This document shows, one piece after another, positions 1-64,000 of a DNA stretch of 64,000 nt. Each line of letters opens with the position of its first letter. Position 1 is the stretch's first letter. Under the pieces are notes generated by a model. The model was not told the DNA's origin, did not search any database, and saw only the letters and a program-made list of their open reading frames with translations. Where the stretch lies: the NCBI RefSeq assembly GCF_000963925.1, contig NZ_BAMV01000006.1, positions 1 to 64,000 on the forward strand, written 5' to 3'. Source of the DNA: Acetobacter cibinongensis. GTDB lineage: Bacteria > Pseudomonadota > Alphaproteobacteria > Acetobacterales > Acetobacteraceae. The position numbers and the translations under genes are program-made.

Positions 1-33
1 GGGCAGTGTCCTAGGCCTCTAGACGAACGGGAC
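1..33 (-). tRNA. tRNA-Glu, 5' part only (cut by window edge)
   Basis: Read on the minus strand, bases 33 to 1 give an acceptor strand GTCCCGT, then TC, a D-arm GTCTAGAGGCCTAGGAC and the start of the anticodon stem. This matches the 5' half of bacterial tRNA-Glu, whose D-arm sequence is distinctive. The anticodon, T-arm and 3' end lie before base 1, so identity is by resemblance of the 5' half only. Confidence 0.7.
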
Positions 34-198
34 AAAGTGAGGCGTTGGCGCTGATTTACGCAAAGTCGGTGGCTTATGCAAGAGGCAAAATGCAACCAGC
101 GTGAAAAAAAGCATAATCTGGAGCGGTGGAAAGAAGTGCGACAAAAATGAAACAGTGCCTTGCCCAGATTTACAAACCGCATAAATCAACATTGATAT

Positions 199-232
199 GT
201 TATACCATAACGAATTATAGGCTCCTCATTCT
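199..232. promoter_or_regulatory. Candidate control region of the first TonB receptor
   Basis: An inverted repeat GTTAT-ACC-ATAAC lies at 199-211, and TCATTCT (AGAATGA on the other strand) at 226-232, 29 bases before the receptor start. AGAATGA is also the core of the candidate Fur box upstream of feoA, and the same heptamer lies upstream of the receptor at 3390-5639. Binding by Fur or another iron regulator is inference. The rest of 34-260 shows nothing else I can name. Confidence 0.35.
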
Positions 233-260
233 GCGTCGTTCAAAATAGGAAGCTATATTC

Positions 261-2615
261 ATGCGGTTGTCTGGTCTTTTGGCTGTGCTGGCGTGTTCTG
301 CCTTGTGCACAACGGCAGGTTTTCTGTCATGGGCAGAGAAAGCTCATGCTCAAACGCACCAGCGTGCGCAGACGCATGTGTCACACAAGGTCAAAGGCAA
401 AAAGACTGCTCCGCAGCTGAAAAGCACAGTCGGAGTTGCGGCGCAGCCGCAGCAGGTTATTCCGCCTCAACCTGCTGTGAAAGAGCAGCGCGCAGGCGAT
501 GAAACGGTTAAAATTGAACCTGCAAGCGCTTATACACCAGAACATGTAACGGTTACGGCGCATTTGGACCGTGCACGCTCTGAACTTCAGCCCGATACTG
601 GGGCAACGGTCTATCGGTTTAGCCGCAAAAGTCTGGAAACAATTCCGGGGGGTGATAACGCCCCGCTGAATCAGGTTCTGTTGCAAGCACCGGGCGTGGC
701 GCAGGACAGTTACGGGCAGATCCATGTGCGTGGCGACCATAACGAAGTGCAGTTCCGTCTTGACGGCGTGCAGCTTCCGGAAGGCTTGAGCGTATTCGGG
801 CAGGCGCTCATGACCCGCTTTGCGGATAATATGTCGCTCACCACAGGCGCGCTGCCAAGCGAATTCGGATTTTTACAGGCTGCTGTTGTAGATATTACGA
901 CCAAGAACGGCACGACGAATGCTGGTGGCAATGTTTCCGTCTATGGTGGCGCACGAGATTATTTCTTTCCCTCGCTGCAATATGGCGGTCATTCAGGGAA
1001 ATGGGATTATTTTGCGACCGCAGATTTTGTGCATGACCGCGTTGGGATTGAGAATACAACAGGTTCCTTCAATGCCATTCATGACTTGAGCAACCAGTAC
1101 CATTTCCTCGGCCATGCGCGATATACGGCTGATGAAAACACGCGTATCAGCTTTATTGCCGGTGTTTCTAACGCTGAATACCAGTTGCCCAACAATCCTG
1201 GCCAGCAGACGCAGTTTGCAGAGCCTTCGTATAACGGCAGCTCTCTGGCCCAAAGCCTTGGTGGTAGTGTAGATAGCGCCAGTCTTTCCGAGCATCAGAA
1301 GCAGATTACGGATTTTGCCGTACTTGCCCTGCAAAAGGAAATTGGCAAATTCAGCCTGCAAAGTTCTGTTTTTACCCGCTATAGCAGTCTGCGCTATTCG
1401 CCAGATCCGTTGGGTGATCTGGTTTATAACGGCATTGCACAACGTGCTGCGCGTTCAGTGTTTTCTACCGGCACGCAGCATGACGTAACGTGGCACGCAG
1501 CCCGTAACCATACTGTCCGGTTTGGTTTTCAGGTTTTTGTTGAACGGACAACATCAAAAACAGACTCACAGGTCTTTAATCAGTCCGGTGAGGATGATGA
1601 CGGAAATGCTGTGTTCGACCCGACACCGGTCTCCATTCATGATGGCAGCGGCAAAACAGGTACGGTTTACGGGCTATATGCGCAGGATGAATGGAAACCC
1701 GTTAAAAACCTGACGGTTAACTACGGTCTGCGGTTTGATGGTGTGAGCCAGTATACAAGCCAGATGCAGGTCAGCCCGCGTTTGAACCTGGTATGGACAC
1801 CGTGGAAGGGTGGCACGCTCCATGCTGGTTATTCCCGCTATTTTACACCCCCGCCGTTTGAAGTGGTCAGCAGCACATCGCTCTACAAATTTGCCAACAC
1901 CAGTGCCGCACCTGCCAATTATCAAAATAGCACTGTGCGCGCTGAACGAGACCACTACTTTGATGCAGGCTTCCAGCAGCAAATTCTACCCGGTTGGCGT
2001 GTATCGTTTGATGCCTACTACAAACTTGCTCATAACCTGATTGATGAAGGCCAGTTTGGTGCACCTATCATCCTGAGTGGCTTTAACTACCGTCGGGGGC
2101 AGGTTAATGGGTATGAAGTCAGCACATCCTATGACCATGGGCCGTTGTCACTCTATGGTAACTTCGGTTGGTCTCGCGCCATTGGGAAAGACGTTACCAG
2201 TGCGCAGTTCAACTTTGACCCGGATGACTTGAACTACATCAAAGGTCGCTGGGTTCATCTTGACCATGACCAGCGCTGGACTGCATCTGCCGGGGCATCT
2301 TACACCCTGTTTCAGAAGAGCTGGCACCCGCTACGCGTTTCCGGAACTATGGTTTACGGGAGCGGCCTGCGGACGGATGGCGCAACACCCAACGGTGTAG
2401 CCCTGCCGCAATATGCCACCTTTAATTTTGCAGCAGTGCAGACGTTCAAAAACCTGTTTGGCCATACTTTCCTTGGTGATACCCAGATTCGGCTGGATGT
2501 AACCAACTTGTTTGACCGGACCTATATGCTCCGTGACGGCGGCGGAATTGGGGTGGGAGCGCCGCAATACGGCCTGCGCCGTACAATTCTGACGGGTATT
2601 TCGCAGAATTTCTGA
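261..2615 (+). CDS. TonB-dependent outer membrane receptor
   Basis: A 784-residue outer membrane active transporter that takes up a ligand using TonB/ExbBD energy. A signal peptide ends near AHA at residue 30. A low-complexity periplasmic linker rich in Gln, Pro and Lys follows, then a TonB box EHVTVTA (94-100). The plug domain spans about 105-215 (APGVAQDSYGQIHVRGDHN, later VDITTKNG), followed by a 22-strand type beta-barrel ending in the usual terminal Phe. A good RBS (aggaag) precedes the ATG. The plug lacks the typical siderophore-receptor wording, so the ligand could be a metal chelate, sugar or cobalamin; I cannot choose. It is followed by an XRE regulator and a second, divergent-side receptor. 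The linker between signal peptide and TonB box is longer than usual. Confidence 0.93.
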   Translation: MRLSGLLAVLACSALCTTAGFLSWAEKAHAQTHQRAQTHVSHKVKGKKTAPQLKSTVGVAAQPQQVIPPQPAVKEQRAGDETVKIEPASAYTPEHVTVTAHLDRARSELQPDTGATVYRFSRKSLETIPGGDNAPLNQVLLQAPGVAQDSYGQIHVRGDHNEVQFRLDGVQLPEGLSVFGQALMTRFADNMSLTTGALPSEFGFLQAAVVDITTKNGTTNAGGNVSVYGGARDYFFPSLQYGGHSGKWDYFATADFVHDRVGIENTTGSFNAIHDLSNQYHFLGHARYTADENTRISFIAGVSNAEYQLPNNPGQQTQFAEPSYNGSSLAQSLGGSVDSASLSEHQKQITDFAVLALQKEIGKFSLQSSVFTRYSSLRYSPDPLGDLVYNGIAQRAARSVFSTGTQHDVTWHAARNHTVRFGFQVFVERTTSKTDSQVFNQSGEDDDGNAVFDPTPVSIHDGSGKTGTVYGLYAQDEWKPVKNLTVNYGLRFDGVSQYTSQMQVSPRLNLVWTPWKGGTLHAGYSRYFTPPPFEVVSSTSLYKFANTSAAPANYQNSTVRAERDHYFDAGFQQQILPGWRVSFDAYYKLAHNLIDEGQFGAPIILSGFNYRRGQVNGYEVSTSYDHGPLSLYGNFGWSRAIGKDVTSAQFNFDPDDLNYIKGRWVHLDHDQRWTASAGASYTLFQKSWHPLRVSGTMVYGSGLRTDGATPNGVALPQYATFNFAAVQTFKNLFGHTFLGDTQIRLDVTNLFDRTYMLRDGGGIGVGAPQYGLRRTILTGISQNF

Positions 2616-2739
2616 GAAGAAGTGTAAGTTAAAACCTGACATATTAAGAATAAAAAAACAAATGTAAGCCATGTCCATATAATACGCAGATTGTGTTAGT
2701 ATGGACTTGGAAACGCCTTAAATCAGAATAATATAAACC

Positions 2740-2768
2740 CAGCCATGTACTGTTGAAGTGCATGGCTG
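2740..2768. terminator. Hairpin after the first TonB receptor
   Basis: CAGCCATG (2740-2747) pairs with CATGGCTG (2761-2768). Inside it ACT pairs with AGT across one mismatch, giving an 11-pair stem with a 5-base loop. No T-run follows, so this is at best a weak intrinsic terminator for the receptor ending at 2615. Confidence 0.4.
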
Positions 2769-2821
2769 ATGGTGTTTGCGCTATTGCATGGAAAATTTCA
2801 CGCTGTCTTATCGGGTGTAAT

Positions 2822-2835
2822 GCGTTACATAACGC
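2822..2835. promoter_or_regulatory. Inverted repeat upstream of XRE regulator gene
   Basis: GCGTTA-CA-TAACGC is a perfect 6-2-6 inverted repeat 164 bases before the XRE gene, a possible operator. Apart from this and the hairpin at 2740-2768, the 384-base gap 2616-2999 shows no gene; it is AT-rich up to about 2740. Confidence 0.25.
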
Positions 2836-2999
2836 GCTGATAAGGTAGCTGGAAACCGGAACACGGGTGTCCGGGCTGCCATGGTATAGGCAAGATGTTG
2901 TTCTGGAGAACCGGAATGGCGCGCTTCTGGCCGGGAAAGCTAGTCAGCTTCTCGTGGCCGGGTTTGCGTCCCGTCTCCATGTGAAGAGAGCAGGGTAGC

Positions 3000-3377
3000 G
3001 TGGAAAGACAGGAAGTAATCTCCCCAGGATCAGACCTTGGGCAGAGAATGAAAATTCTGCGTAAAGCAGCGGGAATGACACAGCAGCAGGTGGCAGATGC
3101 CCTTGGTGTTTCTCGTCCGGCTATTGCTTTTTGGGAAACAGGCCGGGAAGGCAGCGCGCGCAAACATATTCCCAAGCTTGCTGCCCTGTTTGGTGTAGAC
3201 CCGGAAATTTTTCTGACAGGTTATGTGCAGGCCGATATTCCGCTGACCGTCTCACCTGACGAATATGACATGATCAAAATGTACCGCATGCTTGACCCGT
3301 CTCGTAAGGTTTCTGCCCAGAAATGGATAGAAAGACAGGTCAAGGTTTTGCAAAGCGGTGGAGACCCGACGCTCTAG
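3000..3377 (+). CDS. XRE-family helix-turn-helix transcriptional regulator
   Basis: A 125-residue Cro/CI-type DNA-binding protein. The HTH spans about residues 13-70 (LGQRMKILRKAAGMTQQQVA, then VSRPAIAFWETG, then a helix ending near DPEIFLTG). The C-terminal 55 residues are a short helical tail without a recognisable ligand domain. The start is GTG at 3000 with a weak upstream purine stretch (agcagggtagc). It lies between two TonB receptor genes, downstream of one and convergent with the other (13-base gap), so control of one of them, or of itself, is a fair guess but not shown. Confidence 0.88.
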   Translation: MERQEVISPGSDLGQRMKILRKAAGMTQQQVADALGVSRPAIAFWETGREGSARKHIPKLAALFGVDPEIFLTGYVQADIPLTVSPDEYDMIKMYRMLDPSRKVSAQKWIERQVKVLQSGGDPTL

Positions 3378-3389
3378 GCCCGACAGGGC

Positions 3390-5639
3390 TTAGAAGTCTG
3401 CTTCCAGAGTGAAGTGGAAGGTACGGGGCAGGCCGGCATAGGCACTATTGTTTGCGCTTGCGCTGGCCCCATTGAGAGACGTTGGATAAACGGACGCCCA
3501 GTAACGGGCATTGGTTGCGTTTGAAACACCAAAGCGGGCCATCCACGGGTGGTGCGCTGCACGGAACGCAAAGCGCGTGCCCAGATCAAGTGTCACGTAA
3601 GAGTCAGCAAATGTGGTGTTCTGTACGTTAGCTGCTCGGCGGCCAACATAGTGAACATTGGCGTTGAACGCCAACCGGGATGCCACACTTCCCAAAGAGG
3701 CAGGGAGCCGGTAGTCCAGCAGCACGTTGGCCTGAACCGGTGGCGCACCCACAACTTCCTTATGGCTGGTGGAGGCAACGCCGGTGCTGCCCATTTGTGC
3801 GTCCATCCAGGTCATGCCGCCCAATACAGAGAGATTAGGGAGAATATACCCGGCAAACTGGGCTTCTACGCCATAGTTTCGCTGGTCGCCGAAGGTATCG
3901 AAAACGTGTGTGGTGGGGTCTGTAAAGGCATAAGGGCGGGTCATACGGAAGCCCGCAATGTTGATCTGCATTTTGCGGATCATGACCTTATAACCAACCT
4001 CGTACTCTTCGCTGCGCAAGGGGGCGGTATATTCGTTAACGTTGGTCGCGCCCGCTGGGGCAATGCTGCCAGCCTGGAATGCACGACCGTACGTGAAATA
4101 CACTGTCTGATTGTCTGTCGGTTTGTAGATCAGACTGGTCATGGGGCTGAACGCTGCTGAACGGTCATAGCTTGAATGCGTGTATTTGGCGGCCAGAGGG
4201 TTGCTCCAGCTATCCGTGTGCAGCCAGCTCCAGGACAGGGTGCCCATGATGGACCAGTGTTTGTTGAACTGGAGAGTATCCCCAACAATAAACGTTTGGT
4301 TGGACACATACGCTGACCGGTAACGCCCATGATAATAAGGTTGCTGACCGCTCACCTGCTTGGGGTCATACATGGACATGGCCTGACCATTATTCAGCTT
4401 GAAGGTCTGGCCTGTTGTCGGGTTGTAGTTGCCCATCATGTAGCCATTGGTCCCAATGACCAGATCATGCGTAATAAACCCGGTGTGCACGCGGCCATTA
4501 ACGTAGGCGAGGTTACTACCAACCCGGAAGTCATTGGCTGTGGTGGCTGCGGCAATGGTTTGCGTGAAGTCACCCGCATTGTTGATAATGGTGTTGGCGT
4601 TACCAAAAGATTGCCGGATAGCGTCCTGATACAGGCCGCCCAGTGTAACACTCCAGTTTTCGTTGAACTTGTGCTTGACCTTGGCCAGAAACGTATTGGT
4701 TTCCATATTGTAGCCAGCATATTTCTGGCCGAGCCCGGGGTTGCTCAGGTCTGGTGCCTTTGGCAGATCTATGGAGCCGCTATAGGCGAAGCCTGCGGCC
4801 TGCCCACGCTGCGCGTAAGTGTAGTGGCTGGCATCAACCTCAATGGTTGTTTTTTCATCCAGGCGGAAGTCAAAGTCAGCGCTGACAAGGTTACGGCGTA
4901 CCCAACTGTCCTGCACATAGGTTGTGCCGTCACCGTGCAGCAGGTTGAGGCGATAACCAAACCATTTGTTACGGCCCAGGCGGCCTGACAGGTCTGCATT
5001 TTCCATGAGTGTGCCGATGGAATCTACCCCGACAACAAGGCGGTTTATGCGGCTGTCTGTTGGGCGTTTGAGCCCGTATTCAAACGTGCCCGCCGGGTTT
5101 TGTGCACCGTAGAGCGCACCCGCCAGACCATTAAGAACTTGCAGGCTGTCAAACTGTTCTGCGGCATAGGGGGTGGTGGACACAGCGTTCAGCCCGTCAA
5201 TACGGATATTGGCAACCACGTCTGCCTCAAACCCACGGGACTGCGGGCGGCTGGTATTGGGGTCTCCGCGCACCTCAAGCTGGACGGAGGGCAGATAGGC
5301 CATCAGGTCGTTCATGTTGCGGGACTGCTGGTTGACAATAACGTCGTGCGGCACCGTCATGACAGAAAAAGGGGTGTCCAGCGTACGGCGGGTGCCAAGC
5401 GGCCCCAGTGCGGCAGTTGTCTTGTTATAATCCGCCAACGCACCGGAAGCGGCGCGTCCTTTGACAAGAATGGTCTCTTTTTTCCCCTGTACGTTGTCCG
5501 GTTTTTTGGCATGCGGTGCTACAGGCGTGTGCAACCGTGTTGCAGGAGACGCAGCAACAGTTTGTGCAACAGAAAATGACGTGTAGCAGGACGTTGCAAG
5601 CGCACTGGCTGCAAGCAGAGTGTGAAGACGGTACTTCAT
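3390..5639 (-). CDS. TonB-dependent siderophore receptor
   Basis: A 749-residue outer membrane receptor of the ferric-siderophore class. A signal peptide ends near residue 26, and the TonB box is ETILVKG (55-61). The plug begins with LGTRRTLDTPFSVMTV and continues through LPSVQLEVRGDPN and SRGFEADVVANIRIDG, wording typical of siderophore receptors. The beta-barrel carries many aromatic-ended strands and ends with FTLEADF. The ATG at 5639 is preceded by ggagaagcggggacc-like purines read on the minus strand. The 255 bases upstream contain a possible iron-regulatory core. Which siderophore is bound cannot be told from sequence. Confidence 0.94.
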   Translation of the reverse strand: MKYRLHTLLAASALATSCYTSFSVAQTVAASPATRLHTPVAPHAKKPDNVQGKKETILVKGRAASGALADYNKTTAALGPLGTRRTLDTPFSVMTVPHDVIVNQQSRNMNDLMAYLPSVQLEVRGDPNTSRPQSRGFEADVVANIRIDGLNAVSTTPYAAEQFDSLQVLNGLAGALYGAQNPAGTFEYGLKRPTDSRINRLVVGVDSIGTLMENADLSGRLGRNKWFGYRLNLLHGDGTTYVQDSWVRRNLVSADFDFRLDEKTTIEVDASHYTYAQRGQAAGFAYSGSIDLPKAPDLSNPGLGQKYAGYNMETNTFLAKVKHKFNENWSVTLGGLYQDAIRQSFGNANTIINNAGDFTQTIAAATTANDFRVGSNLAYVNGRVHTGFITHDLVIGTNGYMMGNYNPTTGQTFKLNNGQAMSMYDPKQVSGQQPYYHGRYRSAYVSNQTFIVGDTLQFNKHWSIMGTLSWSWLHTDSWSNPLAAKYTHSSYDRSAAFSPMTSLIYKPTDNQTVYFTYGRAFQAGSIAPAGATNVNEYTAPLRSEEYEVGYKVMIRKMQINIAGFRMTRPYAFTDPTTHVFDTFGDQRNYGVEAQFAGYILPNLSVLGGMTWMDAQMGSTGVASTSHKEVVGAPPVQANVLLDYRLPASLGSVASRLAFNANVHYVGRRAANVQNTTFADSYVTLDLGTRFAFRAAHHPWMARFGVSNATNARYWASVYPTSLNGASASANNSAYAGLPRTFHFTLEADF

Positions 5640-5954
5640 GGGAGAAGCGGGGACCTTCTTGCTGGAAATGGCGATATGAGTGGAGTGCTTGTGACGCCAT
5701 TCCCCCAGAATGTCTATATACCAACAAATATAAATGAGAAGCGTGGCAAGATAACGACAGTGCTCATTCTTATTTCAGTGAGGCGCAGTTAAAGCCGCAG
5801 ATAAATGCCAATTAGTTTCAGTGCGACACAACACATGAGAGAATTTTGAAATGAGTGCCTTTTATTTATTCGGCCAATACAAGGAACTTATAGTTTGAAT
5901 CCGACTTTAGCTAACAGTGTTTGCGTGGGGCATAAAAAGGGAGACGAAGCCAGA
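5640..5954. promoter_or_regulatory. Divergent promoter region, siderophore receptor and yceI-like gene
   Basis: This 315-base AT-rich region separates two divergent genes. It holds AATGAGAA (5733-5740) and TCATTCTTATTT (from 5764). Read leftward the latter is AAATAAGAATGA, which shares the AGAATGA core seen before feoA. A Fur-type operator is plausible for the receptor but not proven. No RNA gene or short ORF is convincing here. Confidence 0.35.
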
Positions 5955-6590
5955 ATGCGCTGGAAAAATATCTGTGTGTCAGGGCTTGCTGTGGCGGTTA
6001 TGGGCGTCATGACGGCTGGCCCGGTAAAGGCGGCAGGTTTTTCCGAAGTAATGGCGCAAGCCCCACAGGTGCAGGCTGGGCACTACAAAATTGAGAGTAA
6101 CCGAACACAGGTCCTATTCTCAGTCTCCTGTTTGAGCATGAGCCATTACAGAGGCCTTTTTTCCGGGGTGACGGGGGACCTGTCTCTGGACCCGGAGCAC
6201 CCTGAACGCTCAAAAGTACATCTGATTATTCCGCTCACATCCCTTACCACAACGACTGATGAAGTAGGGCAGATGCTTCGGCAGCGGTCATGGCTGGATG
6301 TCTCAGACTATCCGGAGGCAGAGTTTACGTCCACGAACGTTGTGTATGATGGTCCATCCCGTGCAGATGTAGCCGGTACGCTCACATTGCGTGGGGTTAC
6401 GCACCCGGTGACGTTTAAGGCCTCTTTTCTTGGTGCAGGCCCTAATGTAGCCCAACATACTTATAATGTTGGGTTTGAAGTGCGGGGCACCATCAGTCGG
6501 AGCGCATTTGGGATGGTGCAGTCCCCTGTTGCGGTTGGGGATGATGTGACATTAACGGCTAGTGGTGTTTTTGAAAAATACTCCAATTAA
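5955..6590 (+). CDS. YceI-family periplasmic lipocalin-like protein
   Basis: A 211-residue secreted protein of the YceI family, whose beta-barrels bind polyisoprenoid or amphiphilic lipids. The signal peptide is MRWKNICVSGLAVAVMGVMT through about PVKA. The mature domain starts AGHYKIESNRTQVLFSVSCL and contains the family blocks SKVHLIIPLTSLTTTTDEV, SWLDVSDYPEAEFTSTNV and GTLTLRGVTHPVTFKASF. I chose the ATG at 5955, with agggag 11 bases upstream, over an in-frame TTG at 5895, because only the later start leaves a normal signal peptide. It stands alone. The physiological ligand is unknown; several YceI proteins are acid- or base-induced, which would suit an acid-making host (inference). Confidence 0.93.
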   Translation: MRWKNICVSGLAVAVMGVMTAGPVKAAGFSEVMAQAPQVQAGHYKIESNRTQVLFSVSCLSMSHYRGLFSGVTGDLSLDPEHPERSKVHLIIPLTSLTTTTDEVGQMLRQRSWLDVSDYPEAEFTSTNVVYDGPSRADVAGTLTLRGVTHPVTFKASFLGAGPNVAQHTYNVGFEVRGTISRSAFGMVQSPVAVGDDVTLTASGVFEKYSN

Positions 6591-6612
6591 AAAGATATTT
6601 CACCACTTTATA

Positions 6613-7776
6613 TTACTGCAGGGCTAAGGCGGCTGCCGTAGCGACATCACGCCGCAGGGCCACAACATTTCCCTTGCCATCCGGGTGCACGCGGTTTGTC
6701 AGGATCAGCACAGCGGTTTCTGACTGTGGGTCAAGCCAGAGTGATGTGCCCGTAAACCCCGTGTGCCCGTAAGAGGTTGGCGGAAACACGGCACCCCGTG
6801 GCGTAGAGTAATGGGTTGCAATATCCCACCCCAAGCCCCGGATATCGGTCTTGCCGGAAGGTTGTTGTGGGGTGGACATAAGAACAAGTGTTTGAGGGGA
6901 GAGCGGAAAAGTAGACGCTTTGCCTGCCCGGCGCGCCAGCAGGGCTTTGGCATAAACCAGCATGTCATCCGCGCAGGAGAACAGCCCGGCATGGCCTGCT
7001 ACGCCACCCATACGCCGTGTTGTCGGGTCATGCACATCTCCGCGCAGAATAAGCCCGCGCTCGTCATACTGTGTTGGCGCTATTGATGGGCGTAAAGCGG
7101 GGTCTGGAAGGAAAAAAGTTCGTTTTAACCCAAGAGGGGAGAGAATGTTTTGTGCGGCATACTGGTCAAGTGGCATGCCTGAAAAGGTTTCAACAAGCAG
7201 GCCGAGAATAAGAAAATTGATGTCACTATAAACAAATATGCTGCCCGGTTTGTGAATGGAGGTGGCGTTGAGTGCAAGGTTAAGACCTGTTTGTTTGCCA
7301 GCCCAAGGGGCGGTCAGGTCAACATCTGGCGGCAGGCCGGAATAATGGGTCAGCAAATGCCGAATGGTAATATGCTGTTTTCCGTTTGCCGCGAAGGCAG
7401 GCAGATAGCGGGCCACCGTATCATCCAGCCCAAATTTTCCTTGCTCATATAACTGCATGATCGCGGGGGCGGTGATAAGCACTTTGGTAAGGGACGCCAT
7501 GTCAAACAAGGTGGACCATGACATGGGTTCTGGTGTGGGTGTGGTCGCTCTCAGGCCAAAAACGCCCGTCCACACAGTTTGACCACCAGAGCAAACGGCT
7601 GCCACTGCACCAGGTGTTTTATGGTCTGCAATGGCGTTTTCAAAAATGGTAGTCAGGCTGTCAAAGCGAGGTGACGCACGTTCGGTCTGCGCCCTTGCAG
7701 CACGTGGCACTGCGTAAAGGCTGGTACATGCAATCCCGGTTTTGAGAAAAATCCGGCGGGAGGGACGGGGTAGCAT
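6613..7776 (-). CDS. Tat-exported serine hydrolase, beta-lactamase (class C) fold
   Basis: A 387-residue enzyme of the class C beta-lactamase/esterase family (Pfam Beta-lactamase). The N-terminus has a full twin-arginine motif SRRIFLK (6-12) and hydrophobic stretch ending ARA, so export in folded form is expected. The catalytic SxxK is SLTK (95-98); the YxN position reads YSD (183-185), and the KTG position reads HTG (338-340). These substitutions favour an esterase, D-aminopeptidase or cell wall carboxypeptidase over a true beta-lactamase. The AnmK gene about 4 kb away fits a cell wall theme but is not in the same operon. Confidence 0.9.
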   Translation of the reverse strand: MLPRPSRRIFLKTGIACTSLYAVPRAARAQTERASPRFDSLTTIFENAIADHKTPGAVAAVCSGGQTVWTGVFGLRATTPTPEPMSWSTLFDMASLTKVLITAPAIMQLYEQGKFGLDDTVARYLPAFAANGKQHITIRHLLTHYSGLPPDVDLTAPWAGKQTGLNLALNATSIHKPGSIFVYSDINFLILGLLVETFSGMPLDQYAAQNILSPLGLKRTFFLPDPALRPSIAPTQYDERGLILRGDVHDPTTRRMGGVAGHAGLFSCADDMLVYAKALLARRAGKASTFPLSPQTLVLMSTPQQPSGKTDIRGLGWDIATHYSTPRGAVFPPTSYGHTGFTGTSLWLDPQSETAVLILTNRVHPDGKGNVVALRRDVATAAALALQ

Positions 7777-7856
7777 GTCGTGCTAAACTCCTGACAGCTA
7801 AGAGCTATGGTGGAGCGTATTAAAGCACAGTGGCGCTTTCTGGCCTATCCAGTCTT

Positions 7857-8531
7857 TTAAGGAGCTACAAACCGGAAGGTCAGATTAAAGCGGCATGACC
7901 CGGTAAGAGGGTGCTGCCCTGCGGCTAACGGTTTGACACCGTGATAGTGTAGGCGTGCCTTGCCGCCCCACACCACAACATCACCATGTTCCAGTAGAAA
8001 CGAAAAAGGAGAAACAGAGCGCGTAAGGCCACCCCAGAGAAAATGAATTGGCAACCCAAGAGAGACGGAAACGATGGGTTGGGTAAAATCCTTCTCATCC
8101 TTGTCCTGATGCAGCCCCATGCGGCTGCCTGCCTCATAGCGGTTGATCAGGCAGGCATTGGGGTGAAAACCGGAAAAACCGGCAGTCTGTGCAGCTGACG
8201 TTGCTACTTGGGCAAAAAGTGCTGGCAGCGGTGGCCATGGCCGATGTGAAAGCGGGTCTTGCGGGGTGTAGCGGTAGCCCGCTTTATCCGTCACCCAACC
8301 CAGGGTGCCGCAATTGGTCATGGCGGCAGAAAGCGTTCCCCCTCCGGGTGTGTGCATGGTGCGGAGGGGAGCTTGTGCCGCGACAGCTCTTATGGCGGCA
8401 TGGAGTGCCTCAGCGTCCGGCAGGGCAAAACCACGCAAAACAATTGCACCGGGGCTTAGGGTCACACGGCTGGGGCGGGTGTCCGGCAAAAGCAGGGACA
8501 TCTGGGTGGCGGAGCTGGCAGGGTCTGTCAC
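7857..8531 (-). CDS. alkB: AlkB-type 2-oxoglutarate/Fe(II) DNA repair dioxygenase
   Basis: A 224-residue (216-residue typical) oxidative DNA demethylase that removes 1-methyladenine and 3-methylcytosine. The iron-binding HxD is in MGLHQDKDEKD, the distal His in ARLHYHGVKPL, and the 2-oxoglutarate-binding Arg pair in CRFNLTFR at the C-terminus. The nucleotide-lid region TPQDPLSHRPWPPLP resembles E. coli AlkB. The first start is GTG at 8531; an ATG at 8501 (MSLLLPDTRPSR) aligns better with the E. coli N-terminus, and neither has a strong RBS. No ada gene is adjacent. Confidence 0.93.
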   Translation of the reverse strand: MTDPASSATQMSLLLPDTRPSRVTLSPGAIVLRGFALPDAEALHAAIRAVAAQAPLRTMHTPGGGTLSAAMTNCGTLGWVTDKAGYRYTPQDPLSHRPWPPLPALFAQVATSAAQTAGFSGFHPNACLINRYEAGSRMGLHQDKDEKDFTQPIVSVSLGLPIHFLWGGLTRSVSPFSFLLEHGDVVVWGGKARLHYHGVKPLAAGQHPLTGSCRFNLTFRFVAP

Positions 8532-8679
8532 AGTATCGCCCTAAGCCGTGGGCCTGTGGCAGGCCTGACGGCAGACTGGTTGACGCAGAAGATAACGCTA
8601 TGAAGCAATTTACTCTATAACAGGAAATCTGGCATACAACACGCCAGCACTGTGACGGCAGTGTGTTAGCCGGCGATAG

Positions 8680-9117
8680 GTGGAAAAATCCGTGAAGACC
8701 ATGCACGACATGATAATTATCAGGGGTGTACCCGCTCTTGTAGTGCTTGATGTTAAGACATTTGTCGTGCGCGGAGAATTTGTGGGCCTGAGTGAGCTTG
8801 TCTCTTTTCAGGCGGCAAGGGTGTCGGAACTTCGGGCCAGGGGGCAAGAGGCGCTTGATGCGTTTATTGCAGAATGTCGGGAGCAGGACCGCCACCCCCT
8901 CAAGCGGTATGGCGACAATAACGAGCACTATGTGCTGGAAGATGTGTATGCTGAACTAAAGGTAATAGCCGAGCAGCGGGGGCAGACGTTGGAGGTTTTT
9001 GTGAAGGAACAAAAACCCTTTGCTTTTCAGCGTAAAGCAACGGCGTTTGAGGAACTGATGCTGCATCAGAGAAAAATGGATATGCAGCACCGTAACGCTA
9101 CCGAAGCAGAGCAGTAA
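8680..9117 (+). CDS. Conserved-looking helical protein of unknown function
   Basis: A 145-residue protein I do not recognise. It has a short beta-like N-terminus (MIIIRGVPALVVLDVKTFVV), then charged helices (LSELVSFQAARVSELRARGQ, LEDVYAELKVIAEQRGQTLE) and a basic C-terminus. No signal peptide or membrane segment. Possible starts are GTG 8680, ATG 8701 and ATG 8710; the ATG at 8701 is attractive. It sits alone, divergent from alkB and convergent with mctP. Codon use looks like its neighbours, so it is probably a real gene. Confidence 0.65.
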   Translation: MEKSVKTMHDMIIIRGVPALVVLDVKTFVVRGEFVGLSELVSFQAARVSELRARGQEALDAFIAECREQDRHPLKRYGDNNEHYVLEDVYAELKVIAEQRGQTLEVFVKEQKPFAFQRKATAFEELMLHQRKMDMQHRNATEAEQ

Positions 9118-9137
9118 GAGCGCGGCTTGCTGACTAT

Positions 9138-9170
9138 AAAAAAGCCTCACCTGAAAATCAGGTGAGGCTT
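9138..9170 (-). terminator. Intrinsic terminator after the symporter gene
   Basis: AAGCCTCACCTGA (9142-9154) and TCAGGTGAGGCTT (9158-9170) form a perfect 13-pair stem with a 3-base loop. Read leftward the stem is followed by six Ts (9143-9138). It lies 33 bases after the symporter stop codon. There is no T-run on the right side, so it serves the minus strand. Confidence 0.9.
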
Positions 9171-9202
9171 CAGATAAGCGTTGCGCTGGTTTTGGTGCAG
9201 TA

Positions 9203-10651
9203 TCAGGCTTGGTGATAGGCCTTGCTTGTTCCGGGTTTGATGGCGGACACAAGCGCTACAACCGCAATATTGACTACAAGTGAAATCAACCCGGTAGAAA
9301 CATTGCCAGAGAAGAGGCCAAGAGCCACGGCATGTACCGGTTTCAGACCGTCCATCCAGCACAGCCCCATACCCACACAGGTGCCGACAATCCACCCGGC
9401 CAGCATGGCGATGGCGGAGAAGCGGATACGTAGCAGGCCCAGAATAAGTGCCGGGAATGTTTGCAGAATAATCACCCCGCCCAGCAACTGGAAGTCAATG
9501 GCGAACTGCGCATTCAGGAACATGACGCACAGCAGAGCCCCCACCTTGATGGCCAGCGCGGTCAGGCGGCTGTTTTGTACAGTGCGCTGTTTTGCTGGCA
9601 GTAGGTTGTGAGTGACCAGATTTGCGGCCCCAATAGCCATAACGGCGGCTGGAACAAGTGCGCCAACCGCAATGGCGGCAAGGCAGAAGCCGCTGAACCA
9701 TGCCGGAAAAACGGCCTGAAACAGCATTGGGACCACCAGCGAGGTATTGGTGGTGTTGACGCCCGCTACATGGGCCATGAAGCCCAGCATGGCAATAAGC
9801 CCGAGCACAATGGTGTAAATGGGCAGGAACACGGCGTTCTGCTTAATGGTATCAGCCGAGCGTGCGGCCAGAATACCCGTCAGCGTATGCGGGTAGAGGA
9901 AGGCTGCCAGAGCGGAGGAAAGAGCCAGTGTTGCATAAGGCAAGCCCATGCCAGCCTTCAGAACGGGCTGGGTATGATCCGTACCCGCAAACAGCGCTGC
10001 GTAGCCACCCATATGCAGGGGGATGACGGTCACAGCAACCAGTACGGCAATATAGATCATGATGTCTTTGATGAATGCCGTCAGGGCCGGGGCATGTAGC
10101 CCGCCTAGCCATGTATAGGCTGCCAGAGACAGGAAGGCGATAATCAGTGGAATGTCGCCCGGCAGGCCCAGCGCCTGAATAACTGTACGGATGCCAATAA
10201 GCTGAAGAGCAATATAGGGCATAACCGCAACAAGGCCGGTTATGGCCACAATAATTTCCAATGGGCGGCTGTTAAAGCGTGCTCTGACAATATCGGCAGC
10301 CGTCGTGTGCCCGCCTTTCTGGGCAATGCGCCAGAGCTTGGGCATAACCAGAAAAATAAAGGGATACACAATAATGGTATAGGGCAGGGCAAAGAAGCCA
10401 TATCCGCCCACCGCGTATACCAGAGCTGGCACAGCAATGACGGTATAGGCAGTATAGAAATCACCCCCGACCAGAAACCATGTGACCCACGGGCCGAATT
10501 GTCGCCCACCAAGAGACCAGTCTTCTCCCCCCTGCGCAGCCTGGCCACGGCTGAAGAGTTTGCGGATCCACTGAATGGAGCTGCCAATAACAATTGTCGC
10601 GGCAAAAAAGACGACGAAGACGCCAAGCGCCCACGGATTGACGGTGCTCAT
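9203..10651 (-). CDS. mctP: Sodium:solute symporter, monocarboxylate permease MctP-like
   Basis: A 482-residue inner membrane symporter of the SSS family, with about 13 hydrophobic helices. The N-terminal block DWSLGGRQFGPWVTWFLVGG and GIRTVIQALG resemble Rhizobium MctP, which imports lactate, pyruvate, acetate and similar acids. The start overlaps the stop of the DUF3311 gene by 4 bases (ATGA), so the two are translationally coupled. DUF3311 proteins regularly accompany this permease type. In an acetic acid bacterium the likely role is re-uptake of acetate, lactate or pyruvate (inference). It ends before a strong terminator. Confidence 0.9.
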   Translation of the reverse strand: MSTVNPWALGVFVVFFAATIVIGSSIQWIRKLFSRGQAAQGGEDWSLGGRQFGPWVTWFLVGGDFYTAYTVIAVPALVYAVGGYGFFALPYTIIVYPFIFLVMPKLWRIAQKGGHTTAADIVRARFNSRPLEIIVAITGLVAVMPYIALQLIGIRTVIQALGLPGDIPLIIAFLSLAAYTWLGGLHAPALTAFIKDIMIYIAVLVAVTVIPLHMGGYAALFAGTDHTQPVLKAGMGLPYATLALSSALAAFLYPHTLTGILAARSADTIKQNAVFLPIYTIVLGLIAMLGFMAHVAGVNTTNTSLVVPMLFQAVFPAWFSGFCLAAIAVGALVPAAVMAIGAANLVTHNLLPAKQRTVQNSRLTALAIKVGALLCVMFLNAQFAIDFQLLGGVIILQTFPALILGLLRIRFSAIAMLAGWIVGTCVGMGLCWMDGLKPVHAVALGLFSGNVSTGLISLVVNIAVVALVSAIKPGTSKAYHQA

Positions 10652-10827
10652 ACGTCACGCCCCTTTTTCCAGACAATCCAGATGATGACAGATGTCACGG
10701 GCACCCAGGCAAGCTGGTACCAGTAAAAGAACGGGAAGCCGAACAGAGCCGGCGTATACCGGTCATAGAGCGGCGTCCAGAGCAGCCCCAGAAAGGGCAG
10801 CAGCAGGAGCAGGTTCAGAAATTTCAT
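10648..10827 (-). CDS. DUF3311 small membrane protein, symporter partner
   Basis: A 59-residue protein with two hydrophobic helices (FLNLLLLLPFLGLLW and LAWVPVTSVIIWIVW) separated by YDRYTPALFGFPFFYWYQ, the DUF3311 signature. It is the first gene of the pair with the MctP-like symporter, overlapping it by 4 bases. I chose the ATG at 10827 because it matches the family's usual N-terminus (MKxLNLLLLLP); in-frame starts exist upstream (10875, 10899) and none has a clear RBS. Probably a small accessory subunit; its function is not established. Confidence 0.85.
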   Translation of the reverse strand: MKFLNLLLLLPFLGLLWTPLYDRYTPALFGFPFFYWYQLAWVPVTSVIIWIVWKKGRDV

Positions 10828-10945
10828 GATATAACGGCCAGAAGTTATTTTTTTTGTTGCGACCGTATTAGTCATGCAGAGCAGCTTGGGTGGTGTCAAT
10901 CACCATTCACTGTGCGGCCCGGAGCATGGGGTGGCCGTGTGGTGC

Positions 10946-11007
10946 GCGTGTCACAGACACGCACACGTGTTATAACGTAATTTTGAAAACTATTAAGTTA
11001 TAACACG
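10946..11007. promoter_or_regulatory. Nested inverted repeats upstream of the DUF3311-mctP operon
   Basis: Four palindromic elements lie in 62 bases: GCGTGTC-aca-GACACGC (10946-10962), ACACGTGT (10963-10970), GTTATAAC (10969-10976) and GTTATAAC (10997-11004). The last two belong to a perfect 11-base inverted repeat CGTGTTATAAC/GTTATAACACG (10966-10976 and 10997-11007), with 20 bases between arms. It lies about 140 bases before the chosen DUF3311 start and 12 bases after the end of the upstream gene. It may be an operator, or a terminator without a T-run. Confidence 0.45.
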
Positions 11008-11018
11008 CGTTTGTTATA

Positions 11019-11486
11019 TCAAGTAGAGGTCTTGCGGTGTTGCAGGACCTTGTTCAGTTTATCGCTGTAGCTGCGGTAGCTGCCCTCTGGCACGCAGCCC
11101 ATTTCTTCCAGATCTTCAAGGTCTGCCCCACGGTTGATCCAGCTATTAACCTCCCGGAAATCCAGCGCGGAAGGTATGGTGCGGCCTTCAAACACCAGAG
11201 GATTTTCTTCTCCCTCTGTTGCGCCAAAGGGCATGAAGGAGGCGTCATCTGGTGCCTTGGCATTGGCCAGACTTATTTCCCCACAAACCACCGTCTTATC
11301 ATTGACCGTGTGTGTGTTGATCTTGCGGAAATGCGGTGGGGTTTCCGGAAACTTGCTGGCAAGGGTTTTCAGGGTGGTTTTGACGAAGGGCGTTGCGGTT
11401 TTATCGCTTCCGTCCACTACAGTCTGCGCCCATGCCGGAACAGCAGGTGCAAGCAGGCTGAGGGAGAGTAAAAAAGCGCGCTTCAT
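11019..11486 (-). CDS. Secreted protein of unknown function
   Basis: A 155-residue protein with a clear signal peptide (MKRAFLLSLSLLAPAVPAWA, cut before QTVV). The mature part is about 135 residues, acidic, with two cysteines (one in VVCGEISLANA, one in EEMGCVPEGSY) that could form a disulfide in the periplasm. The block VNDKTVVCGEISLANAKAPD followed by PFGATEGEENPLVFEGR looks like a single compact domain. I do not recognise the family. It is upstream of, and on the same strand as, the symporter pair but separated by inverted repeats. Confidence 0.8.
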   Translation of the reverse strand: MKRAFLLSLSLLAPAVPAWAQTVVDGSDKTATPFVKTTLKTLASKFPETPPHFRKINTHTVNDKTVVCGEISLANAKAPDDASFMPFGATEGEENPLVFEGRTIPSALDFREVNSWINRGADLEDLEEMGCVPEGSYRSYSDKLNKVLQHRKTST

Positions 11487-11540
11487 GGCTTCAGGTCCTT
11501 ATAACTGGCTGGGCGTATGGTAGGGCTTATGGCGGTAAGA

Positions 11541-12710
11541 TCAACCGGGGGGCTGATTGGTGGCCTGAACCATCAGGGCGGCGCAGGGTAAGAGGCGCTG
11601 TGGGACGAGGTTGGCGCAACTTAGCCTGCCGCCGGTGGTCGGGGTTTTAACCCCTGTGGTGCCTGGCAGGGAAAGCGGAAGGCCGCGCAGGCTGCGGGCT
11701 GCCAGAAAACCAAAACATTCGGCTTCCAGAGCATCGCCATCCCAGCCCAGCACTTCCACGGGTTGAATGGTCCCGGACAGACACCTGCGTAACGCTGCCA
11801 TAATGGCGGGGTTATGGCGGCCACCGCCGCACACAAACCATGCTTCCGGTGGGTGTGGTAGCTGCGTGCTGGCAACAGCCTGGGCGGTAAAAGCCGCAAG
11901 TGTTGCCGCACCGTCTGCTGCGCTCAGGGAGGAGACATGCTCCAGTCCCTTATGAAAGCTCAGACGGTCCAGGGATTTGGGAAGGCTTTGGGTAAAAAAC
12001 GGATGGTCCATAAGCTGGGCCAGCACCGCCTTGTTCATGGTGCCACTTAACGCTAATGCGCCATCTTTATCGTAGGTTTGGCCGGTATGCTGGTAAGTCC
12101 AGTCGTCCAGCAAAGCGTTGCCGGGGCCCGTGTCACAGGCCAGCACCGTGCCGGATGGATCAAGGTAAGTCAGGTTGGCCACGCCGCCAATATTCAGCAC
12201 CGCAACCGGGCGCTTCTGCCCCTGCAACAAAGCAGCATGATAAAGGGGAGCTAATGGTGCGCCTTCGCCCCCCGCCTGCACATCTGCGCTGCGAAAATCA
12301 TGCACAACCGGTGTGTTGGTCTGGGCTGACAGGGCTGTGGCATCCCCAATCTGCCATGTGCGGCCCGGCTGGTGCAAAATGGTTTGCCCATGAAAGCCTA
12401 TCAGGTCCGGCAGTAGCCCTCCTGCTTGCGCGCACAGGGCTGCAACCGCTTGCGCGTGGCACTGTGTTACAGCGTGGCTTGCGGCCAGCACTTGCGGGTC
12501 CTGCGCGTCCAGACGTGCAGCCTTATCCAGCAAAGAGCGAAGCATGGTGCGCGTGGCAGGGGGATAAGGCTGTGTGAGTGAGGGGCCGTGCCGCTCAACC
12601 TGCACACCGTCTGTCACCAGTATGGCGGCATCCACTCCATCCAGCGATGTACCGCTCATCAGGCCGATAGTGGTCAACATGGGCTTATAGGGTGCAGAAT
12701 GGGTGGTCAT
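11541..12710 (-). CDS. anmK: Anhydro-N-acetylmuramic acid kinase
   Basis: A 389-residue cytoplasmic kinase that opens and phosphorylates 1,6-anhydro-MurNAc to MurNAc-6-phosphate during cell wall recycling. Family blocks are present in order: LMSGTSLDGVD (17-27), GFHGQTILHQP, FRSADVQAGGEGAPLAPLYH, LNIGGVANLT, DTGPGNALLDDW and VCGGGRHNPAIM. The ATG at 12710 overlaps the stop of the preceding gene by 4 bases, which supports this start over ATG 12680. No murQ or amgK gene is in view. Confidence 0.96.
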   Translation of the reverse strand: MTTHSAPYKPMLTTIGLMSGTSLDGVDAAILVTDGVQVERHGPSLTQPYPPATRTMLRSLLDKAARLDAQDPQVLAASHAVTQCHAQAVAALCAQAGGLLPDLIGFHGQTILHQPGRTWQIGDATALSAQTNTPVVHDFRSADVQAGGEGAPLAPLYHAALLQGQKRPVAVLNIGGVANLTYLDPSGTVLACDTGPGNALLDDWTYQHTGQTYDKDGALALSGTMNKAVLAQLMDHPFFTQSLPKSLDRLSFHKGLEHVSSLSAADGAATLAAFTAQAVASTQLPHPPEAWFVCGGGRHNPAIMAALRRCLSGTIQPVEVLGWDGDALEAECFGFLAARSLRGLPLSLPGTTGVKTPTTGGRLSCANLVPQRLLPCAALMVQATNQPPG

Positions 12711-13060
12711 GGCGCCGGGGGCGGGGCGCTCAACCCTTGTAGAATTTTATGAGCATTGACCTGCCAGAGTAGAATTTTGTCCTGCCCGTTTTCTGTAACA
12801 TGCAGGGCCAGCAGCCCGTCCTGAACGCGGGTTACGCTAAGCAGTCTGGTGCCAGCGGGCAGAGTAGGGGGGGCTGCTTCTGGTGTGGCGTCCTGCAACG
12901 GTACGGCAGCGGGCAAGGCTGGCGGTGCGGGGTGGCTGTTCATCCTGTGAATAATCACGCCCACCAAGGTTACAGTGCCTGCAACAATCAGTACGCCCAT
13001 ACCAATAACCGCTGCGAGAAGGGCTTTGGGTGTGCGTGGTGGTTCTTCTAGCTGATCCAC
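12707..13060 (-). CDS. Small single-pass membrane protein upstream of anmK
   Basis: A 117-residue protein from GTG 13060 (MDQLEEPPRTPK), with aggac about 6 bases upstream; reading can be extended to 13144 but the longer N-terminus looks non-coding. One membrane helix (LLAAVIGMGVLIVAGTVTLV), then a Pro/Ala linker, then a small beta-like domain (LPAGTRLLSVTRVQDGLLAL, LLWQVNAHKIL). This arrangement resembles the DUF6476-type small membrane proteins of alphaproteobacteria; that match is from memory and uncertain. It overlaps anmK by 4 bases, so the two are cotranscribed. Confidence 0.75.
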   Translation of the reverse strand: MDQLEEPPRTPKALLAAVIGMGVLIVAGTVTLVGVIIHRMNSHPAPPALPAAVPLQDATPEAAPPTLPAGTRLLSVTRVQDGLLALHVTENGQDKILLWQVNAHKILQGLSAPPPAP

Positions 13061-13200
13061 AGTCTGTCCTGTCCTGAATGTTCGGAGGCGTTCTGGTCTG
13101 CCCGTTTCTACAAACCAGCAGGCCATGAGTGCCCTGTCAGCCAAGCAGGCGCAAGAGGGGACGCAGAGGGTAGGGATAAGCCGGAGGGGGCAGCAACCGC

Positions 13201-13437
13201 TTAGTGGCAGCCGCCGCCGCTTTTGTCACAGCCTTTGCAACCCCCGCAGCCGGAGCTTGCGCCATTGGGTGTGGCAAGGCGCTCAGCCTTTGCGCGCAAG
13301 GCCGGGAACACCTGAGTGCCTTGGAGTGACCCTGCGAGCGCACGCCAGAACGGGATGGTGGTGGCTGGTGCCAGACGCTGTAGCCAGTAAGCAGCGCAAC
13401 ACAGAACGAGAAGGGTAACGATAAGAATTTGAACCAC
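13201..13437 (-). CDS. Small Cys-rich membrane protein linked to FeoB
   Basis: A 78-residue protein: one N-terminal membrane helix (MVQILIVTLLVLCCAAYWLQ), a short middle segment, and a C-terminus GCGGCKGCDKSGGGCH with four closely spaced cysteines and a His. Small proteins of this build (DUF6587 or FeoB-associated Cys-rich type) follow feoB in many proteobacteria. It starts 16 bases after feoB and is the third gene of the Feo operon. The Cys cluster could bind Fe(II) or sense redox, much as FeoC may; this is inference. Confidence 0.85.
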   Translation of the reverse strand: MVQILIVTLLVLCCAAYWLQRLAPATTIPFWRALAGSLQGTQVFPALRAKAERLATPNGASSGCGGCKGCDKSGGGCH

Positions 13438-13453
13438 AGGAAGCCTCCTGTTT

Positions 13454-15295
13454 CTATCCGCTGATAAGTCGTGTCAGGTGGTAGGTCAGGAAGGCGGCTG
13501 CGTATGCCATGCCGAACAGGTAGCCTGCCGTAATGATAACCAACCGCCATGACCCTGTTTCCCGCCGGATAACGGCAAGGGTGGAAAAGCACTGAGGGGC
13601 GTACACATACCATGCCAGCAGAGACAGGGCTGTTGCAAGGCTCCATTGAGAAGACAGGAGCGGCGTGAGTTGGGAGGCTGCATCGGCCTCGGATGCGCCT
13701 ACGGAATAGACGGTCGCCAAGGCGCTCACTGCAACCTCACGCGCAGCAAGGCCGGGAATGAGCGCTACACAGATCTGCCAGTTGAACCCGAGTGGCTGGA
13801 AGAATGGCAGCATCAGATGCCCGATGCGCCCTGCCAGACTGTAATCAATAGCTGGGCCAGTAGCACCTGCTGGCGGTGCAGGGAAGCTGGACAAAGCCCA
13901 CAGTAGCACGCTGAGCGTGACGATAATGCTGCCCACACGGGAGAGGAAAATGCGGGTACGCTGCCACAGCTCCACGGCCAGGCTCTGTAGGCCCGGCAGC
14001 CGGTAGTTGGGGAGTTCAAGCAAAAGAGGATGTTCGTCCGTGTCCCGCCGCTTCATAACACGCGCAACAATCAATGCGCTTAAAATCGCGGCCCCGTAGA
14101 GCGCGAATAAAACCAGACCCTGCACATTGAAAATGCCGCCAATATGCCGGGCGGGCACAAAAGCGCCAATTAACAGCGCATAGACCGGCAGGCGTGCTGA
14201 GCAGGTCATGAGAGGGGCTATCAGAATGGTGACCATACGGTCCCGGGGGTTCTGAATAGTGCGGGTGGACATGATGCCCGGTACTGCGCAGGCAAAGCTT
14301 GAAAGCAGCGGAATAAAGGAGCGCCCGCTCAGCCCGGCTGAGGCCATGAGCTTGTCGAGCATGAAAGCCGCACGTGGCAGATACCCCGACTCCTCAAGAG
14401 CCAGAATCCAGAGGAACAGGATCAGGATTTGAGGCAGGAACACGATAACCGTGCCCGCCCCGGCAATAATGCCGTCCACAATCAGGCTGTTCAAAGCCCC
14501 GGCCGGTAGAAGCGTGCCGACAAAGTCTCCCAGCTGCTTCATGCCGTTGTCCAGCAAGTCCATGAACGGCTGCGCCCATGAGAACACGGCCTGAAACATG
14601 ATGAACAGCAGGACAAACAGAATGCACATGCCCCAGACCGGGTGCAGCACCCATCGGTCCAGTTTGTCTTCCAGCGCCTGCCTGCGCTCAGAAACGCGTG
14701 CGACGCAGAGTGAGAGGATGCGCCGCACTTCGTCATGCAGATCTGTGCCCGACGGGAGCGGGGCGGGTGCGGCGGGTGCGGGATCATCCAGCGCAGTCAG
14801 GAGCGGTTGTGCTCCGCCGCGCTTGACGCCAATGGTTGTGACGACCGGCACGCCAAGCTCGGCCTGAAGGCGCGGCACATCAATTGCCAGCCCCTGCTTT
14901 TGTATGGCATCAATCATGTTGAGCACCACAATCATGGGGCGGCCCAACTGGCGCAATTCCAGCATAAAGCGCAGATGCAGGCGCAGGTTGACCGCAGCCA
15001 CAACACTTACCAGCAGGTCCGGGGCGGGCTCACCCTTATAAACGCCCATACACACGTCCCGCGTCACGGCTTCATCAGGGCTGGTGGCGGCAAGGCTGTA
15101 TGTGCCGGGCAGATCCAGCACCTGCACCTTGCGTCCGGCAGCGGTAATCAGCCGTCCTGCCTTACGCTCCACCGTAACTCCGGCATAATTGGCCACCTTC
15201 TGGCGGCTGCCGGTTAACTGGTTGAACAGGGCCGTCTTGCCGCAGTTGGGGTTACCAACCAGCGCGATCCTTAACGGAGGGAGGGAGCCGCTCAT
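13454..15295 (-). CDS. feoB: Ferrous iron transporter FeoB
   Basis: A 613-residue inner membrane Fe(II) transporter with an N-terminal G domain. G1 is GNPNCGKT (14-21), G3 DLPG (61-64) and G4 NMID (126-129). The membrane part carries the two Gate motifs around SGYLPRAAFMLDKLMASAGL/SGRSFIPLLSSFACAVPGIM and PVYALLIGAFVP, with the conserved Cys near ACAVPG. It is shorter than the 773-residue E. coli protein, with a short linker after the G domain and a short C-terminus. It overlaps feoA by 4 bases. Confidence 0.97.
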   Translation of the reverse strand: MSGSLPPLRIALVGNPNCGKTALFNQLTGSRQKVANYAGVTVERKAGRLITAAGRKVQVLDLPGTYSLAATSPDEAVTRDVCMGVYKGEPAPDLLVSVVAAVNLRLHLRFMLELRQLGRPMIVVLNMIDAIQKQGLAIDVPRLQAELGVPVVTTIGVKRGGAQPLLTALDDPAPAAPAPLPSGTDLHDEVRRILSLCVARVSERRQALEDKLDRWVLHPVWGMCILFVLLFIMFQAVFSWAQPFMDLLDNGMKQLGDFVGTLLPAGALNSLIVDGIIAGAGTVIVFLPQILILFLWILALEESGYLPRAAFMLDKLMASAGLSGRSFIPLLSSFACAVPGIMSTRTIQNPRDRMVTILIAPLMTCSARLPVYALLIGAFVPARHIGGIFNVQGLVLFALYGAAILSALIVARVMKRRDTDEHPLLLELPNYRLPGLQSLAVELWQRTRIFLSRVGSIIVTLSVLLWALSSFPAPPAGATGPAIDYSLAGRIGHLMLPFFQPLGFNWQICVALIPGLAAREVAVSALATVYSVGASEADAASQLTPLLSSQWSLATALSLLAWYVYAPQCFSTLAVIRRETGSWRLVIITAGYLFGMAYAAAFLTYHLTRLISG

Positions 15296-15579
15296 GCTAC
15301 AGGCTCTCCTTGTGGAGTGCGCAGGATAATCCGTGCGGCTTCAGAGCAGCGCAGGGCAAAGCGCGTAAAGCCAATTTCCACCGCCATGGGGTCTCCGCCC
15401 AAGGGGCCAAACGCAATGACCGTCACGGGTTCACCTGGCACAAAACCCAGTTCGTTCAGCCTCTGTGCAATGGCATCGGACGGAGAGAGCGCTTCGATGC
15501 GGTCAATCACACCTGTACTGCGGAGGGAGAGCTGGTTTAAGCGCAAGGCTGAATGAATCCCGCTTGGATGAGAGAACAC
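15292..15579 (-). CDS. feoA: FeoA SH3-like iron transport protein
   Basis: A protein of 95 residues from GTG 15579, or 84 from a TTG at 15546 (reading MRLNQLSLRSTG), which fits the usual FeoA N-terminus better. The SH3-like core is AIAQRLNELGFVPGEPVTVI, then GPLGGDPMAVEIGFTRFALR. It is the first gene of feoA-feoB-small Cys-rich protein and probably binds FeoB in the cytoplasm. A palindromic candidate Fur box lies just upstream. Confidence 0.93.
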   Translation of the reverse strand: MFSHPSGIHSALRLNQLSLRSTGVIDRIEALSPSDAIAQRLNELGFVPGEPVTVIAFGPLGGDPMAVEIGFTRFALRCSEAARIILRTPQGEPVA

Positions 15580-15606
15580 AGAGTAGCAGAGCTGCTACGG
15601 CGTATA

Positions 15607-15623
15607 TTGAGAATGATCCTTAA
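15607..15623. promoter_or_regulatory. Candidate Fur box before feoA
   Basis: TTGAGAATGATCCTTAA is a 17-base imperfect palindrome (12 of 17 positions self-complementary), 28 bases before the first feoA start. It resembles the GAGAATNATTCTC type of Fur site. The AGAATGA core recurs upstream of two TonB receptors in this window. The divergent gene typA is 230 bases away on the other side. Confidence 0.5.
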
Positions 15624-15853
15624 TTCCAATCCGGGTGGCTGTCCATGCCAGGATGTGGTGGCTGTTTTGCGGTCTTGCAGTCCCGCAAGACGTGGCGCGC
15701 GCAACTGTTCTGGGTGCCTTGTGAGGATTTTACGTGCAATTCTGCGCGCTGGCGCTTATCAACGGGGCCAGCACTCTTTATAGACCGTAACGCAACCGCC
15801 CCGTTAACGAGAATGGAGGCGGGACAACGCGCAGGGAAAATCAGGCACACTTC

Positions 15854-17680
15854 ATGGATATCCGCAATATCGCCATCATTGCACACGTCGATCATGGCAA
15901 GACCACTCTCGTTGATGAACTGCTGAAACAGTCTGGCTCCTTCCATGAGCATCAGCACGTTGCTGAACGCGCCATGGACAGCAATGACCTGGAACGTGAG
16001 CGTGGCATTACCATTCTGGCGAAATGCACCTCCGTTGTGTGGAATAACACCCGCATCAACATTATTGATACACCCGGACACGCCGACTTCGGCGGGGAAG
16101 TGGAGCGTATTCTCAGCATGGTGGACGGCGCTGTTGTGCTGGTCGACTCCGCTGAAGGCGCACTGCCCCAGACCAAGTTTGTGGTTGGTAAGGCCCTTGC
16201 CCGTGGCCTGAAGCCAATTGTGGTTGTGAACAAGATTGACCGTGGCGATGCCCGCCCGGACGAAGTGCACAACGAAATTTTTGATCTGTTCGCCTCTTTG
16301 GGTGCGAATGATGAACAGCTTGACTTCCCGATGCTGTACGCATCTGGCCGTCAGGGCTGGGCTGATATTGAGCTGGATGGTCCGCGCAAAGATCTCAGCC
16401 CGATGTTTGATCTGATTCTCCGTCATGTACCGGCTCCGGCGCTGGACAAAGACAAGCCGTTCGCCATGACGGCCACTATTCTTGAGAACGACAACTTCCT
16501 TGGTCGCGTTCTGACGGGTCGTGTTGAGCAGGGCCGCGCCCGTGTGAACATGCCGGTTAAAGTGCTGCGTGCTGACGGTTCTACCGTTGAAACAGGCCGC
16601 CTGACCAAGCTGCTGTCTTTCCGTGGCCTTGATCGCGTGGCTGTTGAAGAAGTTGAAGCAGGTGACATTGTGGCCGTTGCCGGTCTGTCCGAAGCAACAA
16701 TTCCTGACACCATCGCAGCACCGGAAGTTGTAGAGCCGCTGAAAGCGATTCCGGTTGATCCGCCGACGCTGTCCATGACCTTCCGCCTGAACGATGGCCC
16801 GCTGGGTGGCCGTGAAGGCAAGAAAGTGACATCACGCCAGATTCGTGACCGTCTCTTCAAGGAAACCGAGAGCAACATTGCTATTCGCGTGAGCGAAAGC
16901 CCGGAAAGCGAAGCGTTTGAAGTTGCTGGCCGTGGCGAACTTCAGCTTGGTGTTCTTATTGAAACAATGCGCCGTGAAGGGTTCGAGCTGACCATTGGTC
17001 GCCCCCGCGTGCTGTATCAGACCAATGAAGAAACTGGTGAGCGCGAAGAGCCTTACGAAGAAGTCATGATCGACGTGGACGAGCCTTATTCCGGCGTTGT
17101 CGTGGAGAAAATGTCTCTGCGTAAAGGCCAGATGCAGGATATGCGCCCATCCGGTGGTGACAAGGTTCGTCTGACCTTCATCATCCCGTCACGTGGTCTG
17201 ATCGGCTATCATGGTGAATTCCTGACCGACACGCGTGGCACAGGCATCATGAACCGTCTGTTCCATGGGTATCAGCCTTATGCCGGTTCCATCGAAGGCC
17301 GTCGCAACGGGTCTCTGATCTCTGCGGAAGATGGTAACACCACCACCTACTCCCTGTTCTCTCTGCAGGACCGTGGTACGCTGTTTGTTGATGCTGGCGA
17401 AAAAGTTTACGTTGGCATGATCATCGGTGAACACTCCCGTGAGAACGACCTGGAAGTGAACGGTGTTCGTGAAAAGAAACTCACCAACATGCGTGCTTCT
17501 GGGAAAGACGATGCGCTGTTCCTGACACCGCCGCGCCGTATGTCTCTGGAACAGGCTATTGCTTACATTGAAGACGATGAACTGGTGGAAGTAACGCCAT
17601 CTGCCATCCGTCTGCGTAAGCGCTACCTTGATCCGAACGAGCGTAAGAAGCGTGAACGTAAAGGGGATGCAGCTAACTAA
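15854..17680 (+). CDS. typA: Ribosome-associated GTPase TypA/BipA
   Basis: A 608-residue translational GTPase needed for ribosome assembly and stress growth. G1 is AHVDHGKT (10-17), G2 RGIT (50-53), G3 DTPGH (72-76) and G4 NKID (126-129). Domains II, III and V follow, and the BipA-specific C-terminal domain is present (RGLIGYHGEFLTDTRGTGIM, later GKDDALFLTPPRRMSLEQAI). The length is normal for the family. It is a single gene ending before a strong terminator, with high-expression style codons. Confidence 0.97.
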   Translation: MDIRNIAIIAHVDHGKTTLVDELLKQSGSFHEHQHVAERAMDSNDLERERGITILAKCTSVVWNNTRINIIDTPGHADFGGEVERILSMVDGAVVLVDSAEGALPQTKFVVGKALARGLKPIVVVNKIDRGDARPDEVHNEIFDLFASLGANDEQLDFPMLYASGRQGWADIELDGPRKDLSPMFDLILRHVPAPALDKDKPFAMTATILENDNFLGRVLTGRVEQGRARVNMPVKVLRADGSTVETGRLTKLLSFRGLDRVAVEEVEAGDIVAVAGLSEATIPDTIAAPEVVEPLKAIPVDPPTLSMTFRLNDGPLGGREGKKVTSRQIRDRLFKETESNIAIRVSESPESEAFEVAGRGELQLGVLIETMRREGFELTIGRPRVLYQTNEETGEREEPYEEVMIDVDEPYSGVVVEKMSLRKGQMQDMRPSGGDKVRLTFIIPSRGLIGYHGEFLTDTRGTGIMNRLFHGYQPYAGSIEGRRNGSLISAEDGNTTTYSLFSLQDRGTLFVDAGEKVYVGMIIGEHSRENDLEVNGVREKKLTNMRASGKDDALFLTPPRRMSLEQAIAYIEDDELVEVTPSAIRLRKRYLDPNERKKRERKGDAAN

Positions 17681-17701
17681 GCCTGCATAATCTGGACTTA
17701 A

Positions 17702-17747
17702 AAAATGGCCTGCTTTGCACGACTGTGCAGGCAGGCCATTTTTATTT
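17702..17747 (+). terminator. Intrinsic terminator after typA
   Basis: AAAATGGCCTGC (17702-17713) pairs with GCAGGCCATTTT (17731-17742); an inner TGCAC/GTGCA helix extends the stem. T-rich sequence follows on the right and, from the A-run, on the left, so it could work both ways. The typA stop is 22 bases upstream. The rest of 17748-17979 holds no gene I can support. Confidence 0.85.
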
Positions 17748-17979
17748 GGGCACACTTTTTGGAGAGCCTGAAACTCCTGAGTGGGAATGTGTCTGTATTA
17801 AGGTTGGTATGCGTCAAACTGACGGCAACCCTCTGTTTTTCATGAATTATTGTGCGAGACGGCAGCAAGGCGTCATGCTATGAATCGGCATAGGGCTGGC
17901 GCGTATATGGTGCCACATGCAGAGTGACATAATAGCTTAGCGTTTTATCCGGCCCAACTATTTTGGGAGAGAGTTTCTT

Positions 17980-18294
17980 ATGATTTCTCGTCGTTTCCTC
18001 GCAGTTGTTTCCACCGTTGCCCTGATGGGTGCCGCTGCTCCGTCTTTCGCTCAGCAGGCAACTGCTCCTGCTGCACCAGAAGCTCCAGCAGCCTCTGCTC
18101 CAGCCGCTACGGCGCCTGCCACACCAGAAGCAGCTCCTGCTCCTGCTGGCGCAGACGAAGCTGCTAAACCCGCTGACACAACCAAGAAAACCAAAAAGCA
18201 CCACAGTGGCAAAAAGCACCACCATGGTCATAAAAAGAGCAAGAAAGCTGCAACAACAGACGCAACGTCTTCAGACGCGCCTGCTGCTCAGTAA
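17980..18294 (+). CDS. Small secreted Ala/Pro-rich protein with Lys/His-rich tail
   Basis: A 104-residue protein. The signal peptide is MISRRFLAVVSTVALMGAAA through PSFA (24), cut before QQAT. The mature N-terminal half is almost only Ala, Pro, Glu and Thr in short irregular repeats. It then switches to TTKKTKKHHSGKKHHHGHKK, with nine His and many Lys in about 30 residues, and ends in Ala/Ser/Thr. A disordered periplasmic protein is expected. Its composition recalls acid-shock proteins of the Asr type, and the His-rich part could bind metals or protons; both are inference. The RBS gggagaga precedes the ATG. Confidence 0.85.
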   Translation: MISRRFLAVVSTVALMGAAAPSFAQQATAPAAPEAPAASAPAATAPATPEAAPAPAGADEAAKPADTTKKTKKHHSGKKHHHGHKKSKKAATTDATSSDAPAAQ

Positions 18295-18305
18295 TGGTGC
18301 AGACA

Positions 18306-18329
18306 CGGGCGGACGTTTAATTCCGCCCG
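18306..18329. terminator. Hairpin between convergent genes
   Basis: CGGGCGGA (18306-18313) pairs with TCCGCCCG (18322-18329) across an 8-base loop, 12 bases after the small secreted protein gene and 35 before the end of dadA. No clear T-run follows on either side, so terminator activity is likely but not certain. Confidence 0.5.
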
Positions 18330-18363
18330 GATGTATCTGAAAAAATTGCACAAAAAACCGAAT

Positions 18364-19620
18364 TTAGTGGTAACGGTCCAGCGAGAGATCCAAGGCCGGA
18401 ATGTCAGGTTTCCTGCCATGTACCAAGTCTGCAATCAGACGGCCAGAGCCGCACGCCATGGTCCAGCCCAATGTACCGTGCCCGGTATTGAGCCATAGAT
18501 TTTTGAAGCCGGATACCCCGCCAATAACAGGGGTTCCATCCGGTGTGCAGGGGCGGAGTCCGGCCCAATAATGCGCAGCACTTAAATCTCCCCCGCCAAA
18601 AAGTTCGGAGAAGGATAATTCCAAGCCTTCCCGCCGATCTGGGCTTAAACGCATGGAATAGCCGGTAAGTTCGGCAGTACCACCCACACGAATGCGGTTG
18701 CCCAACCGCGTTATGGCCACCTTATAAGTTTCATCATTTACGGTGGACAGAGGGGCGTGGGTTTCGTCAGTGAGGGGCAGGGTTAGGGAATAGCCCTTTA
18801 CGGGGTAGACCGGCAGCCGGATGCCAAGGGGTTTCAGTAAAAGCGGGCTGTAGCTGCCCATGGACACAATATAGGCATCCCCTCGTACATGGCCTGCGCT
18901 TGTACGAATGGACATGACCTCATCAGCGGCGGCATCAACGCCTTTTACCACGGTGTCATACTGAAACTTTACGCCAAGTGCGGCGGCCATTTTGGCTAAC
19001 CGCTGCGTAAAAATGTGGGCATCGCCGGACTGGTCACCCGGCAAATACAAGCCGCCTTTCAACAAGTGGCGGGCATGAGACAGGCCGGGTTCACGGGCCA
19101 GAATCTGGTCAACATTCAGAAGAGCATGGGGAATGGCGCTGTCGGACAGCAGCTTCATGTCATGCCGCGCCTTATCAATCTGCTTGTTCGTGCGAAAGAG
19201 CTGAATAAGGCCGCGCTGGCGGTCATCATATGTCAGGCCTGTTTCTTCACGGAGGGCGTCAAGGCAATCCCGGCTATATTCGGCGACACGCAGCATGCGG
19301 GATTTGTTGATGTCATACGCGTGGGCGTTACAGTTCTTAAGGACCTGCTCCATGAACCGGAACATGGCCAGGTCAAACCGCTTGCGGACAACCAAAGGGC
19401 TGTGGTTGCGCTGTAGCATCCACTTCAAGGCAAGTCGGGGCAGGGCAGGGCCAGCCCATGGGGTTGAATAACCCGGTGAAACCTGACCAGCATTGGCAAA
19501 AGAGGTTTCAAGCCCCGGACCGGGTTGACGGTCTATAACCGTGACCTCATGCCCCAGCTTTGCCAGATACCAAGCGGAGGCCGTGCCGACAACGCCTGCA
19601 CCGAGAATGATGACCTTCAT
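18364..19620 (-). CDS. dadA: D-amino acid dehydrogenase, small subunit type
   Basis: A 418-residue FAD enzyme that oxidises D-amino acids (chiefly D-alanine) to 2-oxo acids and passes electrons to the respiratory chain at the inner membrane. The dinucleotide fold is at the N-terminus (ILGAGVVGTASAWYLA, GAGVVG at 7-12), followed by VIDRQPGPGLETSFANAGQV. Near the C-terminus are the DadA blocks GLRPCTPDGTPVIGG and LNTGHGTLGWTMACGSGRL. The length matches E. coli DadA (432). No alanine racemase gene is adjacent. Confidence 0.95.
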   Translation of the reverse strand: MKVIILGAGVVGTASAWYLAKLGHEVTVIDRQPGPGLETSFANAGQVSPGYSTPWAGPALPRLALKWMLQRNHSPLVVRKRFDLAMFRFMEQVLKNCNAHAYDINKSRMLRVAEYSRDCLDALREETGLTYDDRQRGLIQLFRTNKQIDKARHDMKLLSDSAIPHALLNVDQILAREPGLSHARHLLKGGLYLPGDQSGDAHIFTQRLAKMAAALGVKFQYDTVVKGVDAAADEVMSIRTSAGHVRGDAYIVSMGSYSPLLLKPLGIRLPVYPVKGYSLTLPLTDETHAPLSTVNDETYKVAITRLGNRIRVGGTAELTGYSMRLSPDRREGLELSFSELFGGGDLSAAHYWAGLRPCTPDGTPVIGGVSGFKNLWLNTGHGTLGWTMACGSGRLIADLVHGRKPDIPALDLSLDRYH

Positions 19621-19974
19621 ATTTTCATCCTCTCCGGTGAGCGGGACGCAAGCAACCTAGAGCGCATGAGCACTGACCCGTCTCAACGTCGATCGGGACA
19701 GGGGGTGCCCGTCAGGGTGTGTAAAAAGATCACTTGCTGGCCGTGGAGTATTATTACGCCCCATTCTTGTCAGTTTAATGTCAGGCTGGATAGGGGAGAG
19801 TATGCCCTCTCCCTGGTTCGTCAGGCGTGGTGCGCGTGCGCACGCAACAGCAGGATAAGCAGTAGAAAGGCCCCGTAGCCAAATAGGGTTAAAACGCACG
19901 GGGATCATCCTTACTGCTACTTAAAACCTTGTTAAGAGTTTACTTTTCCATACACACACGGGTCTGCCAAGGGG
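19621..19974. other. 354-base gap between dadA and ferredoxin reductase genes
   Basis: Both flanking genes run leftward. A GGGAGAG/CTCTCCC hairpin with a 6-base loop sits at 19794-19813. An open frame on the minus strand across most of the gap has no RBS and an implausible composition, so I do not call it. The dadA promoter should be in the right part of this gap's left neighbour region, just upstream of 19620, but no sigma-70 site is clear. Confidence 0.5.
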
Positions 19975-20994
19975 TTATGCGGTGGGAACGCCCTTGCTGG
20001 TGGAATACTCGAAATGCAAAGCCTGATCTGGATTAACGATGGGATATATGGAGTGCGCCGCCATAGCCCCTTCACTAAACCCTTGCAGGATCAGTTTCAG
20101 CTTGCCGGGGTAGGTCGCAACATCGCCAATGGCAAACACACCCGGTAGTGACGTCTCGCAACTGGACGGAACGACCGGAATGGTTGAGCGTACGGTATCC
20201 ATCCCCCAGCGGGCAATGGGGCCAAGGTCGGTCGCAAGGCCAAAGAATGGCAGAAGCGTATCTGCTTCCAGTGTGCGGGTAGCCCCATCCAGATCTGCAA
20301 CTTCTACGGCGGTCAGTGCGCCGTTTTGCCCGTGCAGGGCATGAAGCTGATAAGGCACAACTTTTTCAATCTGGCCCGCAGCAACGGCGTCATCCAACTG
20401 GCGCAGGCTTTCTGGCGCGCCCCGGAAACGGTCCCGGCGATGCACAAGATAAAGCTTCCTTGCTTTGTCTTTCAGGGCTAAAGCCCAGTCCAGAGCTGAA
20501 TCGCCCCCTCCAGCAATGACAATGCTACGGCCTTCGAAATCTGCCTTGCGGCGGACGTAATATTGTACCGCGCCTGAGGTCTCAAACCCTTCCAGCCCAT
20601 CCAGTGGAGGGCGGTTCGGCCCAAAAGCGCCTGCCCCGGCCGCAATAATAACGGCTTTGGCTTTAATCTGAGTTCCTTTGTCCGTGCCCAGTATAAAGTC
20701 ACCTCTATGGCCGGTCAGGCTGTCCAGCCGGTGCTTGAGAAGGCGTGGGATGTCAAACGGGGCCAACTGTTTTTCAAGGTTGGCAATAAGCTGTGCGCCC
20801 TCAACAGCGGGGCAGGCCGGAATATCGTAAATCGGTTTTTCAGGGTACAGCGCCACACACTGGCCGCCAACTTCTGGCAACACATCAATAAGCAGGCAGC
20901 GCAACCGCAGCATGGCGCACTGAAAGGCGGCAAACAGCCCGGTAGGGCCAGCGCCAATAATGGCAACATCGGTTTCAATCTGCGTCTCGGTCAT
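19975..20994 (-). CDS. Ferredoxin/flavodoxin-NADP+ reductase, thioredoxin-reductase type
   Basis: A 339-residue flavoprotein moving electrons between NADPH and ferredoxin or flavodoxin. The FAD fold is AIIGAGPTGLFAA (GAGPTG 14-19) and the NADPH fold AGGGDSALDWALA. VFAIGDVATYPGKLKL and GFSEGAMAAHSIYPIV are typical of the YumC-like FNR2 group. There is no redox CxxC, which separates it from thioredoxin reductase. I chose the ATG at 20994 (MTETQIETDV) over an upstream frame to 21102, because family members begin here. Confidence 0.93.
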   Translation of the reverse strand: MTETQIETDVAIIGAGPTGLFAAFQCAMLRLRCLLIDVLPEVGGQCVALYPEKPIYDIPACPAVEGAQLIANLEKQLAPFDIPRLLKHRLDSLTGHRGDFILGTDKGTQIKAKAVIIAAGAGAFGPNRPPLDGLEGFETSGAVQYYVRRKADFEGRSIVIAGGGDSALDWALALKDKARKLYLVHRRDRFRGAPESLRQLDDAVAAGQIEKVVPYQLHALHGQNGALTAVEVADLDGATRTLEADTLLPFFGLATDLGPIARWGMDTVRSTIPVVPSSCETSLPGVFAIGDVATYPGKLKLILQGFSEGAMAAHSIYPIVNPDQALHFEYSTSKGVPTA

Positions 20995-21100
20995 GGCGCG
21001 AAGCGTCTCCCTACTGTGCTGCGGTAATAGTGCGCAATGTAACGTGTTGTGCGCTAGCACGCTTGCCCGCGCAATGGGAGACCCCGTCTGGGCAACCCAC

Positions 21101-21132
21101 AAAAAAAGGGAGTGCCGTGAAGCACTCCCTTT
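21101..21132 (-). terminator. Intrinsic terminator after icd
   Basis: AAAAGGGAGTGC (21103-21114) and GCACTCCCTTTT (21121-21132) form a 12-pair stem with a 6-base loop. Read leftward it runs into the T-run formed by the As at 21101-21106. It lies 24 bases beyond the icd stop codon. Confidence 0.88.
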
Positions 21133-21156
21133 TCCGTAACCCGCTAAGCCGGAAAC

Positions 21157-22377
21157 TCAGGACCGTGAGAGTTCTTTCTTCAGGCCTGCATCCAGCACAT
21201 CAAGGAAGGGCTGGGTGTCCAGCCACTGGGTATCCTTGCCAACCAGCAAGGCCAGATCCTTGGTCATTTTGCCACTTTCAACCGTGTCTATGCACACTTT
21301 CTCAAGGGCGTGCGCAAAGTTTACAACGTCTGGCGTGTTATCAAACTTGCCCCGGTAAGCCAGACCGCGTGTCCAGGCAAAAATGGAGGCAATCGGGTTT
21401 GTGCTGGTGGGCTTGCCTTTCTGGTGCTCACGGTAATGCCGCGTAACGGTGCCATGGGCGGCTTCTGCTTCAACCACGTCTCCTGAAGGGCTGAGCAGAA
21501 CCGAGGTCATGAGGCCGAGGCTGCCAAAGCCCTGCGCCACAATGTCGCTCTGCACATCGCCATCGTAGTTTTTGCAGGCCCAAACATAGCCGCCTTTCCA
21601 TTTCAGGGCGCAGGCGACCATGTCATCAATCAGGCGGTGTTCGTAGGTAAGGCCAGCTTTTTCAAAGTCAGCCTTGAATTCCCGGTCGTACACGTCCTGA
21701 AAAATGTCCTTGAACATGCCGTCATAGGCTTTCAGGATTGTGTTCTTGGTGGACAGGTAAACCGGAAAACCCCGGTCGCGACCATAGGAGAGGGAGGCGC
21801 GGGCAAACCCTTCAATAGAGGCGCGGGTATTATGCATGCCAAGGGCCACGCCGGGGGCTTTGAAGTCATGCACATCCAGTGTTACGGTTTCTCCGCCATC
21901 GTCCGGAACGTAAGACAGCGTCAGTTTGCCTGGTCCGGGAATTTTGGTTTCAACCGCGCGGTAGATGTCACCATAGGCGTGGCGGCCAATCACAATCGGC
22001 TGTGTCCAGTGCGGCACAAGGCGCGGTACGTTGGTGCAGATAATGGGTTCACGGAAAATGGTGCCATCCAGAATATTGCGGATGGTACCGTTTGGTGACC
22101 GATACATGCGCTTGAGGCCAAACTCCTGCACGCGGGCTTCATCCGGTGTAATGGTGGCGCATTTAACGGCCACACCATAGCGTTTGGTGGCCTCGGCGGC
22201 CTCAACGGTTACTTTGTCGTCTGTCGCATCACGGTGTTCAATGCCCAGATCATAATATTTCAGGTCAATGTCGAGGTAAGGCAGAATCAGCCGCTCCCGA
22301 ATGAAATGCCAGATAATGCGGGTCATTTCGTCCCCATCCATCTCAACGACGGGGTTTTTGACCTTGATCTTTGCCAT
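21157..22377 (-). CDS. icd: Isocitrate dehydrogenase (NADP+)
   Basis: A 406-residue TCA-cycle enzyme of the dimeric eukaryote-like class, converting isocitrate to 2-oxoglutarate with NADPH and CO2. Visible signatures are [14 protein letters not shown] at the N-terminus, [20 protein letters not shown] (substrate site), [20 protein letters not shown] (metal and substrate Asp residues) and [18 protein letters not shown] chose the ATG at 22377 (MAKIKVKNP), which matches the family, over a frame extending to 22515. It is transcribed alone and ends at a strong terminator. Confidence 0.97.
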
Positions 22378-22606
22378 AAGAGAAATCCGTTCCCAAAAAT
22401 CGCGAAAAAGTGCGCTGTGCGCATGACCGCCATGCAATAGACGGATAAACGGACTAATCCGGGCGGCGTGTTGCGGCCACTCACATTCCAGATAGCGGAC
22501 GGCGGCCTGATGCACTACAGGCTGGTATAACCGCGCAAAAAAACGCAGTTTGCCGCAGCTTGTCGTTCTGTTCTAGGAACAGACATCACAATATGGTCAG
22601 GGCTTT

Positions 22607-24115
22607 ATGACAGCAACTTTGTCTTCCACGCCCAGCCGCACACAGTCTTTCTCGGTGGTGCTTGCCATTGAGCTGTGGGAGCGGTTCGGGTTTTACGGTA
22701 TGCAGGGCATCCTGCTGCTTTACATGGTGCAACGGCTTGGCTTTGGTGATGCACAGGCCAACCTGCTTTGGGGCACTTTTTCCGCAGTAACTTATGCCGC
22801 ACCCGCTATTGGGGGCTGGATAGGGGACACTGTTCTTGGGTCCCGCCGTACCATGGTTATGGGTACTGTGGTGCTGACCCTGGGGTATGCCCTGTTGGGG
22901 CTGGACCTGAACGGCCAGATGGCCCTGTACGTAGCACTCTCTGTTATTGCGTTAGGCAATGGGCTGTTCAAGGCTAATGCTGCCAATCTTGTCCGCCGCA
23001 TTTATGAGGGGGATGACGCCCGCATAGATGTTGCCTTCACCTATTATTACATGAGCATCAATGTTGGTTCCACTGTGTCGCTTTTGCTGACACCATGGAT
23101 GCAGCAGCACTATGGCTGGGGGCCTCCGTTCCTTGTCTGTGCAGCCGGTCTTGCCTTTGGGTTGGCCTGCTACATGCTGTTTCAGAGCCGCCTAAAAGCC
23201 ATTGGCTCAGCACCCGATTTTCAGCCAATTGTCCTCTCCCGTCTGGCCGCGGTGCTGGGTGGCATGGTTGTCGCTTTGGCTGTTATGGTGGGCATTCTGG
23301 GCTCCCCCAGTCTTGGGCGGGCCTGCGTCTGGCTGGCGGCGAGCATCATAGCCGTTATCTGGGTTGTGCTGTATCGGCGCGCTGCTCCGGCCTATAGGCC
23401 GGGCCTGCGGCTGGCTTATCTGCTCATTGTGCAAACCATGCTGTATTTTGTGTTCTACCAGCAGATGGTCACGTCACTGACCCTGTTTGCTCTGCGGGAT
23501 GTGGCGTCTCAGTTCACATTGTTTGGGGTGCCGCTGTTTTCATTGTCGGCCGGGCAGTTTCAGGCTCTTAACCCTGTATGGATCATGGCGGCCAGCCCGG
23601 TTCTGTCGTGGGTATATAAAACCATGGAAGACCGGGGCTGGAATTTCCCGATAGCTGAAAAATTCATTGTCGGGTTTTCCCTCGTGGCGCTCTCTTTCCT
23701 TATCTGGTGGCTGAGTGCAGCCAATAGCACCACCCTGGTGTCACCATGGGTCATGTTCTGGGCATATGGTGCCTTGTCAGTCGGGGAATTGCTGATCAGC
23801 GCCTTGGGGCTGGCGGTGGTTGCGCGCTATGTCCCTGCCAATATCGGGGCGTTCATGATGGGCAGTTATTGCGTGTCCAATGGCGTGGCGATGTATCTGG
23901 GGAGCATGGTCGCTAACCTTGCTGCGGTTGGTGCCAGCGTGGGGGACGGAGGACCAGCAGTGACTCTTCCCATTTATGCTGACCTGTTCCGCACCCTCTT
24001 TATTATGGCTGTGGGCTGTACGCTGGTGTTTGTCGTGTGTTTGCCTTTCACACGGCGTTGGGACGCACAGCACCGTGCGGCGCAGGCTGCTGCAAAGCTT
24101 GATTTGGCAGCCTGA
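22607..24115 (+). CDS. POT/PTR2-family proton-dependent oligopeptide transporter
   Basis: A 502-residue inner membrane transporter with about 14 helices that imports di- and tripeptides with protons. The family motif ExxERFxYY is seen as ELWERFGFYGMQ (22-33) in helix 1. A second signature lies around SINVGSTVSLLLTPW (PTR2 consensus region), and YVPANIGAFMMGSY is in a later helix. The two extra bacterial helices between the halves are visible as long hydrophobic stretches. No peptidase gene is in the same operon, though pepF and an S10 peptidase occur elsewhere in the window. Confidence 0.94.
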   Translation: MTATLSSTPSRTQSFSVVLAIELWERFGFYGMQGILLLYMVQRLGFGDAQANLLWGTFSAVTYAAPAIGGWIGDTVLGSRRTMVMGTVVLTLGYALLGLDLNGQMALYVALSVIALGNGLFKANAANLVRRIYEGDDARIDVAFTYYYMSINVGSTVSLLLTPWMQQHYGWGPPFLVCAAGLAFGLACYMLFQSRLKAIGSAPDFQPIVLSRLAAVLGGMVVALAVMVGILGSPSLGRACVWLAASIIAVIWVVLYRRAAPAYRPGLRLAYLLIVQTMLYFVFYQQMVTSLTLFALRDVASQFTLFGVPLFSLSAGQFQALNPVWIMAASPVLSWVYKTMEDRGWNFPIAEKFIVGFSLVALSFLIWWLSAANSTTLVSPWVMFWAYGALSVGELLISALGLAVVARYVPANIGAFMMGSYCVSNGVAMYLGSMVANLAAVGASVGDGGPAVTLPIYADLFRTLFIMAVGCTLVFVVCLPFTRRWDAQHRAAQAAAKLDLAA

Positions 24116-24147
24116 TCTATCTGGCGTGTAAAGCCAAGACGTTTAGC

Positions 24148-24180
24148 GGGAGCCGGTCACTGTACTGGCTCCCTTTTTTT
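24148..24180 (+). terminator. Intrinsic terminator after the POT transporter
   Basis: GGGAGCCGGT (24148-24157) pairs with ACTGGCTCCC (24164-24173) through one G-T pair, followed by seven Ts (24174-24180). It is 33 bases after the stop codon. Confidence 0.92.
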
Positions 24181-24205
24181 ATGTTTTACACGGAATGCAG
24201 GCGGT

Positions 24206-24281
24206 TGGTGGAGCTGAGGGGAATCGAACCCCTGACCTCCTCATTGCGAACGAGGCGCTCTCCCAACTGAGCTACAGCCCC
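24206..24281 (-). tRNA. tRNA-Ala (anticodon CGC)
   Basis: A 76-nt cloverleaf on the minus strand: acceptor GGGGCTG/CAGCTCC, D-arm GCTCAGTTGGGAGAGC, anticodon loop TTCGCAA with anticodon CGC, T-loop GGTTCGATTCC, discriminator A and an encoded CCA. It reads GCG (Ala) codons. Confidence 0.97.
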
Positions 24282-24397
24282 GCCTGTTGTCCTTTGGAGG
24301 GTAGAAGGCGGGTTAAAGCGCTGTCAAGTTTCTGTTGCAGCCGTGGCAAACAGGCTTAAAGTGCAGCCCTACTGGTCTCTCATAAAGGAACGAATGC

Positions 24398-24697
24398 TTG
24401 CTCATAGGCCTTTTTATGGTGTTGATGCGCCTTCTGGACGTGTATTGTTGGGTGCTGTTGCTCTCATGCATTTTTATTAATCTGTGCATGTTTGGTATCT
24501 TGGACAGCCGCAACCAGATTGTGTGGAAAGTGGGTGTATTTTTCAGTCGTGTGACCGAGCCTGTGCTTGGGCCGGTGCGGCGTATGCTGCCTAATTTGGG
24601 TGGGGTTGATTTCAGCCCGATGGTTGTGCTGCTGGGTATTCAGTATGTGCTGCAACCTCTGCTGCTGGAAGTGTTCCGTACGCTCCTGTTACGGTAA
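24398..24697 (+). CDS. YggT-family membrane protein
   Basis: A 99-residue integral membrane protein with two hydrophobic hairpins around an amphipathic middle. The block VFFSRVTEPVLGPVRRMLPN, followed by GVDFSPMVVLLGIQYV, is the YggT signature. YggT proteins are linked to osmotic shock tolerance and to FtsZ/cell-division clusters; the exact role here is unknown. The start is TTG at 24398: aaagga ends 8 bases upstream, while ATG 24394 is out of frame. An in-frame ATG at 24416 is the alternative. The small acidic-basic protein gene follows. Confidence 0.92.
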   Translation: MLIGLFMVLMRLLDVYCWVLLLSCIFINLCMFGILDSRNQIVWKVGVFFSRVTEPVLGPVRRMLPNLGGVDFSPMVVLLGIQYVLQPLLLEVFRTLLLR

Positions 24698-24801
24698 CGG
24701 CAGAGCGGAGACACTCGCATTATTGTGAGCTGGCTTGGCCTGTTTCCTTATCCTGTCTGCTGCGTTCTTCTTGTGCTCACCACGCAAGAAGGAACCGTAC
24801 A

Positions 24802-24933
24802 ATGACGGCTCACAACGCATCACAGACCAAAACCGACAAAGAAAAACAGAAAGAGCTGGACGAAGCTTTGAAAGAAAGCTTCCCCGCCAGCGATCCTCCG
24901 TCCACGCAAGACCCGGATAAGCCCAAAGACTAA
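24802..24933 (+). CDS. 43-residue protein with ESFPASDPPS motif
   Basis: A short gene starting with ATG 24802, preceded by aagaagga 9 bases upstream, and ending TAA 24931-24933. It begins MTAHNASQTKTDKEKQKE, followed by LDEALKESFPASDPPS and an Asp/Lys/Pro tail. The LDEALxESFPASDPPS motif is a recurrent signature of tiny uncharacterised alphaproteobacterial proteins, from memory. It is highly charged and likely disordered or a single helix. It lies 105 bases after yggT on the same strand; function unknown. Confidence 0.8.
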   Translation: MTAHNASQTKTDKEKQKELDEALKESFPASDPPSTQDPDKPKD

Positions 24934-24971
24934 TCTAAACTGATGTCACCAGGGCTGAGTGTGAGAAGGGG

Positions 24972-25403
24972 TCATGAGGCGTGTGACAACGCAGTATGAC
25001 CCCAAACTTTTTCCGCCGCTGCTAAAATATGGGCGTAAGTGAAAGGCTGCCTGCCGTTTTCCAGATGGATGATGGCAAGGGCTAATCTGGCGGCCTGTGC
25101 AGGTGTGCCCTGTAAAACCGTGTTTGGGTCTACAGCCATTTGTTGTGCAACATAAGCACTGTAGGCTGATGTAAAGTTTTCAGTGGGTGGTGCCCATTTG
25201 CAAATAATGGCGGCAACAGTGTTTATATTACGCTGGAAATATAGTCGAAGCTGCTGACACAGGGCTTCCACCCCATCATCCATTGTTTTGAAATATGCAA
25301 AACGAGGGTGCGCTACACCATTTTCTAAGACGGCACCTGCCTGATGGGCAAAATTCAGATTACCGGGATTGTTGTTCCGTAACCCTCTGGGTTCGACTGT
25401 CAC
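24972..25403 (-). CDS. Phage-type muralytic/structural protein, RNNNPGN family
   Basis: A 143-residue protein from GTG 25403. The N-terminus PRGLRNNNPGNLNF is the hallmark of phage virion-associated or endolysin-like proteins (RGIRNNNPxNI), which carry a small lysozyme-like domain. A central block, YFKTMDDGVEALCQQLRLYF, fits the same domain. No signal peptide. It stands between yggT/43-residue gene and tRNA-Phe with no other phage gene next to it, so it may be a prophage remnant or a domesticated cell wall enzyme. Catalytic activity is inference. Confidence 0.78.
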   Translation of the reverse strand: MTVEPRGLRNNNPGNLNFAHQAGAVLENGVAHPRFAYFKTMDDGVEALCQQLRLYFQRNINTVAAIICKWAPPTENFTSAYSAYVAQQMAVDPNTVLQGTPAQAARLALAIIHLENGRQPFTYAHILAAAEKVWGHTALSHAS

Positions 25404-25592
25404 ACATTTTGGCTTTCAGATTTTTCGTGGGAAAAATCATCATAGATGTAACCATGGCGTGGTCATCTGCCGTGTGATGTCAGGTAAATTGCCGGGTTAC
25501 ACTGGATATATAACCAGCAATGAAGCAGGCTTTCTGACACGCTAACACGTAAAATAAGCATTACTGGTAATTTAAATTTTTAGGGAAATAAA

Positions 25593-25668
25593 TGGTGCCC
25601 AAGACCGGGATCGAACCAGTGACACTGCGATTTTCAGTCGCATGCTCTACCAACTGAGCTACTTGGGC
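25593..25668 (-). tRNA. tRNA-Phe (anticodon GAA)
   Basis: A 76-nt cloverleaf on the minus strand: acceptor GCCCAAG/CTTGGGC, D-arm GCTCAGTTGGTAGAGC, anticodon loop CTGAAAA (anticodon GAA), T-loop GGTTCGATCC, discriminator A and encoded CCA. It lies just downstream of yacG. Confidence 0.97.
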
Positions 25669-25723
25669 ACCGTAACCTTGCGGTGTGAGAGCGGGTTTAT
25701 CTCACCCTGCACGAGTGATCAAG

Positions 25724-25906
25724 TCACCTTTCATCATTTCCTTCATTTTTTTGAATATTTTCTTCGTCCACCAACGGACCGGGTATGCGGTATTGCCCGG
25801 TAAACCAGCGGCCGAGATCAATGTCGGCGCAGTGTTGGGAGCAGAAAGGCCGTGTTGCAGCTTGGGCTGGCTTTCCACACACAGGGCAGGGGGCGGTATC
25901 AGTCAT
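25724..25906 (-). CDS. yacG: DNA gyrase inhibitor YacG, zinc-binding
   Basis: A 60-residue zinc-ribbon protein with four cysteines in CPVC (7, 10) and FCSQHC (22, 26), then the family block [16 protein letters not shown]. YacG binds GyrB and inhibits gyrase in E. coli. It overlaps the RNase E/G-like gene by 8 bases and ends the infA-maf-RNase-yacG operon. Confidence 0.93.
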
Positions 25907-26996
25907 GATGTTCAGCTATCCAGGCTAGGTCTGGTAAGGAGGGATCAAGCTTTAACGTAAAAGCTTTGCCCCGCATTGTCTTGCAGTCAGTCACGGCTTG
26001 TGGGTCTGCATCAAGCGCTGTCGCCAGCCGGAGGCCTACTCTTAGCAGTGTGGCAGTCGGCTGGGTCTGGACCAACGCGCGTAATGCGGCAAGGGCGACA
26101 CCATGCGGGCTGGTCAGAAGCTCCGTGAGGGACGGGTGAACCCGTGCCCGGACAATTTCTATAAGGCCCAGCCCCGTAATGCCAAGGCAGCGTGGTTTTA
26201 ACGGATCTGCTTTCAGCATGGCTGTCACAGGCTCAAGCAACGCCTGCCGTTTGCGTGTAGACAGGCCTGCCGGGTCTATAAGAATGGCCCCAGAGATATT
26301 GCGGAGGTGAATTTGCTGGAGCAAAGCTGGAAGAGCATCCCGGTTTGCGGCAAATTGCGCTGTTTGTTTGCTCCAGCCGCCAGAGGTTGGAGGCGCATCC
26401 ATATCAATGGCTGTGAGGGCAGGGGTGGGCGTAATGCTGGCCTGCATCCCACCGGGGAGATCAATCAGCGGCTCTTCCAGCATGGCGCATGCGGCGGCAA
26501 TGGTCTCGGGCCAAGGGCGGAACCCTTTACTGCGGCGCTCGCGGAGGGCGTGCGGCAGAAGGGCTGCGGCTTCAGGCCCATCAACGGTAATGCCAGCTTC
26601 TGGCCAGCGGGCAGCCAAGCGCTCCAGCGCGGTTGGGCCACGCGTCAGCAGGCAGCATGTCTGCGGTGCAGGTATATGGTTTGGTAGATCAACCTTGCGC
26701 AGCCGTAGCCCCTTGCCGCCCTGTGCGGCCCTGGCAACTTGTACAGCCAGCGTCTGACCTTCAGTAAGAGGCGATTTGTCTTGGGAAAGGGGCAGAAAAC
26801 CTTGCTTGGGCGCGCCAAGCTCAACAAAAGCGCCGCCCATGGCTGGCAGAAGAGTTGCAATACGGCCCCAGTAAATATCCCCGACACCATCTGGCGCGCC
26901 AGGCCGCCAGAGAGCGTAATCAAGCAGCGTATCATCTTGCGTGGCCGCAATACGCACTTCGCCGGGGGAAAAGGCGAGGCGTAAAAAAACGCTCAC
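25899..26996 (-). CDS. Reduced ribonuclease E/G family protein
   Basis: A 365-residue protein of the RNase E/G family. The S1-like part is [20 protein letters not shown] ... GFLPLSQDK (about 39-73). Both catalytic Asp positions appear kept: ALTAIDMD (D198) and GAILIDPAG (D241). What is missing is the CPxC zinc-link motif and the C-terminal small domain; family members have at least 450 residues. The catalytic neighbourhood ([11 protein letters not shown] instead of AIDVNSGK) is also changed. It overlaps maf by 4 bases and yacG by 8. A full RNase E is encoded 3 kb away, so this is a second, divergent paralogue typical of this operon in Rhodospirillales (from memory). Confidence 0.88.
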
Positions 26997-27625
26997 AGCA
27001 ACCAGCGGCCCGGTTGCCCCCGCAAAAGCTGGGCAGTTTCAAACAAGGGTAGACCGATCACGGCGGATGCACTGCCGGACAATGCGCGGATAAACCCCGC
27101 AGCATGGCCCTGTAAGGCATAGCCTCCGGCTTTACCCTGCCAGTCGCCTTTATCCAGCAGGTCTTCAATCTGTCGATCAGTCATGCGGGCAAAGGTGACG
27201 GCTGTTTCAACGACCCGCTCGGCGGTCTGGCCTTCAGGCCAACTGCTGCTAGGGCGGCATTGAAGGGCGGTCAGAACAGTATGACGGCGGCCTGAAAGCA
27301 GGCGCAGGCAAGTCCGTGCTGTGTCACGGTCTTCCGCCTTTGGCAGAATACGGCGGCCAAGAGCCACCACTGTATCGGCTGCCAGAACCAGGGCGGGCGT
27401 TTCTATCTGCCGGACGACGACCGCTGCTTTTTCTACGGCCATACGGCGTACATACAGCCTTGGCGCTTCGTCGCGCGCAGGCGTTTCGTCTATATCAGCA
27501 GGAAAAACGCGGTCAGGCGTCAACCCCAACTGGGCCAGAAGGTCCAGCCTGCGGGGAGACGCTGAAGCCAGCACAAAAGCGGGGCGTGATGCGCTTTCCG
27601 TGCCAGACGGCCCGGATGCGGTCAT
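26993..27625 (-). CDS. Maf-like nucleoside triphosphate pyrophosphatase
   Basis: A 210-residue house-cleaning enzyme that hydrolyses dTTP/UTP or modified nucleotides. The signature LASASPRRLDLL (19-30) and the catalytic base Asp in LAADTVVALG (D84) are present, as are YALQGHAAGFI and GSASAVIGLPL near the C-terminus. The YhdE-type (dTTP/UTP) is likelier than YceF from these blocks. It starts 5 bases after infA and overlaps the RNase gene by 4. Confidence 0.94.
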   Translation of the reverse strand: MTASGPSGTESASRPAFVLASASPRRLDLLAQLGLTPDRVFPADIDETPARDEAPRLYVRRMAVEKAAVVVRQIETPALVLAADTVVALGRRILPKAEDRDTARTCLRLLSGRRHTVLTALQCRPSSSWPEGQTAERVVETAVTFARMTDRQIEDLLDKGDWQGKAGGYALQGHAAGFIRALSGSASAVIGLPLFETAQLLRGQPGRWLL

Positions 27626-27630
27626 GGCCC

Positions 27631-27849
27631 TTACTTGAAGCGGAATGTGATACGACCCTTGGACAGGTCATAAGGTGTCATTTCAACATTCACCCGGTCA
27701 CCAGCCAGAACGCGAATGCGGTTTTTACGCATTTTGCCGCTGGTATGGGCCAGAATCATGTGCTCGTTATCGAGTTTCACACGGAACATTGCGTTGGGCA
27801 GCAGTTCGGTGACTGTGCCGCTAAATTCAATCATGTCTTCTTTAGACAT
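27631..27849 (-). CDS. infA: Translation initiation factor IF-1
   Basis: A 72-residue single S1/OB-fold protein that occupies the ribosomal A site during initiation. It starts [20 protein letters not shown] and ends with RITFRFK, nearly the universal IF-1 sequence. It is the first gene of infA-maf-RNaseG-like-yacG, with 72 bases upstream to hisD. Confidence 0.98.
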
Positions 27850-27921
27850 GGCGTCCTTCGTTCATTTTTAAGCCTACGTTATGGTTGCGATGTGCAGATA
27901 TGGGTGAGCAGCCCCATTCGG

Positions 27922-29235
27922 TCAAGCGTTTGGTGTGCTCTTTGCTAAAGCATCCAGCCGGGCGGAGATGCTCAGGGCGTGGGCTTCCAGCCCTTCCGCA
28001 TGAGCCAGCGCGACCCCTGCGGGTCCAACACGGCGGAGGGCATCAGGCCCGCCGGACAGGAATGTGGTGCGTTTCATGAAATCAAAAACGGACAGGCCAG
28101 ACGCAAAACGCGCTGTACGGGATGTTGGCAGCACATGGTTAGGGCCTCCTACATAGTCCCCCACGGCTTCCGGGCAATAACGGCCAAGGAACACCGCGCC
28201 CGCGTGCCGCACATGGGCAAACAGGCTTTCCGGGTCATCCACCATCAGTTCCAGATGCTCAGGGGCCAGACGGTTTGCAAGGCTTACGGCTTCTTCCAGC
28301 GTCCGGACAACCAGCACCGCCCCGTTCCGTGCCCAGCTTGCCCCGGCAATGGCGGACCGTTTGAGGGTTTTTAGTTCAGTTTCAACCGCTGCAATAACGG
28401 TGTCTGCAAAAGCAGCATCGGGGGTAATAAGGGTGGCTTGCGCCAGCTCGTCATGTTCCGCCTGAGCCAGCAGATCAAGGGCTATCAGGCGTGGGTCGGT
28501 TGCCGAATCGGCAATGACCACCACGTCAGACGGGCCAGCAATGCTATCAATCCCGACATGGCCAAAAACCTGCCGCTTGGCTTCTGCAACATAGGCGTTG
28601 CCGGGGCCGACAATACGGTCAACCGGGCGAATGGTCCGGGTGCCAAAAGCCATAGCTCCTACGGCTTGAGCTCCGCCAACCCGGTAAATTTCCGTAACCC
28701 CGGCGCGGTGTGCTGCGGCCAGAACAAGCGGATTAATGATTCCGTCAGGTGTGGGCACACACATGGCCAGACGTTCCACACCGGCAACGCGGGCAGGAAT
28801 AGCGTTCATGAGGACGGAGGACGGATAAGCGGCTTTCCCGCCCGGCACATACAGGCCAACCGCATCCAACGGAATCCAGCGCATACCCAATGTCATGCCT
28901 GCGTCATCCGTATACCGGATGCCTTCAGGCATTTGCGCGGCGTGAAAGGATTCAATACGGGTTGCGGCTACGTCCAGCGCATCCAGCAGGTCAGGGCTGA
29001 CCTGTGCCCGGGCGGCTTCAACTTCGGCTGCCGTAAAAGCCAGTTTTTCGGCTGTTAGGGGCAGGCGGTCAAATTTCTCGGTCAGAGCGCACAGGGCGTC
29101 ATCACCGTCCTGCCGGACCTGCGCCAGAATGGCTGTAACAGGGCCGTGCACTTCCTGTCCCTGTTCCTCACGCGCGGTAAGGAGCGAGGAAAACTCAGCT
29201 TCAAAGCCGGGATCACGAATATCAAGCCGTTTCAT
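27922..29235 (-). CDS. hisD: Histidinol dehydrogenase
   Basis: A 437-residue zinc enzyme for the last two steps of histidine synthesis (histidinol to histidine, two NAD+). Family blocks are YVPGGKAAYPSSVLMNAIPA, VGGAQAVGAMAFGT, IVGPGNAYVAEAKRQVFG, IDSIAGPSDVVVIAD, AEHDELAQATLIT, NRLAPEHLELMV (catalytic His) and GPNHVLPTSRTARFASGLSV. It starts 14 bases after hisG. Confidence 0.98.
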   Translation of the reverse strand: MKRLDIRDPGFEAEFSSLLTAREEQGQEVHGPVTAILAQVRQDGDDALCALTEKFDRLPLTAEKLAFTAAEVEAARAQVSPDLLDALDVAATRIESFHAAQMPEGIRYTDDAGMTLGMRWIPLDAVGLYVPGGKAAYPSSVLMNAIPARVAGVERLAMCVPTPDGIINPLVLAAAHRAGVTEIYRVGGAQAVGAMAFGTRTIRPVDRIVGPGNAYVAEAKRQVFGHVGIDSIAGPSDVVVIADSATDPRLIALDLLAQAEHDELAQATLITPDAAFADTVIAAVETELKTLKRSAIAGASWARNGAVLVVRTLEEAVSLANRLAPEHLELMVDDPESLFAHVRHAGAVFLGRYCPEAVGDYVGGPNHVLPTSRTARFASGLSVFDFMKRTTFLSGGPDALRRVGPAGVALAHAEGLEAHALSISARLDALAKSTPNA

Positions 29236-29249
29236 GAAAAATGTCCGCC

Positions 29250-29981
29250 TTAGCCGTTACGGTCTTGCATCTGGCCTTCAAGGGCCATCCGAAATTTATT
29301 GATGATGGCCGAAATTTCTTCTGGCCGTGTTTTCAGCGCCGTGCGGTTTACAATCAGGCGGCTGGTGACATGCGCAATGGTCTCAACTTCGCTCAGACCA
29401 TTCGCACGCAGGGTGGAGCCTGTGTCCACCAGATCAACAATCAGGCGGGAGAGGCCCAGCATGGGGGCCAGTTCCATGGCACCGTTCAGATGCACAATAT
29501 TGGCGTTAATGCCGCGCTCTGCAAAATAGCGGCGTGTAATGGCGGGGTATTTTGTGGCAGCCCGTACTTCTGACCATCTGGCCCATTCGGCCGGGTCGTG
29601 CGGCAGGTTGGCTGGCTGCGCCACAGAGATACGGCAGCCACCAATACCAAGATCCAGCGGAGCGTAAATTTCCGGGTAGTCAAATTCCATCAGCACATCT
29701 GCGCCGCAGATGCCAACCTGAGCGCCGCCGGTAGCAACAAAGGTTGCAACGTCAAACGAGCGTACCCGAACAACATCCAGGTTAGGGTCCTGAGTGGGGA
29801 AACGGAGTTTGCGGCTGTTATCACCCAGGCAGTCCTCGGACGGAGCACAACCGGCCTTGCTCAGCAGCGGCGTGACGGCTTTGAGGATGCGGCCTTTGGG
29901 GAGAGCCAGAACCAGAGGAGCATGATGGTTTTGCGTGCCAGGCTGGAGTGGGGGCAGTCGGTCAGGCTGGGGCACGGTCAT
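29250..29981 (-). CDS. hisG: ATP phosphoribosyltransferase, short form
   Basis: A 243-residue enzyme for the first committed step of histidine synthesis. Blocks: LALPKGRILKAVTPLLSKAG, RVRSFDVATFVATGGAQVGI, GADVLMEFD and IVDLVDTGSTLRANGL. Its length and lack of a C-terminal ACT-like domain make it the short form, which needs HisZ as regulatory partner; no hisZ is in the window. The ATG at 29981 has GGAG 8 bases upstream, preferred over a frame to 30038. hisG-hisD is operonic. Confidence 0.96.
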   Translation of the reverse strand: MTVPQPDRLPPLQPGTQNHHAPLVLALPKGRILKAVTPLLSKAGCAPSEDCLGDNSRKLRFPTQDPNLDVVRVRSFDVATFVATGGAQVGICGADVLMEFDYPEIYAPLDLGIGGCRISVAQPANLPHDPAEWARWSEVRAATKYPAITRRYFAERGINANIVHLNGAMELAPMLGLSRLIVDLVDTGSTLRANGLSEVETIAHVTSRLIVNRTALKTRPEEISAIINKFRMALEGQMQDRNG

Positions 29982-30108
29982 GAAAACTCCGGTCGAGCGG
30001 GTAAATAAGAGTGCGTGACGGCGGCACTCGTAGCACAAGCCCGGCCGGCTTCAAAGGCAAGGCCGTATTCTGGGCAGGATAAACCTGCCCAGAACATATG
30101 CGCGGGGG

Positions 30109-33021
30109 TTAGCGGCGCCACCATCCACTGCGGCGGCTTGCGGCAGGTTTGGTGTCATCAATCACCACGGGCTGCACAATTGAAGGGTCTGCGGCTTGTG
30201 CAGACTCCTCAGTTGTTTTTTCAGCGGCAGCCGTTTTTGCGGCAGCACTCCGGCGGCGAGGGGCCGGTTTTTCCGCAGCAACGCTGTCAGCAGATGCCGC
30301 ATCGTCTGTGGTCTCTACGGCGTCAGCTTTCTGGCGCGTTGTGCGGCGGCGTGTGCGCGGCTTGTCTTCCGCTACAGCCTCTGTGCCTTCCGTTTCCGCG
30401 TCCGCTTTTTTGCGGGCAGGGCGACGGCGCGGCTTGGGTGCTTCGGCTTCGGCCTCGACTGTGTCCTGAGCCTCAGCGCTGGCTTCTCCTTCGCTCTGCG
30501 GCTCAGCCTGCGGTGCGGCATCCACTTTCCGGCCGCGGCGTGGCGCACGACGACGGGCAGGTTTGGCTTCATCCTGCTCGGTGTTGTCCGTTGCCTCGGT
30601 CACAGGTGTAGCCTGCACGGGTTCTGGGGTTTCCACTCTCGTTTCAACAGCGGCAGACTCAGCAGCCTGAACGGGTGCCGGAGCGGGTGTTTTGACAGGG
30701 GCAGCCTGCTGCTCGCGCAGCGCGTTCTGGGTGCTATTTTCGATCAGATCGAAAATATCAATACTCCCCCCAAACGGGTTGGCTGGTGTTGGCCCTTGCC
30801 AGATCTGGCGAGGGCGCGGTTCCTGACGGGGGGCAGGGCCTTCCATAATTGGAACCTCAACGTCCAGCCGGTCCGTGCGCTGGTCTGCCCGCTGAACACG
30901 GGAACGGCGCGTCCGGCGGCGGCCCGGTACCAGGTTGTTTTCCTGGGTCTCGTCAGCCTGACTGTCGGCAGCACCTTCAGCAGCGGGCTGGTGCGTGGTG
31001 TTTTGTTCGGCTTGTGCGGAGTGTGCGTCAGCCTCACCAGACACAAGCTGTTCACGGTTTTCGCGGTTGCCACTGCCCCCACGGCGACGGCGGCGACGGC
31101 GGCGGCGCGGAGCCTCTTCCCCATTTGCGGCTACGTCTGCCGCCGGATGCGTTGCAATTGCCTGCTCATCTTCATGGTCAGCAGGAACGTCCTCACTCAC
31201 AACGCTCTCGACAGCCACGTTTTCAACCGGTGGTGCTACAAGGGCTGGTGCAGGGGCACGTCCCACTTTTGCAGGCTGGCGGCGCTCAATACGGACTTCT
31301 GGGGCAGGCAGAGTAGAGTCTGCTGCAAACAGAATTTCCATATAGTGGCGTTGTTCAATCTCATGCAGCCATGTGCGCTTGTTGTTGAGAATGTAAAACG
31401 CAATGTCTGCGGCCACGTGTACTGTGATGGCAGAAGCGCGGCGGCGAGCCCCTTCTTCTTCCACGGCGCGCAGGACATGCAGGGCAGAGCTTTCAATGCC
31501 GCGCACCATGCCTGTGCCCTGACAGTGCGGGCAAGGGGTAAAGACGGCCTCTGCTACGGACGGACGCAGCCGCTGCCGGGACATTTCTAGCAGGCCGAAA
31601 TGGGAGATATTTCCCATCTGGATGCGGGCACGGTCGTGGCGCAGGGCATCTTTCAGGCGGCGTTCAATTGTGACGTTGTGGCGGCGAGACTCCATATCAA
31701 TGAAGTCGATGACAATCAGCCCGGCCAGATCACGCAGGCGTAGCTGACGTGCCACTTCGTCCGCAGCTTCCTGATTGGTACGGTAGGCCGTTTCTTCAAT
31801 ATTGCGCTGGTTGGTGGACTTGCCGGAGTTTACGTCAATAGCCACCAGCGCTTCTGTCTGGTTGATCACCAGATAGCCGCCGGAGCGTAGAGACACGACC
31901 GGTGAGAACATGGCGTCCAGATGCCCTTCCACATGATAGTGGGTAAAGAGCGGCTGGTTTTCCTTGTTCCACAGGCGGACTTTTTCTGCGTGCTGGGGCA
32001 TGAGCAGGCGCATGAAGTCCCGCGCAGCTTTCCACCCGGCTTCGCCGTCCACCAGAATTTCGCTTACTTCGCGTGTATACACATCCCGAATGGCGCGTTT
32101 AACGAGGCTTGCTTCTTCGTAAATCAGGGCTGGCGCAACGGACTGTAATGTCAGCTCACGAATGTCATCCCACAAATGCAGCAGGTATTCGCAGTCCCGG
32201 GTAATTTCCGGGCCGGGGCGCTGAGCGCCTGCTGTCCGGACAATCATGGCCATACCATGCGGCAGGTTCAGGTCCGAAATAATGTCACGCAGGCGGCGGC
32301 GGTCAGCAACGGAAGTGATCTTGCGGGACACCCCGCCACCACGCAGCGCGTTGGGCATGAGCACACAATAGCGGCCAGCAAGAGACACGTAGGTGGTCAG
32401 GGCTGCACCCTTGTTGCCACGTTCTTCCTTAACCACCTGAACCAGCAGAACCTGCCTGCGGCGGATCACTTCCTGAATACGGTAATTCCGCAGGAAGCGG
32501 GCAATGCGTTTCTGGATAAGCGCTTCTTCACCGGTATCGGTTTCACCGCCTACATAGTCAGGGCCATTAGAGCGGCGCTGCTGCTGTGGGCGGCGTTCTT
32601 CGCCTTCGTCACCCTCTTCGCTTTCTGCGGTAATGTCTTCCGCACGCTCAGCGGCGTCAACGTTGCCCCCGGCGTCCTGAAGGTCAGCGTCCGTCTGCTC
32701 ATCACCGTCATCCTGATGATCGAGCAGGGTTTCTTCCTCAGCCTGAAGGGCGAGCAGCTTTTCACGGTCTGCTACCGGAATCTGGTAGTAGTCCGGGTGA
32801 ATTTCGCTGAAGGCAAGAAAGCCGTGGCGATTACCGCCATATTCAACAAAAGCAGCCTGTAGGCTGGGCTCTACCCGAATAACCCGGGCGAGATAGATGT
32901 TGCCTTTAAGCTGCTTTTTGGCAGCGGCTTCAACATCATAATCCTCAAGTCTGTTTCCATCCATAACGACAACGCGCGTTTCCTCCGCGTGCGTCGCATC
33001 GATAAGCATCCGCTTTGACAT
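30109..33021 (-). CDS. rne: Ribonuclease E
   Basis: A 970-residue endoribonuclease that leads mRNA decay and rRNA/tRNA processing, core of the degradosome. The S1 domain is interrupted by a very acidic insert at about 95-165 and resumes near KRIARFLRNYRIQEV, as in other alphaproteobacteria. Catalytic Asp residues are D396 (VAIDVNSGKST) and D439 (GLIVIDFIDM); the zinc-link is CPHC (497-500). From about 600 the protein is Arg/Glu/Ala-rich and disordered, with one Arg run (RRRRRRRRRGG) and several PARRRAPRRG-type segments for RNA and partner binding. The C-terminus ends SRRSGWWRR. Confidence 0.97.
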   Translation of the reverse strand: MSKRMLIDATHAEETRVVVMDGNRLEDYDVEAAAKKQLKGNIYLARVIRVEPSLQAAFVEYGGNRHGFLAFSEIHPDYYQIPVADREKLLALQAEEETLLDHQDDGDEQTDADLQDAGGNVDAAERAEDITAESEEGDEGEERRPQQQRRSNGPDYVGGETDTGEEALIQKRIARFLRNYRIQEVIRRRQVLLVQVVKEERGNKGAALTTYVSLAGRYCVLMPNALRGGGVSRKITSVADRRRLRDIISDLNLPHGMAMIVRTAGAQRPGPEITRDCEYLLHLWDDIRELTLQSVAPALIYEEASLVKRAIRDVYTREVSEILVDGEAGWKAARDFMRLLMPQHAEKVRLWNKENQPLFTHYHVEGHLDAMFSPVVSLRSGGYLVINQTEALVAIDVNSGKSTNQRNIEETAYRTNQEAADEVARQLRLRDLAGLIVIDFIDMESRRHNVTIERRLKDALRHDRARIQMGNISHFGLLEMSRQRLRPSVAEAVFTPCPHCQGTGMVRGIESSALHVLRAVEEEGARRRASAITVHVAADIAFYILNNKRTWLHEIEQRHYMEILFAADSTLPAPEVRIERRQPAKVGRAPAPALVAPPVENVAVESVVSEDVPADHEDEQAIATHPAADVAANGEEAPRRRRRRRRRGGSGNRENREQLVSGEADAHSAQAEQNTTHQPAAEGAADSQADETQENNLVPGRRRTRRSRVQRADQRTDRLDVEVPIMEGPAPRQEPRPRQIWQGPTPANPFGGSIDIFDLIENSTQNALREQQAAPVKTPAPAPVQAAESAAVETRVETPEPVQATPVTEATDNTEQDEAKPARRRAPRRGRKVDAAPQAEPQSEGEASAEAQDTVEAEAEAPKPRRRPARKKADAETEGTEAVAEDKPRTRRRTTRQKADAVETTDDAASADSVAAEKPAPRRRSAAAKTAAAEKTTEESAQAADPSIVQPVVIDDTKPAASRRSGWWRR

Positions 33022-33503
33022 AAAAAGAAAAACTCCGGTGCGCCGGTGGCTGGCCTACCTGATAGCTCTGCTCTGGCAGAGTGATATGGGGTAGGGGCTC
33101 TTCCGGCTGGCAAGAATAGGTCTGTAAGAAAAAACAGGAGGCAGCAGTCAGGGCAGCGCCGCGTGAGGTGACATCAAAGCGCCGGAAGCAGGCGTCTGCT
33201 TCCGCTCTGGTCAAACACTCAACGTCTAGGCCCCGAGCTATGGTCATGTATCCTTCAACCAGTATGGTCCTGTCCCAATGCGCGGGGCAGCGCTGTGTGC
33301 GCCAGCCGCGCCCTTTACACACAAAGGGCGGAAACAGGATGCATGACGGGCAATCTGCCTTGAGCCATGCCCCTGCAACATGACGCAAAGCGCATTAAAT
33401 CGCAAGCCACCCCGTATAACTGTTTTTTATCCCTTTCCCGGCAGACATGGTTTAGACATTATCTTGCTCCAGAACCGAGCGTTATAACCAGAGTGCACAT
33501 CTT
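33022..33503. promoter_or_regulatory. 482-base divergent region between rne and amidase gene
   Basis: Between the divergent rne and amidase genes. About 360 bases belong to the rne side and may be a long untranslated leader, as in E. coli where the rne leader mediates autoregulation (analogy only). The amidase side is AT-rich from about 33420 and has GTTATAAC at 33481-33488, 15 bases before the amidase start. An open frame on the minus strand overlapping the rne start is discussed as rejected. Confidence 0.4.
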
Positions 33504-34451
33504 ATGACCGCAAAGCGCCCGCCTGCTGCTTCAGATCCATCATCATCTTCCCTGCATGGGTCTTCCGGCCATGACCAGATGGTGCGTTATAACGGATATG
33601 TTGTGCCAGTTCTGTCCCGGCGGATGCTGGTTGGTGCCGCTGCGGCCCTGACGGCTCCTGCCTTGGCGCACGTAGCTCAAGCCGGTACCTTGTCCCGCCC
33701 GCAGCCTGCCCATGGAGCTGTGCAGGCTCCCGCCATAGTTGGTAAAGCGCGTGCGCCTCTGCCTTTGGTCATGCTGGACCCCGGCCATGGCGGCAAAGAT
33801 CCTGGCGCAATCGGTTTTTCCGGCACGTATGAAAAACATGTGGCAGAGGCTGCTGCGGCAGAATTGTATCGGCAACTCATGGCAACGGGACGGTACCGTG
33901 TGGCCATGACTCGTAACTCTGACCGGTTTATTCCCCTGGATGGGCGGGTAGAGTTGGCCCAGCAGCACGGAGCTTCTCTCTTTGTGTCCATGCATGCAGA
34001 TGCCTTGAACAATGCGTCCGTTCGTGGGGCGAGTGTTTACACGCATTCTCGCGGCGCATCGGACAGCCAGACCGCAGCACTGGCGCAGACAGAAAACAGC
34101 GCGGACCGCTTTGGTGGCCCGCTTGTGCAGGGCGCATCCCCAGAAGTGCAGCAAATTCTGGCAAGCTTAGTGACGGAGGAGGCGCGCAGAGGGTCACTGC
34201 ACATGGCCAACGCGGTTGTCTCTTCCTTCCGGTCCCGCATTAATCTGTTGCCGCACCCCCAACGTCACGCGGCCTTCGCGGTGCTAAAATCAGCGCAAAT
34301 TCCTTCGGTGCTGGTGGAAATGGGTTTCATGTCCAACAGGCTGGATGAAGCCGCCCTCCGGCAGGCAGGGCACCGCGCTATGGTGGCCGGGGCCATGTGT
34401 ACAGCCGTAAACCGTTATTTTGCCTCAGCAGGTGTTGGGCTGGCGGGGTAG
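33504..34451 (+). CDS. Periplasmic N-acetylmuramoyl-L-alanine amidase
   Basis: A 315-residue zinc amidase of the Amidase_3 (AmiA/B/C) family that cuts peptide stems from glycan strands during division. The N-terminus has SRRMLVGAAAALTAPALAHV (Tat-like, 38-57), ending near AQA. Zinc ligands lie in LDPGHGGKDPG (His at 95), TYEKHV (Glu 110) and SMHADAL, with the catalytic Glu in LVEMGFMSN. There is no AMIN domain, so septal targeting is not obvious. An in-frame ATG at 33579 (MVRYNGYVV) would shorten the N-region to a more usual Tat signal. Confidence 0.93.
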   Translation: MTAKRPPAASDPSSSSLHGSSGHDQMVRYNGYVVPVLSRRMLVGAAAALTAPALAHVAQAGTLSRPQPAHGAVQAPAIVGKARAPLPLVMLDPGHGGKDPGAIGFSGTYEKHVAEAAAAELYRQLMATGRYRVAMTRNSDRFIPLDGRVELAQQHGASLFVSMHADALNNASVRGASVYTHSRGASDSQTAALAQTENSADRFGGPLVQGASPEVQQILASLVTEEARRGSLHMANAVVSSFRSRINLLPHPQRHAAFAVLKSAQIPSVLVEMGFMSNRLDEAALRQAGHRAMVAGAMCTAVNRYFASAGVGLAG

Positions 34452-34507
34452 GCGGCCAAAGGCGGGGCGCACGGGGACCAAGCCCCTTGGCCGGGAGAAT
34501 GTTTTGT

Positions 34508-34530
34508 TGTTATAATGAAATAGTATAACA
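34508..34530. promoter_or_regulatory. TGTTATA-N9-TATAACA inverted repeat
   Basis: A perfect 7-9-7 inverted repeat ending 22 bases before the S10 peptidase start. TATAAC inside could also serve as a -10 box. Similar GTTATA/TATAAC palindromes occur upstream of the first TonB receptor and the DUF3311-mctP pair. Confidence 0.35.
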
Positions 34531-34552
34531 CACCAAGACAGGATCCTTCTGC

Positions 34553-36226
34553 ATGACGCAGCACGTTACGCGTTCAAAATTTACACTTGCAACGCTTCTG
34601 GCAACAGTAGCACTTTTTGGTACAGCCACTGTTGTACCGTCTTCTTCTGTGCATGCGGAAGAAGCAAAGCCCGCGGCCGATGCCAGCAAAGCGAAGGACG
34701 CTGATATCAGCTTCTTCACGAGGCCGCAGAGTGTGACGTCAAACGGTTCTGTTGTCATTCACGGTGCGCACATTGATTATCAAGCGGTCAGTGGCACCCT
34801 GATTGTGCACAAGGACGGCTGGGACGATTCAGAAAAGCCGGCTGATGAGAAAAAGCCCGAGGCGGCAGCATCCATATTTTATGTCGCCTATTTCAAGAAA
34901 GGCGCGCGCCCCGAAAACCGTCCTATAACCTTTGTGTATAATGGCGGGCCGGGATCATCCAGCGTTTGGCTGCATATGGGCGCATTTGGGCCCAAGAAAG
35001 TTGTAACGGCAGACGACACACATACTCCGGCGTCTCCGTATGCTATTGTGAACAACAACGACAGTCTGCTGGATGCGTCTGACCTTGTGTTTATTGATGC
35101 ACCCGGCACCGGCTATGGCCGCCTGACCGGCACGGATAAGGAAAAAAGCTTCTTCGGCACGGATGCGGATGCCGGGGCTTTTACAGATTTTATTGCTCAG
35201 TTCCTGTCCCGCTTTGGGCGGTATAACTCCCCCAAATATCTGTTTGGTGAAAGCTATGGCACAACACGGTCTGCCATTATTGCCAACAAGCTGGCGGACG
35301 AAAAAGGTATTGACCTGAACGGTGTTATTCTACTGTCGCAAATTCTGAATTACGATAACGACATTGATGCCGCCCAGAACAACCCGTCCAATGACCAGCC
35401 CTATGTTCTGGCGTTGCCAAGCTACGCGGCAACAGCTTGGTACCATAAAAAACTGCCTAACCAGCCAGCGGATATGAAGGCCTTTCTGGCAGAAGTCGAA
35501 CATTTTGCTCTGACAGATTACACGTCTGCCCTGCAGGACGGCACGGCCATTACCCCAGAAAAACGTGATGCCGTTGCCCAGAAACTGCACGACTACACAG
35601 GCCTGCCGGTTGATTACATCAAAAAGGCAGATCTGCGTGTTAATGGTGGTGAGTTTGAAAAAGAACTGCTGAGCGAGGAAGGGCTTGATACAGGCCGACT
35701 GGATAGCCGCTTCTCCGGTCCGACCATGGACCGCCTTGCGCAGTATCCGTATTACGACCCACAGTCTTCCGCCATGTCGGCAGCCTATATTGCGGCATTT
35801 AACGACTATGCCCGCAACACCCTGCATTATGGCAATAGCCCGGCATTTGGCGATGGCTACCAGGAATACAAATTCTTTAGTGATGCCATCATGAAATGGG
35901 ATTTCACGCATCGTCCGCCAGGGTCTGACTTCCCCATTCATGGAGCAGTCAACGTGTTGCCAGATCTGGCCTCTGCCATGAAGCACAACACCAGTCTGAA
36001 AGTTATGCTGAACCAAGGGTATTATGACCTTGGCACGCCATACTTCCAGGGTATTTACGAAATGCGGCATCTGCCTATTTCGGCTGAACTCAGCAAGAAC
36101 GTGCAGATTGTGCAGTATCAGTCAGGCCACATGGTGTATGCACATCAGCAGTCACTGGCGGAACTGCATGACAACGTTGCCAAGTTTATTACCAGCACCT
36201 ACAAGCCGCTTTCTGTAGGTCAGTAA
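34553..36226 (+). CDS. Secreted S10-family serine carboxypeptidase
   Basis: A 557-residue exported peptidase. The signal peptide ends at VHA (35). The oxyanion-hole block is FVYNGGPGSSSVWLHMG (128-144) and the nucleophile Ser234 is in FGESYGTTRS. The acid and His of the triad fit NQGYYDLGTPYFQ and YQSGHMVYAHQQS near the C-terminus. S10 enzymes remove C-terminal residues at acidic pH, which suits an acetic acid producer (inference). The ATG at 34553 has aggatcc 7 bases upstream. Confidence 0.95.
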   Translation: MTQHVTRSKFTLATLLATVALFGTATVVPSSSVHAEEAKPAADASKAKDADISFFTRPQSVTSNGSVVIHGAHIDYQAVSGTLIVHKDGWDDSEKPADEKKPEAAASIFYVAYFKKGARPENRPITFVYNGGPGSSSVWLHMGAFGPKKVVTADDTHTPASPYAIVNNNDSLLDASDLVFIDAPGTGYGRLTGTDKEKSFFGTDADAGAFTDFIAQFLSRFGRYNSPKYLFGESYGTTRSAIIANKLADEKGIDLNGVILLSQILNYDNDIDAAQNNPSNDQPYVLALPSYAATAWYHKKLPNQPADMKAFLAEVEHFALTDYTSALQDGTAITPEKRDAVAQKLHDYTGLPVDYIKKADLRVNGGEFEKELLSEEGLDTGRLDSRFSGPTMDRLAQYPYYDPQSSAMSAAYIAAFNDYARNTLHYGNSPAFGDGYQEYKFFSDAIMKWDFTHRPPGSDFPIHGAVNVLPDLASAMKHNTSLKVMLNQGYYDLGTPYFQGIYEMRHLPISAELSKNVQIVQYQSGHMVYAHQQSLAELHDNVAKFITSTYKPLSVGQ

Positions 36227-36237
36227 AAACATCAGAG

Positions 36238-36267
36238 ACAGTCAGTCTTTATTGATCTGACTGTTTT
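36238..36267 (+). terminator. Intrinsic terminator after S10 peptidase gene
   Basis: ACAGTCAG (36238-36245) pairs with CTGACTGT (36257-36264), followed by a short T-run (36264-36267). It is 11 bases after the stop codon and just before the convergent DUF3325 gene end. Confidence 0.7.
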
Positions 36268-36566
36268 CAGGGTTTTTGACGGAGTGCCCTTTGCGCAGGG
36301 GCGCTCCGTTTGTTTTTATAGTAAGCCAGAGCCAAAGCGACAGTTACACCCGCAACGGACCCTAATCCCAACCAAAGCAAAATACCCTTTGCCGGGTCAG
36401 AATACAGGCACCAGACAAGTGCCAGCAGCGGCGCGAGTGCGCGTATGCAATGTGCAAGACATGTCTGCGCCTTTGAGAGTGGCATGAGCTTGAGGGAATG
36501 TGTTTGCAAACTGTCATGGCTGACAAAAGTGATGCACCACAAAAAAAAGATCACAAAAGCCATCAT
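36267..36566 (-). CDS. DUF3325-type small membrane protein
   Basis: A 99-residue protein with three hydrophobic segments (MMAFVIFFLWCITFV, CIRALAPLLALVWCLY, GILLWLGLGSVAGVTVALAL) and a basic tail. It overlaps the PepSY gene by 4 bases and is third in DUF3649-PepSY-DUF3325, a set that regularly accompanies siderophore receptors. Role unknown; probably part of the same inner membrane assembly. Confidence 0.82.
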   Translation of the reverse strand: MMAFVIFFLWCITFVSHDSLQTHSLKLMPLSKAQTCLAHCIRALAPLLALVWCLYSDPAKGILLWLGLGSVAGVTVALALAYYKNKRSAPAQRALRQKP

Positions 36567-38071
36567 GACAATTCTGCTCGCTTCATGCGTTTTAGTGCCA
36601 CAAGGGCTATCACACCGGTCAAGAACAGCAGACCATCAACGCTATAATATAAGCTTGGATTATGGTGCCAGTCGTGGCTTTGTCCAGCAGCGTCAAGCAG
36701 AGGTAGGCCTAGGGCAAGAACCAAAACGGCTTGGGTCTGCATGATCCATCCAGACAAAGGCTTTTTGCAGAGCGAAAAACATACACCATGCACAAAAGAC
36801 AGCGCCCAAAGAATGAAAAATACACTGACTTCGCTATGAATGCGGTTAGGGAGTGTGGCAGGCAGCAAACGATTGGCCCAGAAGAAAGCCAAAGTGCTTG
36901 CCGTTAGTCCTGTCACACAACTCATGGTTAGGCCCTCGCCTAACCGGAAGGTCAGCATATCTCCAGATGCGCGGCGCCGTTTTATGAAAAATAAAATAAG
37001 ACCTATTGCCATCATGGCAGTACAGGCAAGGCCAGAGATAAAATACAGCCAGCGCAGCAGGAGGGAGGGGAAGCGGGCATAATGCAGCCCATGCATGAGC
37101 GCCGTGGCTTGTGACGCAGGTTCCCGGTGAATGGTTGTGGAGAGGAAATGCCCATCCGTCCGGCTAAAAACAGCCATGTCACGGTTCATGAAAACGCTGG
37201 CGGTGTCGTTTCCGAAAATACGCACTTCCGTGTCTGAGAAGAGAATAAAACTGCACTCAGGCAAGTTAAGAGCCGTTTTTGCCTGTTCAATAAGTGGCAG
37301 AAGGGGCGGGATGGCAGGCGCAGGCTGTTGTGCTGGTGTTTCATGCGCCCTTCTGCCGTTACCGTTACCCCGTGGATGATCCAGCTCTGTATGCGCTGCT
37401 AGAAAGGGGTGGGGTGGTAATATATTGCGACCCCGTATGACTGCACCTGTATAGGTCATCATAATCAGGAAGGGGAGGAACAGAAGCCCGGTTAACAAAT
37501 GGGCATCCAGCCACGCCCGTGGGCGGGGGCCAAAGGGCCGGAAAAGCACCAGATCGGGCCAGAGAGCGCGAATGTGAATAGCCACCCCAGCCCCAACCGC
37601 AACTAACAGGCACACCGCAAGAATGGTAACAATGGTGGAGCCTATAACCGGCCCGCTTCTGAGCGTGTAATGAAAATCAAAAAAGAACTGTCCGCCCGCA
37701 GTTTGCCGCGCGGGTAGGGCGTCTCCAGTTTTAGGGTCCAGCACGGCGCCAACAAATTGCGCGCCGTCATAATGAATGACCCGTATAAAGGGGTCTCTAA
37801 CAGATGGCAGATTTAAAAAAGCTGAAAACCCTTTTGTTTTTTCAGCCTCCAAGGTTTCAACAGCGTTTTGGAGCGCATGTGCAGTAAGAGCCGGAGGGCC
37901 GGTCAGCACAGCCTCAGGTTGCATCCAGTGTGTTATTTCCGTGTCAAAAACGCTCAGGGTGCCTGTGGCAAAAATAGCAGTCAGAATAAAGCCAGCCAGT
38001 AGCCCTACCCAACTGTGCAGCCAGCCCATATGCACCCGGAACGTCTCACGCTTAGGTTTTTCTCCTGTCAT
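36563..38071 (-). CDS. PepSY-domain inner membrane protein, siderophore-linked
   Basis: A 502-residue PepSY_TM protein with four main membrane helices: near the N-terminus (MGWLHSWVGLLAGFILTAIF), then VIGSTIVTILAVCLLVAVGA, FLPFLIMMTYTGAVI, and a C-terminal bundle. Conserved His in the first helix region (MGWLHSW) could bind heme or iron. Such proteins next to TonB siderophore receptors include periplasmic iron-siderophore reductases (FoxB, FsqA-like), so reduction of ferric siderophore is a likely role. I chose ATG 38071 (MTGEKPKRETF), which overlaps the DUF3649 gene by 4 bases, over a frame to 38134. Confidence 0.92.
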   Translation of the reverse strand: MTGEKPKRETFRVHMGWLHSWVGLLAGFILTAIFATGTLSVFDTEITHWMQPEAVLTGPPALTAHALQNAVETLEAEKTKGFSAFLNLPSVRDPFIRVIHYDGAQFVGAVLDPKTGDALPARQTAGGQFFFDFHYTLRSGPVIGSTIVTILAVCLLVAVGAGVAIHIRALWPDLVLFRPFGPRPRAWLDAHLLTGLLFLPFLIMMTYTGAVIRGRNILPPHPFLAAHTELDHPRGNGNGRRAHETPAQQPAPAIPPLLPLIEQAKTALNLPECSFILFSDTEVRIFGNDTASVFMNRDMAVFSRTDGHFLSTTIHREPASQATALMHGLHYARFPSLLLRWLYFISGLACTAMMAIGLILFFIKRRRASGDMLTFRLGEGLTMSCVTGLTASTLAFFWANRLLPATLPNRIHSEVSVFFILWALSFVHGVCFSLCKKPLSGWIMQTQAVLVLALGLPLLDAAGQSHDWHHNPSLYYSVDGLLFLTGVIALVALKRMKRAELS

Positions 38072-38433
38072 GCCAGCCACCAGCCAGACAGGGTCATGCC
38101 GCCAGCCAGCACGACCAGGCTCCACAGGCCCCATTTATAAGTGCGTGCTCCATACCCCACCAGCAGGAGGAGAGGCAGTAAGGCAACGCCAAACATTTCA
38201 ATGACATTTACCCGCACCCGATTGTCTTCCCCATGCGTGTCCAGAGCAAGGAGTGTGCCATAATGGCATACGGCGTACGCCAGCAGGCTTGCAGCGAGCA
38301 GCCACAAAATCCGTTTATAAACAAGCAGTCGTTTCTGCTGCTGTTTGGTTTTTTGGCCGGGAGACAAAGCCAGGGACGTGAGAAAAGCCATAACCATCCT
38401 GCTAAGGGGTTGTTCTACACCTGTCGAGTGCAT
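38068..38433 (-). CDS. DUF3649-type membrane protein
   Basis: A 121-residue membrane protein with hydrophobic helices (ILWLLAASLLAYAVCHYGTL, MFGVALLPLLLLVGYG, WGLWSLVVLAGGMTLSGWWL). First gene of the operon with PepSY and DUF3325, overlapping PepSY by 4 bases (ATGA), and divergent from a siderophore receptor. This three-gene build is known from proteobacterial iron-uptake loci. The first ATG is 38433; ATG 38397 is an alternative. Confidence 0.82.
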   Translation of the reverse strand: MHSTGVEQPLSRMVMAFLTSLALSPGQKTKQQQKRLLVYKRILWLLAASLLAYAVCHYGTLLALDTHGEDNRVRVNVIEMFGVALLPLLLLVGYGARTYKWGLWSLVVLAGGMTLSGWWLA

Positions 38434-38450
38434 GACCCTTCTATAAGATC

Positions 38451-38486
38451 AATTGATAGTTGCGAATAGCTATTAGTTGCGTATAG
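38451..38486. promoter_or_regulatory. Divergent iron-module operator candidate
   Basis: GTTGCGAATAG (38459-38469) and GTTGCGTATAG (38476-38486) are direct repeats with one mismatch, 17 bases apart. Between them is a perfect palindrome AATAGCTATT (38465-38474). The site lies 17 bases into the 90-base divergent region between the DUF3649 gene and the receptor. The overlapping direct and inverted symmetry is what a Fur-type or RirA/Irr-type operator would show; the binder is inference. Confidence 0.45.
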
Positions 38487-38523
38487 AAGGGCGCAACAGG
38501 ATTTCTTTCCAAGGTTTAAAATT

Positions 38524-40731
38524 ATGTCCCTTCGGCTGGCTACTGCTCGCAGATATCACGCCCGCATGGCTTTGGCTGGGTTGCTTTCCAGTACGGCAGT
38601 GCTGGTGGCTCTGCCAGTTCAGGCGCAAACTCAAACACAGTCCACACAGCAACAGCAGGAGACGTCTGAGGCCAAGCGGGATGAGCAGATTGTGGTGAAA
38701 GCCAAGCGCCGTAACCAGATGGAGGTTATCAGCGGCGGGCAGCTTGGGGCACTGGGCACCAAACGTGGTCTGGATGTGCCGTTTAATATCCGCAGCTACA
38801 CGTCCAGCCTTATCCTGAACCAGCAGTCTCAGACATTGGGGGAGGTTCTGGAGAACGATCCATCCGTAAGAACAACCTACGGTTATGGCAACTTTTCAGA
38901 AATGTTCATCATTCGCGGACTGGTGCTGAATGGGGATGATATTTCCATTAACGGACTGTATGGCATCACACCGCGGCAACTTGTGTCCCCTCAGCTTTAT
39001 GATCAGGTGCAGGTGTTAAACGGGGCCAGTGCGTTCCTCAACGGTGCAGCACCCAGTGGGTCCGCTATTGGCGGGAACATTAATCTGATGTTCAAACATG
39101 CTGAAAACACCCCGCTTACCCGCATAACCGGTGATTACACCAGTAAGGCCCTTGGCGGTGGCGCATTGGATGTGGGGCGCCGTTTTGGGCGTGACAAGGC
39201 TTATGGTCTGCGGTTGAACGTAGCCGGGCGCTCGGGCGAGGACGCTATCGAGCACGAGCGGCGGCATAGTGTGGCGCTGGGTGCAGATTTTGACTGGCAT
39301 AACGAGACCACACGTGTGTCTGTCGATATGAACTTTCAGAATCAGGGTGTAGACTGGGGCCGCCCTGGCGTTTTTCTGGCAAGTGGTGTCACGCAGGTGC
39401 CACGTGCTCCCTCGGCGGGCAAAAATTACGGACAGCCTTGGTCTTACAATGACCTGAACTATATTTTTGGTATGCTCAATGTCGAGCACGATTTATCCAA
39501 GCACGTGACGCTTTATGGTGCTTTTGGTGGATTGGGTAGTAATGAAAAAGGGACGTACTCATCCCTTACAGTCAACAATGCGGCAACGGGTAGTGGCACA
39601 TACGGCAGCATGTATGTGCCCTACGTACAAACCAACGAAAGTACGCGTGCTGGCGTAAGAGCGCATTTTGACACAGGGCCAATTCGGCACGAGGTCAATG
39701 CCGGTGGGTCTGCCCTGTGGTCTGAAACGGATACGGCCTACGCTATGGCGTGGGGCACGTCTGCCACGGGTAATCTGTATCATCCCGTTTATTCCGCGCC
39801 TTTGGTGCAGAATTTTGTTGGCGGCAACACCAGTAATCCAACACGCACTGCCAATACACGCCTTTATAGTCTATTCTTTTCCGATACCATGACGTTCTGG
39901 AAAGATCGTATCGCATTGACGGCAGGGTTCCGTTACCAGAATATGCTGATTAATGGCTATGACTATAACACCACAGCCATGACCAGCCATTATAATCAGG
40001 ATGCCATAACACCTGTGGTGGGTCTTGTTATTCACCCAACCCGTCAGACGTCCCTGTATTTTAACCGTATTGAAGGCCTATCCCAAGCGCCTACGGCCAG
40101 TGGTAACGTCATTAATGTCGGTCAGGTGTTCCCGCCGTATCAGAGCGTGCAATATGAAGTGGGGGCCAAGTATGATGTTGGCCGTTTTAGTACCACACTC
40201 GCCTTTTTTCAGGTTTCGCAGCAAAACAGCTATACGGAGCCTTACGGTAATTCCGGCGCGCTTATATATCGCAATGACGGAATGCAGCGGAACCGCGGTG
40301 CCGAGCTGAGCATTAATGGCCAGATTATACGTGGTTTGCGTTTTAACGGTGGGGCAACGCTGATTGATGCCAACCTGACGCGCACATCAGGGGGCACAAA
40401 CAATGGCCATACAGCTATTGGCGTGCCGAATTATACCATTAACGGTAATCTGGAATATGACCTGCCCTTCCTTAAAGGGGGAACGCTGGTCGGGCGTGTG
40501 GTAAACACGGGTAAGCAGTGGGTTAATACAGCCAACACCGCGCATTTGCCTGTCTGGACCCGGTTTGATCTTGCTGCCCGTTACACATTTGCTGTGCAGC
40601 ATAAACCGATGACACTACGTTTTGGCGTCGATAATCTTGCAAACACACGGTACTGGGCTTCATCTTTTAATGGCTACCTGCTTCAGGGGCAGCCGCGTAC
40701 GTTCAAGTTTTCGGTCTCCGCAGACCTGTAA
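38524..40731 (+). CDS. TonB-dependent siderophore receptor
   Basis: A 735-residue outer membrane receptor. Signal peptide to about 34 (LPVQA), then a Gln/Thr-rich linker and TonB box DEQIVVKA (53-60). The plug includes LGTKRGLDVPFNIRSYTSSL, NDPSVRTTYGYGNFSEMFII and RGLVLNGDDISINGLYG, typical of the siderophore class. The barrel ends FKFSVSADL. A mostly Gln-rich stretch (STQQQQE) follows the signal. It is divergent from the DUF3649-PepSY-DUF3325 operon, so ligand import and cytoplasmic-side reduction are probably coupled. The siderophore is unknown. Confidence 0.95.
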   Translation: MSLRLATARRYHARMALAGLLSSTAVLVALPVQAQTQTQSTQQQQETSEAKRDEQIVVKAKRRNQMEVISGGQLGALGTKRGLDVPFNIRSYTSSLILNQQSQTLGEVLENDPSVRTTYGYGNFSEMFIIRGLVLNGDDISINGLYGITPRQLVSPQLYDQVQVLNGASAFLNGAAPSGSAIGGNINLMFKHAENTPLTRITGDYTSKALGGGALDVGRRFGRDKAYGLRLNVAGRSGEDAIEHERRHSVALGADFDWHNETTRVSVDMNFQNQGVDWGRPGVFLASGVTQVPRAPSAGKNYGQPWSYNDLNYIFGMLNVEHDLSKHVTLYGAFGGLGSNEKGTYSSLTVNNAATGSGTYGSMYVPYVQTNESTRAGVRAHFDTGPIRHEVNAGGSALWSETDTAYAMAWGTSATGNLYHPVYSAPLVQNFVGGNTSNPTRTANTRLYSLFFSDTMTFWKDRIALTAGFRYQNMLINGYDYNTTAMTSHYNQDAITPVVGLVIHPTRQTSLYFNRIEGLSQAPTASGNVINVGQVFPPYQSVQYEVGAKYDVGRFSTTLAFFQVSQQNSYTEPYGNSGALIYRNDGMQRNRGAELSINGQIIRGLRFNGGATLIDANLTRTSGGTNNGHTAIGVPNYTINGNLEYDLPFLKGGTLVGRVVNTGKQWVNTANTAHLPVWTRFDLAARYTFAVQHKPMTLRFGVDNLANTRYWASSFNGYLLQGQPRTFKFSVSADL

Positions 40732-40850
40732 GAATGGGTGCGTAGGGAGGGCTTTTCCCTCTCTCCTTCCGCGTTGTTGTGCTGCGTGGTCATGCGTAAG
40801 ACGGAAGCAGTCTGGAAGATGGGCGGATGCCCCTTTTTCTTCCGTATCTA

Positions 40851-40874
40851 AAGCCACCCTTTGGGTGGCTTTTT
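40851..40874 (+). terminator. Intrinsic terminator after the siderophore receptor
   Basis: AAGCCACCC (40851-40859) and GGGTGGCTT (40863-40871) form a 9-pair stem with a 3-base loop and run into Ts (40870-40874). It lies 120 bases after the stop. Confidence 0.88.
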
Positions 40875-40893
40875 CTGTTTTAGGTAAGAAAAA

Positions 40894-41292
40894 ATGCAGG
40901 AGAACCGATGTGCCACAGCGGAGGAAGTTGCTCTTTTACGGGAGCGTGTTGCGCGGGTGGAAGGGGCGCATGACTATTTGCAAACGGGGCTGGACGCGCT
41001 GCTGCGACAGTTTGCAGATTTGCGGCGTGACCTGACACAGTCCGTTGATGAAAATGCCAGCCGTACACGCCATGAAATTATGGGCAGGGTTGAAGCAATA
41101 GGCCGTATGGCACAGCAGAGAGATACGGCGGTCTCGGACCGTTTGGCCCGTATTGAAGGCGGTATCCGGCTGGCAAATTGGATAACAGCCACGCTCATGA
41201 CCATCGCAACGGCGGTGCTCGGCTGGTCGCAACTGGGGGAAGCCCTGTGGCATTTCCTGATCAGTTTAGTGAACCACCCTGGCGCATTTTAA
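40894..41292 (+). CDS. Coiled-coil protein with C-terminal membrane helix
   Basis: A 132-residue protein I do not recognise. Heptad-rich helices run from about 9 to 60 (EEVALLRERVARVEGAHDYL, LLRQFADLRRDLTQSVDENA). A single membrane helix follows (WITATLMTIATAVLGWSQLG) and then LWHFLISLVN. This build, with the gene placed before a small holin-like gene, recalls phage lysis accessory proteins. It starts 20 bases after a terminator; ATG 40894 has aggagaacc just after it rather than before, so the start is not strongly marked. Confidence 0.7.
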   Translation: MQENRCATAEEVALLRERVARVEGAHDYLQTGLDALLRQFADLRRDLTQSVDENASRTRHEIMGRVEAIGRMAQQRDTAVSDRLARIEGGIRLANWITATLMTIATAVLGWSQLGEALWHFLISLVNHPGAF

Positions 41293-41360
41293 CAGTAAAT
41301 CGCCAAAAACTCCCTCACGCCAAATAAAAACCAAATGTTTTAGTTTGTAAGGATATACCC

Positions 41361-41657
41361 ATGAAGCAAGCGCTTATTACGGGTGGCAAAATAAGTGGCA
41401 TTATTACCCTTGTTCCTCTGCTGCTGGCGCAGGTTCCAGAACCCTGGGATACGCTGGTTTGCACAATTATTATCGTGTGCGGCGCACTGGCTACCGTCAT
41501 TCCCGCGCCGCAGCCTCAATCTGCCTGGTCAGCGCTCTATAAGGGTGTTGCCTTTGTGGGGCTAAATTTTGGATGGGCGGCCAATCATCTGGCCGCTACT
41601 CAGGCACAGACAGCGCCGCACAACACAGAGACCCCTGACGCTGACGGCAAAGTGTAA
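41361..41657 (+). CDS. Small two-helix membrane protein, holin-like
   Basis: A 98-residue protein with hydrophobic helices (ISGIITLVPLLLAQV and LVCTIIIVCGALATVIP), a third weak segment (GVAFVGLNFGWAANHLA) and a polar tail. The size and build fit phage holins or related pore proteins, but no family is recognised. aagga lies 9-10 bases before ATG 41361. It follows the coiled-coil gene by 68 bases and precedes the 40-residue membrane protein. Confidence 0.7.
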   Translation: MKQALITGGKISGIITLVPLLLAQVPEPWDTLVCTIIIVCGALATVIPAPQPQSAWSALYKGVAFVGLNFGWAANHLAATQAQTAPHNTETPDADGKV

Positions 41658-41777
41658 AATTGGATTTGCAAATTTCTGTAAAAATTGAGGGTGTGTCAGG
41701 TCCAGAGATGACATCGGGCGTTATGTCACACTACTGCGTGCAGCACGTTATTTGATGCGAAAGGGCGGGGGCGCTGC

Positions 41778-41802
41778 TTGAGGTGCGGAACATGCACCTC
41801 AA
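41778..41802. promoter_or_regulatory. Inverted repeat before the 40-residue gene
   Basis: TTGAGGTGC (41778-41786) and GCACCTCAA (41794-41802) form a perfect 9-pair arm with a 7-base loop, 40 bases before ATG 41842. No T-run follows, so it could be an operator or mRNA hairpin as well as a weak terminator. Confidence 0.4.
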
Positions 41803-41841
41803 ACGCGCGTTAGACTTTTCATCAGGGAAGGAAGCCAAGAG

Positions 41842-41964
41842 ATGGAAAAACTATCCAAAGACTTTCAGGCACGCCAAAAGCCGGTGGCACATCTTATTGT
41901 TATAGGCAGTGTTATCATGGCGTGGTTTCTCCTTAAGATAGCCGGTCTATTCCGCAAAAAATAG
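41842..41964 (+). CDS. 40-residue single-pass membrane protein
   Basis: A short gene from ATG 41842 to TAG 41962-41964, with ggaagg 11-16 bases upstream. It reads MEKLSKDFQARQKPVAHL, then a membrane helix (IVIGSVIMAWFLLKIAGLF) and a basic end RKK. The charged N-terminus, single helix and positive C-terminus give a clear orientation. It ends just before a strong terminator, which supports it as transcribed. Function unknown; small-membrane-protein regulators and toxins have this shape, but there is no further evidence. Confidence 0.65.
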   Translation: MEKLSKDFQARQKPVAHLIVIGSVIMAWFLLKIAGLFRKK

Positions 41965-42000
41965 CCTCGGTCTTTTTATCAAAGTGCCGGTCTATAGTCA

Positions 42001-42039
42001 GAGCCCGTCAGACATTTTGCGTCTGACGGGCTCTTTTTT
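42001..42039 (+). terminator. Strong intrinsic terminator
   Basis: GAGCCCGTCAGAC (42001-42013) and GTCTGACGGGCTC (42021-42033) form a perfect 13-pair stem, 7-base loop, then six Ts (42034-42039). It ends the small membrane gene cluster. Confidence 0.93.
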
Positions 42040-42249
42040 GTGTTTGTGGCCATTACAGTCAGAGAGCGTGGGCTTTGTTATCTCTCAGGGCTGGAAAGCT
42101 CGGGGGTTGAGCGCTGTTCAGTCTGGTGTGCCACTTGGGTTGATGGATCATGCTTCATCCTGGCCCTACAAAGGCGATTCCTCTTTCGTACCAGAGGGAT
42201 ACGGTCTGTCTCGGTGGGGTTGGGATGGAATGCACAGATGCTGCACTGG

Positions 42250-42296
42250 CTATCCACACGCTTATCCACGTAACCATCCGCAGAATCTGGGGATAA
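42250..42296. other. Cluster of three DnaA-box-like 9-mers
   Basis: CTATCCACA (42250-42258), TTATCCACG (42262-42270) and, on the minus strand, TTATCCCCA (42296-42288) each differ from TTATCCACA by one base. An AT-rich stretch with TTAAACAGTTAAGG follows (about 42298-42340). The gap 42040-42428 (389 bases) otherwise contains only hairpins near its right end and no gene I can support. A replication-origin or DnaA-regulated function is possible; chance cannot be excluded by eye. Confidence 0.4.
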
Positions 42297-42350
42297 CTGT
42301 TAAACAGTTAAGGAGGCTATAAATTGAGTTAAAAAGCCTTGAAACGACAA

Positions 42351-42369
42351 ACACCGCCAGAGGCGGTGT
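42351..42369 (-). terminator. Hairpin downstream of tRNA-Leu
   Basis: ACACCGCC (42351-42358) pairs with GGCGGTGT (42362-42369), loop 3. Read leftward it continues TTTGTCGTTT, a weak T-rich tail, and it lies 60 bases after the tRNA-Leu 3' end. Confidence 0.5.
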
Positions 42370-42407
42370 TGTATAATCGTTTAACTTGTAAGCTAGCTTC
42401 AAACCAG

Positions 42408-42428
42408 AATGTTCTTTAGAAGAACATT
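42408..42428. other. Perfect hairpin touching the tRNA-Leu 3' end
   Basis: AATGTTCTT (42408-42416) and AAGAACATT (42420-42428) pair perfectly across TAG. The last paired base adjoins the tRNA CCA end at 42429, so it would be the first structure in the tRNA trailer and may matter for 3' processing. Confidence 0.5.
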
Positions 42429-42515
42429 TGGTGCCCAGAAGAAGACTCGAACTTCCACAACCTTTCGGTCACAGGTACCTGAAACCTGCGCGTCTACCAA
42501 TTCCGCCATCTGGGC
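42429..42515 (-). tRNA. tRNA-Leu (anticodon CAG)
   Basis: An 87-nt class II tRNA on the minus strand: acceptor GCCCAGA/TCTGGGC, D-arm GGCGGAATTGGTAGACGC, anticodon loop TTCAGGT (anticodon CAG), a long variable arm, T-loop AGTTCGAGTCT, discriminator A and encoded CCA. The 277-base stretch to its right (42516-42792) holds a CAACCCGG/CCGGGTTG hairpin (42524-42545) and TTGACA at 42602-42607 but no gene. Confidence 0.96.
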
Positions 42516-42792
42516 TCAAATGGCAACCCGGAGTGTTCCGGGTTGGTGAAGCGGGGTTTACCCTGACCCGGTGGGGGCGTCAACGGGGAAAATAACTTTT
42601 TTTGACAATTTTGTGTTTTCTGTTGGTCTGGTCGACCGGGCGGGAAAAGCGCACCCTGTTTGAGGTGGGCTGCTCCCGTACAAACGGCCCAGAAAAATAA
42701 AGACTGCATGCAGCGTCTGAGGGAGTGTGGCGTTCACGGTAAAACCCTGTGCCTTCGCAAGGGGCAGGGTGCGAGGCAAACGGAAGAGAAGC

Positions 42793-43746
42793 ATGACCAC
42801 AGGTAAAATTGCGACAGTATTTGGCGGCAACGGTTTTGTGGGCCGCTATGTTGTCCAGAACCTTGCTGAAGCTGGCTATACGGTACGCGTTGCCAGTCGT
42901 CGTCCTGACTTGGCAGCCCAGTTGCGGCCGCTGGGACGGGTGGGGCAGATAGCGCCATTTTATGCGTCTGTGCTGGATGATGAGTCTGTTCGGTTTGTTG
43001 TGCAGGGGGCGGAGACCGTTATCAATCTGGTTGCCGTGCTGGGCTCTTCTGCCCGACAGGGATTGGATGCGGTGAATGTTCAGGGCGCAGAGCGTGTGGC
43101 GCGTATGGCAGCGCAAGCCGGTGTGACACGGTTTGTGCATATGTCCGCGCTTGGTGCTGCGGCCAATGCGCCCTCTGCCTACGCGCGCAGCCGTGCAGCG
43201 GGTGAAGAGGCTGTGACAGGACATTTCCCAACAGCAACCCTCATCCGACCCTCCGTGATTTTCGGGCCTGATGACCGGTTTTTCAATCTATTCGCCACAC
43301 TGGCCCGCTATCTTCCTGTGTTGCCGGTCTATGGAGCCAACACACGGCTTCAGCCTGTTTTTGTGGGCGATGTGGCACAGGTTGTGGCGCGTGCAGGGTG
43401 GGATGCCGCCTTGGCCGGGCAGACGTTCTCATTGGGTGGCCCGGATATTCTGACCATGCGGGAAATTTACCAATGGGTGCTTAAGGCAACGCACCGGAGC
43501 AAGCCCCTGTTTGCGGTGCCGTCAGGGCTGGCAAAATTGCAGGCGGCCTTTTTTGAGCATTTGCCCGGCAAGCTTATCACGCGGGATCAACTCCTTATGC
43601 TCTCCCGGGACAATGTGGTGCCGCCCGGCACTCCCGGTTTTGCTGAACTGGGTATGGTGCCCCGCAGTGTGGAGGAGTGCGTGCCGTTCTATCTGGACAG
43701 ATTCCGGCCGGGCGGAGGGCGTTCAGGAACTGTTGTTATAAAATAA
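42793..43746 (+). CDS. NAD(P)-binding protein, complex I NDUFA9-like
   Basis: A 317-residue atypical short-chain dehydrogenase/epimerase. The Rossmann motif is VFGGNGFVGRYVVQNL (GGNGFVG near residue 10). The VNVQGAERVARMA, HMSALGAA and SAYARSRAAGEEAV blocks, then RPSVIFGPDDRFFN, match the NDUFA9-like subfamily, linked to respiratory complex I assembly and quinone binding. The Tyr-x-x-x-Lys of true epimerases is replaced by YARSR, so catalysis is doubtful. I chose ATG 42793, with ggaagag upstream, over 42727. Confidence 0.92.
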   Translation: MTTGKIATVFGGNGFVGRYVVQNLAEAGYTVRVASRRPDLAAQLRPLGRVGQIAPFYASVLDDESVRFVVQGAETVINLVAVLGSSARQGLDAVNVQGAERVARMAAQAGVTRFVHMSALGAAANAPSAYARSRAAGEEAVTGHFPTATLIRPSVIFGPDDRFFNLFATLARYLPVLPVYGANTRLQPVFVGDVAQVVARAGWDAALAGQTFSLGGPDILTMREIYQWVLKATHRSKPLFAVPSGLAKLQAAFFEHLPGKLITRDQLLMLSRDNVVPPGTPGFAELGMVPRSVEECVPFYLDRFRPGGGRSGTVVIK

Positions 43747-43939
43747 GGGTTTAGAGATAAATTGGTCCGAAATGATACATAATTATCTGAGGGATATTAT
43801 ATTATCCGGCATGAAATTCTGAAAAAATACAGAAAGGACAGCATTGCTGCCTTTTCAAGATGGAAGGCTACGGGCTACCTGATTTCAGCACATTTGGGCG
43901 TGGTCCGTTTGCCATGCCCTTTCGCCGGGAAGAGCCTCC

Positions 43940-45391
43940 ATGACCACACCGATGCTGAAATTTATCTCCGTTGCGCAAAAGCAGCCTGACAAGCGGACCG
44001 CACAGGTCCGCCGGGCGGACTTTGCGGAAATTTACGAAGACTTCAGACCAGCGGATGCGGCAGATCAGGCCAGCCGGTGCTCGCAATGTGGTGTGCCATT
44101 CTGCTCCGTTCATTGCCCGTTGGGGAACAATATTCCCGACTGGTTGATGCTGACTGCAAATGGCAGGCTGGAGGAGGCGTATGAAGTCTCTTCAGCAACC
44201 AATTCCTTCCCCGAAATCTGTGGCCGCATCTGCCCGCAGGACCGCCTGTGTGAAGGCAACTGCGTGATTGAGCCGGGGTTTGAGAGTGTTACTATTGGTG
44301 CGGTAGAGCGCTATATTACGGATACTGCGTTTGAGAAGGGATGGGTCAAGCCAACCCGCCCGGTACGCGAGCGTACAGAATCGGTTGCCATTATCGGGGC
44401 AGGGCCAGCCGGGCTTGCTGCGGCGGACCGGTTACGGGCCAAAGGCTATCAGGTGCATGTTTATGACCGTTATGACCGCGTAGGCGGCCTGCTGGTTTAT
44501 GGTATTCCCGGCTTCAAGCTGGAAAAAGAGATTGTTGCCCGCAGGCATGCCCTGCTGGAAGAAAGCGGCGTTGTTTTTCATCTGGGTCAGGCTGTTGGTG
44601 ATAGTGAAGGCGAGCTTTCCTTTGCAGCCCTGCGCCAGCAGCATCAGGCTGTGCTGATTGCAACCGGCGTTTACAAATCTCGCGAGATCGGGGGGCCGGG
44701 GGCTGGGCTGGCAGGGATTGAGCGGGCGCTTGATTATCTGACCGCATCCAACCGCCGCTCTCTGGGAGACACGTTGCCGGAGCAGGATGAATCAGCCCTT
44801 AACGCTGCCGGGAAAGACGTTGTGGTGCTGGGTGGTGGGGACACCGCTATGGACTGCGTCCGCACGGCCATTCGCCAAGGTGCAAAATCCGTAAAATGCC
44901 TTTACCGCCGTGACAAGACCAACATGCCCGGCTCTGCCCGCGAAGTGAAAAATGCGGAAGAGGAAGGTGTGGAATTTGTCTGGCTGGCAGCACCGGAAGC
45001 CTTTGTAGGTGAGGGCACGGTTACAGGTGTACGCGCTACCCGCATGAAACTGGGTATGGCGGATGCCACAGGCCGGCAGGCTGTTGAACCGCTGGAAAAC
45101 AGCTCTTTTACGCTTGAGGCAGATCTGGTCATCAAAGCGCTGGGTTTTGACCCGGAGCCTCTGCCAGAGCAGTGGGGCCAGCAAGATCTGGCAGTGTCCC
45201 GTTGGGGTACGCTTAAGGTAGGGCAAAACAGCTTCATGACCAACCTGCCGGGTGTCTTTGCCGCTGGTGATATTGTGCGCGGCGCCAGCCTTGTTGTGTG
45301 GGCCATTCGGGATGGCCGCGACGCCGCAGACCGTATTCACTCATGGATTCAAGAACACGCATCGGCCGAAGCCGTGGCGGAGCAGGGATAA
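43940..45391 (+). CDS. gltD: Glutamate synthase small subunit
   Basis: A 483-residue NADPH-oxidising subunit of GOGAT. Two N-terminal 4Fe-4S Cys groups: CSQCGVPFCSVHCP (Cys 47, 50, 55, 59) and CGRICPQDRLCEGNC (94-108). The FAD fold is IIGAGPAGLAA (153-158) and the NADPH fold VLGGGDTAMDCVR. It ends FAAGDIVRGASLVVWAI with flavin-binding context. Its stop overlaps the gltB start by one base (TAATG), so translation is coupled. Confidence 0.97.
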   Translation: MTTPMLKFISVAQKQPDKRTAQVRRADFAEIYEDFRPADAADQASRCSQCGVPFCSVHCPLGNNIPDWLMLTANGRLEEAYEVSSATNSFPEICGRICPQDRLCEGNCVIEPGFESVTIGAVERYITDTAFEKGWVKPTRPVRERTESVAIIGAGPAGLAAADRLRAKGYQVHVYDRYDRVGGLLVYGIPGFKLEKEIVARRHALLEESGVVFHLGQAVGDSEGELSFAALRQQHQAVLIATGVYKSREIGGPGAGLAGIERALDYLTASNRRSLGDTLPEQDESALNAAGKDVVVLGGGDTAMDCVRTAIRQGAKSVKCLYRRDKTNMPGSAREVKNAEEEGVEFVWLAAPEAFVGEGTVTGVRATRMKLGMADATGRQAVEPLENSSFTLEADLVIKALGFDPEPLPEQWGQQDLAVSRWGTLKVGQNSFMTNLPGVFAAGDIVRGASLVVWAIRDGRDAADRIHSWIQEHASAEAVAEQG

Positions 45392-48300
45392 TGGACATGG
45401 ATAAGCTCCAGAACACAGGGCGCGGTGAAAGCGCAGAAGAATTTTTCACGGCATGGGATGCAAACGTAGAAGCCCTAGAAGGTCTTTATGACCCTGCGGA
45501 CGAACGGGATTCCTGTGGTGTTGGCCTGATTGCCGCCCTTGATGGCAAACGCCGCCGGGACGTGGTTGAAGCTGGTATTGCCGCCCTGAGCGCCATCTGG
45601 CACCGAGGCGCTGTGGATGCTGACGGTAAAACAGGGGATGGCGCTGGTATTCACGTTGAAATCCCGCAGGATTTCTTTGCCGATGCCATAACCAGCACAG
45701 GCGATCAGCCAGAAGACGGCACCATTATTGCCGTTGGTCAGGTGTTCCTGCCAAAAACGGACATGGTGGCGCAGGAACAGTGCCGCCAGATTATTGAAAC
45801 TGAAATTCTGGCCTTTGGCTACGGCATTTATGGCTGGCGTCAGGTGCCTATAGACACATCCTGCATTGGTGAAAAAGCCAACGCAACACGGCCGGAAATT
45901 GAACAGATCATGATCCGCAACCTGCCCGGTAAGGCAGAGGATGCGTTTGAACGTGACCTGTATGTGATCCGCCGTAAAATTGAAAAAGCAGCTATTGCAG
46001 CACAGGTCGACCTGTATATCTGCTCGCTGTCATGCCGGTCCATTATCTATAAAGGTATGTTTCTGGCGGAACATCTGACCATCTTCTATCCCGATCTGCG
46101 GGATGAGCGGTTTGTCAGCCGTTTTGCCATTTATCACCAGCGCTATTCCACCAACACCTTCCCGACATGGAAGCTGGCGCAGCCTTTCCGGCGTTTGGCG
46201 CATAATGGTGAAATCAACACCATTTCCGGCAACATCAACTGGATGAAGAGCCACGAAACCCGGCTGTCTCACCCAGACCTTGACCCATGGATGGCAGATA
46301 TCAAGCCGCTGGTGCAGGCGGGTGGTTCTGATACGGCCGTGCTGGATAACGTGTTTGAACTGCTGACATTTGCCGGGCGGGATGCGCCTGCCGTCAAGTC
46401 TTTGATGATTCCGGCCAGCGTGGGGGGGAATTCCTCCATGAAGCAGAGCCATAAGGACATGTTTGCGTACTGCAACGCTGTCATGGAGCCATGGGATGGC
46501 CCCGCCGCCCTGTGCGCCACTGATGGCCGCTGGGTTGTGGCCGGGCTGGACCGCTCCGGCCTGCGCCCGCTGCGTTATACGGTTACGGCGGACGGCCTGC
46601 TTATTGTGGGGTCTGAAACCGGTATGGTGCGCGTGCCGGAAAGCAATGTGGTGTCCCGCGGGCGGCTTGGCCCGGGGGATGTCATTGGTGTTGATCTGCA
46701 CGAGCCCAAACTGTACGGCAATGAAGAGTTGCTGGACCTTCTGGCCAGCCGTCAGGAGTTTTCATCCTGGATTGGCCGTATCCAGAAAATTGGGTCCGTT
46801 GTCCGTTCAGATGTGACAGAACCAGTCAATTACGACACGGAAACCCTGCGCCGCCGCCAGTTGGCTGTTGGCACTACGCTGGAAGAACTTGAAGCCATCC
46901 TTCACCCGATGGTGGAAACCGGCAGTGAAGCCATTGGCTCCATGGGGGATGATACACCTCTGGCCGTGCTCTCGCCGCGCTATCGTGGGTTGTCGCACTA
47001 TTTCCGGCAGGGCTTCAGTCAGGTTACCAACCCGCCAATTGACTCCCTGCGTGAATCGCGCGTGATGAGCCTTGTGACGCGGCTTGGTAATCTGGGTAAC
47101 ATTCTGGACCAGTCAGCAGACCAGTGTGAAATGCTGCAACTGCCCAGCCCAGTCCTGACATCTGGCGAGTATGAAGGGCTTGTTGCGTTCTGTGGTGCGT
47201 CCGGCTGTGTGGTGGATTGCACCTTTGCGGTAGCCGAGGGGGAAGCCGGACTGCGGGATGCCATTACCCGCATCCGCCGGGAAGCAGAAGATGCCGTGCG
47301 CGGTGGCTGCACGCATGTGTTTCTGAGTGATGAAGGCCAGTCAGCAGATCGCGCCTATATTCCCATGATTCTGGCTACGGCTGCGGTGCATACGCATCTG
47401 GTCCGTAACTCCTTGCGGACATTCACATCCCTGAACGTGCGTACCTCCACAGCGCTGGATGTTCACGCTATTGCCGTGACCATTGGTGTCGGGGCGACAA
47501 CTGTAAACCCCTATCTGGCACAGGAATGTATTGCAGACCGTCACCGCCGTGGGCTGTTTGATAAACTGACCCTGCGTGAATGCATGGAACGCTACCGTAA
47601 AGCGGTAGATAAAGGCCTGCTCAAGATCATGTCCAAGATGGGTATTTCCATCATGGCTTCTTACCGTGGCGGGTGTAATTTTGAGGCCGTGGGCCTGTCC
47701 CGTGCGCTGACGGCAGAGTTCTTCCCCGGTATGCCATCCCGTATTTCCGGTATTGGTCTGCCCGGTATTGCCCGCAATGTGAAAACTTTCCATGATGAAG
47801 CATGGAACACGGCCAGCCTGACCCTGCCGGTGGGGGGCCTGTATAAAATGCGGCGTGGTGGGGAGCAGCATGCCTTTGACGGCACGCTCATTCACATGCT
47901 GCAAACTGCTGTGGCAACCGACAGTTTTACAATCTACAAGCGGTATGCTGATGCCGTGCGCGCCCAGCCGCCCGTTGCCCTGCGTGACCTGCTGGACTTC
48001 CGTGAAGGCCGTACACCTATTCCGGTAGAAGAGGTGGAAAGCATTACCCAGTTGCGTAAACGCCTGATTGCACCAGCAATTTCCCTTGGTGCCCTCAGCC
48101 CGGAAGCGCACGAGACCCTGTCTATCGCCATGAACCGTATTGGCGCTAAGTCAGACTCAGGTGAGGGTGGGGAAGACCCGGCCCGCGCCAAGCCGCGCGC
48201 CAACGGGGATAATGCGTCTTCTGCCATCAAGCAGGTGGCCTCTGGCCGCTTTGGTGTGACCGCGCAGTATTTGAATGACTGCCGCGAGCTTGAAATTAAA

Positions 48301-49947
48301 ATGGCACAGGGTGCCAAACCGGGTGAAGGCGGGCAGTTGCCGGGCTTTAAGGTAACGCAGCTTATTGCAAAGCTGCGCCATGCCACCCCTGGCGTGACCC
48401 TTATTTCTCCCCCGCCGCACCACGATATTTATTCCATCGAAGATCTGGCGCAGCTTATTTATGACCTGAAGCAGATTAACCCGGATGCAACGGTTACAGT
48501 TAAGCTGGTGGCCCGTTCAGGCATTGGCACCATTGCAGCCGGTGTGGCCAAGGCAAAGGCTGATGCCATCCTTATTTCCGGCCACTCCGGTGGTACCGGG
48601 GCAAGCCCGCAGACATCCGTTAAATATGCGGGCCTGCCGTGGGAGCTGGGGCTGGCGGAAACGCACCAGGTGCTCATGCTCAACCGCCTGCGCCACCGCG
48701 TAAAACTGCGGACCGATGGGGGCATTAAAACCGGGCGTGACGTGGTGATAGCCGCCATGCTGGGTGCGGAAGAGTTTGGTATTGGTACAGCCAGCCTTGT
48801 TGCCATGGGCTGCATTATGGTGCGCCAGTGCCACTCCAACACCTGCCCGGTTGGCGTGTGCTCTCAGGATGAAGAACTGCGGAAAAAGTTTGAAGGTACA
48901 CCGGAAAAGGTCATCAACCTCTTCTCCTTCATTGCGGAAGATGTCCGTAATATTCTGGCAGAACTGGGCTTCCGGACACTGAATGAGGTCATTGGCCGAA
49001 CAGATCTGCTGCGTCAGGTTTCACGTGGAGCAGATTATCTGGACGACCTGGACCTCAACTCCCTGCTGTCTCAGGCAGACCCCGGCCCGTATGCCCGTTA
49101 TTGCACACTGGAAGGCCGGAACGAGGTACCAGACACACTGGACGCCCAGATGATAGGGGATGCAAAACCCCTGTTTGACCACGGTGAGAAAATGCAACTG
49201 CACTACAATGTGCAGAACACGCAGCGCGCCATTGGCACGCGTATTTCCTCACTCATTGTCCGGCAATATGGCATGAAAACACTGGCACCCGGTCACCTGA
49301 CCGTGCGCCTGCGCGGGTCTGCCGGGCAGTCTCTTGGGGCCTTTGCTGTGCAGGGCCTGAAGCTGGAAGTGCTGGGGGATGCCAATGACTATGTTGGCAA
49401 AGGCCTGTCGGGTGCTACCATTACGTTGCGTCCGCCTGCTTCCTCACGGCTTGTTTGCAACCAGAATGCCATTATTGGCAACACGGTGCTGTACGGTGCA
49501 ACCGCAGGTGAACTGTTTGCCTCCGGGCAGGCCGGTGAACGCTTTGCCGTGCGTAATTCTGGCGCAACCGCCGTGGTGGAAGGCTGTGGCTCCAATGCCT
49601 GCGAATATATGACCGGCGGTACGGTTGTTATTCTGGGTGATATTGGGGACAATTTTGGCGCAGGCTTTACTGGCGGCATGGCGTTTGTGCTGGACCAAAC
49701 TGACAGCTTTGAGCGCAAGGTTAACCCGGAAACACTCCTCTGGACCCGTATGGTGCCGGGTGAGTGGGCGGATAAGCTGCGCGAGCTGGTAGAACGGCAT
49801 GTGGCAGAAACGGGTTCCCCTTACGCCACCACGCTGTTGCATAAGTGGGATGAGATCCTGCCCCACTTCTGGCAGATTGTTCCAACGGAGTATGCCAAGA
49901 TTATCGGCTTTGAAGCCCCGGCACAGCCCCTCAAACAAACGGCGTAA
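45391..49947 (+). CDS. gltB: Glutamate synthase large subunit
   Basis: A 1518-residue subunit that makes two glutamates from glutamine and 2-oxoglutarate. The N-terminal class II amidotransferase starts at Cys42 after propeptide ADERDS (CGVGLIAAL), so cleavage before that Cys is expected. Central and FMN domains follow (synthase core near GGTGASPQTSVKYAGLPWEL), with 3Fe-4S Cys in CHSNTCPVGVC. The C-terminal beta-helix has Gly-rich repeats (GGTVVILGDIGDNFGAGFTG). I chose ATG 45391, overlapping gltD, although the frame is open from 45298. With gltD it assimilates ammonium; no glnA is in view. Confidence 0.97.
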   Translation: MDMDKLQNTGRGESAEEFFTAWDANVEALEGLYDPADERDSCGVGLIAALDGKRRRDVVEAGIAALSAIWHRGAVDADGKTGDGAGIHVEIPQDFFADAITSTGDQPEDGTIIAVGQVFLPKTDMVAQEQCRQIIETEILAFGYGIYGWRQVPIDTSCIGEKANATRPEIEQIMIRNLPGKAEDAFERDLYVIRRKIEKAAIAAQVDLYICSLSCRSIIYKGMFLAEHLTIFYPDLRDERFVSRFAIYHQRYSTNTFPTWKLAQPFRRLAHNGEINTISGNINWMKSHETRLSHPDLDPWMADIKPLVQAGGSDTAVLDNVFELLTFAGRDAPAVKSLMIPASVGGNSSMKQSHKDMFAYCNAVMEPWDGPAALCATDGRWVVAGLDRSGLRPLRYTVTADGLLIVGSETGMVRVPESNVVSRGRLGPGDVIGVDLHEPKLYGNEELLDLLASRQEFSSWIGRIQKIGSVVRSDVTEPVNYDTETLRRRQLAVGTTLEELEAILHPMVETGSEAIGSMGDDTPLAVLSPRYRGLSHYFRQGFSQVTNPPIDSLRESRVMSLVTRLGNLGNILDQSADQCEMLQLPSPVLTSGEYEGLVAFCGASGCVVDCTFAVAEGEAGLRDAITRIRREAEDAVRGGCTHVFLSDEGQSADRAYIPMILATAAVHTHLVRNSLRTFTSLNVRTSTALDVHAIAVTIGVGATTVNPYLAQECIADRHRRGLFDKLTLRECMERYRKAVDKGLLKIMSKMGISIMASYRGGCNFEAVGLSRALTAEFFPGMPSRISGIGLPGIARNVKTFHDEAWNTASLTLPVGGLYKMRRGGEQHAFDGTLIHMLQTAVATDSFTIYKRYADAVRAQPPVALRDLLDFREGRTPIPVEEVESITQLRKRLIAPAISLGALSPEAHETLSIAMNRIGAKSDSGEGGEDPARAKPRANGDNASSAIKQVASGRFGVTAQYLNDCRELEIKMAQGAKPGEGGQLPGFKVTQLIAKLRHATPGVTLISPPPHHDIYSIEDLAQLIYDLKQINPDATVTVKLVARSGIGTIAAGVAKAKADAILISGHSGGTGASPQTSVKYAGLPWELGLAETHQVLMLNRLRHRVKLRTDGGIKTGRDVVIAAMLGAEEFGIGTASLVAMGCIMVRQCHSNTCPVGVCSQDEELRKKFEGTPEKVINLFSFIAEDVRNILAELGFRTLNEVIGRTDLLRQVSRGADYLDDLDLNSLLSQADPGPYARYCTLEGRNEVPDTLDAQMIGDAKPLFDHGEKMQLHYNVQNTQRAIGTRISSLIVRQYGMKTLAPGHLTVRLRGSAGQSLGAFAVQGLKLEVLGDANDYVGKGLSGATITLRPPASSRLVCNQNAIIGNTVLYGATAGELFASGQAGERFAVRNSGATAVVEGCGSNACEYMTGGTVVILGDIGDNFGAGFTGGMAFVLDQTDSFERKVNPETLLWTRMVPGEWADKLRELVERHVAETGSPYATTLLHKWDEILPHFWQIVPTEYAKIIGFEAPAQPLKQTA

Positions 49948-50210
49948 AACCTGACACAGGCAGGCCAGTCCCTCGGAAGAGCCGCATTGCAGCAGCTTTT
50001 TCAGGGGGCTGGCCCGTTTGTTTTGAGCCAGACCGCTTTTGTGCACCGTGGTTGCCAAAACTATGCTACCAAACTTTACCCCTCTTTTTTGAGAGATAAC
50101 GAAATTCTTTGAAAATCAAATAGATAGCTAGATGCCCCGAAAAAAAGGGTAAAATGGCTAAACAGGCAATAAACCGCAGTTTCTCAAAGCGTTAGCCAAA
50201 ATTTGCTCTA
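49948..50210 (+). promoter_or_regulatory. AT-rich leader before the CRISPR mini-array
   Basis: 263 bases between gltB and the first CRISPR repeat. From about 50070 it is AT-rich, with cccctcttttttgagag and a run of eight or so As at 50141-50147 and AATCAA, resembling type I-F leaders in composition. A leader is expected upstream of the end with GTTCACTGCC. There is no gene here. Confidence 0.4.
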
Positions 50211-50298
50211 GTTCACTGCCGCACAGGCAGCTCAGAAAAACCTGCAAATTGACTAGAAAATCAGAATTAAGTTCACTGCCGCAAAGGCAGTTCCCACA
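50211..50298 (+). CRISPR. Orphan type I-F CRISPR mini-array (two repeats, one spacer)
   Basis: Repeat 1 is 50211-50238 (28 bases), starting GTTCACTGCCGCACAGGCAG; from memory it is one base from the Yersinia/Pectobacterium I-F repeat. The spacer is 50239-50270, exactly 32 bases, AT-rich (9 G/C). Repeat 2 is 50271-50298; 23 of 28 bases match, with mismatches at repeat positions 14, 21, 24, 25 and 27, mostly at the 3' end as expected for a terminal repeat. The 60-base period (28+32) is the I-F period. Each repeat has the CTGCC/GGCAG hairpin that Cas6f (Csy4) recognises. No cas gene lies in the window, so interference would depend on genes elsewhere, or the array is a relic. Confidence 0.85.
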
Positions 50299-50395
50299 CG
50301 TTCTTCAACGCCATCGCCAGAGCTGCATTGGATGTGAAGCCCTGTTGTGTGCAGATGCTCTCGCCTCATTTCAAAATGCACTGTAGGGTGAGGGC

Positions 50396-52249
50396 ATGGA
50401 ACATACAGCGCATTTCCTTCGTTCGTCCTCGCGTCCGGCCTTAGCGGCGGAAGCAGGTGTTGCCACAGCGGCTCAGGCACAGCACGGGGCTGGGGATACT
50501 CTGCCCCGGTGGGATCTTTCCGCGCTTTATAGTGGGATGGAAGATCCGGCACTGGCGCAGGATCTGGCAGATGCCCAGACGCAGGCCTCAGCCTTTTCTG
50601 CCCGTTATCAGGGTAAGCTGGCCAGCCTGTCCGCCGCCCAGTTGGCCCAAGCCATTGTGGAGAGCGAAGCGATTGATGAAAAGCTGGGCAAGGCCGGGTC
50701 TTATGCGTCCCTACTGTTTGCAGCCAATTCATCAGACCCTGCTATCAGCCGGTTCAGCCAGTCCATCAACGAACGCCTGACAGATATTTCAGGAGACCTT
50801 CTGTTCTTCACGCTGGAAATCAACCGGCTGGAAGAGGCTGACCTTGAGGAAAAACTGAAAGACCCGGCCCTTGCGCATTGGGCTCCCTTCTTGCGGGATA
50901 CACGGCTGTTCCGCCCGCACCAGCTTTCTGATGCCGTTGAAAAAGTGCTGCTTGAAAAATCCGTAACAGGAGCCCAGTCATGGTGCCGCCTGTTTGATGA
51001 GACGATTGCCGCCCTGCGCGTCACGCTGGATGGTGAGAGCGTAACCGTTGGGGATGCCCTGAACCGCCTGTCAGATACAGACCGCGCAGTGCGGGAGCGG
51101 GCAGGTAAGGCGGTAGGCGCTGTCTTTGCAGATAATATCCGCCTGTTTGCGCTTATTACCAATACGCTGGCTAAAGATAAGGCCATTACGGATAACCTGC
51201 GCCAGTTTGCACGGCCTACATCCTCCCGCAACCTGAGCAACATGGTTGAAGATGAGGTGGTGGATGCGCTGGTTTCTGCCGTGCGGGCGGATTACCCACG
51301 CCTTGCCCATCGTTATTACGGCCTGAAAGCCAAATGGATGGGGCTGGAAAAACTGGAGCATTGGGACCGCAATGCCCCGCTGCCCGGTACGGAAGACCGC
51401 AAAATTGCGTGGGATGAAGCCAAGTCCATTGTGCAGAAAGCCTATACGGACTTTGACCCCCGCATGGGTGCCGTTATTAACACGTTCCTGACCAGTCCGT
51501 GGATTGACGTGCCACCCGCACCCGGAAAAAGCCCCGGCGCTTTTGCCCATCCTACGGTGCCATCTGCCCATCCGTTTATTCTGCTCAACTATCACGGGCG
51601 CACGCGGGATGTGATGACTCTGGCGCATGAGTTGGGGCATGGGGTGCATCAGGTTCTGGCCGCCAAGCAAGGCTATTACCTGTCCAACACACCGTTGACA
51701 CTGGCGGAGACTGCCAGCGTGTTTGGGGAAATGCTGACCTTCCAGTCCCTGCTGGATGCAGAGCAGGACCCCGCCCGCAAGCGTACTTTGCTGGCAGGCA
51801 AGGTGGAGGACATGCTCAATACCGTTGTGCGCCAGATTGCGTTTTACGAATTTGAAACCCGCGTGCATGATGAGCGTAAGAAAGGCGAGCTTCTGCCAGA
51901 ACGGATTGGTGAAATCTGGCAGCAGGTACAGACAGAAAGCCTTGGTCCAGCCTTTAACTTCACCTCAGACTATGATGTGTTCTGGGCCTATATTCCGCAC
52001 TTCATTCATTCCCCGTTCTATGTGTATGCCTATGCGTTTGGGGATTGTCTGGTCAATGCGCTGTATGGTGTGTTCAACGAAGGCGCTCCGGGTTTTCAGG
52101 ACAAATACATCGCCATGCTGGAAGCCGGTGGCACCCTGCGCCACAAGGAGCTTCTGGCGCCCTTCGGGCTGGATGCGTCTGACCCGCAATTCTGGAAAAA
52201 AGGGCTGGATGTTATTTCCGGCTTCATTGACCAACTGGAACAGGTCTAA
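50396..52249 (+). CDS. pepF: M3-family oligoendopeptidase F
   Basis: A 617-residue cytoplasmic zinc metallopeptidase cutting short peptides. The zinc site HELGH is at 411-415 (TLAHELGHGVHQVL), and the third ligand Glu follows in LAETASVFGEMLTF. The helical N-terminal lobe is complete and the length normal. No signal peptide. The ATG at 50396 has gagggc upstream. The gene follows the CRISPR mini-array by 97 bases and is 3 bases before the ABC1 kinase gene, so the two form an operon. Confidence 0.94.
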   Translation: MEHTAHFLRSSSRPALAAEAGVATAAQAQHGAGDTLPRWDLSALYSGMEDPALAQDLADAQTQASAFSARYQGKLASLSAAQLAQAIVESEAIDEKLGKAGSYASLLFAANSSDPAISRFSQSINERLTDISGDLLFFTLEINRLEEADLEEKLKDPALAHWAPFLRDTRLFRPHQLSDAVEKVLLEKSVTGAQSWCRLFDETIAALRVTLDGESVTVGDALNRLSDTDRAVRERAGKAVGAVFADNIRLFALITNTLAKDKAITDNLRQFARPTSSRNLSNMVEDEVVDALVSAVRADYPRLAHRYYGLKAKWMGLEKLEHWDRNAPLPGTEDRKIAWDEAKSIVQKAYTDFDPRMGAVINTFLTSPWIDVPPAPGKSPGAFAHPTVPSAHPFILLNYHGRTRDVMTLAHELGHGVHQVLAAKQGYYLSNTPLTLAETASVFGEMLTFQSLLDAEQDPARKRTLLAGKVEDMLNTVVRQIAFYEFETRVHDERKKGELLPERIGEIWQQVQTESLGPAFNFTSDYDVFWAYIPHFIHSPFYVYAYAFGDCLVNALYGVFNEGAPGFQDKYIAMLEAGGTLRHKELLAPFGLDASDPQFWKKGLDVISGFIDQLEQV

Positions 52250-52252
52250 CCC

Positions 52253-53614
52253 ATGGCCGAACGCGACTTAGATAACAGTGGTATGCTGGGTGAACTGCGC
52301 CGCATGGTGCAGACCACCGGCACAGTTGGGGGCATTGCCGCGCGCTTTGCTGGCCATAAAATGGGCTTGCGGACCGGCGGCGGCGCTTACGCAGAAGACC
52401 TGAAGGGTGTTCTGGGCGGGCTGAAAGGCCCGTTGATGAAAGCAGCCCAGCTTCTGGCCACAATTCCCGGCGCATTGCCGGAAGAATATGCCAAGGAAAT
52501 GGCGGAGCTTCAGTCCAACGCTCCGCCAATGGGCTGGAACTTTGTGCGCCGCCGCATGACGGCAGAACTGGGTGCCGGGTGGGAGAAAAACTTCCGTTCC
52601 TTCGGGCGCGAAGCGTCTGCTGCCGCAAGTTTGGGGCAGGTGCATCAGGCTATCCTTACGGATGGTCGCCGCGTTGCCTGCAAACTCCAGTACCCGGACA
52701 TGAAGGCAGCCGTAGAGTCTGACCTCAGGCAGTTCCGTATGGCTATTGGTGTCTACCATAAGCTTGATAACGCCATCCGGCAGGATGACGTTGTGGAGGA
52801 ACTGACCGAGCGCCTGCATGAAGAGCTGGACTATAAGCGTGAGGCCGCAAATATGCGCCTCTACCGCACTATTTTGTCCGAATGTCCTGAAATTACGGTG
52901 CCCCAACCCGTTGATGAACTCTCCACCCAGCGTTTGCTGACTATGGAGTGGGTGAATGGCCGTAACCTGAACGCCGCCATTGAGGCTGGTTTGACGGAAG
53001 AGCAGAAAAAGAAGATTGCCCGCACCCTGTTCCGGGCATGGTATCTTCCGCTGTATCGCTACGGGGTCGTGCACGGTGACCCGCATATGGGCAACTTTAC
53101 CCTGCGGGAAGACTGCGGCCTGAACCTGCTGGATTTTGGCGCAATCCGTATTTTCCGCCCCTCCTTTATCAAGGGAAATATTGACCTCTACCGTGCGCTG
53201 GAAACCAAGGACAAAGCGCTGGCCACCCAAGCCTATGCCGCATGGGGCTTTACAGGCTTAACGCCCGAGAAGGTGGATGTGCTGAATGAGTGGGCTGGTT
53301 TTCTGTTCGGCCCCCTGATGGACGACCGGGAGCGCTATATTCAGGATAGCGAGAACCCCGGATTTGGCCGGGAAGTGCTCAGCAAGGTGCATGACGGCCT
53401 GCAACGTACAGGTGGCGTAAGGCTCCCGCGTGAATTTGTGCTGGTGGACCGTTCAGCCGTTGGGTTGGGGTCAGTCTTTATGCGGCTGAAGGTGAAAATG
53501 AACTGGTGCCAGCTCTTCCGGGAGATTGTTGGTGAATTTGATGAGGCCGCACTGGCAGCCCGCCAGAAAGCCGCTATTGAGGCTGCTCGGTTCCCGGAGC
53601 CTCCCGTCTTTTAA
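52253..53614 (+). CDS. ABC1/AarF/UbiB-family atypical kinase
   Basis: A 453-residue ADCK/UbiB-type protein-kinase-like ATPase, a family linked to ubiquinone synthesis. The KxGQ-type motif reads GPLMKAAQLLATIPGALPEE, with AASLGQVHQAIL and ACKLQYPDM (conserved Lys). The catalytic HGDPHMGNFTL and metal-binding LDFGAIR motifs are present. There is no C-terminal membrane helix, unlike E. coli UbiB, so it is more like eukaryotic ADCK3/Abc1. It starts 3 bases after pepF. Confidence 0.92.
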   Translation: MAERDLDNSGMLGELRRMVQTTGTVGGIAARFAGHKMGLRTGGGAYAEDLKGVLGGLKGPLMKAAQLLATIPGALPEEYAKEMAELQSNAPPMGWNFVRRRMTAELGAGWEKNFRSFGREASAAASLGQVHQAILTDGRRVACKLQYPDMKAAVESDLRQFRMAIGVYHKLDNAIRQDDVVEELTERLHEELDYKREAANMRLYRTILSECPEITVPQPVDELSTQRLLTMEWVNGRNLNAAIEAGLTEEQKKKIARTLFRAWYLPLYRYGVVHGDPHMGNFTLREDCGLNLLDFGAIRIFRPSFIKGNIDLYRALETKDKALATQAYAAWGFTGLTPEKVDVLNEWAGFLFGPLMDDRERYIQDSENPGFGREVLSKVHDGLQRTGGVRLPREFVLVDRSAVGLGSVFMRLKVKMNWCQLFREIVGEFDEAALAARQKAAIEAARFPEPPVF

Positions 53615-53647
53615 GGTGTAGGAGCTACAGCCCTCTTGCGCAAATGC

Positions 53648-53678
53648 GCCCTCCGCGTTCTTGAAGAGCGCGGAGGGC
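53648..53678. terminator. Hairpin between convergent genes
   Basis: GCCCTCCGCG (53648-53657) pairs with CGCGGAGGGC (53669-53678), loop 11, in the 72-base gap between the convergent kinase and lipoprotein genes. There is no T-run on either side. Confidence 0.5.
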
Positions 53679-53686
53679 CGTCAGGC

Positions 53687-54277
53687 TCAGTATGCCTGAT
53701 AATCCGCTTTTTTCAGGTGTGCCTCGTTGTAGCTCAGTTGGTCCTTGGTCAACTGGAAACCAACCTCAAACCGGTAATCAGAGTCCGTATTCTTAGGCAC
53801 AATAGGCAGGTCCACCGTTACAACCTTGGTGTCCGTCGTGAAGCTGGACAGGTTGGCGGGGAACTGGAACGTGTGACGGAACACATGTTTGTTTACAATC
53901 TTGTCCCCATGCAGCACGGCAACAAACCATGGCAGCGTGATGGTGCCATTCTGGGCGGCCATGCCACGGCTGACGACAAAACGCAGCGCGATTCGGGTTT
54001 TAAGATCTTTCTTGCCCGCAGCCAGACAGTCCCCTTGAAGTTTGAGAATGCTGGCGCGTGTGATCAGGTGCGGGAAGGTAGTGGTCTTGCCGTCATAGGT
54101 ATAAAAATCGGCCGCTTCTGGCGGAATATGTGTCAGGGGGCAGCTTGGGGCAAAGGCCATGGACTGGTCTTCTTCATCCCCACACCCGGACAGCGGGGTG
54201 AGCAGGCCAAGTCCCACAAGACCATACAGCGCAAGGCGCGGTAAAAGGCGGCGTGGGCGGGGAAGGTCATGCGACAT
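53687..54277 (-). CDS. Putative lipoprotein of unknown function
   Basis: A 196-residue exported protein. The signal helix LALYGLVGLGLLTPLSGC ends with lipobox LSGC (Cys32). The mature part has cysteines (ASILKLQGDC, APSCPL) and a beta-rich C-terminal half (TKVVTVDLPIVPKNTDSDYR, EVGFQLTKDQLSYNEAHLKK). The family is not recognised. It is anchored in the outer or inner membrane; Gly33 at +2 does not mark inner retention. It is divergent from ispH with 241 bases between. Confidence 0.78.
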   Translation of the reverse strand: MSHDLPRPRRLLPRLALYGLVGLGLLTPLSGCGDEEDQSMAFAPSCPLTHIPPEAADFYTYDGKTTTFPHLITRASILKLQGDCLAAGKKDLKTRIALRFVVSRGMAAQNGTITLPWFVAVLHGDKIVNKHVFRHTFQFPANLSSFTTDTKVVTVDLPIVPKNTDSDYRFEVGFQLTKDQLSYNEAHLKKADYQAY

Positions 54278-54518
54278 ATGCGAATCCGGGTTTTTCAGTT
54301 AACAGGGTAGAACAAGCCAGAATAAAACCATAAACAGTGGTATATCTGCCAGATGCGGGGAGGAAAGCCCTAAAACGGCTTGCATCCGTCCCGCGCTTTG
54401 CGTAGGCCATGCGCAACGGTTACCGTACCTTCTCCGGGTTTCGGGCATAGCCTCTTTCTTATATGCTTTGTCATATTCTGTCTCTTCTATATCGTTTGCC
54501 GCAAGTTTGGGGAACACC

Positions 54519-55520
54519 ATGCCCGATCAAACTCAAACCATTGTCCCGGTCGATACCACTCAGGCCGTGCACGATAAGACCCTGAAAGTCCTTCTGGCTG
54601 GCCCGCGCGGGTTCTGCGCCGGGGTAGACCGCGCCATCCGCGTGGTGGAGGAAGCCATCCGCCGCTATGGCGCACCTGTCTATGTGCGCCACGAAATTGT
54701 GCATAACCGCACGGTTGTGGAGGAGCTTGAAGCTCAGGGTGCCATTTTTGTGGAAGAACTGGACGAAGTGCCACCTGATGGCCACGTTGTCTTCTCCGCT
54801 CATGGTGTGCCCAAAACCGTTCCTGCTGAGGCAGAGCGCCGCAACCTACTGTATCTAGATGCAACCTGCCCGCTGGTGTCTAAAGTGCACCGTGAGGCAG
54901 AGCGCCACTTTGCAGGTGGTGGCCCGGAAAGCCGCCATATTCTGATGATTGGCCATGCAGGCCATCCGGAAGTGGTGGGGACCATGGGCCAGTTGCCGGT
55001 GGGTGCTGTCACACTGATTAACGATGCGGAAGAAGCCCGCACCGTGAAACCAGCAGACCCGTCCCGTCTGGCCTTCATTACCCAGACCACGCTTTCTGTT
55101 GATGATACGGCAGAGATTGTTGATATCCTGCGTGAGCGCTTTCCTCTGATTGAAGGCCCGAAGCGTGAGGATATCTGCTACGCCACCACCAACCGTCAGG
55201 AAGCTGTGAAGGCCATAGCGCCTGAGTGTGATCTGGTGATTGTCATTGGCTCTCCCAACTCCTCCAACTCACAGCGGCTGCGGGAAGTAGCGGAACGCTC
55301 AGGGGCACGCCGTGCCCTGCTGGTGCCCCGCCTGAACGAGCTTGACTGGTCTGTGCTGGAAGGCGTGAAAACGCTGGGTATTACTGCTGGTGCCTCTGCT
55401 CCGGAAGCACTGGTGCAGGAAATGGTGGCAGAGCTGGCCAAGCGCTACACGCTGTGCATTGATGAGCGGACAGTGAAGGAAGAAAACGTGATCTTCCGTC
55501 TGCCCGCACCGCTCGGCTAA
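54519..55520 (+). CDS. ispH: 4-hydroxy-3-methylbut-2-enyl diphosphate reductase
   Basis: A 333-residue 4Fe-4S enzyme making IPP and DMAPP in the last MEP-pathway step. The three cluster Cys are in [11 protein letters not shown] (Cys33), [10 protein letters not shown] and [10 protein letters not shown]. Other blocks are [28 protein letters not shown] and [19 protein letters not shown] chose ATG 54519, with ggggaa 6-9 bases upstream, over a frame to 54468. ispH-thrB-rnhA form an operon (gaps 15 bases and a 17-base overlap). Confidence 0.97.
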
Positions 55521-55535
55521 GGCGCTGTTGCTTCC

Positions 55536-56510
55536 ATGGCCGTTTACACGGATGTCAGTGATGAGGCCCTTACGTCTTTTCTCACAGACTATGACATAGG
55601 GGATCTGGTCGCTTTTCGCGGTATTGCTGAAGGGGTTGAGAACAGCAACTTTCAGCTTCGTACCACACAGGGGGACTTTATCCTTACCCTGTACGAAAAG
55701 CGGGTGAATGCGCAGGAACTACCATGGTTTCTGGGGCTGATGCAGCATCTGGCAGGGCAGGGCGTGTCCTGCCCGCAGCCTGTGGCGGCCAGAAGTGGCG
55801 CTATGCTCAACACGCTGGCAGGGCGCCCGGCTGCCATTACAACTTTTTTGCCGGGGGTTTGGCCGCGTAAGGTCAAGGCAGCGCATTGCCGTCCACTAGG
55901 TCAGGCTCTGGCACGGCTGCACGCTGCCGGGCAAAGCTATGCGCCGGTACGCGCCAACAGTCTGGGGCCAGACGCCTGGAAACCCCTGCTGGAAAGCTGC
56001 CGGGGCCAGACAGATAGCGTTGTGGCTGGTCTGGAAGCAGAACTGGATGCCGCCTTTGACCATATTCTACCCGTGTGGCCCGGACAGGGTGGCAACCCGG
56101 ACCTGCCGCGCGGGCAGATTCATGCAGATCTTTTCCCCGATAATGTGTTTTTCCTGAAAAACATGCTCTCAGGCCTGATCGACTTCTACTTCGCCTGTAC
56201 GGATATTCTGGCATACGACATTGCCATTTGCCTGAATGCCTGGTGCTTTGAGGAAGACGGCTCTTTTAACGTCACGTTCGCACGGCAGCTTTTGCTGGGG
56301 TATGATGACGTAAGGCCCTTGAGTGCGCAGGAGCGGGCAGCCCTGCCGGTTCTTGCCCGTGGTGCCGCCATGCGCTTTCTGCTGACACGCCTGTATGACT
56401 GGATCAACACGCCAGCAGATGCGCTTGTCACCCCCAAAGACCCGCTGGATTATGTGAAGCGCCTTCGCTTCCATCTGGCAACGGAGACGTTGGATGGATA
56501 CGGAGTTTGA
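55536..56510 (+). CDS. thrB: Homoserine kinase, phosphotransferase fold
   Basis: A 324-residue enzyme phosphorylating homoserine in threonine synthesis, of the APH-fold type seen in alphaproteobacteria, not the GHMP type of E. coli. Blocks: [56 protein letters not shown] (catalytic Asp) and [20 protein letters not shown] (metal Asp). The stop overlaps rnhA by 17 bases. Confidence 0.95.
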
Positions 56511-56976
56511 TCCCACGCCTGCGCCAGAGCAGGACGTTGTGGAAATATGGACGGATGGCGGTTGCCGCCCTAACCCCGGCCCCGGCGGGTGGGGTGTGCT
56601 GCTCCGCTTTAAGGGAACAGAGCGGGAGCTCTCTGGTGGCGAACCTGCCACCACCAACAACCGTATGGAACTGACGGCTGCGGCAGAGGCGCTGGAGGCG
56701 TTGAAACGTCCGTGTGTGGTTCGGCTGCATACGGATAGCGAGTATGTCAGAAATGGCATTACCCGTTGGCATACGGGCTGGGTGCGGCGTAACTGGCGCA
56801 ATGCGTCCGGTGACCCGGTCGCCAACATGGATTTGTGGCGCAGGCTTCTGGACGCCAACAAAAAACATGATGTGTCGTGGCATTGGGTCAAAGGCCATTC
56901 CGGCGTGCCTGAAAACGAGCGTGTGGACGAACTGGCAACACAGGCCCGTATTCTTATTGAGCAAGAGCAGGCCTGA
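56494..56976 (+). CDS. rnhA: Ribonuclease HI
   Basis: A 160-residue enzyme degrading RNA in RNA-DNA hybrids. The active site DEDD: Asp21 ([17 protein letters not shown]), Glu59 ([13 protein letters not shown]), Asp81 ([12 protein letters not shown]) and Asp in ENERVDELA. The basic protrusion WVRRNWRN and the VKGHSG loop are present. It overlaps thrB by 17 bases. Confidence 0.97.
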
Positions 56977-57106
56977 TATCGAAGCAGCTTCGACTTTCAT
57001 GCGTTAGCGCCTGCCTGCTCAAGACTAAGCCCAACACTGCAGAGACTGTGGCTCTTCCGACAAATGGCCAGCTCTGCTTACAGACCGAATGTAACCCTAT
57101 TATCTG

Positions 57107-58129
57107 TCAGAGCGCTGTTGCGGCTGGCACAAGCTGCTGCACATCATAACCCGCTTTACGGAGCAGGGAGGGTAGCCCCGTAGGGCCGCTCATGTGCAGG
57201 GCACCAACGGCAACAAAAATACTTTGGCCGCTTTGATGAAGCTGCTCAATTTTCTGGGCCATAAGACTGTTGCGGTCGTCCAGCATTGCTTTGGTGTGCA
57301 GTTTTTCAGCCGCGGTGCCCACGCACTTACACCAGTCGCGGTAATGGTTCAGCTTGGTCAGGTCACTCTCGCTCCACATGGTCGCAATAATGCTCAGGTC
57401 TTTTCTGGCTGTGGCGCTGCTGAGGGCCTTGATGGCGGAATCCACCACCATGTCTTCTTCGCTTTGTGTTTTGCCTGTCAGTAAGGCAACCTGCGTCTCG
57501 GCTGTTTCCAAGGCGATAAGCTGTTTGTGGGTTGCTTTTGCGATACCTTGCAGCACGGCATCTATGCCGTAATCGGGATATAGCCCATCTGCCCGGCCCT
57601 CAAGCCCCAGCAGAGCCGTGGCTTCAATACTCACCGGGATGTTGGCGAGTTTCTCCACAGGAACGCACATTGTCTTTCCAATGGCATCCAGCTTGGCTTT
57701 CCGGCCGGTCTTGATCATATGCTGCAGGCGGGCGGGGTCTGCCGGACGACGGAGTAATTCCATGGTTTTAGGGTCAGAGGTTATCAGCTCTACAGCAACA
57801 GTCGTACTGTGGCGCAGGGCGTCACGTGTCAGCAGTCCCGGTATCATCCAGTCGGACTGCGCAATATGCATTGTCCCGTATAACCACGAGGCATGACCGT
57901 CTTTGGTAATTTTCCATAAAAACCCACGGTCTTTGGCCGCTTTCAGCAGCTCCTTAAGATGGTCGTGGCTGGGCATGGTTGCCTGCGGGGGGCACACCGC
58001 TTTTTGGGGTGCGCTGGCGCTTGCTGGGGGAGCAACATCGGTCTGAGCGTAGGCAACTGGTGCGCCAAGCATGAGGGCCAAAGCTGTCGTGGTGGTTTTT
58101 AACCACCGGCCCTTTGATTTTAAAATCAT
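57107..58129 (-). CDS. Secreted TraB/GumN-family protein
   Basis: A 340-residue exported protein, with a signal peptide ending VAYA (28). The mature part carries the TraB/GumN blocks: FLWKITKDGHASWLYGTMHI near 100, AVELITSDPKTMELL, and SIFVAVGALHMSGPTGLPSL near the C-terminus. The GxxH pairs resemble the metal-binding or catalytic pairs of TIKI/PrgY relatives, so a metal-dependent protease is possible but not established for bacterial members. It lies upstream of the MotB-like gene on the same strand, separated by a strong hairpin. Confidence 0.9.
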   Translation of the reverse strand: MILKSKGRWLKTTTTALALMLGAPVAYAQTDVAPPASASAPQKAVCPPQATMPSHDHLKELLKAAKDRGFLWKITKDGHASWLYGTMHIAQSDWMIPGLLTRDALRHSTTVAVELITSDPKTMELLRRPADPARLQHMIKTGRKAKLDAIGKTMCVPVEKLANIPVSIEATALLGLEGRADGLYPDYGIDAVLQGIAKATHKQLIALETAETQVALLTGKTQSEEDMVVDSAIKALSSATARKDLSIIATMWSESDLTKLNHYRDWCKCVGTAAEKLHTKAMLDDRNSLMAQKIEQLHQSGQSIFVAVGALHMSGPTGLPSLLRKAGYDVQQLVPAATAL

Positions 58130-58236
58130 AAAAATTCAAGCCTTTGTCTTAAATACAAGGCGTCTTTATACCGAGTTTTAATGTGAGAAGACATCCTGCC
58201 AATCATGACAGTTTCTGTGTGCGCCGCGCTTGGCAG

Positions 58237-58274
58237 TGTATCTGGCGAAGGTAATCTCTCCTTTGCCAGATACA
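58237..58274. terminator. Long hairpin between MotB-like and GumN-like genes
   Basis: TGTATCTGGC (58237-58246) pairs with GCCAGATACA (58265-58274) and the stem continues inward with GAAGG/CCTTT (one G-T), about 15 pairs with an 8-base loop. It lies 20 bases after the leftward MotB-like gene. Neither side has a T-run. Confidence 0.55.
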
Positions 58275-58294
58275 GAAAAGAGATGCCCTAACGT

Positions 58295-59275
58295 TTATCG
58301 GTCCGTCAGGCGGAATTCGATACGGCGGTTGCGGGCATAGGCTTCTGGTGTATTCTGGCTGTCCAGCGGCTGGTAGTCAGCAAAGCCTGTGGCGGCCAGA
58401 CGGCGGGGGCTAATGCCCTCTGCCACCAGCAATTTGACAACCGTAATGGCGCGGGCGCTTGAGAGCTCCCAGTTACTGGGGAAGGCTGTATGAATTGGTT
58501 GGCGGTCAGCGTGGCCATCCACCCGCAGCAGCCACGGTATATCGTTCGGGATATGCGCTGTGACGGTTTTAAGGGTATGCGCCAGCGTTACAATTTCTTT
58601 CTGGCCCTCAGGGGAGAGTTCCGCACTGCCTACGGGGAAGAGAACCTCGCTCTGGAAAACAAAACGGTCGCCTACAATATGCACGCCCTTCTGGTCGTGC
58701 AGGCTGTCCCGCAGGCGGCCAAAGAATTCTGAGCGGTAGCGGCTTAATTCATTAACCTTGTTCACAAGCGCAGCGTTCAGCTTGCTGGAAAGATCTGTGA
58801 TTTTTTCACTTTGGCTCTGAGCGGTCTTCTGAGAAACGGTGAGAGCCTGACCCAATGCGGCCAACTGAGCGTTCAGGTCTGTCAGCTGGTCGTTAAGCTG
58901 TGTCATGCGCAGGCGGTCCGCCACAGTCAGCGCTGCGGCAGCATCGGCGGTATTGCGGGCTTCTTCCTCTGCCGCCGTATGCGCAGACAGGGCAGCAACA
59001 TCCTGCTGATGCTGGCTTTGCAGGCCGCTCACACTGTCACTCAGGGCACGGTTGCGGGCGTGTTCGGTATCAAGCTGGCGGGAGAGTTCTGCGGCCTGAC
59101 CCTGCAGTTTTTCCAGCACATGCTCGCGCCGGTTTAGTGCGGCAGAAAGCAGGGTTTGCCCCATGACAAACACCAGCAGCACAAACACCACCACCATAAG
59201 CAGGGTGGAAAGGGCATCAACATAGCCGGGCCAGGCGTCAAGCCCGGCATGCAGTTTTCTGCGGCGGCGGGCCAT
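58295..59275 (-). CDS. MotB/OmpA-like peptidoglycan-binding protein
   Basis: A 326-residue protein with a MotB-type build: a basic N-terminus, one membrane helix (ALSTLLMVVVFVLLVFVMGQ, about 21-40), a long coiled coil (about 45-175, QGQAAELSRQLDTEHARNRA and following), and an OmpA-like peptidoglycan-binding domain (FPVGSAELSPEGQKEIVTLA to AYARNRRIEFRLTDR). The membrane helix is preceded by Asp (YVDALS), the proton-binding Asp position in MotB. It pairs with the MotA/ExbB-like gene 3 bases upstream. No flagellar genes are in view, so it is probably a non-flagellar energised complex acting on the wall or outer membrane. Confidence 0.9.
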   Translation of the reverse strand: MARRRRKLHAGLDAWPGYVDALSTLLMVVVFVLLVFVMGQTLLSAALNRREHVLEKLQGQAAELSRQLDTEHARNRALSDSVSGLQSQHQQDVAALSAHTAAEEEARNTADAAAALTVADRLRMTQLNDQLTDLNAQLAALGQALTVSQKTAQSQSEKITDLSSKLNAALVNKVNELSRYRSEFFGRLRDSLHDQKGVHIVGDRFVFQSEVLFPVGSAELSPEGQKEIVTLAHTLKTVTAHIPNDIPWLLRVDGHADRQPIHTAFPSNWELSSARAITVVKLLVAEGISPRRLAATGFADYQPLDSQNTPEAYARNRRIEFRLTDR

Positions 59276-59278
59276 GGG

Positions 59279-60334
59279 TCAGTTCCCTTTATGGAGTGGT
59301 GTGTTCTCTGCCGCAGCAGCAATGGTACGGGCCAGCACGCGCAGGTCATTCCGCAGCTCAGAGGTCATGCGGCTACGGCCTTCCTCATTGCTTTGCACCA
59401 GGGTGTGGAGCAGGCGTTCAATGTTGTGCAGGCTTTCCGTCTGGCTGGCAGCGTTCTCAAGACGATCGGACAGTTTGCTGAGAATCTGGCTTTCCTTCTC
59501 ACGCCGCGCCTCGCTGGTGCGCACAAGATTTTGCAAAGATTCAAGGTTTTCTGCAGTTTGTTCCAGCAGGGCTTCAATGTAGGCAGGGACAGGCGCGCCC
59601 GCTTCCATGGCGTGGGCGGACTGTGTGGGGGCAGCAAAGCGCGTTTGCTCTGCCAGCCATTCTTCCAATTCATTAAAAAAGCGGTTCTGGGCCTGTCCGG
59701 CCGTCAGGTCCAGAAAACCCAGCACAAGAGCACTGGCCAGACCAAACAGAGACCCGGAAAACGCTGTGCTCATGCCATGCAACGGTTTTGTAAGGCCGGT
59801 TTTAAGCTGACCAAACATGGCGTCCAGATCGCCGGACCCGGCAGACATCCCCTCAATAACATCGGCAATGGAATGGACCGTCAGGAGCAGGCCGTAAAAG
59901 GTACCGAGAAGACCCAGGAAAATCAGCAGCCCTGTCATGTAGCGCGACACCTCGCGCCCTTCGTCCAGTCGCCCGGACACGGAATCAAGAACAGCCTGCA
60001 TGGCGGGGGTGGAAAGTGCCACGGGCTGCCCGCGGTGGTCGGGCCGAGAGCCAAGAGCTGTGGCGAGGGGCGCAAGCAGGCGCGGAGCAGGCAGGCTGCC
60101 CAGCCCTGTGCGGGACTGGCGGAGGGTTTCAACCCAGCGCACCTCCGGCAACAGGCGCTGCACCATGCCAACATTCCAGGCAATGCCAATGGCCAGAATG
60201 CCCAGTATCACCCCATCCAACACGGGGTTACCCAGAAAGGCCTCGTAGAGCGGCCGCCAGAGGACGGCAGCCCCTAACGCCACAAAAACAAGAAACCCGA
60301 GCATTCTGAGAAGGTAAAGTGTGGGACGGGTCAT
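59279..60334 (-). CDS. MotA/ExbB-like proton channel protein
   Basis: A 351-residue inner membrane protein: two N-terminal helices (LRMLGFLVFVALGAAVLW, LDGVILGILAIGIAWNV), then a cytoplasmic loop, and two more helices near LLIFLGLLGTFYGLLLTVHS and MSTAFSGSLFGLASALVLGF. The second pair carries the TolQ/ExbB/MotA-type signature. A C-terminal coiled-coil tail follows (LLEQTAENLESLQNLVRTSE). It is coupled to the MotB-like gene (3 bases) and lies before the OmpA-like gene (34 bases away), so the three form one operon and one machine. Confidence 0.9.
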   Translation of the reverse strand: MTRPTLYLLRMLGFLVFVALGAAVLWRPLYEAFLGNPVLDGVILGILAIGIAWNVGMVQRLLPEVRWVETLRQSRTGLGSLPAPRLLAPLATALGSRPDHRGQPVALSTPAMQAVLDSVSGRLDEGREVSRYMTGLLIFLGLLGTFYGLLLTVHSIADVIEGMSAGSGDLDAMFGQLKTGLTKPLHGMSTAFSGSLFGLASALVLGFLDLTAGQAQNRFFNELEEWLAEQTRFAAPTQSAHAMEAGAPVPAYIEALLEQTAENLESLQNLVRTSEARREKESQILSKLSDRLENAASQTESLHNIERLLHTLVQSNEEGRSRMTSELRNDLRVLARTIAAAAENTPLHKGN

Positions 60335-60368
60335 GGCGTGATTTCCGGCTTGAAAGGTGAAAAACAGG

Positions 60369-61181
60369 TCAGGATGGCGCGGCGTCAGACTGGTAAATAT
60401 CTATGTGGTCCTGAGCCGTATCCGGTTTGGCTGCCTGACCTTTTGGAATACCGATAATCCGCAAGTAAATGCGGGTGGAGGGAATACCGCCATTCATCAG
60501 AACGCTACGCGCCGCGAGGCCTCGGCTTAACGCCATACGGCGTGGCAGGGACGGGTCATCCGCCATACCGGAACTGTAGGCGTCAATCATGGCGCGAACG
60601 TGGGGTTTGTCAGACAAACGCTGCCCAAACCCCAGAATAGCCTGATGTGTGGTGGGGTTGAGGTCAGCCGAGCCCGCGGCAAACGTAATACGCACACCGT
60701 TTGGGAGGTGCTGCACTTCTCCCACAGCCTTTAGATCCACCGTAGGTTGGGGCGGCACGGGGAAGGGGTGGAGTTCAATATCTGGCGGCGGTTCCGTCAG
60801 TTTTGGAACCGGCGGTGGTGCTGGCGGAATTGTTGCCGCCGGAGGGGTATGAGCGGGGGGCGCTTTGCTGGCCGTAGCAGGTTTTTCCGGTGTGGCTGCC
60901 ACTTTGGGCTGTGCAGGCGTGGCAGTGGCTTTGCTTTTGACGGGACCTGACTTTTTGGCGGACTCGCTCTCCTTTTTCACAGCAGGGGGTGCCTTATGCT
61001 GTGGAGGGGCCGCCTGCACGGGCTTGTCCTCCTGCGACTTTGGTTGCGCAGCTGGCGCATCACCAAGGCTGTCCAGAGCCTGTGAGTTGGTAAGAACCTG
61101 AGCGTGCGCAGTGGCTGCGGGCAGCAGGATGAGGGCGCACAGCGCAGCAAGCGCCTGCGAGGAAAGAGAAGTGCTCTGCAT
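60369..61181 (-). CDS. Periplasmic OmpA-like protein with Pro/Ala/Lys linker
   Basis: A 270-residue exported protein. The signal peptide ends ATAHA (27). A long low-complexity Pro/Ala/Lys linker runs to about 135 (e.g. PPAATIPPAPPPVPKLTEPP), which could span the periplasm. The C-terminal domain (about 160-255) resembles the OmpA C domain: GVRITFAAGSADLNPTTHQA, VRAMIDAYSSG and RRMALSRGLAARSVLMNGGI. First gene of the operon with the MotA/B-like pair; likely the third component. Confidence 0.85.
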   Translation of the reverse strand: MQSTSLSSQALAALCALILLPAATAHAQVLTNSQALDSLGDAPAAQPKSQEDKPVQAAPPQHKAPPAVKKESESAKKSGPVKSKATATPAQPKVAATPEKPATASKAPPAHTPPAATIPPAPPPVPKLTEPPPDIELHPFPVPPQPTVDLKAVGEVQHLPNGVRITFAAGSADLNPTTHQAILGFGQRLSDKPHVRAMIDAYSSGMADDPSLPRRMALSRGLAARSVLMNGGIPSTRIYLRIIGIPKGQAAKPDTAQDHIDIYQSDAAPS

Positions 61182-61263
61182 TATGCGTCAGACTAAACCA
61201 GAAAATGGGCGGTATGGAACAGAACAATATATTTTCCGCTAAACTGGCGGCAAATATAGGGCA

Positions 61264-62079
61264 TCAGGCAGAAAATTGTTCCGCCGTGATGCGTTCAGAG
61301 AGGGTTTGGCCGGGGTCAAACAGTACGGTGACGTGGCGTGTGCGGTCTTCCTGCACCTCAACAGTCACAACGTCCCGAATTTCCAACGAATCAGCCACGG
61401 CGGCCACGGGGCGCTTTTCATCTTCAAGGATGCTGAAGCGCACATAGGCTGTTGAGGGTAAAAGAGCTCCCCGCCAGCGGCGTGGGCGGAACGGGCATAT
61501 GGGTGTCAGGGGCAGCAGATTACCCGAGAGCGGCACAATAGGGCCGTGAGCCGAAAGATTATAGGCAGTTGACCCAGCCGGGGTGGAAACCAGCGCACCA
61601 TCGCAGATCAATTCGGGCATACGCACCATACCATTCACTTCCACCCGAAGTTTGGCAGCCTGCCGGGTCTGGCGGAACAGAAAGACATCATTGAGAGCCA
61701 GGGCATGAAAGACCTCGCCAGACTTTGTCTGGGCTCTCATGCGCAAGGGGTAGAGTTCCGCAGCCTGTGTTGTGGCCAGTTTTTCAGGCAGGGCATCTTC
61801 GGCCATGGGGTTCATCAAAAACCCGACTGACCCGCAATTCATGCCGTACACCGGGGTGTCCAGCTCCATTTCCAGAACCACGCGCAGGGTTTCCAGCATA
61901 AAGCCATCTCCGCCCAGGCAGACAATAACCTCTGCCTCGCCGGGGGGAACATTGCCATAGCGCTCAGCCAGCCGGTCATATTCATGGCGCGCGCCCTCCG
62001 TGGGGGCGGCCATAAAGGCAATACGCTGGGGGACAGGCCGGACCTCAAGTGCTGCAGGTGTAGGAAGCTGAAATGTCAT
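61264..62079 (-). CDS. nadK: NAD kinase
   Basis: A 271-residue enzyme making NADP+ from NAD+ and ATP. The GGDG motif is [15 protein letters not shown] (56-59), followed by [13 protein letters not shown] (NE/D type site), [20 protein letters not shown] and [20 protein letters not shown]. The length is at the low end of the family but all motifs are present. Alone, with 65 bases to the glycosyltransferase gene upstream. Confidence 0.96.
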
Positions 62080-62143
62080 GATTATAAGGGGCTTACACTG
62101 AAAGCAGACAAAGCACGAGCGGGTGGCTTTTTTTTATCACATA

Positions 62144-63409
62144 TCAGGGAGGGCAAAAAGGCTTTGGTGGGAGGGAAGGTGCGCCCATTGCCGCCGTAAC
62201 CTGCTGCCACTGGGCGTGGGCCAGCGCCTGAGCAAACTGTGCCGCCAAGTCTGTTCCCAAAAGCTCATCATAAACAGCCAGAGTAGCCTGTTGCATGGTG
62301 CTGGTGGTGTACTGTGTGAGCACATCCTCCCGTGCGGCATTGCCCATGGCAAGCAGGCTCTCGGGCGGGGCCTGTAGAACGGCTATCAGGGCTTCTGCCA
62401 GTGCGTTTCCGTCTCCGGGGGGAATGCTTATGCCTGTCAGGCCATGGTGTACGGTTTCCAGCGCGGCACCATGGCCGGTGACAATAACCGGCTTGCACAT
62501 GGCCTGCGCCTCCACCACGACCCTGCCAAAAGGTTCTGGCCGGAGGGAGGGGATAACAACCACAGTGGAGAGTGCCAAGGCTGCGGGCATATCCTGGCAA
62601 TGGCCTGCAAAGCGCACGAAATCAGCTATATTCAGGCTTTTGGCCAGAGTGACCAGAGTATTTGCATAGTCGCTTTTCGGCGGGCAGGAGCCAACAAATA
62701 CGCAGTGCCATTGGAGTGTAGGGGCCAGCCGTTTGACCTGCGCCAGCGCCTCCAGCAAAAAGCGCTGGCCTTTCCACTCCGTCAGGCGGCCAGGTAGCAG
62801 AATGACAGGGGTGTGGGGCGGGAGCGCCCAGCTTTCGCTCAGATTATGCATCCGCTGGCCACTTACGGCCTCTGGGCTGAAAAGCTGGATGTCCGCCCCA
62901 CGTGGAATAATCCGTAATCTGTCTGGCGGGACGGCGTATTCAGTGCTCAGGCGCTCCCCAATGTGGCGACTGATGGCAATAACCCGGTCTCCCGCAGCAA
63001 GCACGGCATTATAGCGTTTTTTGCCGGGAAAGTTGGCTGCATGAACGCCGTGCCATGTGGTGACAAAGGGTGTTTTGGTGCGACGGCAGGCAAAACGGGC
63101 AACCCACGCGGGTGCGCGTGAGCGCGCATGGACAAGAGAGACGGAGTTAGCCGCCAGAATATCAGCCAGTTTGCGGGCGTTGCGCAGAATGGAAACGGGG
63201 TTTTTGCGGCCACAATCCGGCAGGGTGATATGCTTGGCCCCTGTGCGCTCCAGTGCCGGTACAAGCCTGCCTCCCGCACTGACCACAAGAGCCTGCCCCC
63301 CGGCCTGCTGAATGGCGGTCGCTATTTCCAGCGTGCCACGCTCCACGCCCCCCTGATTCAGGGCAGGTAAGATTTGCAAGATGACGGGAGAAGACGGCAC
63401 ACTGCTCAT
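62144..63409 (-). CDS. Glycosyltransferase family 4
   Basis: A 421-residue GT-B fold sugar transferase. The N-terminal acceptor part has LQILPALNQGGVERGTLEIA and VHARSRAPAWVA; the C-terminal donor part has VILLPGRLTEWKGQRFLLEA and IPSLRPEPFGRVVVEAQAMC (E-x7-E region), the GT4 signature. Substrate unknown; lipopolysaccharide or capsule assembly is likely. Divergent from the gene at the window end. Confidence 0.92.
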   Translation of the reverse strand: MSSVPSSPVILQILPALNQGGVERGTLEIATAIQQAGGQALVVSAGGRLVPALERTGAKHITLPDCGRKNPVSILRNARKLADILAANSVSLVHARSRAPAWVARFACRRTKTPFVTTWHGVHAANFPGKKRYNAVLAAGDRVIAISRHIGERLSTEYAVPPDRLRIIPRGADIQLFSPEAVSGQRMHNLSESWALPPHTPVILLPGRLTEWKGQRFLLEALAQVKRLAPTLQWHCVFVGSCPPKSDYANTLVTLAKSLNIADFVRFAGHCQDMPAALALSTVVVIPSLRPEPFGRVVVEAQAMCKPVIVTGHGAALETVHHGLTGISIPPGDGNALAEALIAVLQAPPESLLAMGNAAREDVLTQYTTSTMQQATLAVYDELLGTDLAAQFAQALAHAQWQQVTAAMGAPSLPPKPFCPP

Positions 63410-63466
63410 GCTCGGCTGTTAGCATGGTTTTTATGTAACAGACCACAGCTACAGTGTTGAGGCATC

Positions 63467-64000
63467 ATGACTTTGTATCTTGACCACCGGCGCAGGTTGC
63501 TTCCTATGAAAGACATGACACACCCTGTTGTATCCCTTGTGCGTGGTTCGGCACTGTGTGTGCCGTTGTGCTTCGGCCTTTCAACGGTTGCGCCGGCGGT
63601 CTATGCACAGCCACAAGGCGTCACGCGTGGGGGGGCACATGCAGCGTCAGTCGGAGCAACAACTCCCAAAACTGATGGTGTGCCCGAATGGTCAGACCAA
63701 AACTGTCTGGACATGGTAGGGGATGACCCCTTTGGTGCCCGAGACTACGCGCAGGACTGGATAAAACGCGATGGTGGCCGTTCGGCCCGGCATTGTCTTG
63801 CTCTTGCGTTGGTCGAACTGGGGGATGAGCAGGAAGCGGCACAGGAACTGGATGACCTTGCGCGCAAGGAACCATTTGTGGGGCAGGAAAGCGCACCCAG
63901 CCAGCGTGTGGTGATAGCCATAGAGGCCGCACGGGCATGGCTTGCCGCCAATCAGCCGACAAATGCCATCAGCATTGCAGAATACGGCCTGACCCTTAAG
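63467..64000 (+). CDS. Secreted TPR-like protein, cut by window end
   Basis: 178 codons run to the window edge without a stop. ATG 63467 has tgagg 6 bases upstream; ATG 63506 would give a normal signal peptide (MKDMTHPVVSLVRGSALCVP ending VYA). The mature part has a Cys-containing start (SDQNCLDMVGDDPFGARDYA) and then helical pairs (HCLALALVELGDEQEAAQEL, AIEAARAWLAANQPTNAISI) with the spacing of tetratricopeptide repeats. Function unknown. Confidence 0.75.
   Translation, partial: MTLYLDHRRRLLPMKDMTHPVVSLVRGSALCVPLCFGLSTVAPAVYAQPQGVTRGGAHAASVGATTPKTDGVPEWSDQNCLDMVGDDPFGARDYAQDWIKRDGGRSARHCLALALVELGDEQEAAQELDDLARKEPFVGQESAPSQRVVIAIEAARAWLAANQPTNAISIAEYGLTLK

Follow-up and report, generated by a model that had tools for sequence, protein, structure and literature searches.

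In Zymomonas mobilis, CRISPRs carrying the same repeat as the type I-F cas loci are scattered elsewhere in the genome (PMC5294841). Type I-F systems, either intact or eroded, have also been reported in Acetobacter (PMC9379143). In E. coli, a single I-F1 repeat-spacer-repeat unit served as the array in a test of I-F1 interference (PMC7296934). The CreTA unit of Acinetobacter I-F, which has a toxin RNA as its neighbour and a CC-flanked partial target nearby, is located between cas3 and csy1 (PMC10097628). The mini-array described here was found in a 64-kb window, the whole stretch of Acetobacter cibinongensis DNA that was analysed. As in Z. mobilis, an alphaproteobacterial genome combines one I-F cas locus with dispersed CRISPRs of the same repeat; unlike the dispersed arrays of that organism, the mini-array has one spacer only. 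It shares with CreTA the presence of a one-spacer mini-CRISPR in an I-F genome, but none of the CreTA surroundings was seen for it. The mini-array and its neighbours are as follows.

45298-49947, plus strand: gltB, glutamate synthase large subunit (NCBIfam NF008730), the left neighbour and a core gene.
50075-50210 (start approximate), plus strand: CRISPR leader of about 135 bp, AT-rich, ending in CTCTA at the repeat and sharing homology with the genome's two other leaders.
50114-50126, plus strand: IHF-like site AATCAAATAGATA, which agrees with WATCAANNNNTTR at 12/13 positions and has its first base at -97 relative to the leader-repeat junction.
50211-50238, plus strand: repeat 1 (R1), GTTCACTGCCGCACAGGCAGCTCAGAAA, equal to the I-F consensus repeat of the genome, with a Csy4-type hairpin.
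50239-50270, plus strand: the single 32-nt spacer, AACCTGCAAATTGACTAGAAAATCAGAATTAA, for which no protospacer was found.
50271-50298, plus strand: repeat 2 (R2), GTTCACTGCCGCAAAGGCAGTTCCCACA, the terminal, trailer-end repeat, with a degenerate 3′ part and the hairpin retained.
50396-52249, plus strand: M3-family oligoendopeptidase (pepF-like; NCBIfam TIGR02290), the right neighbour and a core gene.

The repeat-spacer-repeat unit occupies positions 50211-50298 in a 28/32/28 nt arrangement, and the coordinates agree with an earlier note, made from the letters of the window, that had described two 28-base I-F repeats around exactly 32 bases. The spacer length is that of a type I-F array, the spacers of the other arrays in the genome being 32-33 nt long. 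Comparison with the Rfam family CRISPR-DR4 (RF01317, gathering score 35) gave 47.5 bits for R1, which supplied the repeat-database match proposed as a check in that note, and 21.6 bits, under the gathering score, for R2. R1 was not matched in shuffled windows and is far beyond chance. The stem-loop expected for Csy4 folds in both repeats, as does befit 28-nt I-F repeats, so that the hairpins and the degeneracy of the terminal repeat were both borne out. The degenerate 3′ part of R2 might disturb processing, though the hairpin is retained. Nonetheless, both other arrays of the genome end in a degenerate repeat, and the state of R2 is therefore that of a normal trailer end.

As the earlier note had reported, neither cas nor tns (Tn7) genes were seen near the mini-array within the window, where its neighbours are core genes. 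The gltB-pepF gap measures 448 bp with the array, while 16 congeners have a repeat-free gap of 106-343 bp and A. orientalis one of about 142 bp. The array was thus absent from this locus in 17/17 congeners, contrary to the possibility, raised in the note as grounds for doubt, that the repeat pair is present in all relatives. A conserved stretch lying immediately upstream of the peptidase gene has been retained. Since the relatives are too distant, the boundaries of the insertion are only approximate. Within the genus, the repeat is carried by 2 of the 49 genomes.

The picture changed when the rest of the genome (3.10 Mb in 120 contigs) was inspected by pattern searches and by analysis of selected sequence stretches. 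Contig C111 has a repeat identical to R1 at two more positions, and the end of contig C109 has one with a single mismatch. Contig C111 also carries a complete I-F cas operon: cas1, cas2/3, csy1, csy2, csy3 and csy4 all have open frames, and the six I-F genes (cas1f, cas3f, csy1, csy2, csy3 and csy4) all exceed the curated NCBIfam cut-offs. The cas genes are followed by an array of three repeats plus a degenerate terminal repeat. The other array, array 2, runs off the start of C111; its trailer is probably the one at the end of C109, a join across the contig gap that we infer. The genome search suggested in the note for cas1, cas3, csy1-4 and same-repeat arrays thus recovered all of them on other contigs. 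Because the genome includes a complete I-F operon and two arrays with the identical repeat, the mini-array is not an orphan, and that description, although understandable within the window, does not hold at the genome level.

The leader, which the earlier note missed while describing the repeats and the spacer correctly, connects the mini-array with these other arrays. Its AT content is 64%, compared to 44% for the window. Leader and repeats together are 73% identical over 210 nt to the cas-adjacent region C111:86972-87183, and when the leaders alone were aligned, the cas-adjacent leader gave a z value of 17.6 and that of array 2 a weaker one of 6.7. The mini-array thus has the AT-rich upstream leader, homologous to the cas-adjacent one, of a type I-F array. 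At the leader-repeat junction CTCTA is followed by GTTCACTG, and the CTCTA end is common to all three leaders of the genome. An IHF-like site matching at 12/13 or better begins at exactly -97 in 3/3 of these leaders; among the A. orientalis leaders, such a site (at least 12/13) lies at -97 in one and a 13/13 site at -96 in another. IHF is critical in type I-F leaders, where it folds the DNA for integration (PMC12259127); the strain has genes for four proteins assigned to the IHF/HU family. The length of the leader is close to the 131 bp of Serratia I-F leaders (PMC6780938) and exceeds the 100 bp of leader that supported a high acquisition rate in Acinetobacter I-F (PMC9602844). A promoter scan returned one weak site, near chance level.

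Very likely the mini-array is a third array, smaller than the other two, of the strain's own type I-F1 system, and the distant cas operon serves it in trans. What can be read directly from the DNA is the anatomy of the unit, its homologous and phased leader, the identity of the repeat, the integrity of the cas genes and the lack of this array in congeners. Judging from these sequences, transcription, processing, interference and adaptation could proceed as follows. The leader would drive transcription of the mini-array and Csy4 would cut both hairpin repeats, releasing one crRNA. Csy1-3 and Cas2/3 would then use this crRNA against DNA bearing a CC PAM, and Cas1-Cas2/3, together with IHF, could insert further spacers at the leader-R1 junction. 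Of the three options that the earlier note had offered for the mini-array, these results favour the borrowing of an I-F system encoded elsewhere over a bare relic or a non-defence function.

The target of the spacer was sought in the strain's own genome, in plasmids and in phages, as had been proposed, as well as in 397 genomes of the family, GTDB genomes and IMG/VR. Every sixth base was left free, 3 mismatches were allowed in the 397 family genomes, and BLAST was used for phages and plasmids. No target was found in any of these collections, and no other genome among those searched shares the spacer. Matches to a Mammaliicoccus phage, Enterococcus, Niallia and Jeotgalibacillus were weak (E 0.9-9) and not credible. 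Three other spacers of the strain likewise had no match in IMG/VR, so the missing target says little about the mini-array. Most spacers in general have no known targets. As a positive control for the search, the first spacer of array 2 (locus C111:193-220) matched the Gluconacetobacter diazotrophicus plasmid pGDIPal5I at 30/32 positions, with CC, the I-F PAM, directly upstream. This protospacer lies in a gap upstream of a gene for a TraM-recognition-domain protein. The match indicates that the system has sampled acetobacterial plasmids, and with its 30/32 identity and CC PAM it makes the I-F system look like an ordinary plasmid and phage defence.

A different reading sees in the mini-array what decay has left of a once longer array: the repeat-spacer-repeat shape would persist, but transcription and the gain of spacers would have ceased. 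The presence of one spacer only, the degenerate R2 and a leader that is 73% identical to the cas-adjacent one instead of near-identical would fit such decay. However, R1 is letter-perfect, the IHF-like phasing is retained, and the leaders of the larger arrays here and in A. orientalis diverge equally among themselves. With a consensus R1 and a homologous, phased leader the mini-array is unlike a bare relic, and we consider this explanation unlikely.

Another one-spacer array provided a comparison. A. orientalis 21F-2 has a leader-bearing array with a single spacer at C47:77091-77178 (NZ_BAMX01000020), which has in common with the mini-array the repeat core and a homologous leader; its terminal repeat has GGCAGTTC in place of GGCAGCTC, and GGCAGTTC is also present in the terminal repeat of the mini-array. 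The two differ in the spacer and in the locus, the A. orientalis array being located beside a mazG-like gene. I-F repeats occur on four contigs of this strain. One of them, C53, has a further repeat-spacer-repeat (268779-268859) at the contig end, with only about 15 bases after it, and its second repeat has a one-base deletion (CACTGCGCACAGG). No match to csy4 was found in the A. orientalis 21F-2 draft genome; consequently, its arrays may be truly orphan or the cas locus may be missing from the assembly. One unit here and a similar one that A. orientalis carries at another locus raise the idea that leader plus one-spacer units disperse as cassettes in Acetobacter, leader and array being copied together into intergenic regions, to which we give little credence.

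The spacer might instead be a regulatory guide like CreA or CreR, directing Cascade to partly matching chromosomal DNA and repressing a toxin RNA or the cas genes. A single repeat-spacer-repeat unit with one degenerate repeat does resemble creA genes (PMC10097628). Yet CC-flanked partial matches in the intergenic region, upstream of cas1, in the cas locus and in the window were no better than those of shuffled spacers, and no such target was found near a toxin RNA or a cas promoter. When the PAM and the first 22 spacer positions (19 scored) were searched with up to 3 mismatches, there was no match elsewhere in the genome; weaker matches, as CreA tolerates, were covered in the neighbourhood, the cas locus and selected stretches. 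The only mini-ORF with a Shine-Dalgarno sequence has 3 residues. Furthermore, the array does not lie beside cas genes, none having been seen in the window and the operon being on C111, it has an adaptation-type leader, and neither spacer nor locus is conserved in congeners. A regulatory function is therefore highly improbable. I-F3 systems lack cas1 and cas2/3 and have a fused cas8-cas5; a homing guide of a type I-F3 Tn7-like transposon, which the degenerate repeat and short array might recall, is extremely unlikely, contradicted as it is by the intact cas1 and cas2/3, the separate csy1 and csy2, and a window with neither tns genes nor a transposon and only core genes around the array. The non-defence guide suggested in the earlier note thus found no support in either a regulatory or a homing role.

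As the probable third array of the I-F1 system, the mini-array adds one more example to an arrangement already known, and it is neither an orphan nor a sign of a new function. The main value of the analysis is one of correction: an apparent orphan in a 64-kb window belongs to a system that is encoded in full on another contig. Should such dispersed units of leader and array turn up again, the route by which they reach new loci would become a testable question.
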